Of a stretch of 34,867 nt of DNA, positions 1-34,867 are shown piece after piece. Each line of letters begins with the position of its first letter. Position 1 is the stretch's first letter. A model generated the notes under the pieces. It searched no databases. It was not told where the DNA came from and saw only the letters and a list, made by a program, of their open reading frames with translations. The position numbers and the translations under genes are program-made. This DNA comes from Gammaproteobacteria bacterium (GTDB lineage: Bacteria; Pseudomonadota; Gammaproteobacteria; Steroidobacterales; Steroidobacteraceae), in the NCBI GenBank assembly GCA_021773365.1, contig JAJFKF010000103.1:1-34867 (forward strand), in the 5' to 3' direction.

Positions 1-1
1 G

Positions 2-109
2 GGCGCGCTGGTGTTTGTTACCACGGTAATCAGCGGAATCGACTACGTGGCCACCTATGCGCGGCGCGCGCGTGAGGTGGTACGCGCGCGGGCCGCGCAC
101 AACGCCTGA
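2..109 (+). CDS. pgsA: CDP-diacylglycerol--glycerol-3-phosphate 3-phosphatidyltransferase, C-terminal end (partial)
   Basis: Only the last 35 codons are in the window; the gene enters from the left edge and stops at TGA 107-109. The visible peptide contains TVISGIDYVATYARRA, a tail resembling bacterial PgsA, in which the final membrane helix is followed by a short basic C-terminus. PgsA makes phosphatidylglycerol phosphate from CDP-diacylglycerol and glycerol-3-phosphate in the inner membrane. The catalytic CDP-alcohol phosphotransferase motif lies outside the window, so the call rests on this tail alone. The stop codon is 4 bases before the hda start, consistent with co-transcription. Confidence 0.65.
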   Translation, partial: GALVFVTTVISGIDYVATYARRAREVVRARAAHNA

Positions 110-113
110 TGTC

Positions 114-833
114 ATGAGCGAAATTCGCCAGCTGCCGCTGGGCGTGCGATGGCGCGACAGCTCCACTTTCGCAACGTTTGTCCAGGGCGGGAACGCGCTG
201 GTGCTCGAGCAGCTGCGCGCGCTGCGAGGCGGACCGCCGGTGGCCCTGTGGCTCTGGGGTGCGCCAGCTTCCGGGCGCACGCATCTGCTGCAGGCCAGTT
301 GCGCGTACGCAGGAGAACTGGGGCGCACGGCTGCCTATCTGTCGCCCGCCGGGCGGGATGCGCCAGGCCCGGAAGCGCTCGACGGCTGTGAGAGTCTGGA
401 TCTGGTCTGTATAGACGATGTAGAAACACTCTCCGGGCAGGCGGGCTGGGAACGCGCACTATTCAATCTTTACAATGGCCTGCAGGAGTCCGGCGGGCAT
501 TTATTGCTGGCTGCAACCCAGCCGCCGGCAGGGGTGCGCTGGGCGCTGGCGGACCTGCAATCGCGCATGGGTGGTGCGCTGACTTTGCAGGTGAAGGGGT
601 TGGCGGAAGCGGACAAGGTGCAGGTACTGCGGTTGCGTGCACGCAACCGCGGATTGGAATTGCCGGAAGAAACAGCTGCATTTTTGTTGCGTCATTTCCC
701 TCGTGATCTGCGCAGTCTGTGTCGATTGCTCGACACTCTGGATAGTGCCTCACTGGCTGCGCAGCGACGGTTGACGGTGCCGTTCATCAAGGAAGCCATC
801 GAGGCGGCCAGACAGCAGCAACCGGCGGGTTGA
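114..833 (+). CDS. hda: DnaA regulatory inactivator Hda
   Basis: A 239-residue AAA+ protein of the DnaA/Hda family. Hda binds the DNA-loaded beta clamp and stimulates ATP hydrolysis by DnaA, which prevents re-initiation of replication. Residues 6-11 (QLPLGV) fit the N-terminal clamp-binding motif. The Walker A-like loop is GAPASGRTHL (49-58), with Arg in place of the usual Lys, as is typical of Hda. Walker B is LVCIDDVE (97-104) and a LADLQSRMGG stretch (145-154) matches the sensor/arginine-finger region. The C-terminal DnaA DNA-binding domain is absent, as expected. The start at 114 was preferred over an in-frame ATG at 57 because that would add a low-complexity basic extension overlapping pgsA, and the family begins just before the QL motif. 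It sits 4 bases after pgsA. Confidence 0.93.
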   Translation: MSEIRQLPLGVRWRDSSTFATFVQGGNALVLEQLRALRGGPPVALWLWGAPASGRTHLLQASCAYAGELGRTAAYLSPAGRDAPGPEALDGCESLDLVCIDDVETLSGQAGWERALFNLYNGLQESGGHLLLAATQPPAGVRWALADLQSRMGGALTLQVKGLAEADKVQVLRLRARNRGLELPEETAAFLLRHFPRDLRSLCRLLDTLDSASLAAQRRLTVPFIKEAIEAARQQQPAG

Positions 834-895
834 CGCGCACCGGGGCGCTTGCTAGCGTCCGGCCGGCCTTGAATCCGACCGGTAGCCCGTAAGCA

Positions 896-1201
896 ATGCA
901 AATTCAGCGCGCGACTTTCCATACTCCAGTCCTGGTCCTGCCAGCGCTGCTTTGTTTGTTTGCATGCGCTGGCGCACCAGTGCAGGAGATGAGCAACGCG
1001 CGCCAGACCATCAGTGCCGCCCGCGCGGCCGGCGCCGCCAGTCACGCGCCCGACCAGCTGGCGGTGGCCTCTGATCTGCTCGGTCGCGCAGAGCAGGCGC
1101 TGCAGGAACATGAATATCGTCTGGCCCGGCGTCGAGCCGAGGAAGCGCGCCTCCTGGCGCAGGAAGCACTGCAGCTGTCGGCGGCAGTGGATAAAAGCTG
1201 A
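896..1201 (+). CDS. Small DUF4398-type lipoprotein
   Basis: A 101-residue protein. An N-terminal hydrophobic stretch ends in the lipobox-like LFAC (Cys near residue 24), so it is probably lipidated and exported. The mature part is almost entirely Ala/Glu/Arg-rich helix (roughly 30-98), with ARQTISAARAAGA followed by DLLGRAEQAL and ARRRAEEARLLAQEALQL. That is the pattern of DUF4398 proteins, envelope lipoproteins often found near OmpA-like partners. No OmpA domain is present here. The biochemical role of the family is not established. It lies 62 bases after hda on the same strand and could share its transcript. The ribosome-binding site is weak. Confidence 0.7.
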   Translation: MQIQRATFHTPVLVLPALLCLFACAGAPVQEMSNARQTISAARAAGAASHAPDQLAVASDLLGRAEQALQEHEYRLARRRAEEARLLAQEALQLSAAVDKS

Positions 1202-1222
1202 ACAACAAGCAGGGGGTATGAG

Positions 1223-1525
1223 ATGAGAATATCGTCGCGTCCATTGGCGAGTGCTGCGAAAGTCAGCCGCCGCTGCCTGGTTTCCGGCCGCGTGCAAGGC
1301 GTGTTCTATCGCGCCACCGCGGCAGACAAGGCGCGGGAACTGGGGCTCGACGGCTATGCACGCAATCTGCCCGATGGGCGCGTGGAGGTGCTGGCCTGCG
1401 GTGAACCGCGGGCAGTGGATACGTTCACTGACTGGCTGTGGGTCGGTTCCAGCTCCTCGAAAGTGGCTGCCGTGCAGGTCGCCGAGGCGGAGTCTCCGCC
1501 CGCATCGGGTTTTGCCGCCCGCTGA
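1223..1525 (+). CDS. Acylphosphatase
   Basis: A 100-residue protein with the acylphosphatase signature: GRVQGVFYR (22-30) supplies the phosphate-binding loop and catalytic Arg30, and GYARNLPDGRVEV (44-56) contains the catalytic Asn48. The enzyme hydrolyses acyl phosphates to carboxylate and phosphate in the cytoplasm. A basic N-terminal extension of about 15 residues precedes the usual start of the domain. ATG 1223 is preceded by a G-rich stretch (GGGGG) about 6 bases upstream. An overlapping ATG just before it reads into a stop after two codons, so 1223 is the only sensible start. It lies 21 bases after the DUF4398 gene and ends convergently with the EVE-domain gene. Confidence 0.92.
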   Translation: MRISSRPLASAAKVSRRCLVSGRVQGVFYRATAADKARELGLDGYARNLPDGRVEVLACGEPRAVDTFTDWLWVGSSSSKVAAVQVAEAESPPASGFAAR

Positions 1526-1549
1526 ACAGATCAGATTGATCGATGGCGG

Positions 1550-2035
1550 TTACTTGCTACGGCTGCGCGCCGTGGCGCCTTCCAGTTTGAGTATTGCCGC
1601 CCAATGCCTGGGATCTACCGGCATCACGGAGAGCCGGTTGCCGGTCTGCAGCAGTGCCAGGCCGGCCAGCGCGGCACGACGTTCTTTCAGTGCCCGTAAT
1701 GTAATGGGAATTTCCAGCGCGCGCTGCAGCTTCACATCCACCATGAACCAGCGCGGAGCCTGTTTGTCGCTTTTCGGATCGTAGTGGTGGTCCTTCGGAT
1801 CGAAGGCGGTGGGGTCCGGGTAGGCTTCGCGCACAATCTGTATGACGCCGATGATGCCGGGTTCCTCGCAACTGGAGTGGTACAGGAATGCCTGATCACC
1901 CTTCTTCATGGCGCGCAGAAAATTGCGTGCCTGGTAATTGCGTACGCCGTCCCAGTAGGTCGTCTGGCGTGGACTCTTGCGCAGGTGATCGATGCCGAAG
2001 CTGGTGGGCTCGGATTTCAGCAGCCAGTAATTCAT
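1550..2035 (-). CDS. EVE domain-containing protein (Thy28-like)
   Basis: A 161-residue single-domain protein starting MNYWLLKSEP, the diagnostic beginning of the EVE/thymocyte-nuclear-protein-1 family. Other family stretches are WDGVRNYQARN (28-38), KKGDQAFLYHSSC (44-56), GIIGVIQIVREAYPDPTAFD (60-79) and RWFMVDVKL (94-102). EVE folds resemble PUA and YTH domains and are thought to recognise modified bases in nucleic acids; the function of stand-alone bacterial copies is not settled. The length is typical. The gene is on its own on the minus strand, ending convergently with the acylphosphatase (24-base gap) and divergent from the TauE-type gene at 2221. Confidence 0.92.
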   Translation of the reverse strand: MNYWLLKSEPTSFGIDHLRKSPRQTTYWDGVRNYQARNFLRAMKKGDQAFLYHSSCEEPGIIGVIQIVREAYPDPTAFDPKDHHYDPKSDKQAPRWFMVDVKLQRALEIPITLRALKERRAALAGLALLQTGNRLSVMPVDPRHWAAILKLEGATARSRSK

Positions 2036-2220
2036 GAATCAAACAGCTCCCATGCGGCGGGGTAGGTCAGCATTCCCGCTGGATGTGTCAGGTCATCGTT
2101 GCGATGGCGTCTTGCCGGCAGCTGCCAGGCCTGCATCCGGCGGATGCGCGAATCATAGCAGCTGCGTGGTCCGGATCCGTCGCCATCATTGTCGGCGCGG
2201 AGCGATGCTAAGCTGCGCCG

Positions 2221-3003
2221 ATGGATTTTGTCGTTGTCTGCGCCGTTGCCCTGCTGGCCTCCGCCCTGACGCTGTACTCGGGATTCGGTCTGGGCACCAT
2301 ACTGTTGCCGGCCTTCGCGCTGTTCTTTCCCGTGCCGGCGGCCGTCGCCGCCACGGCCGTCGTACATCTGCTGAACAATCTGTTCAAAAGCACACTGCTC
2401 TACCGCAACGCGGACTGGCCGACGGTGCTGCGCTTCGGATTGCCGGCCGTGCCGGCAGCTGTGGTGGGCGCGTGGCTGCTCAACTCGCTGGGCGAGGTGC
2501 CGCGGGTGTTTGCTGTAGAGGCCTTCGGCCGCACCTTCGCGCCCTCCGCGGCCGGTCTGGCGGTGGGCCTGCTGCTGATCGTGCTGGCGGCACTGGAACT
2601 GCAACCGTGGTTTCAGCGACTGGCAGCGCCGCGCCGCCTGCTGCCACTGGGCGGTGCCCTGACCGGATTTCTGGGGGGATTCTCCGGGCAGCAGGGCGCC
2701 TTGCGCTCGATCTTCCTGCTCAAGACGGGTCTGAACGCGCAGCGCTTCATCGCCACCGGCGTGATGATCGCAGTGCTGATCGATCTGGCGCGCCTGCCGA
2801 CCTATGCCGCCGGCATGGCCGAAGCCGGTGACATGAGCCGCAATGAATGGATGCTGATCGCCGCGGGCACGCTGAGCGCGTTTACCGGCGCCTGGCTGGC
2901 GACGCGCTACATGAAAAAGATGACGATCGGGATGGTGCGTGCGGTGGTGGCGGCGCTGATGTTCGTGATCGGCGCCTTGCTGGCCGGTGGGGTGATCGGC
3001 TGA
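2221..3003 (+). CDS. TauE/SafE family (TSUP) membrane permease
   Basis: A 260-residue membrane protein with about eight predicted hydrophobic helices in two similar halves. The first half has SGFGLGTILLPAFALFFPVPAA (roughly 20-41) and the second has GALTGFLGGFSGQQGALRS (roughly 144-162), the glycine-rich repeats characteristic of the TSUP family. Members export or import small anions such as sulfite, sulfoacetate and organosulfonates across the inner membrane. Substrate cannot be assigned because no sulfur gene is adjacent. It begins divergently from the EVE gene (185 bases between starts) and ends 6 bases from the stop of the convergent exported protein. Confidence 0.87.
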   Translation: MDFVVVCAVALLASALTLYSGFGLGTILLPAFALFFPVPAAVAATAVVHLLNNLFKSTLLYRNADWPTVLRFGLPAVPAAVVGAWLLNSLGEVPRVFAVEAFGRTFAPSAAGLAVGLLLIVLAALELQPWFQRLAAPRRLLPLGGALTGFLGGFSGQQGALRSIFLLKTGLNAQRFIATGVMIAVLIDLARLPTYAAGMAEAGDMSRNEWMLIAAGTLSAFTGAWLATRYMKKMTIGMVRAVVAALMFVIGALLAGGVIG

Positions 3004-3009
3004 ACGGTG

Positions 3010-3438
3010 CTATGGCACCGGCGTAAAGATGCGCCACGCCTGCAGGGGGTTCTTCACCGCCCAGAACAGCGAACCGATGCCGGCCGGTATGTTTGGCCCA
3101 GGTTTGCTGAAGTGATCACGCACCTCCAGCGTGCCGGTCTCTGCCGTCGCCACAGGCTCCACTTTGAGCTGGGCCAGCATCATGGCGATGTCCCCGGCCG
3201 TCGGCTCCAGCTGCGCGAGCAGTGAGCCGGGCTCACCCCTGGGCGTGAGCCACAGTCCGGTAGTCCTGAGGAATGCCGGTGTGTCGGATGCCGGTTCGGG
3301 ATTGAGTTCCACGACCAGTGAATCGAGCTTGTCCGGGGAGAGTTCCTCCCTGGATGTCGTGATAGTTTCATCCGCACTCGACATCATCGGCGCCGCGAGC
3401 GCGCAGGCAATCAGCAGGCTTGTGAGAATGCGAACCAT
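3010..3438 (-). CDS. Small exported protein of unknown function
   Basis: A 142-residue protein that I do not recognise. The reading frame is open to 3618, but the start at 3438 is preferred because a strong Shine-Dalgarno (GGAGG, 7 bases before ATG) stands there and the resulting N-terminus (MVRILTSLLIACALAAPMMSSADE) is a clean signal peptide with cleavage likely near residue 21. The mature part is acidic and proline-rich in the middle, with a TTGLWLTPRGEP stretch near 58-70. The C-terminus, PAGIGSLFWAVKNPLQAWRI, could be amphipathic or membrane-associated. No lipobox, cysteine pair or enzyme motif is visible. Its neighbours give no functional hint. Confidence 0.7.
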   Translation of the reverse strand: MVRILTSLLIACALAAPMMSSADETITTSREELSPDKLDSLVVELNPEPASDTPAFLRTTGLWLTPRGEPGSLLAQLEPTAGDIAMMLAQLKVEPVATAETGTLEVRDHFSKPGPNIPAGIGSLFWAVKNPLQAWRIFTPVP

Positions 3439-3660
3439 GGCAACCTCCGGGGCGGCAAGGCGTCCAATGCCGGCGATTGCCGGCCCACGGAACCCAATGT
3501 AGGCCTCGAGTCCGGCAATCTCAAGTGGCAGCGAGAGCCGTGCAGGTGTTGCAGGGCAGTGCGGGAAGTGTCGCAGCGTAGAAGCCATGTCAGGTGCCTT
3601 GCGTGGGGTCAAACACACCGCTTATTCGCATGCAGCCACCAACTCACACGCGTAGTCTGA

Positions 3661-3690
3661 GTTGTCCCCGGTACAGCTGTCGTTGACAAC
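3661..3690. promoter_or_regulatory. Candidate operator of the first toxin-antitoxin pair (GTTGTC...GACAAC)
   Basis: An inverted repeat with 6-base arms (GTTGTC at 3661-3666, GACAAC at 3685-3690) and an 18-base spacer, 20 bases upstream of the toxin start. The same half-site forms the operator-like repeats of the second, paralogous pair at 26772-26816, and both loci share the string TTGACAACA. The similarity suggests a common recognition sequence for the HTH antitoxins. Short arms and a long spacer make this weaker than the second site. Confidence 0.35.
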
Positions 3691-3709
3691 AAAAGGAGGT
3701 GTTGCTACC

Positions 3710-4006
3710 GTGAGCAACAGACGCGCGGAGCTGCTGATGCGTGAGCGCTTGATTCTGAGCTCGCGGGCATTCGTTGAGATCGTGATATGGAATTTGCCAC
3801 GCCCGATGCGCGGCAGCCTGCATCAATACAAGTATCGTCTCGCGTATGTTGTTGACGGCACATGTGTGCTGCGTTTCGATAATGAATCCGGCAAGGGTGA
3901 TCACAGGCACGTACACGAGATGGAATTTCCCTATGTATTTGCGGACCTGACTGCTCTGCAGCGGGATTTCTGGAGCGAAGTGAACAGCCGGAGGAAAGGC
4001 AATTGA
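3710..4006 (+). CDS. TumE/DUF6516-like toxin (first copy)
   Basis: A 98-residue protein starting at GTG 3710. The start is fixed by a near-ideal Shine-Dalgarno (AAGGAGGTG, 8 bases upstream) and by alignment with the paralogue at 26487-26771, which begins at the equivalent residue. Both share EIVIW or EMVIW, then YKYRL, then FDNESGKGDHRHV (YDNERGKGDHRHV in the other copy), a PY.F.D segment and a final DF. This Asp/Gly/Lys/His core is the hallmark of the DUF6516/TumE family, annotated as the toxin of a type II toxin-antitoxin system. The catalytic activity is not deduced here. The toxin precedes its antitoxin, and its stop overlaps the antitoxin start (TTGA), which implies translational coupling. 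Confidence 0.78.
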   Translation: MSNRRAELLMRERLILSSRAFVEIVIWNLPRPMRGSLHQYKYRLAYVVDGTCVLRFDNESGKGDHRHVHEMEFPYVFADLTALQRDFWSEVNSRRKGN

Positions 4007-4344
4007 ACGTGGTGACCGTCAGTATTGCTTCGATTGAGGAAACGAAGCGGCGAACGGCCGCAGCGTTTCGAGGTCGAAAACAGGGCACGCGCATCTCTTT
4101 TTCATCGGAGGAGGTGCTGTGGAAGACGCTGACTCCCAAGCGCTGGGCCATGCTCAAGGTCATGGCAGGCCAGGGTGTGATGCCCATCAGGGAAATCTCA
4201 CGGCGAATCGGACGGGATGTGCGCGCAGTGCACAGCGACGTGCATGCCCTGCTCAAGGCGGGCATTCTGGAGCGGGTCGAAGCGGGCGGGGTGGTGTTTC
4301 CCTACGATGCCATTCATGTGGATTTTGTGCTGCGGGCGGCGTAG
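4003..4344 (+). CDS. HTH antitoxin, TumA / HVO_A0114-like (first copy)
   Basis: A 113-residue protein with a winged-helix DNA-binding core. LTPKRWAMLKVM (near 43-54) is followed by the recognition region REISRRIGRDVRAVHSDVHALLKAGI (near 63-88), and the protein ends VVFPYDAIHVDFVLRA. The same motifs occur in the antitoxin at 26128-26490 (LSPKRWELIE, RELNRDVKRVHEDV, PYDVIHADFDLRA). It should bind the toxin and repress the operon. TTG 4003 is chosen as start because it overlaps the toxin stop, has GGAGG 8 bases upstream, and gives an N-terminus colinear with the paralogue. GTG 4009 and GTG 4012 are alternatives. It ends 11 bases before the convergent permease gene. Confidence 0.78.
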   Translation: MNVVTVSIASIEETKRRTAAAFRGRKQGTRISFSSEEVLWKTLTPKRWAMLKVMAGQGVMPIREISRRIGRDVRAVHSDVHALLKAGILERVEAGGVVFPYDAIHVDFVLRAA

Positions 4345-4355
4345 GTCGCGAATTT

Positions 4356-6731
4356 CTACTGGTCGCCCAGCGCATGAACTGGCCTGGCGCGCGCGGCTGT
4401 CAGTGAATGGAAGAATACTGTTGTCCAGGCGATGCCCAGCGCCACTATTGAAGGTGCGAGGAACATCCACGGCTGAAGGTCGATGCGGTAGGCGAATCCT
4501 TCCAGCCAGCCGCTCATGAGCAGGTAGCCGATGGGCCAGGCGAGGATATTCGCCCACAGAACGGGTTTGCTGAATTGCCAGAGCAGCAGGCCGACGATGT
4601 CCTTACCGGTCGCGCCCAGGGATTTGCGGATGCCGATCTCCCGGGTGCGGCGTTCCGTGGTGGCGGCGGCCAGGCCGATCAGGCCGAGACAGGCCAGTAT
4701 TACCGCGACCACCGAGAAAAGCGCGAAGGCCTGGGCCTGACGCTGCATGGCGAGGTACAGATTCTGGATGTGCTCGTCTAGAAAGAAGCGATTGATCGGT
4801 TCTTCTGCACCGGTGGTGGCGGCCCACAGCCCGTCGATTGCTGCCAGGGTCTGAGGAATCTCCCGACCGTGTAGTTTGATGTTGATCAACTGATAGTCGT
4901 ACCGTGGACCGTACAGACCGGAGTTGTACACCGTCGGGCGAATGGTTTCCTGCGCCGAGTAGAGGGAGAAATCGGCAGATATACCGATGATTGTCTTGGT
5001 GGCGCCACCGAGCTCGGTGATGGGTTGGCCGATGGCCGCAGCCGGGCTGGAGAACCCGAGGCGACTGACGGCTGCTGCATTGACGATGGCCTGCGAACGG
5101 TCCGGACCGGAAGTGCTCCCTAACGGCGCAACTGCGAAGAAATGGCCTTGCAGTGGTTGCAGACCATACATCTGCAGCAGTCCGGGCTCAATCACCACGA
5201 CGTCGATGGCCGACACAGAGCCGTCGCCCAGCCGGTATCGACCGAAGGATCTCCCTGTCAGAAGTCCCTCGCCGGAGCAGAATGCCCCCGCCACGCCCGG
5301 CAACGCACGCACCGCGTCCTTGAATGCCGTGTCGCAGGGTGAACGCACCATGAGGACCTGGTCGGTGTCCAGTCGCAGCGCTTCGTGCGTGGCGTAGAGG
5401 CGCTGCCGGTAGATGACGGCTGCGGCGATCATCAGGCCGATCAGAATCGCGAACTGCGATGTGACAAGCACCTGCCTGACGAGCGCGCCGCTCGTGCGCC
5501 CGACCGGTTGCCGCAGAATTCCGGCAGGACGGAATGCCGATAGTACAAAGGCGGGATAAAGTCCGGCGAGTCCACCTATTACTATCGTGCCGGCCGCGAT
5601 CCAGACGAAGAGTGCGGGATCGCGCCGGTAGTCCATCGTGGCGTCTGAGTTGAGGAATGCATTGGCAGACGGCAGCAGCAGCTCAGCGAGCGCCACGGCA
5701 ACGGTGGCCGCCAGGGCCGCGCAGATGAGTGCCTCACCGAGAAACTGCAGGAGAAGCGTGCGACGGTGCGCTCCGCAGGTCTTGCGAATGCCGACTTCCA
5801 GCGAGCGACGCGCGGCGCGTGCAGTCGCAAGGTTCACGAACACCACGCCGGCGACCAGCAGTACCAGAAACCCCGTTGCCGCAGCGATCGCCAGGCGACC
5901 GGAAACGCCCCGGTTGAAGGCCTCGTGCAGGTGCATACGGTCGATACGGACGAACTGCATTGCGTATTGAAGGTCGCTCGTTCCGCCAAAGTACGCGTCA
6001 AGCGCAGCCGACATTGCCGGCTGCAGCGAGGCCTGTGGTTTGAGGCGTATGTAGGTCTGTGGACCGATTGCGAAGCCTTCCCTGCCATCCGGTGGCGTGT
6101 TCCCGAACGTATCCAGAGAGGAGTAGGGCGCTAGAGCGGACGCGAAGATGCCGCTGCTCAGTCTTGTGCGATGGGCCGGCAGATCCTCAATGACCGCGGC
6201 AACGGTCATGAGATGATCGCGATCGAGCTGCACCGTCTCGCCGATAGGGTTGTCTCGGCCAAAGTATTTGCGGGCGGCGGTCCTTGTCAGCACCAGGCCA
6301 TCCGGTCGGTGCAGTGCGGCCTGCAGATTGCCTGACAGAACAGGCAATGGCAGGACAGCGAAAATATCCGGGTCAGCCCAGTAGATGTACTCCCGTCCCT
6401 CCACGGAAGCATGGCGCAGCGAAACCGTCTGACCCAGCAGGCGGGCGCTGGCTTCGATTTCGGTGAATTTCAGCTGCAAAAGCGCAGCCGCATTCTCGTG
6501 AGTTTCCGCTGCATAGTCGGGTACTCGACCCTGCGGCGTCAGCACTGATACCGCCTGGTAGGTGCGTTCGTAGCCGGCAATGAAGTGCTCGTGGCTCAGT
6601 TCACTGCGGATGGTCAGGCCGATAAGAATGGCGATGCACATGCCGACAGCCAGCGCGACGATGCTGATGCCGGAGTAGAACTTGTTGCGCGCCAGATTGC
6701 GCAGCGCCAATGCAAGATGGTTACGCCACAT
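4356..6731 (-). CDS. FtsX/MacB-type ABC permease, fourth in array
   Basis: A 791-residue permease and the last gene of the efflux operon. Layout: TM1 (about 18-40), a periplasmic MacB_PCD-like domain (to about 275), three TMs of an FtsX core (about 280-400) with VGIRKTCGA at its front, TM5 (about 420-441), a second periplasmic domain, and three final TMs (about 670-780) with REIGIRKSLGA. It is therefore two fused MacB-type halves in one chain. C466 and C485 form the C-x10-LPGV-x4-C motif found in all four copies. Its C-terminus (HALGDQ) differs from the ALRHE ending of the other three. The start lies 14 bases after the preceding permease stop, with GAGG upstream. Such permeases move substrates from the periplasm or outer leaflet using a separate ATPase; substrate unknown. 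Confidence 0.9.
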   Translation of the reverse strand: MWRNHLALALRNLARNKFYSGISIVALAVGMCIAILIGLTIRSELSHEHFIAGYERTYQAVSVLTPQGRVPDYAAETHENAAALLQLKFTEIEASARLLGQTVSLRHASVEGREYIYWADPDIFAVLPLPVLSGNLQAALHRPDGLVLTRTAARKYFGRDNPIGETVQLDRDHLMTVAAVIEDLPAHRTRLSSGIFASALAPYSSLDTFGNTPPDGREGFAIGPQTYIRLKPQASLQPAMSAALDAYFGGTSDLQYAMQFVRIDRMHLHEAFNRGVSGRLAIAAATGFLVLLVAGVVFVNLATARAARRSLEVGIRKTCGAHRRTLLLQFLGEALICAALAATVAVALAELLLPSANAFLNSDATMDYRRDPALFVWIAAGTIVIGGLAGLYPAFVLSAFRPAGILRQPVGRTSGALVRQVLVTSQFAILIGLMIAAAVIYRQRLYATHEALRLDTDQVLMVRSPCDTAFKDAVRALPGVAGAFCSGEGLLTGRSFGRYRLGDGSVSAIDVVVIEPGLLQMYGLQPLQGHFFAVAPLGSTSGPDRSQAIVNAAAVSRLGFSSPAAAIGQPITELGGATKTIIGISADFSLYSAQETIRPTVYNSGLYGPRYDYQLINIKLHGREIPQTLAAIDGLWAATTGAEEPINRFFLDEHIQNLYLAMQRQAQAFALFSVVAVILACLGLIGLAAATTERRTREIGIRKSLGATGKDIVGLLLWQFSKPVLWANILAWPIGYLLMSGWLEGFAYRIDLQPWMFLAPSIVALGIAWTTVFFHSLTAARARPVHALGDQ

Positions 6732-6745
6732 GACGACCTCGCAGG

Positions 6746-9163
6746 CTACTCATGCCGCAGCGCCTCGACCGGCCTGGCGCGTGAGATATGAATCGTGTGA
6801 GCCGCAACAGTCAGCAGCGCGATACCCAGCGCCGCGCCGCTGGCCGCCAGGAACATCCAGGGCTGCAGCTCGATGCGGTAGGCAAAGCCCTGAAGCCAGC
6901 GGTTCACCAGGTAGTAGCCTGCGGGCCATGCGATCAGGTTGGCCCACAGGATGGGCGAAGAAAAACTCCAGAGCAGCAGGCGAATGATGGCGGGTCGGTC
7001 TGCGCCCATTGCTTTGCGGATGCCGATTTCCCGGGTACGCTGTTCGGCGATGAAGCTGGCCAGGCCGAACAAACCCAGACAGGCGAGAATCAGTGCCACG
7101 CCGGCCGCCGCGGTGATCACCTGGATCTGGCGTCTGACATCCCGGTATAGCTGCCGCAGTCGTTCGTCGAAGAACATGCTGCGCGGCGCTCCGCTGTGGC
7201 CGGTGTCCTTCCAGAGCCGTTCGATGGCCAGCAGGGTTTCCGGGATGTCTCGGCCATTCAGTTTCACGTTCAGGTTGCGTGAAATGACCGGATCGATGAA
7301 GAACGCGGTGGGCTCCACCGCCCGCCTGATCGATCCCAGCGGGAAATCCGGCACGACGCCGATGATCTGCGCCGGTCCGGGCATCAGTCTTCCGTCCATG
7401 GTCATGAAGCGCGGAAAGTGAATGCTGCGTCCGACGGCTGCCGCTGGGGAAGCAAATCCGAGGTCGCGGCTGGCCGTAGCATTGATCACCAGTGGTGGTT
7501 GCCGTCGGCTTTCACGGTCTGTGGGCGCGGCGTCGGTGGCGTAGGCGACAGAGAACAGCCGACCTGCGATGGGCCGGATGCCATACAACGTGAAATACTC
7601 GAAATCGACAATCGACTGCCGCAGTGGAACACGCGATCCGCCCGCTATGTCGACATCGAGGGAGATGCCGTTGCCCAGAGGAGCGTTCATCGAGCAGGCT
7701 GTTTTGAGTACACCCGGAAGCCTTGCAAGTTCTTTCCTGAAGGCCCCCAGGCATTCGGAATCACCGACAGAGATGAGCAGAACCTGATTTTTGTCTACAC
7801 GCATGCCCTCGTGCATGGCAAAGTGGATCTGTTCGTATATGACACCTGTCATCAGAACCAGGACGATCAGGACAGAGAACTGGGCAATCACGAGCATCCG
7901 GCGTACGAGTCCAGCGCCGCTGCTTCCAGCCAGAGATGTGTTGAAAATCGCAGCCGGGCGAAACGCCGACATTACGAAGGCCGGATAGGCGCCTGCCAGC
8001 ACGCCGGCAAGTATCACCAACGCCAGTATCGTCCCGCCAAGCTGCGGATCGCGCCAGTAGTCGAACTCGATGGTTCGATCCAGAAAGGCGTTTACCGCGG
8101 GCAGCGAAAGCTCGACGATTCCGAGCGCCATCACGGCGCCCAGCGAGGAGTAGAGCAGGGATTCGCCGATAAATTGCCCTATCAGGCGTATGCGGGTAGC
8201 GCCGGAGGTCTTGCGAACACCGATCTCAACGGCGCGCCGTGCGGCCCGGGCGGTTGTCAGATTGACGAAGTTGATGGCCGCGATCAGCAGAATCAGCACG
8301 CCGAGGGCACAGAGGACACGAATCGTCGTGCGTGGGCTCCTGGTATTCTCTGCCGAGCTGGTGAAATGGTGTAGGTGGACATCGGCAACAGGAATCAGTG
8401 CGAAAGTCTCACTGCAGGCGCCGGCCTTGGCGCACTCGGGCCGTGCACTCTGCGGGTCGAACGAGGTCCCCGGCGTGAGCCGCACGTACGTTGTTGCGAT
8501 GAAGGGCTCAATGCGCGCGGTCTTCCCACGGGAGATATCGAGGGCGCGCAGTGGGGAAATCGTTGCGCTGTTGGATACAAAGATCGACGTTGGCTGCAGA
8601 TGTGTGTTGGACCGCATGTCCTGAGTTACGGCCATGACAGTCATTTCATCGCCACCGCCGAAAGTCAGGGTGCCGCCAATGGGGTATTCGCGACCGAAGT
8701 ATTTGCGCGCGATGCTTTGAGTGATCACGATTCCATCCGGACGTCGCAGTGCATTCTTCAGATCGCCGGCGACTGTTGGCACGGGAAGTACGATGAAGAA
8801 GTCTGGATCGACGGTTGTGATGTTCTCCTGCCCTTCGATATTTCCACGCCGCACGACGGTGTTGGCGCCCGCCGTCCGTGCGACTGCCTCGACCTGCGGG
8901 AACTTCAATTTCAACCAAGCGGCAAGAGTGGGCGAGCTAACTCTGTATTCCCGCTGCTCGCCATTGGGGAGTACGGCGGACGAAGAAACCAGATAGGCGT
9001 TCTCGTGACCGGGAATGAACCGGTCATAGCTGAGTTCGTCGAGCACGAACAGGGCTATCAGAAAGGCCCCGGAAAATCCAATGGCCAGACCGGCGATGTT
9101 GATCGCCGCGTACAGTCTGTTGCGCACCAGATTGCGCAGCGCCGCGATGAGTGCGCTACTCAT
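6746..9163 (-). CDS. FtsX/MacB-type ABC permease, third in array
   Basis: An 805-residue paralogue of its neighbours, with the same fused two-half layout: TM1 (about 20-42), first periplasmic domain, FtsX core beginning VEIGVRKTSGA (about 312-322), TM5 (about 423-444), second periplasmic domain, and a last FtsX core beginning REIGIRKAMGA. The first periplasmic domain has RPDGIVITQSIARKYFGREY (141-160), equivalent to the RPDG...RKYFGR motif of the others. C471 and C490 make the conserved C-x10-LPGV-x4-C pair; two further cysteines at 244 and 250 are unique to this copy. ATG 9163 overlaps the end of the previous permease by 8 bases (ATGAGTAG), so the two are probably translationally coupled. 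It ends ...ALRHE. Confidence 0.92.
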   Translation of the reverse strand: MSSALIAALRNLVRNRLYAAINIAGLAIGFSGAFLIALFVLDELSYDRFIPGHENAYLVSSSAVLPNGEQREYRVSSPTLAAWLKLKFPQVEAVARTAGANTVVRRGNIEGQENITTVDPDFFIVLPVPTVAGDLKNALRRPDGIVITQSIARKYFGREYPIGGTLTFGGGDEMTVMAVTQDMRSNTHLQPTSIFVSNSATISPLRALDISRGKTARIEPFIATTYVRLTPGTSFDPQSARPECAKAGACSETFALIPVADVHLHHFTSSAENTRSPRTTIRVLCALGVLILLIAAINFVNLTTARAARRAVEIGVRKTSGATRIRLIGQFIGESLLYSSLGAVMALGIVELSLPAVNAFLDRTIEFDYWRDPQLGGTILALVILAGVLAGAYPAFVMSAFRPAAIFNTSLAGSSGAGLVRRMLVIAQFSVLIVLVLMTGVIYEQIHFAMHEGMRVDKNQVLLISVGDSECLGAFRKELARLPGVLKTACSMNAPLGNGISLDVDIAGGSRVPLRQSIVDFEYFTLYGIRPIAGRLFSVAYATDAAPTDRESRRQPPLVINATASRDLGFASPAAAVGRSIHFPRFMTMDGRLMPGPAQIIGVVPDFPLGSIRRAVEPTAFFIDPVISRNLNVKLNGRDIPETLLAIERLWKDTGHSGAPRSMFFDERLRQLYRDVRRQIQVITAAAGVALILACLGLFGLASFIAEQRTREIGIRKAMGADRPAIIRLLLWSFSSPILWANLIAWPAGYYLVNRWLQGFAYRIELQPWMFLAASGAALGIALLTVAAHTIHISRARPVEALRHE

Positions 9164-11561
9164 GCCGCAGCGCCGCCACCGGGTTGGCGCGCGCCACCAG
9201 CAGCGCGTGCGTGAACACTGTCAGCAGCGCAACAGCCAGGGCTATCGCGCTGGCGCCGGCGAACATCCACAACTGAAGGTCGATTCGATACGCGAACCCT
9301 TCCAGCCAGCGGTTCATCACGTAGTACCCTGCCGGCCAGGCGAGGAGATTGGCCAGCAGCAGCGGTTTGGAGAAATCCCACAGCAGCATGCGCACCAGGC
9401 GGGAGCGGTCGGCGCCCATTGCCTTGCGGATGCCGATCTCGCGGGTGCGGCTCTCGGCGATGAAGGTGGAGAGGCCGAACACGCCCAGGCAGGCGATGAA
9501 CAGGGCAATCACGGACAGGCCGAGGATCAGCGCCTGCTGTCGGATGACTTCCTCGTACAGCTCCTGGATCCGGTCGTCGAGGAAGCGCCACGCAATCGGC
9601 CATCCATCGGCCATGCCCTTCCAGATGGATTCGACTCCTTGCATGGATTCCGGCATTCGTCGGCCATCAAGTTTGATGCTGACGGCGCCGTAGCCATCGT
9701 CACCTGGAATGTAGTAGCCCTTGGGCGGGATCGACTGACTGCGCAAATCGATGGAGAAGTCAGCCACGACGCCGATGATCTCGAGCTCCAGCGCGGATTC
9801 CGGTCCGATGGGCCAAATCAGGATCTCGCCGATGGCGGCGGCAGCGCTCGGAAATCCGAAACGCCTGATTGCGCTTTCATTCAGAATAATGCTCGATCGG
9901 ATGCCGTTCGCCTCCGGCTTGAACACATCAGCGGGGTGGTCGCGGGAAAAATCACGTCCCGCCAGAATATCTATGGCGTGCAGTTTGAAAAACTCAAAGC
10001 CCACGCGGCCAAGATGGACCAGGTAGCGTTGTCCATTGGGCGCCTTCATAAAGTCGCCACCGTCGCTTAATCCCAGTGCTTCGTACGAAACGCATGCGGC
10101 GTCGATGACACCCGGAACTTTCATGACTTTTTCCGGAAAACTGTCCCTGCACCAGTCGAACAGCACGAAATGCTCATGCTCGAGCCGCAGACCGTCCTGC
10201 AGGCCATACTGTGTCTGCCGATGGATGACGAAGGTGGAAAGGATCAGACCGATTAGCACGGCGAACTGCAGCACCGTCAGCCCCTGGCGTACTCTGGTAG
10301 AGCCCGCCATGCGGGCGGCTTTTCCGCTCATGACGACGGCTGGCCGGAATCGTGTCAGCACCAGGGCTGGATAGATGCCGGCGAGCAGGCCGGTGATGAG
10401 CGTCGAGCCGGCGATCAAACCCCATGAGGCGACGCTCCACGCGGACAGCGCCATCTCCCGCTGCAGTGACGCGTTGATAGTCGGCAGCAATAATTCGAGC
10501 AGCGCGAGGGCCAGCAGGAAGGCGAGGCTCGCGTAGATGACAGCTTCGCCGAGGAACTGAATCATGAGGTTACGGCGCGCGGCACCCGCGGCCTTGCGGA
10601 TGCCGACTTCCATTGCCCGGCGGGTGGCCCGGGCCGTCATCAGGTTAACGAAATTGATGATAGCTATGAGTATGACGAGCAAGCCGGCGGCTGCCATGGC
10701 GGCGACGACCCAGGTGCTGTTGTACGGTTTGATCGACCGCACGCTGTTGGGATACAGATGCAGCTCACTGAGCGGTACCAGATCCAGCCCGACTTTGAGC
10801 TCGCCGCTTTCCACTACTTCCTTCCAGAGTCGCCGCACCAGCTGCGGAAAGTCGTTTTCAATGGCTGATACGCCGCTGCGGTCTGCAAGCCGCAAGTATG
10901 TGAACACATTGACACCGTAAATCGGGTCCTGCCGGTCCAGCCGGCTCAATGCGGAGAACGCGGCGCCGCCGGAGAGGAATATCTGCGTGGTGAGATTGGC
11001 GCTGAAGGGATGGTCTTCAATGACCGCCAGCACCGTCATGGGCTGGCGCCGGATGACCTGCAAGGTTTCGCCAATCGGTTTGTCGCGTCCAAAGTACTTA
11101 CGCGCAGCGCTGCGGGTAAGAACCGCACCATCAGGTCGGGTGACTGCGGCGCTGGCATCGCCCGCAATGACCGGCAGCGGCAGGAGATGGAAGAATTCCG
11201 CGTCCACCCAGCCGACGATTTCGTTCGTCTCGGCCTGATCGGTGGTGATCAGCCGGTTCTCGTGGGCCAGGCGCGCCACTCGCTCGATCTGCGGGTACCC
11301 TGTCCGCAGCGCCGCGGCGAGTCCGGGTGGGGTTGAATCCGCGATGACCTCGGGCCGGCCGGCCGGGGTGTAGCGGGGCGCGGCGAAGTAGGTCTGGTCA
11401 TACCCGGGGATATACCGGTCGTAGCTCAGCTCCTCGTGGACATACAGCGCCGCCAGCAGCGCCGCGGCCATGCCCACCGCCAGCCCGACGATATTGATGG
11501 CCGCATACAGCCGATTGCGCACGAGGTTGCGTAAGGCAGCAGCAAGGTAGTTGCGTAACAC
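9156..11561 (-). CDS. FtsX/MacB-type ABC permease, second in array
   Basis: An 801-residue permease beginning at GTG 11561. Same architecture: TM1 (about 21-41), periplasmic domain with RPDGAVLTRSAARKYFGRDK (142-161), FtsX core from MEVGIRKAAGA (about 317), TM5 (about 426-446), second periplasmic domain, and C-terminal FtsX core with REIGIRKAMGA. C471 and C490 form the conserved motif, here C-x10-VPGV-x4-C. Within the array its C-terminal core looks closest to the third copy (LLAWPAGYYVMNRWLEGFAY against LIAWPAGYYLVNRWLQGFAY), consistent with a recent duplication of this pair. A gap of 106 bases separates it from the first permease, the largest gap in the operon; no clear terminator is seen there. 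Confidence 0.92.
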   Translation of the reverse strand: MLRNYLAAALRNLVRNRLYAAINIVGLAVGMAAALLAALYVHEELSYDRYIPGYDQTYFAAPRYTPAGRPEVIADSTPPGLAAALRTGYPQIERVARLAHENRLITTDQAETNEIVGWVDAEFFHLLPLPVIAGDASAAVTRPDGAVLTRSAARKYFGRDKPIGETLQVIRRQPMTVLAVIEDHPFSANLTTQIFLSGGAAFSALSRLDRQDPIYGVNVFTYLRLADRSGVSAIENDFPQLVRRLWKEVVESGELKVGLDLVPLSELHLYPNSVRSIKPYNSTWVVAAMAAAGLLVILIAIINFVNLMTARATRRAMEVGIRKAAGAARRNLMIQFLGEAVIYASLAFLLALALLELLLPTINASLQREMALSAWSVASWGLIAGSTLITGLLAGIYPALVLTRFRPAVVMSGKAARMAGSTRVRQGLTVLQFAVLIGLILSTFVIHRQTQYGLQDGLRLEHEHFVLFDWCRDSFPEKVMKVPGVIDAACVSYEALGLSDGGDFMKAPNGQRYLVHLGRVGFEFFKLHAIDILAGRDFSRDHPADVFKPEANGIRSSIILNESAIRRFGFPSAAAAIGEILIWPIGPESALELEIIGVVADFSIDLRSQSIPPKGYYIPGDDGYGAVSIKLDGRRMPESMQGVESIWKGMADGWPIAWRFLDDRIQELYEEVIRQQALILGLSVIALFIACLGVFGLSTFIAESRTREIGIRKAMGADRSRLVRMLLWDFSKPLLLANLLAWPAGYYVMNRWLEGFAYRIDLQLWMFAGASAIALAVALLTVFTHALLVARANPVAALRHE

Positions 11562-11667
11562 TGGTACTGCCTATGGCTCCGCCGCCAGCCGGGGCATGCG
11601 AACTTTCTGGTGGCGAAGTTGGCTGAATACCCGACTGCAAGGGATTGCGGCGAGCATGTTGTGGCGG

Positions 11668-14064
11668 CTATTCATGTCGCAACGCCTCGACCGGTTTGGT
11701 CCGTGCCGCACGGGCGGCCTGGCCTGACACTGTGACCCAGGCAATCACCAGCGCGATCGCGCCGGCAAGCACGAACGTCCGAAGTTCAAGTTCGACGTGA
11801 TAGGCAAAACCCGCCAGCCAGCGCTGCGTAAGAAGGTAGGCGACCGGCCAGGCGATCAGGTTGGCCAGTAACACGGGTTTTGAGAAATCCCACAGCAGCA
11901 GCTGCGCGATGTGGCGACTGCCTGCGCCCATGGCCTTGCGGATACCGACTTCCCTGGCGCGCTTGTGCGCGGCCAGTACCGAAAGGCCGAACAAACCCAG
12001 GCAGGCGATGCTGATCGTAATCGATGAGAACACCAGTGACATCACGCGCTGTCGGTTCTCCTGTTGATACTGTTCGTGCAGGTGTTGCTCGACAAACAGG
12101 CGTGTGATGGGCCGCGGCTCTCCCATGCTTTGCCACAAACGGTCGATCGCCTGCAGCGTTGCGGCTGATTCGTCCTGGAGCAGGCCCGGACGCAGCTTGA
12201 TGCTGATCGCCCCTTCTCCTTGCTCCCTGATGCGAAAAAGAGTGGGCTCCACCGCATCACGGACCGACGTCGTCGGGAAATCCGGCACCACGCCCACGAT
12301 ATGCAGGCCGGGGGAGCGCGCATCGCCATGGATAGGCTGGCTCAGGGACGCGGCAGGCGAGGAGAATCCGAAGCTGCGTACGGCCGTCTGGTTGATGAGG
12401 ACGGCGCTGGTGTCGGTTTCCCGGTCCGCATCGCCGATGCGGAAGAGGCGTCCCGCCACCGGTTGCAGTCCATACAGGTGGAAGAACCCGGTACTCACGG
12501 CTGACTCGCGCACGAGCATGACTTTGCCGTTGACGCGGATGGATGAGGCGGAAATCTGCACGGGAACCGGCGTTGAAGCCGAGCAGGCGGTTTCTTCGAC
12601 GCCCGGGAGTTTGCCGATCTCCGTCATGAGCGCGGGGCGGCACTGTCCGATGACCGCCACTACCCGGTTCGTATCCAGGCGCACCGCCTCGTTGAGGGCG
12701 AAATCCATCTGGCGCTGAATGACGGCGCTGATGCAGATCAGCGCGATTAGCACGGCGAACTGGATCGTGACTAGCCATCGGCGTACCTGGCCGGCCCGCA
12801 CGCCCGGATCGACCTCGCTCTTCAGGGCCGCGACCGGACGCAGCCCGGCGAGCACCACAGCCGGGTACATTCCCGCCAGCAGCGCGCTGAACAGAGCTGT
12901 GGCGATTGCGCCACAAATGAAGAGAATGTCGGCGCCATAGTTCAACGATAAATTTCGATCCAGAAAGGTATTCAGTATCGGCAGTGCAAGTTCCGTCACG
13001 GCGAATGCGATCACGATGGCGACCGCTGAATACAGCAACGCCTCTGCAAGAAATTCCCGCATCAGATCGATGCGGGATGCGCCGAAGGTTTTGCGCACGC
13101 CGATCCCCACGGTGCGGCGCGCTGCGCCAGCCATTATGAGTGTGATGAAATTGATCGCGGCCACGGCAACGATCAATGCGCCCACCGCCGATAACACCCA
13201 TAAGAATGAGTAGCTGCCAGTAGGATTTTTGGTAAATACGGCCTGATCTTCGAAATACGAATCGGCGAGCGGCACGAGCGGAAAAGAAAGCGAAAACTTC
13301 TGAGCTGAATCGACCTGCAAATACGTCGGCACCAAGGCGCGCAAGGCCTCATCGACACCGCCGGCGTCGTTCGCGGCGGGCAGTTTTACGTAGAGTGCGC
13401 TGTCGCTGTCGAGGTTGCCCTGAGGGCGCGAAGCGTTGTCGGCCGCATAGAGGGGAGAAAAGCTCGCGTTAGAAGATAGGAAGAGGTTCCTTTTGAGATG
13501 GGTATTGGCCGGGAAATCCTCAATAATCGCCGCGACGCGGAGCGGGTGAATGCGGTTCAGCTCAAGCGTCTGGCCCAGTGCGTCGATCGTGCCAAAAAAC
13601 TTGATCGCGAGCGATCGTGTCAACACCGCGGTTTCTGGATTGCTTATTGCGTCATCGAGCGTTCCGGCGACGACCGTGGGCGGGAATATATCGAAGAACC
13701 CGGGGTCGACCCATTGCGGCCTTTCATTGAACTCCAGCGAGCCATGACGCAAACCTGCCTTACCGTCTGTCAACCGGGCCAGGATTGACTGCGGCGGAAG
13801 CTTCTCTCTCAGGCGTGCGGCGAGGCTGCTGGGCGCGGCGTCGATGATCATTGGTGATCCGCCATCCATCCCGATGATCATTGTCACCTTGTAGATGCGC
13901 TCGCTGTCCGGCCAGAACCGATCGAAGCGCAGTTCATCGCGCACGAACAGGGCGATCAGCAGCGCCGCGGCGAGTGCAATGCCCAATCCCGTCAGGTTGA
14001 TCGCGGCGAGGAGCTTGTGGCGGATAAGATTGCGCACCGCGGAGCTGAGGTGAAACTCTCGCAC
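11668..14064 (-). CDS. FtsX/MacB-type ABC permease, first in array
   Basis: A 798-residue permease starting at GTG 14064 (CAGGA 9 bases upstream), 22 bases after the ATPase gene. It has the same eight-helix, two-periplasmic-domain plan but is the most divergent of the four: the motif that reads RKYFGR in its paralogues is IKFFGTIDALG (154-164), and the last core reads REVGIRKAMGA. C475 and C494 keep the C-x10-LPGV-x4-C spacing exactly. Being next to the ATPase it may be the founding partner, with the others derived by duplication, but this is inference. It ends ...ALRHE like the second and third copies. Confidence 0.92.
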   Translation of the reverse strand: MREFHLSSAVRNLIRHKLLAAINLTGLGIALAAALLIALFVRDELRFDRFWPDSERIYKVTMIIGMDGGSPMIIDAAPSSLAARLREKLPPQSILARLTDGKAGLRHGSLEFNERPQWVDPGFFDIFPPTVVAGTLDDAISNPETAVLTRSLAIKFFGTIDALGQTLELNRIHPLRVAAIIEDFPANTHLKRNLFLSSNASFSPLYAADNASRPQGNLDSDSALYVKLPAANDAGGVDEALRALVPTYLQVDSAQKFSLSFPLVPLADSYFEDQAVFTKNPTGSYSFLWVLSAVGALIVAVAAINFITLIMAGAARRTVGIGVRKTFGASRIDLMREFLAEALLYSAVAIVIAFAVTELALPILNTFLDRNLSLNYGADILFICGAIATALFSALLAGMYPAVVLAGLRPVAALKSEVDPGVRAGQVRRWLVTIQFAVLIALICISAVIQRQMDFALNEAVRLDTNRVVAVIGQCRPALMTEIGKLPGVEETACSASTPVPVQISASSIRVNGKVMLVRESAVSTGFFHLYGLQPVAGRLFRIGDADRETDTSAVLINQTAVRSFGFSSPAASLSQPIHGDARSPGLHIVGVVPDFPTTSVRDAVEPTLFRIREQGEGAISIKLRPGLLQDESAATLQAIDRLWQSMGEPRPITRLFVEQHLHEQYQQENRQRVMSLVFSSITISIACLGLFGLSVLAAHKRAREVGIRKAMGAGSRHIAQLLLWDFSKPVLLANLIAWPVAYLLTQRWLAGFAYHVELELRTFVLAGAIALVIAWVTVSGQAARAARTKPVEALRHE

Positions 14065-14086
14065 GTTCTGTATTCCTGCCCGGAGG

Positions 14087-14767
14087 TTACGCAGCCAGTA
14101 GTGTCTCGCTCACTACTTTTCCGTCCAGCAGCCGGATGGTGCGCTTGGCGCGCTCGGCGTGGGTGAGCGAGTGCGTCACCATCACTACAGTGGTTCCGGC
14201 AGCGTTGATCTCCTCCAGCATCTTCATCACTGCTTCGCCATTCTCGGTGTCGAGGTTGCCGGTGGGCTCATCGGCCAGGATCAGGCGCGGATCGGCCACC
14301 AGCGCCCGTGCAATGGCGACGCGTTGCTGCTGTCCGCCGGACAGCTGATGCGGCAGGTGCTTGGCCCGGTGCGACAACCCCACCCGTTCCAGCGAGGCGG
14401 CCACGCGCTGGCGGCGCTCGCGGCTGGAGACGCCGCGGTAGAGCAGGGAGACTTCCACGTTCTCGCGGACGTTCAGATCGTCGATGAGGTTGAAGCTCTG
14501 GAAGATGAATCCCACGCCGGTGCGCCGCAGCGCCGTGAGTTTTTTCTCCGAGTATTTCGCCACATCCTCTTCATAGAACCAGTAGGCGCCCTTGTCCGGG
14601 CTGTCGAGGAGCCCGAGGATGTTGAGCAGCGTCGACTTGCCGCAGCCGGAGGGGCCCATGACGGCGACGAACTCGCCGGGCTCGATCTGGATCGAGACCT
14701 CGTTGAGGGCCAGTGTCTCCACTTCGGTGGTGCGGTAGGCCTTGGATACGTTTTCCAGTTTCAGCAT
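14087..14767 (-). CDS. ABC transporter ATP-binding protein, LolD/MacB type
   Basis: A 226-residue ATPase with every expected motif: Walker A GPSGCGKST (38-46), Q-loop FQSFNLIDDL (89-98), signature LSGGQQQRVAIARAL (142-156), Walker B LILADEP (162-168), D-loop GNLD and switch His199 (MVTHS). The length and the FQSFNLI form of the Q-loop place it with LolD, MacB and FtsE-type ATPases, which power mechanotransmission rather than classical alternating access. It is the only ATPase in the operon, so it presumably serves all four permeases. ATG 14767 has AGGAG 6 bases upstream. It follows the TolC-type gene by 25 bases. Confidence 0.96.
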   Translation of the reverse strand: MLKLENVSKAYRTTEVETLALNEVSIQIEPGEFVAVMGPSGCGKSTLLNILGLLDSPDKGAYWFYEEDVAKYSEKKLTALRRTGVGFIFQSFNLIDDLNVRENVEVSLLYRGVSSRERRQRVAASLERVGLSHRAKHLPHQLSGGQQQRVAIARALVADPRLILADEPTGNLDTENGEAVMKMLEEINAAGTTVVMVTHSLTHAERAKRTIRLLDGKVVSETLLAA

Positions 14768-14792
14768 GGGCTTCTCCTGTTTGTCGATGGTT

Positions 14793-16151
14793 TCAGGGTA
14801 TGTCCAGGTCGCCGACGAAATACTTCAGCGCCGTGCGCTGGAAGATCAGGTTGTAGCGGGCGTTGACCAGCGCGCTTTCGGATTGCAGGAAGCTGGCGCG
14901 GGCCTGTGACAGTTCCACCAGTGTGGCGGCGCCGATCTGGTAGCGTTCCTGCGTGGTTTCCAGGGCCAGCTGCGCGGTTTGTTGCTGGATCTCGACGACC
15001 TTGTAGCGCTCGCGCGCACTGTTGTAGTCCAGCCAGGCGCGGCGCACCTGCAGTTCGATGTCGTCACGGGTCTGCGCCAGCGCAATCCTGGCGTTGTCGA
15101 GTTGCAGTTCGGCGCGGCGCACGGCCAGGCGCGTACTGTCGAATCTGAACAGCGGTACGGTGAAGTTGAGTGCCACGGAGCTGCCACGATTCAGGTCCAG
15201 CTGATCCCTGAAATCCAGCGGTGAGCTGCCGATGTAGGCGCTGCCATAGCCGGCGGACAGTGACACCGTCGGCCAGCGGGAGGGACGCGAGAGGCGGATG
15301 CCTTTCTCCGCGGCCTCGACCTGGGCGTGCTGGGCCTGAAAGTCGGTCCGGCGTGCAAGGGCGCGGACAATCAGTGTGTCCAGTTCCACGTCGCTGTCGG
15401 TGGTTGAATCGGCCTGCAGCAGCGCGGGGCCTTCTTCTTCCGGGGCCTCGAACTCGTAATGGGCATTGCGCTCCAGCTGCAGCGTGTTCAGCAGTTCCAG
15501 CCGCGCCAGCTGTATGCCGCGTTCGGCGTCCAGTACCGACAGGCGGGCGCTGGCCACGGCCGATTGCTGGGTGTACAGGTCCGCGCGCGCCCGGTCGCCG
15601 GTCTCCACGTAGATCTCGATCTGTCTTTGCAGCTCCAGCGCCGTGGCGAGGTTCTGCTGCTGCACGGTGAGCTGACGCAGGCTCTGTGTCAGGGCGAGGA
15701 ACTGCGAGACCACGGTCAGCACCGTGGTCTCCTGCAGTCGCTGCAGGTTGAGGCCGCTGGACTGCTCACCCAGCCGGGCGATACGCAGCGCGGTGACGTC
15801 GCGAAAGCCGTCGAACAGCACCAGATTGGAGGTGGCGCCGATGCCGATGGAACGGGTGTCGTCCTCGTGGTCGTCGTAGAAATTGCCACCGGTGGCGCTG
15901 ACATCGAACGTCGGCACGAAACGCATCCAGGCCTCGCGCACGCCCACCTCGCTGATGGCCTGATTGTTCCGGGCCTGGCGCAGGGCCGTGTTGCGTTCGA
16001 GGGCGATGACGATGGCATCGTCCAGCGTGAGTATGCGGGCGTCATTGGCAGCGATGGCATGCGTGCCGGCGAGCAGCAAGGCGGTCAGCAGACCGGCCGG
16101 CAAACGGGAAACAAAGCCGGGGAACACCATCCATTGTCTCCGCGGTGGCAT
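14793..16151 (-). CDS. TolC family outer-membrane efflux protein
   Basis: A 452-residue outer-membrane factor. A signal peptide (hydrophobic core about residues 15-33, cleavage after THAIAA) precedes LTLDDAIVIALERNTALRQARNN, the typical start of TolC-family repeats. Two structurally repeated halves follow, each rich in long helices, with ARADLYTQQSAVASARLSVL in the first and ERYQIGAATLVELSQARASF in the second. TolC trimers form the outer-membrane channel of tripartite pumps. ATG 16151 lies 2 bases after the HlyD stop and has GGGGGAAG about 6 bases upstream; Met8 is an alternative. Adaptor, channel, ATPase and permeases in one operon make this a complete tripartite ABC efflux system. Confidence 0.95.
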   Translation of the reverse strand: MPPRRQWMVFPGFVSRLPAGLLTALLLAGTHAIAANDARILTLDDAIVIALERNTALRQARNNQAISEVGVREAWMRFVPTFDVSATGGNFYDDHEDDTRSIGIGATSNLVLFDGFRDVTALRIARLGEQSSGLNLQRLQETTVLTVVSQFLALTQSLRQLTVQQQNLATALELQRQIEIYVETGDRARADLYTQQSAVASARLSVLDAERGIQLARLELLNTLQLERNAHYEFEAPEEEGPALLQADSTTDSDVELDTLIVRALARRTDFQAQHAQVEAAEKGIRLSRPSRWPTVSLSAGYGSAYIGSSPLDFRDQLDLNRGSSVALNFTVPLFRFDSTRLAVRRAELQLDNARIALAQTRDDIELQVRRAWLDYNSARERYKVVEIQQQTAQLALETTQERYQIGAATLVELSQARASFLQSESALVNARYNLIFQRTALKYFVGDLDIP

Positions 16152-16153
16152 CG

Positions 16154-17437
16154 TCAGCTTCCCCCGCCGGTGAGCACGATGCGGTCGATGCGATCGTAGC
16201 CGCGATAGTCCGACACCAGCGCCCGGTCGCCGGGCTGCAGGCCTTCAAGTATCTCCAGTTGCTCGGCGTTGCGGCGGCCGACCCGGATTCTTTGCCGCAG
16301 GTAGACCTGCTCGTCTTCGGATTGAATGAAGATCCAGTCGCCCCCGGTTTCCTCCAGGAAGGCGCCAGCCGGCAGCAGCAGGGCAGGCTGGTCATCGCCC
16401 AGCATGAGTTTGCCCTGCAGGGCCTGGCCGGCCAGCAACTCCCGGGAGGACCCGTTGTCAGTCTCGAAGGACAGATCGATGGCGAAGCGTCCCTCCTTGA
16501 CCTGCGGGTAGACGCGGGTGATCTGGAGCGTCACCTCGTTGCCTTCCAGTTCAACCACGGCCTGCTGGCCCGCCGCGACGCGCGCCAGGTAGTACTCATC
16601 GATGTCGGCGGTGAGCTTGAAGCCGGTATCGAGCGTGACGTCGCCGATGTGTTCGGCGCGCGCGAGATTCTGTCCGACGCGCATATCAACCAGCCGGCTC
16701 AGGCGGCCGGTGGCCGGCGCCCGTACAGTCAGCGCGTCGAGCTTCTCGCGCGTGTACGCGAGGTTCTTCTGCGCCTGGGACAGTGCATTGCGCAGCTCCG
16801 GCTCGCGGATCAGGCGCATTTCCTCCTGGCGCTCGTTGCGTTGTTCGGTAATAGTGCGCAGCTCGGTGTAGTGCGCCAGTTCGTCCACGGCCTTGTCACG
16901 CTCCTCGGCGGAGGTGACGCCCTTGGAGAAATAGTACTTCTGGCGCTCGGCCTGCCGTCGCAGCCGCTGCAGGTTGTAATCGATGTCGGCCAGCGCCCGT
17001 TCGTTGGTGATGCGTGTATCTTCCAGCGTCATCTCGGTGTTGCGCAGCACGTTGATCTGCTCGACCAGCGACAGCTCACTCACCATGACTTCCCGCTCCA
17101 GGTCGGGGTTGCTGAGTTCGATCAGGGGTTGATCCTCGGTGACCCTGTCGCCGGCCAGCACCAGCACTTTCTCGACGCGGCCGCCTTCGCGGGTGTTGAT
17201 GTAGACCACATCGCGCGGCACCACCTGGCCGCGCAGGGGAATGAAATCGTGGAACGTGCCCTGCTCAATGGTGGCCAGCGTGACGCGTTCGGCCGCCAGG
17301 CGCAGCGTGCGCTCCGTGCTGAGCATGCTGACGGCGCCGGCGATGACCGTACACAGCGCGATGGTGGCGCCGGTGGCAACTACCCAGGTCTTCTTCCACC
17401 AGGGTTGCTCAATCGGTCGGTCCATCGCGTCACTCAT
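16154..17437 (-). CDS. HlyD/MacA-type periplasmic adaptor
   Basis: A 427-residue membrane-fusion protein. A short cytoplasmic N-terminus ending PWWKKTW is followed by one TM (about 19-39). The lipoyl half GQVVPRDVVYINTREGGRVE (about 70-89) pairs with LTVRAPATGRLSRL after the hairpin, and between them lies a long helical hairpin (about 118-235) rich in Glu, Arg and Gln. The C-terminal beta-barrel and membrane-proximal domains end near GYDRIDRIVLTGGGS. Such adaptors link the permease to TolC. The start at 17437 is preferred over an in-frame ATG 90 bases upstream because GGAG stands upstream of it and the TM then falls at the expected position. It is the first gene of the seven-gene efflux operon. 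Confidence 0.94.
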   Translation of the reverse strand: MSDAMDRPIEQPWWKKTWVVATGATIALCTVIAGAVSMLSTERTLRLAAERVTLATIEQGTFHDFIPLRGQVVPRDVVYINTREGGRVEKVLVLAGDRVTEDQPLIELSNPDLEREVMVSELSLVEQINVLRNTEMTLEDTRITNERALADIDYNLQRLRRQAERQKYYFSKGVTSAEERDKAVDELAHYTELRTITEQRNERQEEMRLIREPELRNALSQAQKNLAYTREKLDALTVRAPATGRLSRLVDMRVGQNLARAEHIGDVTLDTGFKLTADIDEYYLARVAAGQQAVVELEGNEVTLQITRVYPQVKEGRFAIDLSFETDNGSSRELLAGQALQGKLMLGDDQPALLLPAGAFLEETGGDWIFIQSEDEQVYLRQRIRVGRRNAEQLEILEGLQPGDRALVSDYRGYDRIDRIVLTGGGS

Positions 17438-17859
17438 CGTCGTCTCCAGTTGTGTATTCCCGCGGCCCCGCGACAGGTCTGGCGCGCGCGTCGGTTGGCA
17501 GGGCTGTCGGTAGCGCACAGGGGGCATTCATCAGCAACGCGATTAGCGGGTTGCGCAGTAACCGTGCAAGGGGCGTTGCGGTGGCGAAAACGATGACCAG
17601 GTCGGCCAAGCTGGAAGCGGTGTGACGCTTGCTCCGGGCGAAGGTGTGCGTCCGGGCCGGCGGATGGTTGTGCCACATGGCTTTTTTCTTCTGGACTATT
17701 CATGATCCGGCGAATAGCAATCCTTCCCTGGACGCAGTATAGGAGGGCGTCATGGGATATAAAACCGCAATATAATCATTGTGTTATGAGCAACAACCTC
17801 ATTCATGCAGGGGACGGTGTCCGGTTCCGGACACCTTTTGCCGGGAGCGGTGCCAGGCC
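17438..17859. promoter_or_regulatory. Divergent regulatory region between efflux operon and two-component genes
   Basis: This 422-base stretch has no convincing gene. On the plus strand a perfect TATAAT (17771-17776) lies 84 bases before the response-regulator start, though no good -35 is seen 16-18 bases before it. On the minus strand TATACT (17741 down to 17736), with a poor -35-like TTTTAT 17 bases upstream, could drive the efflux operon with a leader of about 290 bases. A TGGCAC string occurs on the minus strand near 17674-17679 but lacks the TTGC element needed for a sigma-54 promoter. The local AT-rich patch (17752-17785) contrasts with the surroundings. Confidence 0.45.
17816..17835. 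promoter_or_regulatory. 20-base perfect palindrome followed by T-run in response-regulator leader
   Basis: GGTGTCCGGTTCCGGACACC is perfectly self-complementary apart from its 2-base centre and is followed directly by TTTT. It lies 24 bases before the response-regulator ATG and downstream of the TATAAT at 17771. It could be an operator for a dimeric regulator or a small intrinsic attenuator in the leader transcript; sequence alone does not decide. Confidence 0.5.
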
Positions 17860-18450
17860 ATGAGTCCGGCGGGGTGCGTTCTGGTCGTCGAAGACGACGC
17901 GGATGTACTGCGCGCCGCGCGGCTGGCGTTGGCGCTCCATGTCGATCAGGTGGAAACGGCAACCTCGCCGCAAGGGCTGGAGGACTTGTTTGTCAGGCAC
18001 ACCTTCGACGCCGTTCTGCTCGACATGAACTTCGCCGCCGGACAGCGTTACGGCCGCGAGGGCCTGGATGCGCTGGCGCAGATCCGCGCCATTGATGAGC
18101 ACCTGGCCGTGGTGCTGATGACCGCCTACGGCGGTGTGCAGCTGGCGGTGGAGGCGCTGAAATGCGGCGCCACCGATTTCATTCTCAAACCCTGGCGCAA
18201 CGACAACCTGATCGCAGCGGTGACCGCGGCTGTTGAAGTAACCCGTTCACGGCGCAAGGGTGACACGCTGCACCTGGAGGTCATCGAACGCCGTGCCATC
18301 GAACGGGCGCTGGCGCAGCACGCGGGCAATGTGTCGCAGGCTGCCGCGGCGCTGGGGTTGACGCGGCCGGCGCTGTATCGGCGAATGGCGAAGCATGGCT
18401 TCGCCATCGCCCATCCCGCGGATGGGCAGGCGCACGAGCCGCAGTCATGA
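17860..18450 (+). CDS. Response regulator, REC plus Fis-type HTH without AAA+ domain
   Basis: A 196-residue regulator. The receiver domain (about 6-125) has the acidic pocket E11-D12-D13, phospho-acceptor D55 (AVLLDMNF), T88 and K110 (ILKPW). After a short linker (RSRRKGDTLHLE) comes an NtrC-type C-terminal HTH (141-181: VIERRAIERALAQHAGNVSQ, then ALGLTRPALYRRMAKHGF). NtrC regulators have a sigma-54-activating AAA+ domain of about 240 residues between these parts; here it is missing, so the protein should act as a plain DNA-binding activator or repressor, like RegA/PrrA/ActR. The start at 17860 gives the normal REC N-terminus; an upstream TTG at 17779 would add a cysteine-rich tail running through the palindrome. 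The stop overlaps the kinase start (ATGA). Confidence 0.88.
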   Translation: MSPAGCVLVVEDDADVLRAARLALALHVDQVETATSPQGLEDLFVRHTFDAVLLDMNFAAGQRYGREGLDALAQIRAIDEHLAVVLMTAYGGVQLAVEALKCGATDFILKPWRNDNLIAAVTAAVEVTRSRRKGDTLHLEVIERRAIERALAQHAGNVSQAAAALGLTRPALYRRMAKHGFAIAHPADGQAHEPQS

Positions 18451-19787
18451 GTGCCACGCTGTTTGCCCTCGGCATCGGCATTCGCGCCGCCCTGGTGGGG
18501 TTGATCGCCTTCGCGGTGCTGGAGCTGCTGGCGACGCAGCGGCTGTATGCCACGGCGCTGGTGCTGACCGGAATCGGTGCGCTCATACTCGCCGATCTGG
18601 TGCGCTGTATCACCCGGGGTGATCGCCTGATGGAACGGTTTGTCGAGGGACTGGCGGCCGGTGACTTCGAGCGGCCTGCGCCGGCCGGCGTCGGCAGCGG
18701 CCTGCGGCGGCTGCGCGCGGCCATCGCCCGGGCGGCGACGAATCTCAATGCCGCACGCGCGGCGCGGCAGCTGAAGATCGATTACCTGCAGACGCTGATC
18801 GACAATGTCTCGGTGGCCCTGCTGGTGGTGCAGCCGGACGGAACGCTGGCACTGGCCAACCGCGCCGCCAGAAAGCTGGCCGGACGTCACGCCAATCATC
18901 TGCGGCAGTTGTCTGCCGTTGGCGAGGCGGCCGCCGCGCAACTGCTCAAACTGAAGCCGGGTGAGCGGCAGGTAGTACGGCTGGCCAATGGGCAGCGGGT
19001 GCTGGGATCGGCGGCACGGTTCTCAACAGCCGGCGCCCGCTACCAGTTGCTGTCGCTGCAGAACATTCAGAGCGAACTGGATGCGGCGGAGCTGAAGGCG
19101 TGGCAGGACCTGGTGCGGATCCTGGCGCACGAGATGATGAACTCCCTGACACCCATCGCCTCGCTGGCGGAAAGTCTGAAGCCGCTGGTGTCCGTGCCCG
19201 ACAATGACGCCGGCAATGATGTGGCGGGGGCCATCGACGCCATCGCCCGCCGCAGCACCGGGCTGATGAGTTTTGTCGAGCGCTACCGCCAGATGGCTGA
19301 TCTTCCGGCGGTGCAGCCGCGTCAGATCCGGCTGGCAGAGCTGCTCGGCCGTATCGACCGGGTGATGAGCGCCACCATGGCCGACAGTGGTGTGAGCTAC
19401 GCCAGCACCGTGGAGCCGCCGGAGCTGATGCTTCATGCTGATCCCGATCTGCTGGAGCAGGCGCTGATCAATGTCATCCACAATGCTGCCGAAGCGGTCG
19501 CCGGCACGGAAGCGCCACGCGTTGAGGTGCGTGCAATCGCCAATGGTGAGTCGATAGCAATCCGGGTGGCCGACAATGGCCCGGGTCTGGACGACACCCA
19601 GCTGGATCGCATCTTCGTGCCGTTTTTCACCACCAAGCAGGGCGGCTCGGGCATCGGGCTGAGCCTGGCGCGGCAGATCGCACTGGCGCATCGGGGGAGG
19701 CTGGAGGTGTCTGCGAACGTTCCGCGCGGTGCGGTTTTCGTACTTACTATCCCTGTCGGTGCAGACTTATGCAGCCCCGGTCGGTAA
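18447..19787 (+). CDS. NtrY-like sensor histidine kinase
   Basis: A 446-residue membrane kinase. Two N-terminal helices (about 5-27 and 33-52) with almost no periplasmic loop are followed by a HAMP-like linker, a PAS-like region (about 112-205), and a HisKA box with LAHEMMNSLTPIASLAES (His229). The ATPase domain has the N-box INVIHNAAEAV (341-351), G1 DNGPG (376-380) and G2 GGSGIGLSLARQ (399-410). The minimal periplasmic part suggests it senses a membrane or cytoplasmic signal. It is coupled to the response regulator by an ATGA overlap and is divergent from the efflux operon, which it probably controls; that last point is inference from position. Confidence 0.93.
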   Translation: MSATLFALGIGIRAALVGLIAFAVLELLATQRLYATALVLTGIGALILADLVRCITRGDRLMERFVEGLAAGDFERPAPAGVGSGLRRLRAAIARAATNLNAARAARQLKIDYLQTLIDNVSVALLVVQPDGTLALANRAARKLAGRHANHLRQLSAVGEAAAAQLLKLKPGERQVVRLANGQRVLGSAARFSTAGARYQLLSLQNIQSELDAAELKAWQDLVRILAHEMMNSLTPIASLAESLKPLVSVPDNDAGNDVAGAIDAIARRSTGLMSFVERYRQMADLPAVQPRQIRLAELLGRIDRVMSATMADSGVSYASTVEPPELMLHADPDLLEQALINVIHNAAEAVAGTEAPRVEVRAIANGESIAIRVADNGPGLDDTQLDRIFVPFFTTKQGGSGIGLSLARQIALAHRGRLEVSANVPRGAVFVLTIPVGADLCSPGR

Positions 19788-19810
19788 TGCGGCGAGGGCG
19801 GTGCCGGGCC

Positions 19811-19933
19811 CGGATTGATGGGCCGGGGAGGCATTTCCGGGGACCGGCTGCAAGACGCCATCCATGGCGGCCTTGGGAAAAACCATCCAGGTTTTTCACA
19901 TCCCCGGAAATGCCTCCCCGACCCATCAATCCG
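19811..19933. repeat. Long palindromic element A (33-base arms, two inner hairpins)
   Basis: Arms at 19811-19843 and 19901-19933 are complementary over 33 bases with one mismatch. The 57-base centre holds two smaller hairpins: CGCCAT-CC-ATGGCG, and GAAAAACC (19877-19884) with GGTTTTTC (19890-19897). The second, with its flanks GGGAAAAAC and GTTTTTCACA, recurs in element B at 22685-22801, whereas the outer arms differ. It sits 23 bases after the histidine kinase stop and could end that transcript, but it has no T-run. Confidence 0.85.
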
Positions 19934-20000
19934 AGCCTGGAAGTCCACTACTGGGCGGGGCTCATGTCGCTGGATTGTAATGGTGCAATGGATGCACTAG

Positions 20001-20117
20001 CATCGCTGTGCCGGCGATGCGGATTCGCGCGATACGGCGGAGGCGATTGCCTGGGCGCGTCGCCATCGCGTTGACCTCAGGGAACGGTGGCGTGAGTATT
20101 CCGCAGAGGAAGTTTGA
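20001..20117 (+). pseudogene. Possible C-terminal remnant of a DUF4160-type gene
   Basis: The frame is open for 38 codons from the stop at 19998 to TGA 20115-20117 but has no good start codon. Its peptide ends AEAIAWARRHRVDLRERWRE, followed by YSAEEV, which resembles the end of DUF4160 proteins (a helix, then a Trp-containing tail). DUF4160 genes commonly sit directly upstream of DUF2442 genes, and a DUF2442 gene follows here. The N-terminal HFH-type part is not found, and palindrome A lies just upstream, so the gene may have been cut down. The match is short and could be chance. Confidence 0.35.
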
Positions 20118-20128
20118 AGAGCCCAGCC

Positions 20129-20572
20129 ATGAGTGCAACCAAAGCCATCCGTATCGGGAGTGTCAGGTGTGCTGGCGATTTCATCCTGCGGTTGCGCTGG
20201 GTCGACGGCAGCGTCATGGCCGTTGACCTGAGCGAGCCGGTGCGCCGCTTGAAGGGTCTGCGTCCACTGAGAAACAAAGCGGTTTTCGCGCAGGCCGCGA
20301 AAGGGGAAGGTGGGCACAGCGTTGTGTGGCCCGGCGATCTCGACATGGGTGCAGACCGGCTATGGGAGCTGGCACTGGAGCAATCCGGACATCACGATAC
20401 GGTTGCGTTCATCCGCTGGCGCAGGCGGCACGAATTGAGTCTCACGCAAGCCGCGGAGGCCTTGGGTCTTTCGCGCCGGCAGGTGGCCTACTACGCCAGC
20501 GGCAAACACCCGGTTCCGCGTACTGTGTTGCTCGCCTGCAAAGGCTGGGAGGCCGAACAGCGGGCCGCGTAG
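20129..20572 (+). CDS. DUF2442 protein with C-terminal helix-turn-helix
   Basis: A 147-residue protein in two parts. Residues 1-82 match DUF2442: FILRLRWVDGSVMAVDLSEP (18-37), LRPLRNKAVFAQA (44-56) and HSVVWPGDLDMGADRLWE (63-80). Residues 95-127 form an XRE-like helix-turn-helix (RWRRRHELSLTQAAEALGLS, then RRQVAYYASGKHPVP). DUF2442 proteins are often paired with DUF4160 proteins and suspected, but not shown, to act in toxin-antitoxin-like modules. The HTH extension suggests DNA binding, perhaps autoregulation. A TTG at 20114, overlapping the stop of the upstream remnant and preceded by AGAGGA, is an alternative start adding five residues. Confidence 0.75.
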   Translation: MSATKAIRIGSVRCAGDFILRLRWVDGSVMAVDLSEPVRRLKGLRPLRNKAVFAQAAKGEGGHSVVWPGDLDMGADRLWELALEQSGHHDTVAFIRWRRRHELSLTQAAEALGLSRRQVAYYASGKHPVPRTVLLACKGWEAEQRAA

Positions 20573-20648
20573 TGGACGCAGCGAGCGCTGAACCGTGCCG
20601 TTGCCGGGCCCAGGCCCCGGCGCGCGGGTTCATGGCGTGGGCAGGTGC

Positions 20649-21290
20649 CTAACTGCGCCAGCGTGTCGTCCAGCGCGTGATGACCAGATCCGGATATTCG
20701 CGGCGGCCGACGCTGCCGTTGTAGCGCGCCAGCGCCTTGCGCACGTCGCCTTTCTCGCGGTCGTAGTAGTGGCGCAGGATGGCGCAGCCCATGCGGATGT
20801 TGGCTTCGATCTGCATGAGCTGATGGCGCTTCATGCCGAGTTCCTCGGGCCAGAAGGGCATCACCTGCATCAGTCCCTGGGCGCCGGCGCTGGACACGGC
20901 CCAGTGATTGAATGCGCTTTCCACATCGATGACGGCCAGCACCAGTTCGGCGGGCAGCTTGCGCGCGCGCGATTCGCAGTAGACATGGCGCAGGATCTCG
21001 ATGCGCGTCTGGTGATCCTTGAGGTAGCGGCGCAGGCGCGGCTCCATGAGCTTGTACCAGACCTCCGCGTCGTACTTGTCGGCAAAGCACTTGCCGGCGG
21101 CTATGGCTTCGGCAACGACTTTCTTGAGCTCCGGATCGGACTGGCGCTGGGCGTGTGCTGCCGTAGAGATTAGTGCAGTGGCCAGCAGTGCGGGCAGCAG
21201 CGCTGTGGCAAACAGACGCGTTACGGCAGCAAGACGGTTCACACCGCCACGCCCGCGGACGGTGTCCGGGAAGCTAACGTTATGCGCCAT
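20649..21290 (-). CDS. Periplasmic lytic transglycosylase (SLT domain)
   Basis: A 213-residue exported protein. A basic N-terminus and hydrophobic core (about 24-44) end at STAAHAQ, a likely signal-peptidase site. The Slt70-type domain (about 108-205) has VIDVESAFNHWAVSSAGAQG (120-139), with catalytic Glu124, then LMQVMPFWP (140-148) and ARYNGSVGRREYP (188-200). It cleaves peptidoglycan glycan strands to 1,6-anhydro products. ATG 21290 is chosen because AAGG lies about 10 bases upstream; ATG 21299 has its Shine-Dalgarno too close. The gene starts 13 bases after proS on the same strand, so the two probably share a transcript. Confidence 0.88.
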   Translation of the reverse strand: MAHNVSFPDTVRGRGGVNRLAAVTRLFATALLPALLATALISTAAHAQRQSDPELKKVVAEAIAAGKCFADKYDAEVWYKLMEPRLRRYLKDHQTRIEILRHVYCESRARKLPAELVLAVIDVESAFNHWAVSSAGAQGLMQVMPFWPEELGMKRHQLMQIEANIRMGCAILRHYYDREKGDVRKALARYNGSVGRREYPDLVITRWTTRWRS

Positions 21291-21303
21291 CGGCAACATG
21301 CCT

Positions 21304-22641
21304 TCAGCGTCCGCGCAGCCGCTCTTGTAAAAAGGCCAGTGCTTCATCGCTTGCGAACTCGACGGACTCGGCCGCCCTGCGGTGGCGGTACTCCAGTTTG
21401 CCGGCTTCCAGGCCGCGGTCGCCGATGACCACCCGATGCGGGATGCCGATCAGTTCCGCTTCAGCAAATTTGACGCCGGGGCGCACGTCGCGGTCGTCCA
21501 GCAGCACCTCGATGCCTGCTGCGGTGAGCTGGCGGTAGAGTTTCTCGCTGGTCTCGGCCACACGAGTGGACTTGTGCATGTTGATCGGGGTGAGGATGAC
21601 CTGAAAGGGCGCCACGGCGTCCGGCCAGATGATGCCGGCCTCATCGTGGCTGGCTTCGATAATGGCGCCAACCAGGCGCGAGACGCCGATGCCATAGGAG
21701 CCCATTTCGACAAAGTGGTCCTGGCCGTCCGGCCCGGCCACCACGGCCTTCATGGCCTTGGAGTACTTGGTACCGAAGTAGAAGATGTGCCCGACCTCGA
21801 TGCCGCGCGCCGAGAGGCGGCGGTCCTCGGGTACCCGTGTTTCGAACTCTGCTGCATCGTGCTTTTCTTCGGTGGCCGCGTACAGATCGGTGCGGGCGCG
21901 GATCAGCGGTTCCAGGTCGCCGTCGAAATCCACGGTCTCATCCGGCACCGGCATGTCGATGAGCGTCTTGTCGCAGTACACCTGGCTCTCGCCGGTGTCG
22001 GCGAGGACGATGAACTCGTGCGAGAGTTCGCCGCCGATGGGGCCGGTGTCGGCGCGCATGGGCACCGACTTCAGCCCCATGCGGGCGAAGGTGCGCAGGT
22101 AGGCGACGAACATGCGGTTGTAGGCACGGCGGGCGCCTGCGGGGTCGAGATCGAAGGAGTAGGCGTCCTTCATCAGGAATTCCCGGCCGCGCATGATGCC
22201 GAAGCGCGGGCGGATCTCGTCGCGGAATTTCCACTGGATGTGGTAGAGGTTCAGCGGCAGGCTCTTGTAGCTGCGCACATAGGCGCGGAAGATCTCCGTC
22301 ACCATTTCCTCGTTGGTGGGGCCGTAGAGCAGGTCGCGCTCGTGGCGGTCCTTGATGCGCAACATCTCCTTGCCGTAGTCGTCATAACGTTCGCTCTCGC
22401 GCCACAGGTCGGCCTGCTGCAGGGTGGGCATGAGCAACTCTACCGCGCCAGCGCGGTTCTGCTCCTCGCGCACGATCTGCTCGATTTTCTTCATCACGCG
22501 CAGGCCCAGGGGCAGCCAGGCGTAGATGCCGGCGGCTTCCTGGCGGATCATGCCGGCACGGAGCATCAGGCGGTGGGAGACGATCTGTGCCTCGGCGGGG
22601 GTGTCTTTGAGGATGGGCAGGAAGTAACGGGACAGGCGCAT
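21304..22641 (-). CDS. proS: Prolyl-tRNA synthetase, short form with reduced insertion domain
   Basis: A 445-residue class II synthetase that attaches proline to tRNA-Pro. Class II motif 2 is [21 protein letters not shown] (139-159) and motif 3 is [15 protein letters not shown] (314-328). The anticodon-binding domain (about 345-445) has [20 protein letters not shown]. Between motifs 2 and 3 there are about 155 residues, far fewer than in the usual 570-residue gammaproteobacterial enzyme, so the full INS editing domain that removes mischarged Ala is missing. This short form is typical of Alphaproteobacteria. Organisms with it usually rely on a free-standing editing protein, not seen in this window. 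ATG 22641 has GAGAG about 6 bases upstream. Confidence 0.96.
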
Positions 22642-22684
22642 GTAAAACTCTCGGCCGTGAATAGAAAAAGTCAGTGCCGGGTTC

Positions 22685-22801
22685 GGCGCTGGCTGGCGGG
22701 GGAGGGCTTTTCAGGACCGCCGTGAATACATCCCTGTAGGCTCTGGGAAAAACGTCCTGTTTTTCACAGTCCTGAAAAGCCCTCCCCCGCCAGCCAGCGC
22801 C
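22685..22801. repeat. Long palindromic element B (perfect 32-base arms)
   Basis: Arms at 22685-22716 and 22770-22801 are perfectly complementary over 32 bases. The 53-base centre holds TACA-TCCC-TGTA and a second hairpin, GAAAAAC-GTCCT-GTTTTTC, flanked by GGG and ACA exactly as in element A. It lies between the divergent starts of proS and pssA, so it cannot be a terminator for either gene. Because it separates their promoter regions it may influence both or insulate them. Confidence 0.88.
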
Positions 22802-22865
22802 AGCGCGGCAGTGGTGGCAGTTCCGGTGGATTGGGGCCGTATCTTAACGTGATATCGTGCGCGTC

Positions 22866-23654
22866 ATGGAAGAGCAGAAGAATATGGAGCTGGAAACGTC
22901 CCCGGAGCGCTCGTCGGAGCACCCTCGCCGGCGCGGGATCTACCTGCTGCCCAACCTGATCACCTCGGCGGCTCTGTTCGCCGGGTTTTACGCCATTGTC
23001 GCGGCCATCGACGGCAACTATGTGCATGCGGGCGCTGCGGTGTTCGTCGCCATGATTCTTGATGGACTCGACGGGCGGGTGGCACGGCTGACCAGCACCG
23101 AGTCGGCCTTCGGCAAGGAGTACGACAGCCTCTCGGACATGGTGTGCTTTGGCTTGGCGCCGGCCATCGTGGCCTATCAGTGGGGCGTGGCGCGGATTGC
23201 CGAGTACGGCACCATCTGGGAGCGCGGCGGGTGGCTGGCCACTTTCTTCTTCGCAGTGGCCGCTGGACTGAGACTGGCGCGGTTCAATTCGCGTCCTTCG
23301 AGCGCGGGCAAGGATTATTTTGAAGGGCTGCCCAGTCCTTCGGCGGCTGCCATTGTCGCGGCCTTTGTGTGGTTCTCCAGCGAGTGGCGCGAACCGGGGC
23401 TGGTCGGACTGATTGCGGCCTTCCTGGTTACGATTTGCGCCGGGGCGCTGATGGTCAGTCGCTTTCCCTACTACAGTTTCAAGAAAATCAACGTGGGCGA
23501 GCGGGTGCCGTTTGCCTACTTCCTGGTCGTGCCGCTGGTGTTCATCCTGATCGCATTGAAGCCGCCGGTGGTGTTGTTTGTGTTGTTCAGCCTGTATGCA
23601 CTGTCAGCACCGGCGTGGTGGTCGGTGCGCCGCCTGCGTCGTCGTCGAGCCTGA
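22866..23654 (+). CDS. pssA: CDP-diacylglycerol--serine O-phosphatidyltransferase
   Basis: A 262-residue membrane enzyme that makes phosphatidylserine, the precursor of phosphatidylethanolamine. The CDP-alcohol phosphotransferase motif is complete: DGRVAR (69-74), then G83, D87 and D91 in [31 protein letters not shown] (28-47) begins the membrane part, with about seven further hydrophobic segments. The C-terminus is very basic (RRLRRRRA), as expected for a membrane-surface tail. Start choice is uncertain: ATG 22866 is used, GTG 22857 is three codons earlier, and ATG 22884 has a weak GGAAGAG before it. It heads a tight run with the uracil-DNA glycosylase (8-base gap) and rimI. Confidence 0.94.
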
Positions 23655-23662
23655 GAGATTCC

Positions 23663-24484
23663 GTGAACAAGAAACGTACAGCCTTGCTGGCAGAGCTGGA
23701 TATTCAGCCTTATCGGCGCCGAGCGAAAGCGGCGTCGGCAAACTCATCCGTTGCGGCGGCCGCTGCCGACGTGTCGCCAGCTGCGGCCGCTCCGTCCGGT
23801 GCACCCGCTCGCCAGCGGGGAGCAAAGAAAGCTGCCTCGAAGGCCGCATCAGCTCCACCAGCTGCATCAACTGCGCTGTCGCCTGGCTGGGCCAAAAAAG
23901 TGGCATCGATGAACTGGCAGGCGCTGCGTGGCGCGGTGGCGGCGTGTACCCAGTGCGGGCTGGAGAAGACCCGTACGCAGACAGTTTTTGGCGTGGGCAA
24001 CGAGGATGCCGACTGGATGTTCATCGGCGAGGCGCCGGGGGCGGATGAGGATCGCAAGGGCGAGCCGTTCGTCGGGCGGGCAGGGCAGCTGCTCACCAGC
24101 ATGATCCAGGCGCTGGGGTTCAAACGTGAGCAGGTCTATATCGCCAACATCCTGCGCTGCCGGCCGCCAGGCAATCGCGAGCCCTCGCCGCAGGAGGCCG
24201 CGCTGTGTTCACCGTTCCTGCAGCGCCAGATCGCGCTGGTGAAACCGCGGATTATTATTGCGGTGGGGCGCATCGCGGCGCAGAACCTGCTGCAGACCGA
24301 CACGCCCATCGGCAAGATGCGCGGGCAGGTGTATCGCTACGGCCCGGACAACATTGCGGTGGTGGTGACCTACCACCCGGCCTACCTGCTGCGTTCGCCC
24401 GGTGAGAAGCGCAAGTCCTGGACAGACCTGAAATTCGCGCGTGAGGTGGCGCGCGGTGATCATGACTCCGGCGGGAATGACTGA
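23663..24484 (+). CDS. Family 4 uracil-DNA glycosylase (4Fe-4S)
   Basis: A 273-residue DNA-repair enzyme that removes uracil from DNA. Residues 1-22 are basic and 23-75 are a low-complexity Ala/Ser/Pro linker; the catalytic domain follows. Iron-sulfur cysteines are C95 and C98 (CTQC), C166 ([10 protein letters not shown]) and C182. Motif A is [20 protein letters not shown] (122-141), and [11 protein letters not shown] (236-246) carries the conserved His. This domain is also related to the phage SPO1 DNA polymerase N-terminal domain. GTG 23663 was chosen: it follows the pssA stop by 8 bases and has GAGAG upstream, whereas earlier starts lie deep inside pssA. The Ala-rich linker is long for the family and varies in homologues. 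Confidence 0.94.
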
Positions 24485-24989
24485 CGAAGCGCGCGGCGCC
24501 GATCTGCCGCAGGTGCAGTTCCGGCCGATGCGTCTGGAGGACGTCGCCGCTGCGACGCGACTGGAGCAGGACACCTATGCGTTTCCGTGGACCGAGGGCA
24601 TTTTCCGCGACTGCCTGCGCGTGCGTTACGACTGTCGTGTGATCGACCTGAACGGAGACGTGGTCGGCTACGGCATCATGTCCAGCGGCGCGGAGGAGGC
24701 ACACATCCTGAATGTCTGTGTTCATCGCGAGCTGCGCTGCCGCGGGCTGGGGCGGCACATGATCCAGATGCTGCTCGACAGTGCTGGCCAGGCGGGAATG
24801 CGCCAGGCCTTCCTTGAAGTACGCCCGTCAAATGTCTCAGCGGTGCGGCTGTATCAGACGCTGGGCTTCGAGCAGGTCGGTTTGCGCAAGGGCTACTATC
24901 AATCCGGCAGCCAGGCCGCGGGCGGGCGCGAGGATGCGGTGGTGTTCAAGCTTGATCTGGCTGTTGGGATGCCCGGCCCCATCGAGTAA
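24477..24989 (+). CDS. rimI: Ribosomal protein S18-alanine N-acetyltransferase
   Basis: A 170-residue GNAT acetyltransferase. The acetyl-CoA loop is RCRGLGRHM, and the RimI-type stretches are [14 protein letters not shown] near the N-terminus and [20 protein letters not shown]. This combination is characteristic of RimI, which acetylates the N-terminal Ala of S18. The C-terminal [11 protein letters not shown] also fits. ATG 24477 overlaps the glycosylase stop by 8 bases; ATG 24462 is an alternative. In many proteobacteria rimI lies with tsaB; here it is instead behind pssA and the glycosylase. Confidence 0.92.
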
Positions 24990-25008
24990 CCCATTTCCAT
25001 GGTCTCTC

Positions 25009-25884
25009 TCAGCCGCCGCTCAACGCAGCCCGCAACGCCTTGATCTGTTCCGCCACTTCCGTGAACAACTGTTTGCAGTCCTCGGTGCTCAGATGCAACC
25101 GCTGGAATGCCAACCCCTCGGTCACGGTGTTGTCGAGCAGTTCACGTTGCAACACGCAAACCTCGAGCGCCCTGGCCGCTACCAGCACATCGGTCAGCCC
25201 GTCGGCGTTGCGCTCGTTGTCGGGCATGTTTTGCTGCGCGATGGCGGTGTTGATGTCTTCCGGGAATTTCCAGTGCTTCAAAATCAGGCCGGCAATGCGT
25301 GGATGCCACTTGCGCACCATGTCCCGCCAGGCTTCGTTGTTGGCGTACTCCGTGAACCTGCGCGGATCGGAGATGATGAAATACAGCTCGCCGATGTTGT
25401 GCATCAGGCCGCACATCAAGGCGACGTCGGGTTTGGCAGCGCCGCTGTGGCGCGCCAGCACATAGGCGATGGATGCGATTGAGGCGCCTTTGCGCCATAA
25501 CTCGCGCATGTAGGGGCGCAGCGCGGCGTCACCGCTGCCAAGCTGCATCTGCTGTACAGAGAACGACACGGCCGTGCATCGCACCAGCTGATGACCGACC
25601 TGGGTCAGGGCTCGCTGCAGGTCGGTGATCGGCTTGGCGGATGGATTGAGGAAAGCGGAATTGGCGAGCTTCATGATGCGCGCCGCCAGTGCGGCATCGG
25701 CGCTTACCACTTTCGCCACCTGCTCGCGCGATGCGCGAGGATCATCCAGGACTTTCTGTACCCTCAAGGCGATATCGGGTAGCGATGGCAGGCGTACATC
25801 ACCCGATGCCAGATCGCGCGATAGCTTGAGGACAACTGCATCCGGCCTCAAAGCCGGTGCGGGTTTTGGTTCTTTATGGCTCAT
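25009..25884 (-). CDS. HDOD domain protein
   Basis: A 291-residue protein, mostly one HDOD domain (about 25-235): LPSLPDIALRVQKVLDDPRA, ADAALAARIMKLANSAFLNP, then the metal-like site region GLMHNIGELYFI. Stand-alone HDOD proteins are linked to signal transduction and stress responses, but a general enzymatic role is not established. The frame is open to 26001; ATG 25884 is preferred because it gives a normal N-terminus and has GGAA upstream, while the extension looks like non-coding sequence. It is transcribed toward rimI, with 19 bases between the stops. Confidence 0.86.
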   Translation of the reverse strand: MSHKEPKPAPALRPDAVVLKLSRDLASGDVRLPSLPDIALRVQKVLDDPRASREQVAKVVSADAALAARIMKLANSAFLNPSAKPITDLQRALTQVGHQLVRCTAVSFSVQQMQLGSGDAALRPYMRELWRKGASIASIAYVLARHSGAAKPDVALMCGLMHNIGELYFIISDPRRFTEYANNEAWRDMVRKWHPRIAGLILKHWKFPEDINTAIAQQNMPDNERNADGLTDVLVAARALEVCVLQRELLDNTVTEGLAFQRLHLSTEDCKQLFTEVAEQIKALRAALSGG

Positions 25885-26071
25885 TTCGTTTCCGCATTTT
25901 GTCACGCAAAGGGATTGATGACTGTCAACTGACGGTCGATTATCTGCTGATTGGACTTCCCACGGAAAAGTAGACATCTCCGGGCTATGTCGGCGGCTCA
26001 ATTATAGGCATCCCAACTGGCCCAGAGTGTACCTGGAGGTCAGTTCGGCAGTTTCGACTTCTGCCCGCCGT

Positions 26072-26100
26072 ACGTCCGCTTTGGGGTCGAACACGGACGT
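26072..26100 (-). terminator. Weak hairpin after the second toxin-antitoxin pair
   Basis: ACGTCCG (26072-26078) and CGGACGT (26094-26100) could form a 7-base stem with a 15-base loop, 28 bases beyond the antitoxin stop. There is no clear T-run on the minus strand, so a termination role is only possible. The sequence around it has no gene. Confidence 0.25.
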
Positions 26101-26127
26101 TGTTCCATATCGCGTTGCATTGGCCGG

Positions 26128-26490
26128 CTACGCTACCGCTCGCAAATCGAAATCGGCATGAATTACGTCGTAGGGCACATGCACCTTACTGTCTTCGGTG
26201 CGATCGATCAGGCCATACTCCATGAGCACCCCTACATCCTCATGCACGCGCTTTACGTCACGGTTGAGCTCTCGTGCCAACCCGCGCACGCTGCTAGGCC
26301 CAAGCGCCTGCAGCCGCTCGATCAGTTCCCAGCGCTTTGGACTCAGTACGCGAAAAAGCGCGGCGGGAGACTCGAAATGCAGCACCGTGCCGCCGGACTT
26401 CCCCGTCCTCCACGCCTTGACGAATCGCTCGCCCATGGCCTTGATGGCGGCGTCAGTATCCTTATGAATTCTAATCGTTGCGGTTTTCAT
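26128..26490 (-). CDS. HTH antitoxin, TumA / HVO_A0114-like (second copy)
   Basis: A 120-residue winged-helix protein. An N-terminal arm (MKTATIRIHKDTDAAIKAMG) precedes LSPKRWELIERLQALG (about 49-64), VRGLARELNRDVKRVHEDVG (about 68-87) and the tail YDVIHADFDLRAVA. It aligns along its length with the first-copy antitoxin at 4003-4344. The start overlaps the toxin stop (ATGA) and has GGAGG 5 bases upstream. It should neutralise the toxin and repress the shared promoter through the inverted repeats at 26772-26816. It lies about 240 bases upstream of the HDOD start, so the genes are probably separate units. Confidence 0.8.
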   Translation of the reverse strand: MKTATIRIHKDTDAAIKAMGERFVKAWRTGKSGGTVLHFESPAALFRVLSPKRWELIERLQALGPSSVRGLARELNRDVKRVHEDVGVLMEYGLIDRTEDSKVHVPYDVIHADFDLRAVA

Positions 26491-26771
26491 GATGACCTCC
26501 GCTTAGCAACGTCCGCGAGAAAATCGCGGACCAGGGTTTTCACGTCCTTGAAGGTATAAGGCTCCTCCGTGCTGCCCACGTGCCGGTGATCGCCCTTTCC
26601 GCGCTCATTGTCGTAGCTGACGATGCGCTTTCCGGACCGGCCGTAGAAGAGCCGATACTTGTACGGGTGGCTGCTGCCCTCCACGTGCTGCGGCACTCGC
26701 CAAATCACCATCTCCACGATATGACCATCATCAAAATCCAGACGGTCGCGGTGAAGCAGGGTGGCCTTCAT
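26487..26771 (-). CDS. TumE/DUF6516-like toxin (second copy)
   Basis: A 94-residue paralogue of the toxin at 3710-4006, with EMVIW, YKYRL, YDNERGKGDHRHV, EEPYTFKDVKTL and a final RDFLADV. The frame is open to 26828, but ATG 26771 is chosen because the promoter (-35 TTGACA, extended -10) lies inside the upstream extension and because the first copy begins at the matching residue. There is no Shine-Dalgarno before ATG 26771: the bases immediately 5' are the operator palindrome, and transcription would start at or next to the A of ATG, so the mRNA is probably leaderless. The antitoxin that follows has a strong ribosome-binding site. Confidence 0.8.
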   Translation of the reverse strand: MKATLLHRDRLDFDDGHIVEMVIWRVPQHVEGSSHPYKYRLFYGRSGKRIVSYDNERGKGDHRHVGSTEEPYTFKDVKTLVRDFLADVAKRRSS

Positions 26772-26806
26772 GTTGGCAATTATGCCAACAACATAGGTGT
26801 TGTCAA
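26772..26806 (-). promoter_or_regulatory. Sigma-70-type promoter of the second toxin-antitoxin operon, probably leaderless
   Basis: On the minus strand a perfect -35 TTGACA (26806-26801) is followed after 16 bases by CATAAT (26784-26779) with a TGG directly before it, an extended -10. Seven bases then lead to the toxin ATG at 26771. Initiation 6-8 bases after the -10 would put the first nucleotide on or beside the start codon. Confidence 0.75.
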
Positions 26807-26816
26807 TTGAGCCAAC
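26772..26816. promoter_or_regulatory. Two operator-like inverted repeats over the toxin-antitoxin promoter
   Basis: GTTGGCAATTATGCCAAC (26772-26789) has perfect 6-base arms and covers the -10. GTTGTCAATTGAGCCAAC (26799-26816) has one arm change and covers the -35. Both share GTTGnCAATT; the centres are 27 bases apart. The position over both promoter elements fits autorepression by the HTH antitoxin. Confidence 0.7.
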
Positions 26817-26990
26817 ACTTGAAGGCATTCCGCGAGGCGAATGAAACCGCGTGGCTTCCCCGGACTGATACAGGGCTGGTAGGCCTGCCGGCGGATGGCT
26901 TAAAGTAGCCTTATCTCCCGGGAATCAAGTAGATCAAGGGCTTAGGTAACCTGAGGCCTTCCTGGGGGGTGCCCGTGTAGCTTCAAAAAA

Positions 26991-27012
26991 TGTGTACATA
27001 CCTGTGTACATA
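26991..27012. repeat. Tandem TGTGTACATA direct repeat before prfC
   Basis: TGTGTACATA occurs at 26991-27000 and 27003-27012, a 12-base period, ending 17 bases before the prfC ATG. Each copy includes the palindrome TGTACA. It could be a regulator site or arm-type integrase sites left by a mobile element; the roughly 160 bases upstream hold no gene. Confidence 0.6.
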
Positions 27013-27029
27013 GTAGGAAAAGAGCAGCG

Positions 27030-28631
27030 ATGACAGACGACGTAAGTGCCGGAGAAATAAGGAAAAGAAGGACATTTGCCATCATCTCCCACCCCGATGC
27101 CGGCAAGACCACGCTGACCGAGAAGTTTCTGCTGTTCGGTGGCGCCATCCAGCTCGCCGGCACGGTGAAGGGCCGCAAGGCCGCCCGGCATGCCACCTCG
27201 GACTGGATGCGGCTGGAGCAGCAGCGCGGTATTTCCGTGACCTCCTCGGTGATGCAGTTCCCCTACAAGGGTCGCATCGTCAATCTGCTGGACACTCCGG
27301 GTCACGAGGACTTTTCCGAGGACACCTATCGCACGCTCACCGCGGTTGATTCGGCGCTGATGGTTATCGACTGCGCCAAGGGCGTGGAGGCGCGCACCAT
27401 CAAGCTGATGGAAGTCTGCCGCCTGCGCGATACGCCCATCATGACCTTCATCAACAAGCTGGACCGCGACGGCCGCGAGCCGCTGGAACTGCTCGACGAG
27501 ATCGAGCGGGTGCTGGGCATCCAGTGCACGCCGGTGACCTGGCCCATCGGCATGGGCCGTGAGTTGAAGGGTATCTACCATCTGCTCGAGGACCGTATCT
27601 ACGTCTACACGGAAAGCGCGCGCGGGCGTATGGGCACCAATCGGCTGATCGAGGGCCTGCATAGTGAGGCTGCTGCCGAGCTGCTCGGCGACGATGCTGC
27701 TGCGTTTATCGAACAGGTGGAGCTGGTGCGCGGCGCCAGTCCCGCATTTGATCGGCAGGCCTACCTGGCGGCGAAGCAGACGCCGGTGTTCTTTGGATCA
27801 GCCATCAATGATTTCGGTGTGGAGGAGCTGCTTGCGGCTTTTGTCGAATACGCACCATCGCCGCAGGCCTGTGAAGCCGCCGAGCGTATGGTCGAGGTGC
27901 AGGAACCGAAGCTCACCGGCTTCGTGTTCAAGGTGCAGGCCAACATGGATCCGGGTCACCGCGATCGCGTGGCTTTCCTGCGGCTGTGCTCCGGGCGCTA
28001 CAGCAAGGGCATGCGATTGCATCATGTGCGTCTGGGTAAGGAGGTGCGCGTGGGCGATGCGCTGACCTTTCTCGCTGCTGATCGCGAACAGGCCGATGAT
28101 GCCTGGGCGGGCGACATCCTGGGTCTGCATAATCATGGCACCATCAATATCGGGGATACCTTCACCGAGGGCGAGCGGCTGAACTTCACCGGCGTGCCGA
28201 ACTTCGCGCCGGAGCTGTTCCGCCGCGCGGTGCTGCGCGACCCGTTGCGCATGAAGGCGTTGCAGAAGGGTCTGTCGCAGCTGTGCGAGGAGGGCGCTAC
28301 GCAGCTGTTCAAGCCGCTGCGCAACAATGATCTGATTCTCGGCGCGGTGGGGCCGCTGCAGTTCGAGGTTGTGGCTTTCCGGCTGCAGGACGAGTATGGC
28401 GTGCAGTGCGCCTTTGAGTCGGTGGATGTGTTCACGGCGCGGTGGGTGTACTGCAATGATGAGAAGAAGCTCGAGGAACTGAGAAACAAGGCGCACGGCA
28501 ATCTGGCGGTGGATCATTCGGGGGCGCTGGTTTATCTGGCGCCTACGCGGGTGAATCTGTCGTTGACGGTTGAGCGGTGGCCTGATGTGCAGTTCCGGGA
28601 GACGCGGGAGCATATGGCTGTTGTGGGATAG
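27030..28631 (+). CDS. prfC: Peptide chain release factor 3
   Basis: A 533-residue translational GTPase that removes RF1 or RF2 from the ribosome after peptide release. G1 is [12 protein letters not shown] (20-31), the effector region contains [17 protein letters not shown] (63-79), G3 is DTPGHEDF (88-95) and G4 is NKLDRDG (142-148). Domains II and III follow (about 285-530). Length and order match RF3, and [17 protein letters not shown] distinguishes it from EF-G and TypA. ATG 27030 has AAGAG about 7 bases upstream. It is followed by palindrome C and then an MFS gene on the same strand. In some bacteria the 5' end of prfC is an integration site for SXT/R391-type elements. Confidence 0.97.
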
Positions 28632-28639
28632 TTGGGGCT

Positions 28640-28714
28640 GGGCCGGAGGCCAGAGTTATCCACAATTCAAGGGGGGGATTCCCGTGAATTGTGGATAACT
28701 CTGGCCTCCGGCCC
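28640..28714. repeat. Perfect 30-base palindrome with two inverted DnaA boxes (element C)
   Basis: Arms at 28640-28669 and 28685-28714 are perfectly complementary over 30 bases around a 15-base loop. Each arm contains a consensus DnaA box: TTATCCACA at 28656-28664 and its complement TGTGGATAA at 28690-28698. It starts 9 bases after the prfC stop. There is no T-run, so intrinsic termination is uncertain. It does not share the inner sequence of elements A and B. Confidence 0.85.
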
Positions 28715-28745
28715 GGCGCGGCACGGGAGAGTTTGGGAGATTCAA

Positions 28746-29999
28746 GTGAAATCGACTTTCTTGAAGCGGCCTGTGCTCTCCTGGGCCTTGTATGACTGGG
28801 GTAATTCCGCCTTTGCCACCACTGTGATGGCTGGCTTTTTTCCGGTGTTCTTCAAGCAGTACTGGAGCGCCGGTGCGGACGTCACCGTCAGCACCTTTCG
28901 GCTGGGCATGATCAACGGCATTGCCAGCCTGGCTATCGCGCTGATGGCGCCGTTGCTCGGCGCCATGGCTGATCGCGGCGGGACACGGGTGAAATTGCTG
29001 GCGATGTTCACCGTGCTGGGCGTGGCCATGTGTGCCGGCCTGTACTGGGTGGAGCGTGGGGACTGGTTGATGGCGGCCGTGTTCTACGCCATGGCTTCGG
29101 TGGGTTTCTGGGGTGGTGTGACTTTCAACGACTCGCTGCTGCTCGATGTCGCCGACCGGGCGTCGCTCGACCGGGTATCCGCCTACGGCTACGCCCTGGG
29201 CTATCTCGGCGGTGGCGTGCTGTTTCTCGTCAATGTAGTCATGACGCTCAAGCCGCAGTTGTTCGGTCTGGCCGATGCGGCGGCGGCGGTGCGCTTGTCA
29301 TTTCTGATGGTGGCGGTCTGGTGGGCGGTATTTACTGTACCGTTGCTGCTGTTTGTCCGTGAGAAGCAGCCGGCCACGCCGCTTGGACCGGGGGCAGCTT
29401 TCGGCGCCGGCTGGAGGGAACTGGGTTTGACGTTGCGGTCGCTGCGCAGCTATCGGCCGGTAATGCTGTTTCTGCTGGCCTACTGGTTGTACATCGACGG
29501 CGTCGGCACCGTGATCAAGATGGCGGTGGACTATGGATTGTCGCTGGGATTCCCGACCGCCAGTCTCATCACGGCGCTGCTGGTTACCCAGTTTGTGGCC
29601 TTTCCTTCGGCACTGGCCTTCGGCTGGCTGGGCGAGCGCCTGGGTGCGCGCACCGGCATTCTCATTGCCATCGGCGTGTACTTCGCCATCACATTCTGGG
29701 CGTACTTCCTCGACACCGTGGAGGAGTTCTACGCCATGGCGGTGGTCATCGGGCTGGTGCAGGGCGGGGTGCAGAGTCTGAGTCGCTCCTTCTACGGGCG
29801 GCTGGTGCCGGCGGAGAAGGCCGGAGAATTCTTTGGCTTCTTCAACATGATGGGCAAGTTCGCAGCCATACTGGGCCCCCTGCTGATGGGCTGGGTGGCG
29901 CTGACGACGCAAAGTTCCCGCCTGGCCATCATGTCCATTGCCGTACTGTTTGCAGCCGGCGGAGTGTTGCTGTGCTTTGTGAAGGAGGAGCGCGCATGA
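28746..29999 (+). CDS. MFS transporter, UMF1 (Atg22-like) family
   Basis: A 417-residue membrane protein with about 12 helices. The beginning, RPVLSWALYDWGNSAFATTV (8-27), is diagnostic of the UMF1 family, which includes fungal Atg22 vacuolar effluxers; bacterial substrates are mostly unknown. Other family stretches are APLLGAMADRGG (about 73-84), LAYWLYIDGVGT (second half) and GGVQSLSRSFYGRLVPAEKA (about 341-360). GTG 28746 is the start, with GGGAG upstream. The frame is open back to the prfC stop, but that extension would run through palindrome C and is unlikely to be translated. It overlaps the next gene by ATGA. Confidence 0.9.
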   Translation: MKSTFLKRPVLSWALYDWGNSAFATTVMAGFFPVFFKQYWSAGADVTVSTFRLGMINGIASLAIALMAPLLGAMADRGGTRVKLLAMFTVLGVAMCAGLYWVERGDWLMAAVFYAMASVGFWGGVTFNDSLLLDVADRASLDRVSAYGYALGYLGGGVLFLVNVVMTLKPQLFGLADAAAAVRLSFLMVAVWWAVFTVPLLLFVREKQPATPLGPGAAFGAGWRELGLTLRSLRSYRPVMLFLLAYWLYIDGVGTVIKMAVDYGLSLGFPTASLITALLVTQFVAFPSALAFGWLGERLGARTGILIAIGVYFAITFWAYFLDTVEEFYAMAVVIGLVQGGVQSLSRSFYGRLVPAEKAGEFFGFFNMMGKFAAILGPLLMGWVALTTQSSRLAIMSIAVLFAAGGVLLCFVKEERA

Positions 30000-30451
30000 A
30001 AGTTCTGCTGCCGGTTCTGTCGCTCGCGGTGCTGTTGGCCGGTTGCGCGGGTCTCATGCCAAAGCTCGAGCCGCCGCAGCTGTCGATATCCAATGTCGAA
30101 CTGCTCGACAGCAGTCTGTGGGAACAGCGCCTGCGGGTACGCATGCGCGTGCGTAATCCCAATGACCGCGCGCTGCCTGTCCGCGGCCTGACCTATGCGC
30201 TGGAGGTGGGCGGACAGGAGCTGGCGCAGGGTGTTGCTGATAACAGCTTTGTCGTGCCGGCGCTGGGGGAAACGCAGTTCGACATGACGGTGACCACCAG
30301 CATGGCGCTGACGCTGCTGCGCCTGGCCAGTCGCGGCGGGGGTTCGTCCGGTGGTGAGATTGAATACCGCCTGCACGGCAAGGTTTCCCTGTCTCAGGGG
30401 CTGCTGCGCAGCATTCCGTTCGAGGATCGCGGCAGCTTCAGTCTGAAGTAG
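29996..30451 (+). CDS. LEA14-like (LEA type 2) lipoprotein
   Basis: A 151-residue lipoprotein. The signal peptide ends with lipobox LAGC (Cys18 in VLLAGCAGLMP). The mature part is a LEA14/WHy-type beta-sandwich: LSISNVELLDSSLWEQRLRV, the family-defining RVRNPNDRALPVRGLTYAL, and QFDMTVTTSMALTLL. In bacteria these are envelope proteins of unknown molecular function; plant relatives respond to desiccation. ATG 29996 overlaps the MFS stop, so the two are translationally coupled and may work together in the envelope. Its end overlaps the convergent kinase gene by 14 bases. Confidence 0.87.
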   Translation: MKVLLPVLSLAVLLAGCAGLMPKLEPPQLSISNVELLDSSLWEQRLRVRMRVRNPNDRALPVRGLTYALEVGGQELAQGVADNSFVVPALGETQFDMTVTTSMALTLLRLASRGGGSSGGEIEYRLHGKVSLSQGLLRSIPFEDRGSFSLK

Positions 30452-32543
30452 CGCCAGCCGGCTGTTGCGTGCGCGCTGGTTGCTCCTGCAGCCCGGGATG
30501 CATGGCCCGTTGCAGGGCCGGCCCCAGTTCGGCTGACATCTGCGGCTTGAGCACGACTTCATCGATGCCCAACTGCTCGGCGCGTTGCCAATCGTCGGAA
30601 CTGAGATAGCCGGAGGCGATGACGACTGGCACCTCCGGACGCAGACGGTGAAGTTCTTCCACCAGTTGCAGTCCGGACATGCCGGGCATGGCGTTGTCCG
30701 TGATCACCGCATCATATGCTTCGGGACGGGCGCGGAACTCCGCCAGGGCCTGGGAGCCGCCAGTGCAGGTGGTGACGCGGTACCCCAGGCGCTCGAGCAG
30801 GCGGCGGGCCAGCAGCAGCTGCGTGTCCTCGTCATCCACGTACAGGATGCGCTGTCCCGGGGTTACAACCAGGGCGGCACGGTCCCGCGCGGTCTGCAGC
30901 TGGTCCGGATCGACGGCTGGGAAGTACAGGTGAAACGTTGTGCCGTGTCCCGGCTGGCTCTCCACGGTCACGACACCATCATGGTTCTTGATGATTCCGT
31001 GTACCACTGACAGTCCCAGGCCCGTGCCTTCCCCCGGCGCCCTGGTGGTGAAGAACGGTTCGAACAGATGAGCCATGGTGGCCTTGTCCATGCCGCAGCC
31101 ATTGTCGCTGATACTCAAATGCACATATTGCCCGGCGGGCAGATCGGGCGTGGTGACATCGTCGGCGCTCACGGCCTCAGTGCGCATCTCGATGCGGCCT
31201 TTGTGGCCCCTGTGGCCCTCGATCGCATGCACGGCATTGGTGGACAGGTTCATCACGATCTGGTGCATCTGGGTCGCATCGGCAAATACCGTCGGGCTGT
31301 CCGGCGCGAAGTGCGTGCGCAGCTCAATATTGCGTGGCAGCGTGGCGCGCAGCAATTGCACGGCTTCCTCGATCAGCGCCGGCAGCTGCAGCACTTCGCG
31401 GTGCGGTTTTTCACGGCGGGAGAAGCGCAGAATCTGCCGTACGAGATCAGAGGCTCTCTGGCCACCGGTATGGATTTGTGCGAAGCGCTCGCTGGCAGGG
31501 TGGGATTCGTCGAGATCCATCCGTCCCAGCTCGGCGTGGGCGGCGATGGCGCTGAGGATGTTGTTGAAGTCATGGGCGATGCCACCGGCCAGGGTGCCCA
31601 GCGCCTCCATGCGTTGCGCGCGCTCCAGTGCATGCTCGGCTTCGCGCTGGCGCTGTTCGGCTGCCTTGCGTTCGCTGATGTCGGTAATCATGCCGAGCGC
31701 GCCGGTGTAGTTTCCGTCCTCGTCGACCATCGGACTGCCCGAAACCAGCGTCCAGACCTTGCTGCCGTCCTTGTGAGTCAGGCGCAGCTCCTGCTGTCCG
31801 CTGGCGCCCTGCATCCAGTGCGCCAGGCTTTCGCGTACGGCTTCGCGCATGGCGGGCTCGATGAAATCGAGCACGCTGTGCCCGAACACCTCCGGTGGGC
31901 TGTAACCGAGCATTTCAGCCAGGCGGCGGTTGGCGAAAGTGATGCGCCAGTCGGAGTCGACAGTGCAGATGCCCTCATAGGAAGTGTTGATCAGCTGGCG
32001 CAGCCGCGCCTCGCTGCGGCGCAGGGCCTGCTCATCCTGGTCGCGCACGATGGCGATGGTGGCCAGGTGGGTGGCGGCATCCACCCACTCGATTTCCTGC
32101 TGCGTTGGACCACGCGGTTCGTGGTAGTACATGGCGAAGGTGCCAAGCACTTCGCGCTCGGCGGAGAAGATCGGGCTCGACCAGCAGGCGCGCAGGTCGT
32201 GCGGCAGCGCAAATTGATGATAGTCGCTCCAGAAAGGGTGCGAGGCGATGTCCTCGACGATGACGCGCTCGCCGCGATAGGCGGCGGTGCCGCAGGAGCC
32301 GGCGGCAGGTCCTATGCTCAATCCGGCGATGGCGCGGGTATAGGCCGGGGGCAGGCTGGGAGCGGCCCCGGGGCGCATGCATTTGTGTTCGCGGTCCAGC
32401 AGCAGGATTGAACAGAGCATGCCGCCAGCCTGATGCTCCACCAGCGTGACAATGTCTTCCAGCAGTTCGGGCAGCGGCGCGCCCGTCGCGATCCGTTCGA
32501 GCACACAGCGTTCATCCGTGCCAAAGGGCTGGGAATGCAGCAT
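30438..32543 (-). CDS. Hybrid sensor histidine kinase (GAF-PAS-HisKA-HATPase-REC)
   Basis: A 701-residue soluble kinase with no membrane helix. GAF domain (about 15-168, with [20 protein letters not shown]), PAS/PAC (about 176-295, with [20 protein letters not shown] and DISERK), then HisKA with [16 protein letters not shown] (His324). The ATPase domain has [21 protein letters not shown] (479-486) and GEGTGLGLS (504-512). The C-terminal receiver (about 564-680) has acidic residues D570-D571, acceptor D616 ([12 protein letters not shown]) and KPQ. It should sense a cytoplasmic small molecule or redox/light cue; the ligand is unknown. No response regulator with an output domain is adjacent, so it is an orphan here. 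It lies 19 bases downstream of the MtfA-like gene. Confidence 0.94.
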
Positions 32544-32562
32544 CTCAGGATAATGGTCCAGG

Positions 32563-33348
32563 TCACCCGGCGGGGCAAGCCTGGGAGCCGGGCGCCCAGG
32601 TCGCCGGGTCGAGGCGATAGCAGCTACAGAGCTGTTCGTAGAGGGCGGCGTGTTCGCGCTTCATTGCCTCCGGCTGCCCGAAAAATGTTTCCGTGGCCAC
32701 GGCGAAAAACTCGGCCGGGTCGTCCGCGCCATACGGATCGAGCAGCGCCTGCTCGCCCCGCGCCGCTGCCGCCTGCAGCGCAGCGTACTCGCTTTGCATG
32801 ACCTGCGACCAGCTGCGGTAGCTGTCCCGGTCACGTAGAGGCGGTGCACCGTTGGCACTGCCATCCTCGGCATCCAGGTAGTGAGCAAACTCGTGCAGCA
32901 CCACGTTGTAGACCGCCCCAGGCTCATCGCTGGCGGCCTGCACATCATCCCAGGACAGAACGATCCGGTCGGTCTCCCAAGCCTGACCGCTGAGCACGCT
33001 TTCGCCCACGGATACCACGCCGGCTTCGTCGTGTTCCTCCTCGGGCACCCGAAATGCACCCGGATAGAGCAGGATCGCGTAAAGCTGCTCATAGACCCCG
33101 CCCGGGCGATTGACGATCAGCAGGCACGCCTGGGCCGCCACCGCCAGTTTCATCTCCAGGGTGACTTTCAGGTCGCCACAGCCTACGAATGTCTTTTCGG
33201 CCATGAACTGCTGGAGCAGTCCTTCCAGCCGCAGGCGAAGCGGCGGCGGCAGGCGCGAATACAGCGGCATGTGCTGAATGATGATCTCGCGCCATGCGGG
33301 TGACAGAGGCTGGCTGCGCAGCCGCCGTCGCTGCCGTGCCCGCAGCAT
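32563..33348 (-). CDS. mtfA: MtfA-like zinc metallopeptidase (M90 family)
   Basis: A 261-residue protein with zinc-site motif LHEFAHYLD (151-159: His152, Glu153, His156) and the downstream acid in PAEFFAVATETFF (211-223). LAVAAQACLLIVNRP (68-82), YPGAFRVPEE (95-104) and WDDVQAAS (133-140) also match MtfA, which in E. coli binds the glucose repressor Mlc and has peptidase activity. ATG 33348 is the first standard start, but the same frame continues upstream to 33432 and encodes a hydrophobic segment, LTIPALALLVLGFIVG, ending in GRP before this Met. A CTG at 33414 with GGAG 8 bases upstream is a possible true start, making the protein a 283-residue membrane-anchored form; a sequencing indel is the other explanation. 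Confidence 0.88.
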   Translation of the reverse strand: MLRARQRRRLRSQPLSPAWREIIIQHMPLYSRLPPPLRLRLEGLLQQFMAEKTFVGCGDLKVTLEMKLAVAAQACLLIVNRPGGVYEQLYAILLYPGAFRVPEEEHDEAGVVSVGESVLSGQAWETDRIVLSWDDVQAASDEPGAVYNVVLHEFAHYLDAEDGSANGAPPLRDRDSYRSWSQVMQSEYAALQAAAARGEQALLDPYGADDPAEFFAVATETFFGQPEAMKREHAALYEQLCSCYRLDPATWAPGSQACPAG

Positions 33349-33499
33349 CGGGCGGCCGACGATGAAACCCAGTACGAGCAGGGCGAGGGCGGGGATGGTA
33401 AGTACGGGGTCCAGGAAATGAACTCCATTGGGCCGCTGCGGTCAGTTTCGACCCTGCATTGTACCGTTGTCGATATCCGAACCCCCAGGAGAACTCCGC

Positions 33500-34000
33500 A
33501 TGCCGCTGATCCATTCCGTCCGCCGTCGCCGCGTGAATGTCGTCCTCGCAGTCATGGCCGCCCTTGCCAGCGCCGGCCTCATCGATGCCGCCATCGACGT
33601 CGCCGAGGCCCAGCAGCCCAACCGCAGCGCGCAGCTGATCAAGTACCGCCAGGCACTGTATACGGTGATGGGCCGGGATTTCAGCTACCTGGGCGGCATG
33701 GCCCGCGACCGCGTGCCCTTCGACGCAGCAGAGGCCCTCAAGCGTGCGTCCCGCGTGGAGGTAATGGTGGACATTCTTCCCGAGGCGTTCCCGGAAGAGT
33801 CGAAGGATGGAAATACCAAGGCGAAACCCGAAATCTGGACCAGCAAGGCTGACTTCGACGGGCTGCTGCAGGAGCTGCAGACCCGCTCGGCCGCATTGAC
33901 TGCGGCGGCACGGACCGGAGAGGAAGCGGCCACGAAGGCAGCGATCCGCTCGATGGGAGAGGTCTGCGGGCAATGCCACGACAAGTACAAGTCCAAGTGA
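33500..34000 (+). CDS. Cytochrome c' (c-prime)
   Basis: A 166-residue exported cytochrome. The signal peptide (about 1-38) has a basic start and cleaves near AEAQQ. The mature four-helix part begins QLIKYRQALYTVMGRDFSYL (45-64), and the heme is attached near the C-terminus by CGQCH (156-160), the arrangement of class II cytochromes c. These bind NO or CO in the periplasm or act in NO detoxification. ATG 33500 has AGGAG 8 bases upstream; the frame is open further back but without a signal-peptide-like start. It converges on a cytochrome b561-like gene, a common pairing that suggests an electron-transfer partnership. The gene is divergent from the MtfA-like gene. Confidence 0.93.
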   Translation: MPLIHSVRRRRVNVVLAVMAALASAGLIDAAIDVAEAQQPNRSAQLIKYRQALYTVMGRDFSYLGGMARDRVPFDAAEALKRASRVEVMVDILPEAFPEESKDGNTKAKPEIWTSKADFDGLLQELQTRSAALTAAARTGEEAATKAAIRSMGEVCGQCHDKYKSK

Positions 34001-34011
34001 CGGTGCGCGGT

Positions 34012-34046
34012 CCAGGACTCCAGGCACGAGTCGCCTGGAGTCCTGG
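34012..34046. terminator. Hairpin between convergent cytochrome genes
   Basis: CCAGGACTCCAGGC (34012-34025) and GCCTGGAGTCCTGG (34033-34046) form a perfect 14-base stem with a 7-base loop. It lies between the stops of the two cytochrome genes and probably ends transcripts from both sides. No strong T-run follows on either strand. Confidence 0.7.
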
Positions 34047-34057
34047 GATGAACGACG

Positions 34058-34765
34058 TCAGAAAAACATCTCCATGGACCCCGCTGGCGCCGTACTGACC
34101 ACCCAGTACAGCAAACCCGCACACGCGGCGGCCAGCACCACCGCCAGCCATATCCGCGACCCGCGAATGCCCGCTTCAGCCCCCATGTGCGCGCCATGCT
34201 TGCGTCCGCTCACCATCGCCCCGATCAGGTTGTCCTTCTTGATCAGCAGATAGGCCAGCACCGCCGCCACATGCATCCCAATCGCCACCCACAGCACGTT
34301 GGCCAGCCGGTGATGCCACCCCGTCAGCCAGTCGCTGGTTGCATCGCTGACATGTCCGTACAGTGGCCCCGTATCAGTGATCTCGTCATTGGCGAACAAC
34401 CCGCTTGACCCCTGAGCCAGCAAAAGGGCCAACAGCAATAACGTCATCCAGCCGCCCAGCGGATTGTGGCCAGGGTAGGTGGGACCGTCGTCATGAAATA
34501 GCCCGCGCGCATACGCCCAGGCCGCGCGCGGTCCGCGCACGAAGCTGGAAAAGCGCGCATGGCGAGGTCCGAAAAATCCCCACAGCAGACGGAATGAAAC
34601 CAGCACCAGCGTGCAATAGCCGAACCACACATGCCAGGTGAAGGCCGAGGCACCGAGCTGGTGTGTGATCCAGGAGCCGAGTACCGCCGCCGCCAGCAGC
34701 CAGTGAAACAATCGCAGAGGCAGGTCCCAGATGGCGACGGTCGGAGTTGTTCGTGTTTCCGTCAT
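34058..34765 (-). CDS. Cytochrome b561-like membrane protein
   Basis: A 235-residue integral membrane protein. WDLPLRLFHWLLAAAVLGSW (13-32) is the typical first helix of the b561/Ni-Fe-hydrogenase cytochrome b group, with heme-ligand His21. Further candidate ligands are in FTWHVWFGY (His45), GWHHRLANVLWVAIGMHVAA (two spaced His). A hydrophilic middle (HDDGPTYPGHNPLGGW) and a final helix (about 205-224) complete it. It should pass electrons from the quinone pool or from a partner to the periplasmic cytochrome c' encoded convergently. The start, MTETRTTPT, is ATG 34765. Confidence 0.9.
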   Translation of the reverse strand: MTETRTTPTVAIWDLPLRLFHWLLAAAVLGSWITHQLGASAFTWHVWFGYCTLVLVSFRLLWGFFGPRHARFSSFVRGPRAAWAYARGLFHDDGPTYPGHNPLGGWMTLLLLALLLAQGSSGLFANDEITDTGPLYGHVSDATSDWLTGWHHRLANVLWVAIGMHVAAVLAYLLIKKDNLIGAMVSGRKHGAHMGAEAGIRGSRIWLAVVLAAACAGLLYWVVSTAPAGSMEMFF

Positions 34766-34798
34766 GGCAAGGCAGTGACAGTGGTTCGTGAAGGAAGT

Positions 34799-34867
34799 TC
34801 AGCTGCTGGCGGGCCGGAATCGGCGCACCAGGCCCGCCAGGGTGGCCAGCAGCTCACGGGCGGATGG
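34799..34867 (-). CDS. C-terminal end of a gene running off the right edge (partial)
   Basis: Read on the minus strand the frame ends SARELLATLAGLVRRFRPAS before its stop (34801-34799). This helical, Arg/Leu-rich tail is plausible for a MarR-type regulator or similar, but 22 residues are not enough to assign a family. It lies 33 bases upstream of the cytochrome b gene on the same strand, so it is probably the preceding gene of that operon. Confidence 0.4.
   Translation of the reverse strand, partial: PSARELLATLAGLVRRFRPASS

Follow-up and report, generated by a model that had tools for sequence, protein, structure and literature searches.

Dispersed palindromic elements with paired GGA loops in Gammaproteobacteria: possible unrecognised CsrA-binding RNAs

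Introduction

Two long palindromic elements, A and B, stand less than 3 kb apart in a Steroidobacteraceae genome and share their inner hairpins although their arms differ. Which strand of such an element folds, into what kind of molecule, and to what effect? The window analysed here (the whole stretch of DNA, 34,867 nucleotides) is an entire contig (C6) of a source genome of 3.97 Mb in 157 contigs with a completeness of 98.95%. An earlier note on this DNA considered a cruciform, a REP-like mobile element and an RNA fold.

REP and BIME sequences, which are associated with RAYT transposases, are dispersed intergenic palindromes that sometimes occur in inverted pairs. CsrA/Rsm proteins are global regulators, and the RNA antagonists known for them stem from one sRNA gene or a few in each genome. 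A review (PMC7652899) gives RUACARGGAUGU as the CsrA SELEX consensus, describes the binding of RsmE to an ANGGAN hexaloop and states that a CsrA dimer bridges sites 10-63 nt apart with an optimum above 18. It also describes RNA antagonists with many GGAs per molecule, for example CsrB with 22, and adds that high hairpin stability may be unfavourable for CsrA.

Results

A dispersed family includes elements A and B

Element A is flanked by a histidine-kinase-like gene and a DUF2442/HTH gene. A proline--tRNA ligase gene (PF00587, PF03129; 64.6% to an annotated proline--tRNA ligase) starts 43 nt from element B; the minus strand of B, which carries GGA in the loops, is the sense strand of this downstream proS-like gene (21304-22641). 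The arms of A comprise 40 nt and stand 57 nt apart, those of B 33 nt and 51 nt apart, and both elements enclose a GGGAAAAAC...GTTTTTCAC hairpin and a second small hairpin (Table 1). In folding of the plus-strand DNA, none of 200 shuffles was as good as either element. Together with the arm complementarity, this bears out the description of A and B as true long palindromes with shared inner hairpins.

Table 1 Features of elements A and B in the window. R1 is a covariance model of the family; z values refer to plus-strand DNA folded against shuffles
Feature	Position	Strand	Basis and remarks
Element A, whole	19804..19940	minus (presumed functional strand, i.e. GGA strand)	inverted arms; R1 match 19810-19934 minus, E 5.6e-18; fold z -11.3
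Element A, left arm of long stem	19804..19843		93% complementary to 19901-19940
Element A, right arm of long stem	19901..19940		inverted-arm analysis
Element A, hairpin 2	19856..19869	minus	CGCC-AUGGAU-GGCG, ANGGAN hexaloop; sequence and fold
Element A, hairpin 1	19875..19899	minus	GUGAAAAACCUGGAUGGUUUUUCCC; core pattern match
Element B, whole	22685..22801	minus (presumed functional strand)	inverted arms; R1 match 22684-22802 minus, E 3.2e-23; fold z -12.85
Element B, left arm	22685..22717		100% complementary to 22769-22801
Element B, right arm	22769..22801		inverted-arm analysis
Element B, hairpin 2	22727..22738	minus	UAC-AGGGAU-GUA; class-wide pattern match 22718-22738 minus
Element B, hairpin 1	22745..22767	minus	GUGAAAAACAGGACGUUUUUCCC, loop AGGAC; core pattern match

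Two further features of the window were recorded. A palindrome at 28637-28717 (arms of 37 nt, 95% complementary, 7 nt apart) contains TTATCCACA, which we take to be a DnaA-box-like word; it lies between an RF3-like gene and an ATG22/MFS-like gene and has two copies in the genome (C6, C99). In plasmid searches, the RF3-like protein had a 64% identical counterpart on a Pseudomonas aeruginosa record, and the proline--tRNA ligase a 66% identical one on a Shinella record. The region 4356-14064 holds four tandem ORFs of about 800 aa with common repeats; the one that was scanned is a MacB/FtsX-like permease.

The view that a folded structure is conserved or copied hinged on further copies with complementary arms, and these were found. 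The core GGGAAAAAC-N4-12-GTTTTTCAC occurred at 52 exact places of the source genome, versus none for the reversed control pattern. The covariance model R1, built from 28 copies, matched at least 77 distinct places (E <= 0.01, both strands of a place counted once, 150 of 1740 candidates scored), and pattern searches alone added two more. Some 27 of the 77 R1 places lie within about 15 bp of a contig end, and some may be halves of one element; the copy number is therefore uncertain. Long palindromes probably fragment the source assembly.

Arms were scored in 50 distinct copies. At least 28 bp of arm were present in 32 of them (range 29 to 37), while 15 of the other 18 were cut by or at a contig end and three (L011, L022, L037) were interrupted or decayed. 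In the 32 full copies, a left arm was 97.5% identical to its own right arm and 54.8% identical to that of another copy, and none of 2000 re-pairings reached the observed agreement. RNAalifold returned 43 consensus pairs for 28 copies, 29 of them changed on both sides in at least one copy. A folded structure with covarying arms is thus conserved or copied, and in many copies, as the earlier note had proposed, and its claim that arms differ between copies while each copy stays self-complementary is upheld. The arms are nevertheless not unrelated: per-position values in the 32 copies revealed a loose family consensus near the core, with divergence outward.

Several variations of the basic plan were observed. 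Extra nested hairpins replace the simple hairpin 2 in at least five copies (L024, L035, L042, L044, L048) and in L007, which is cut by a contig end. In several copies (e.g. L034, L048, L129) an internal loop parts the main stem from a further, outer inverted repeat that is specific to the copy, which looks like an extension of the palindrome into flanking DNA. An origin of the arms by inverted duplication of the insertion target was rejected as a general rule, given arms of 29-37 bp with a family consensus near the core and a further outer repeat in some copies only. Several copies of the source genome (e.g. L001, L034, L038) have the word TTCATGAAC in common, some 30-45 bp outside one arm or both. 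The ends of many called genes next to an element lie about 30-34 bp from its arm, and the element may supply their stop codon.

Wobble pairs favour a fold of the GGA strand

The GGA strand folds as a long variable stem that closes a three-way junction with two GGA-loop hairpins, in the order long stem, hairpin 1, short linker, hairpin 2, long stem. The strand was tested through arm mismatches, since a G-U on one strand is an A-C on the other. For a set independent of the model, the class was searched with hairpin 2 alone (TACAGGGAYGTATTYACRGCG), part of the places were fetched, and the arms were examined afterwards. This yielded 93 copies, three of them without enough flank; 80 of the remaining 90 possessed the long stem (at least 18 Watson-Crick pairs, median arm 30). 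Arm G-U pairs numbered 120 on the GGA strand versus 49 on the other (p = 5e-8), and 44 copies favoured the GGA strand versus 10. Removal of the six innermost columns left a ratio of 113:49; counted by genome without these columns, 13 genomes were for the GGA strand, two against (G122, G234) and six tied (sign test, p = 0.007). A mostly model-derived set gave 163 G-U pairs on the GGA strand versus 40 on the CATCC strand, a ratio that is biased because the covariance model itself scores G-U on one strand. In the source genome's pattern-only set the bias was weak (15:7).

The excess of G-U pairs indicates that folding is strand-specific, which we regard as very probable, and that the GGA strand, folded and single-stranded, is the target of selection or of transcription-linked mutation. 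Folded single-stranded DNA also tolerates G-T pairs, so that the wobble bias is no proof of RNA; RNA is nonetheless, in our judgement, probably the acting molecule. Of the options in the earlier note, whose text used the CATCC strand, the data favour a strand-specific fold, on the opposite strand, and disfavour a plain double-stranded cruciform. Our gradings of strand-specific folding, of RNA and of CsrA as ligand are judgements and not computed values.

Loops and spacing resemble CsrA sites

Hairpin 2 of element B, read on the minus strand (UACAGGGAUGUA / CUACAGGGAUGUA), fits the CsrA SELEX consensus; with the preceding C, 11 of 12 positions match RUACARGGAUGU (PMC7652899). In hairpin 1 of element A, the A of ANGGA is missing. 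Across the 93 class-wide copies, the best hexaloop hairpin upstream of hairpin 2 was ANGGAN in 57, from 17 of 22 genomes and with 14 different closing stems; on the opposite strand an ANGGAN hexaloop hairpin was present in none of the 93. Hairpin 1 was not a clean ANGGAN hexaloop in 36 copies, and many of its stems are GC-rich. By a looser test, 79 of the 93 copies had a GGA in or beside the hairpin 1 loop. Two GGAs stood 19-21 nt apart in 78 of the 79 measurable copies, a spacing within the bridging range of a CsrA dimer (10-63 nt; PMC7652899).

The model-derived set agreed in content and was less tidy in spacing. Its central 66 nt contained at least two GGAs in 128 of 131 copies on the GGA strand versus 53 on the other, and ANGGA in 125 copies versus 7. 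In the 40 copies with exactly two GGAs in the centre, the spacing was 20-22 in 27 and either 13 or 37-55 in the rest; all 40 values, lying between 13 and 55, fall within this bridging range. The loops closely match CsrA docking sites, and the elements may be unrecognised CsrA-binding RNAs; we put the chance that a CsrA-family protein is the ligand at about even.

Distribution and conservation

None of the 58 relatives searched is a congener of the source genome. The exact core was confined to the source genome (1 of 59 genomes), and R1 matched in 16 of 59, i.e. the source and 15 relatives; G054 had 39 model matches. For 14 of these 15 relatives (all but G010) the best copy was folded, and its architecture equals that of A and B. 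Hairpin 2 occurred in 23 of 369 genomes of the class, from 22 of 272 genera, with up to 77 matches in one genome. Match numbers can differ within a genus: in g314, G481 had none, G544 had 20 and G579 had 13. In a sample of the phylum it was found in nine of 299 genomes, all of the window's class, and in none of the 212 from other classes. Three genomes (G000, G403, G111) were positive in both samples, so that 29 different genomes carry hairpin 2. One matching stretch was found in viral contigs. Plasmids were searched with two query copies: B had one weak match, and L202 matched a 1.8 Mb Halomonas replicon, where a full element is present. One copy was seen in Halomonas sp. PA16-9. Searched against E. 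coli genomes, L202 had no match.

In G045 and G058, two genomes of one genus, elements occupy three orthologous intergenic regions. The elements can be aligned, with compensated changes in their arms, whereas large parts of the intergenic DNA around them hardly can. This conservation is hard to reconcile with inert relics. Elements also occur in multiples. In L273 (G598) a tandem array of units of about 227 bp, each with one element and a short hairpin GCGGCTGAAGCCGCTCCTACA, includes five exact hairpin 2 matches and a sixth variant; the short hairpin resembles Pseudomonas-type REPs. Elements of the relatives also form close inverted pairs (L140, L145, L146, L148 and L153) with gaps of 59 to about 160 bp, mostly between convergent genes and with the GGA strands directed away from each other.

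Gene context and termination

Gene contexts are approximate, as they rest on two home-made gene callings. In CATCC orientation, the 45 source-genome copies with both neighbours comprised 8 (+,+), 15 (+,-), 3 (-,+) and 19 (-,-), and the corresponding 67 copies of the relatives 15, 38, 1 and 13. Divergent gaps were rare (3/45 and 1/67), B being one of the three. The class-wide set of 86 copies with both neighbours was mixed (31, 22, 18 and 15), including 15 divergent ones, and orientation to neighbouring genes is inconsistent across the class. Where an upstream neighbour was called in the relatives, 55 of 70 copies stand behind it in the CATCC sense. A consistent 3'-end role was rejected, since this preference is strong in the relatives but not in the class-wide set.

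A search for intrinsic terminators (a stem followed by a T run) in 19700-22900 returned two sites versus a mean of 2.0 in shuffles, and the site predicted inside A is A's own inner hairpin. Simple termination is accordingly unlikely as the common role, in agreement with the earlier note. The divergent position of B, on which the note relied, is rare in the source genome and cannot define a common role.

Relation to known families

No Rfam family reached its cut-off on the elements in the window or in the scanned loci. Matches to microRNA families were below the cut-off and were rejected as chance matches of long hairpins. One of the two closest known families is TwoAYGGAY (RF01731), to which one locus aligned over the full model on the GGA strand; with 36.8 bits, this best score among 20 loci stayed below the gathering score of 43 bits, and none of 11 source-genome loci matched at E <= 1. 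TwoAYGGAY is reported from human gut, gamma-Proteobacteria and Clostridiales (PMC2864571), and is predicted by others to bind CsrA and to have a poorly conserved external stem (PMC4333381). The external closing stem is present in our elements as well. As to the AYGGAY loops, hairpin 2 reads AGGGAU in B and AUGGAU in A, and the second position of the loop in hairpin 1 holds a Y in 18 of the 57 ANGGAN copies. In contrast to TwoAYGGAY, this position is A or G in the other 39, and dispersed copies reach tens per genome.

The model of the Yersinia sRNA Ysr224 (RF02770) holds the complement of hairpins 2 and 1. The best match, 47 bits (E 9.2e-8), fell short of the gathering score of 70 bits; 13 of 14 match rows lie on elements, all 13 on the CATCC strand. 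Besides being catalogued on the opposite strand, Ysr224 differs in a printed model structure without the long closing stem. The main text of the Y. pestis sRNA paper PMC3770706 does not mention it. The strand of Ysr224 is the strongest single item against a reading on the GGA strand, unless transcription covers both strands or the strand in the catalogue matters less.

The sponge sRNAs CsrB/CsrC and RsmX/Y/Z resemble the elements in bearing GGA loops on hairpins with at least two sites per molecule. Unlike the many loci with two loops each found here, they are encoded by one or a few genes with many GGAs, and their Rfam models had no match in the window or the scanned loci. REP/BIME sequences share the dispersed, intergenic, palindromic character and the occasional inverted pairing, whereas our elements exceed 100 nt and carry conserved GGA loops. 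Literature searches on loop sequences, CsrA, repeats and REP, mostly judged without full text, brought up no family of many dispersed copies with covarying arms. Hence, the kind of RNA is already known (TwoAYGGAY), while its high-copy dispersed form with covarying arms appears unreported in the literature searched.

csrA genes

The source genome contains ten csrA genes (L051-L058, L116, L117), compared with 0 to 4 in the 58 relatives; this is the highest count among the 369 class genomes, followed by 8. All ten proteins retain R44, a critical RNA-binding residue (PMC7652899). Across the class, by counts read by eye from tables, csrA was present in 22 of 23 element-positive and 291 of 346 negative genomes (Fisher, p = 0.23). 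Genomes with at least two csrA genes made up 8 of 23 versus 64 of 346 (p = 0.10), or 7 of 22 without the source genome (p = 0.16). No csrA was found in the positive genome G398 (85% complete), and G303, with 8 csrA genes, has no hairpin 2 match. Neither presence nor number of csrA discriminates carriers significantly, and no association is claimed; the ten copies are thus treated as suggestive.

Discussion

Elements A and B are members of a dispersed family of structured elements that very probably act as single-stranded nucleic acid. Copy number, strand bias of the folding, covariation, loop sequence and spacing, and conservation at three orthologous sites are observed; RNA as the molecule, CsrA as the ligand and titration as the effect are inferred. 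In our preferred reading, drawn from sequence comparison and held at a probability of roughly 0.5, each is a minus-strand RNA that would bind a CsrA/Rsm-family protein, with titration or coupling as the effect. The long variable stem would hold the three-way junction and present two hairpins whose ANGGAN-type loops are spaced by about 20 nt. Such an RNA might arise as part of a long UTR, through read-through or from a promoter of the element, and each copy could then bind one CsrA/Rsm-family dimer across its two loops. Collectively, the copies might titrate CsrA or link the transcripts in which they lie to it.

The main rival is a mobile element that folds as single-stranded DNA, one strand of which is recognised by a Y1 or other transposase or recombinase, as with REP/RAYT or IS200/IS605 ends; the loops would then be DNA-protein contacts instead of CsrA sites. 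We consider it unlikely. The wobble bias would also be expected, and mobility agrees with the many dispersed copies and their lineage-specific expansions (77 hairpin 2 matches in one genome, 39 model matches in G054), with the inverted close pairs, and with the tandem array whose short hairpin we take to be REP-like. Y1 transposases were found in 19 of 23 positive and 221 of 346 negative genomes (Fisher, p = 0.07). However, a search of the source genome for Y1 transposases (PF01797) had no match at 98.95% completeness, nor were any found in G295, with 26 hairpin 2 matches, G111 or G403. A RAYT as the current mobiliser was rejected for the source genome, and the REP-like option of the earlier note, in its REP/RAYT version, finds no support there, given the missing Y1 match, an element length well over 100 nt and loops that fit CsrA sites. 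Mobility is also poorly matched by a single viral-contig stretch and, on plasmids with two queries, one weak match and one Halomonas replicon, and by the retention of elements with compensated changes at three orthologous sites. It leaves CsrA-consensus loops at a near-fixed spacing unexplained.

Alternatively, functionless palindromes might be kept perfect by template switching, the covariation arising when one arm is copied onto the other. Close perfect inverted repeats are hot spots for such quasipalindrome correction, and the outer copy-specific inverted repeats of several copies (e.g. L034, L048, L129) are what palindrome extension would leave. This process acts on both DNA strands, though, and should leave no G-U bias on one of them; nor does it explain why loops and loop spacing are kept across 22 genomes. 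We hold it to be improbable. Least probable of all is a 3'-end element on the mRNA of the upstream gene (a terminator or decay barrier, as in REP/BIME) in the CATCC sense, to which the 55 of 70 copies in relatives, the rarity of divergent gaps and the catalogued strand of Ysr224 point, against wobbles that favour the GGA strand, a terminator signal near A and B that stays at chance level, and mixed class-wide contexts.

Taken further, the CsrA-binding reading would make the elements class-wide, self-spreading RNAs with paired CsrA sites: tens of sponges per genome would form a genome-wide titration network, the expansion to ten csrA paralogues would be its host counterpart, and the stem would be free to evolve since only its double-strandedness matters. 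We regard this extended version as rather doubtful. With tens of dispersed loci, each bearing a suitably spaced pair of CsrA-type hairpins, CsrA titration would have to be reckoned differently, and a family of repeats would gain a regulatory function. The elements moreover connect TwoAYGGAY with Ysr224, both orphan entries of Rfam, and make one ask which Ysr224 strand is the relevant one.
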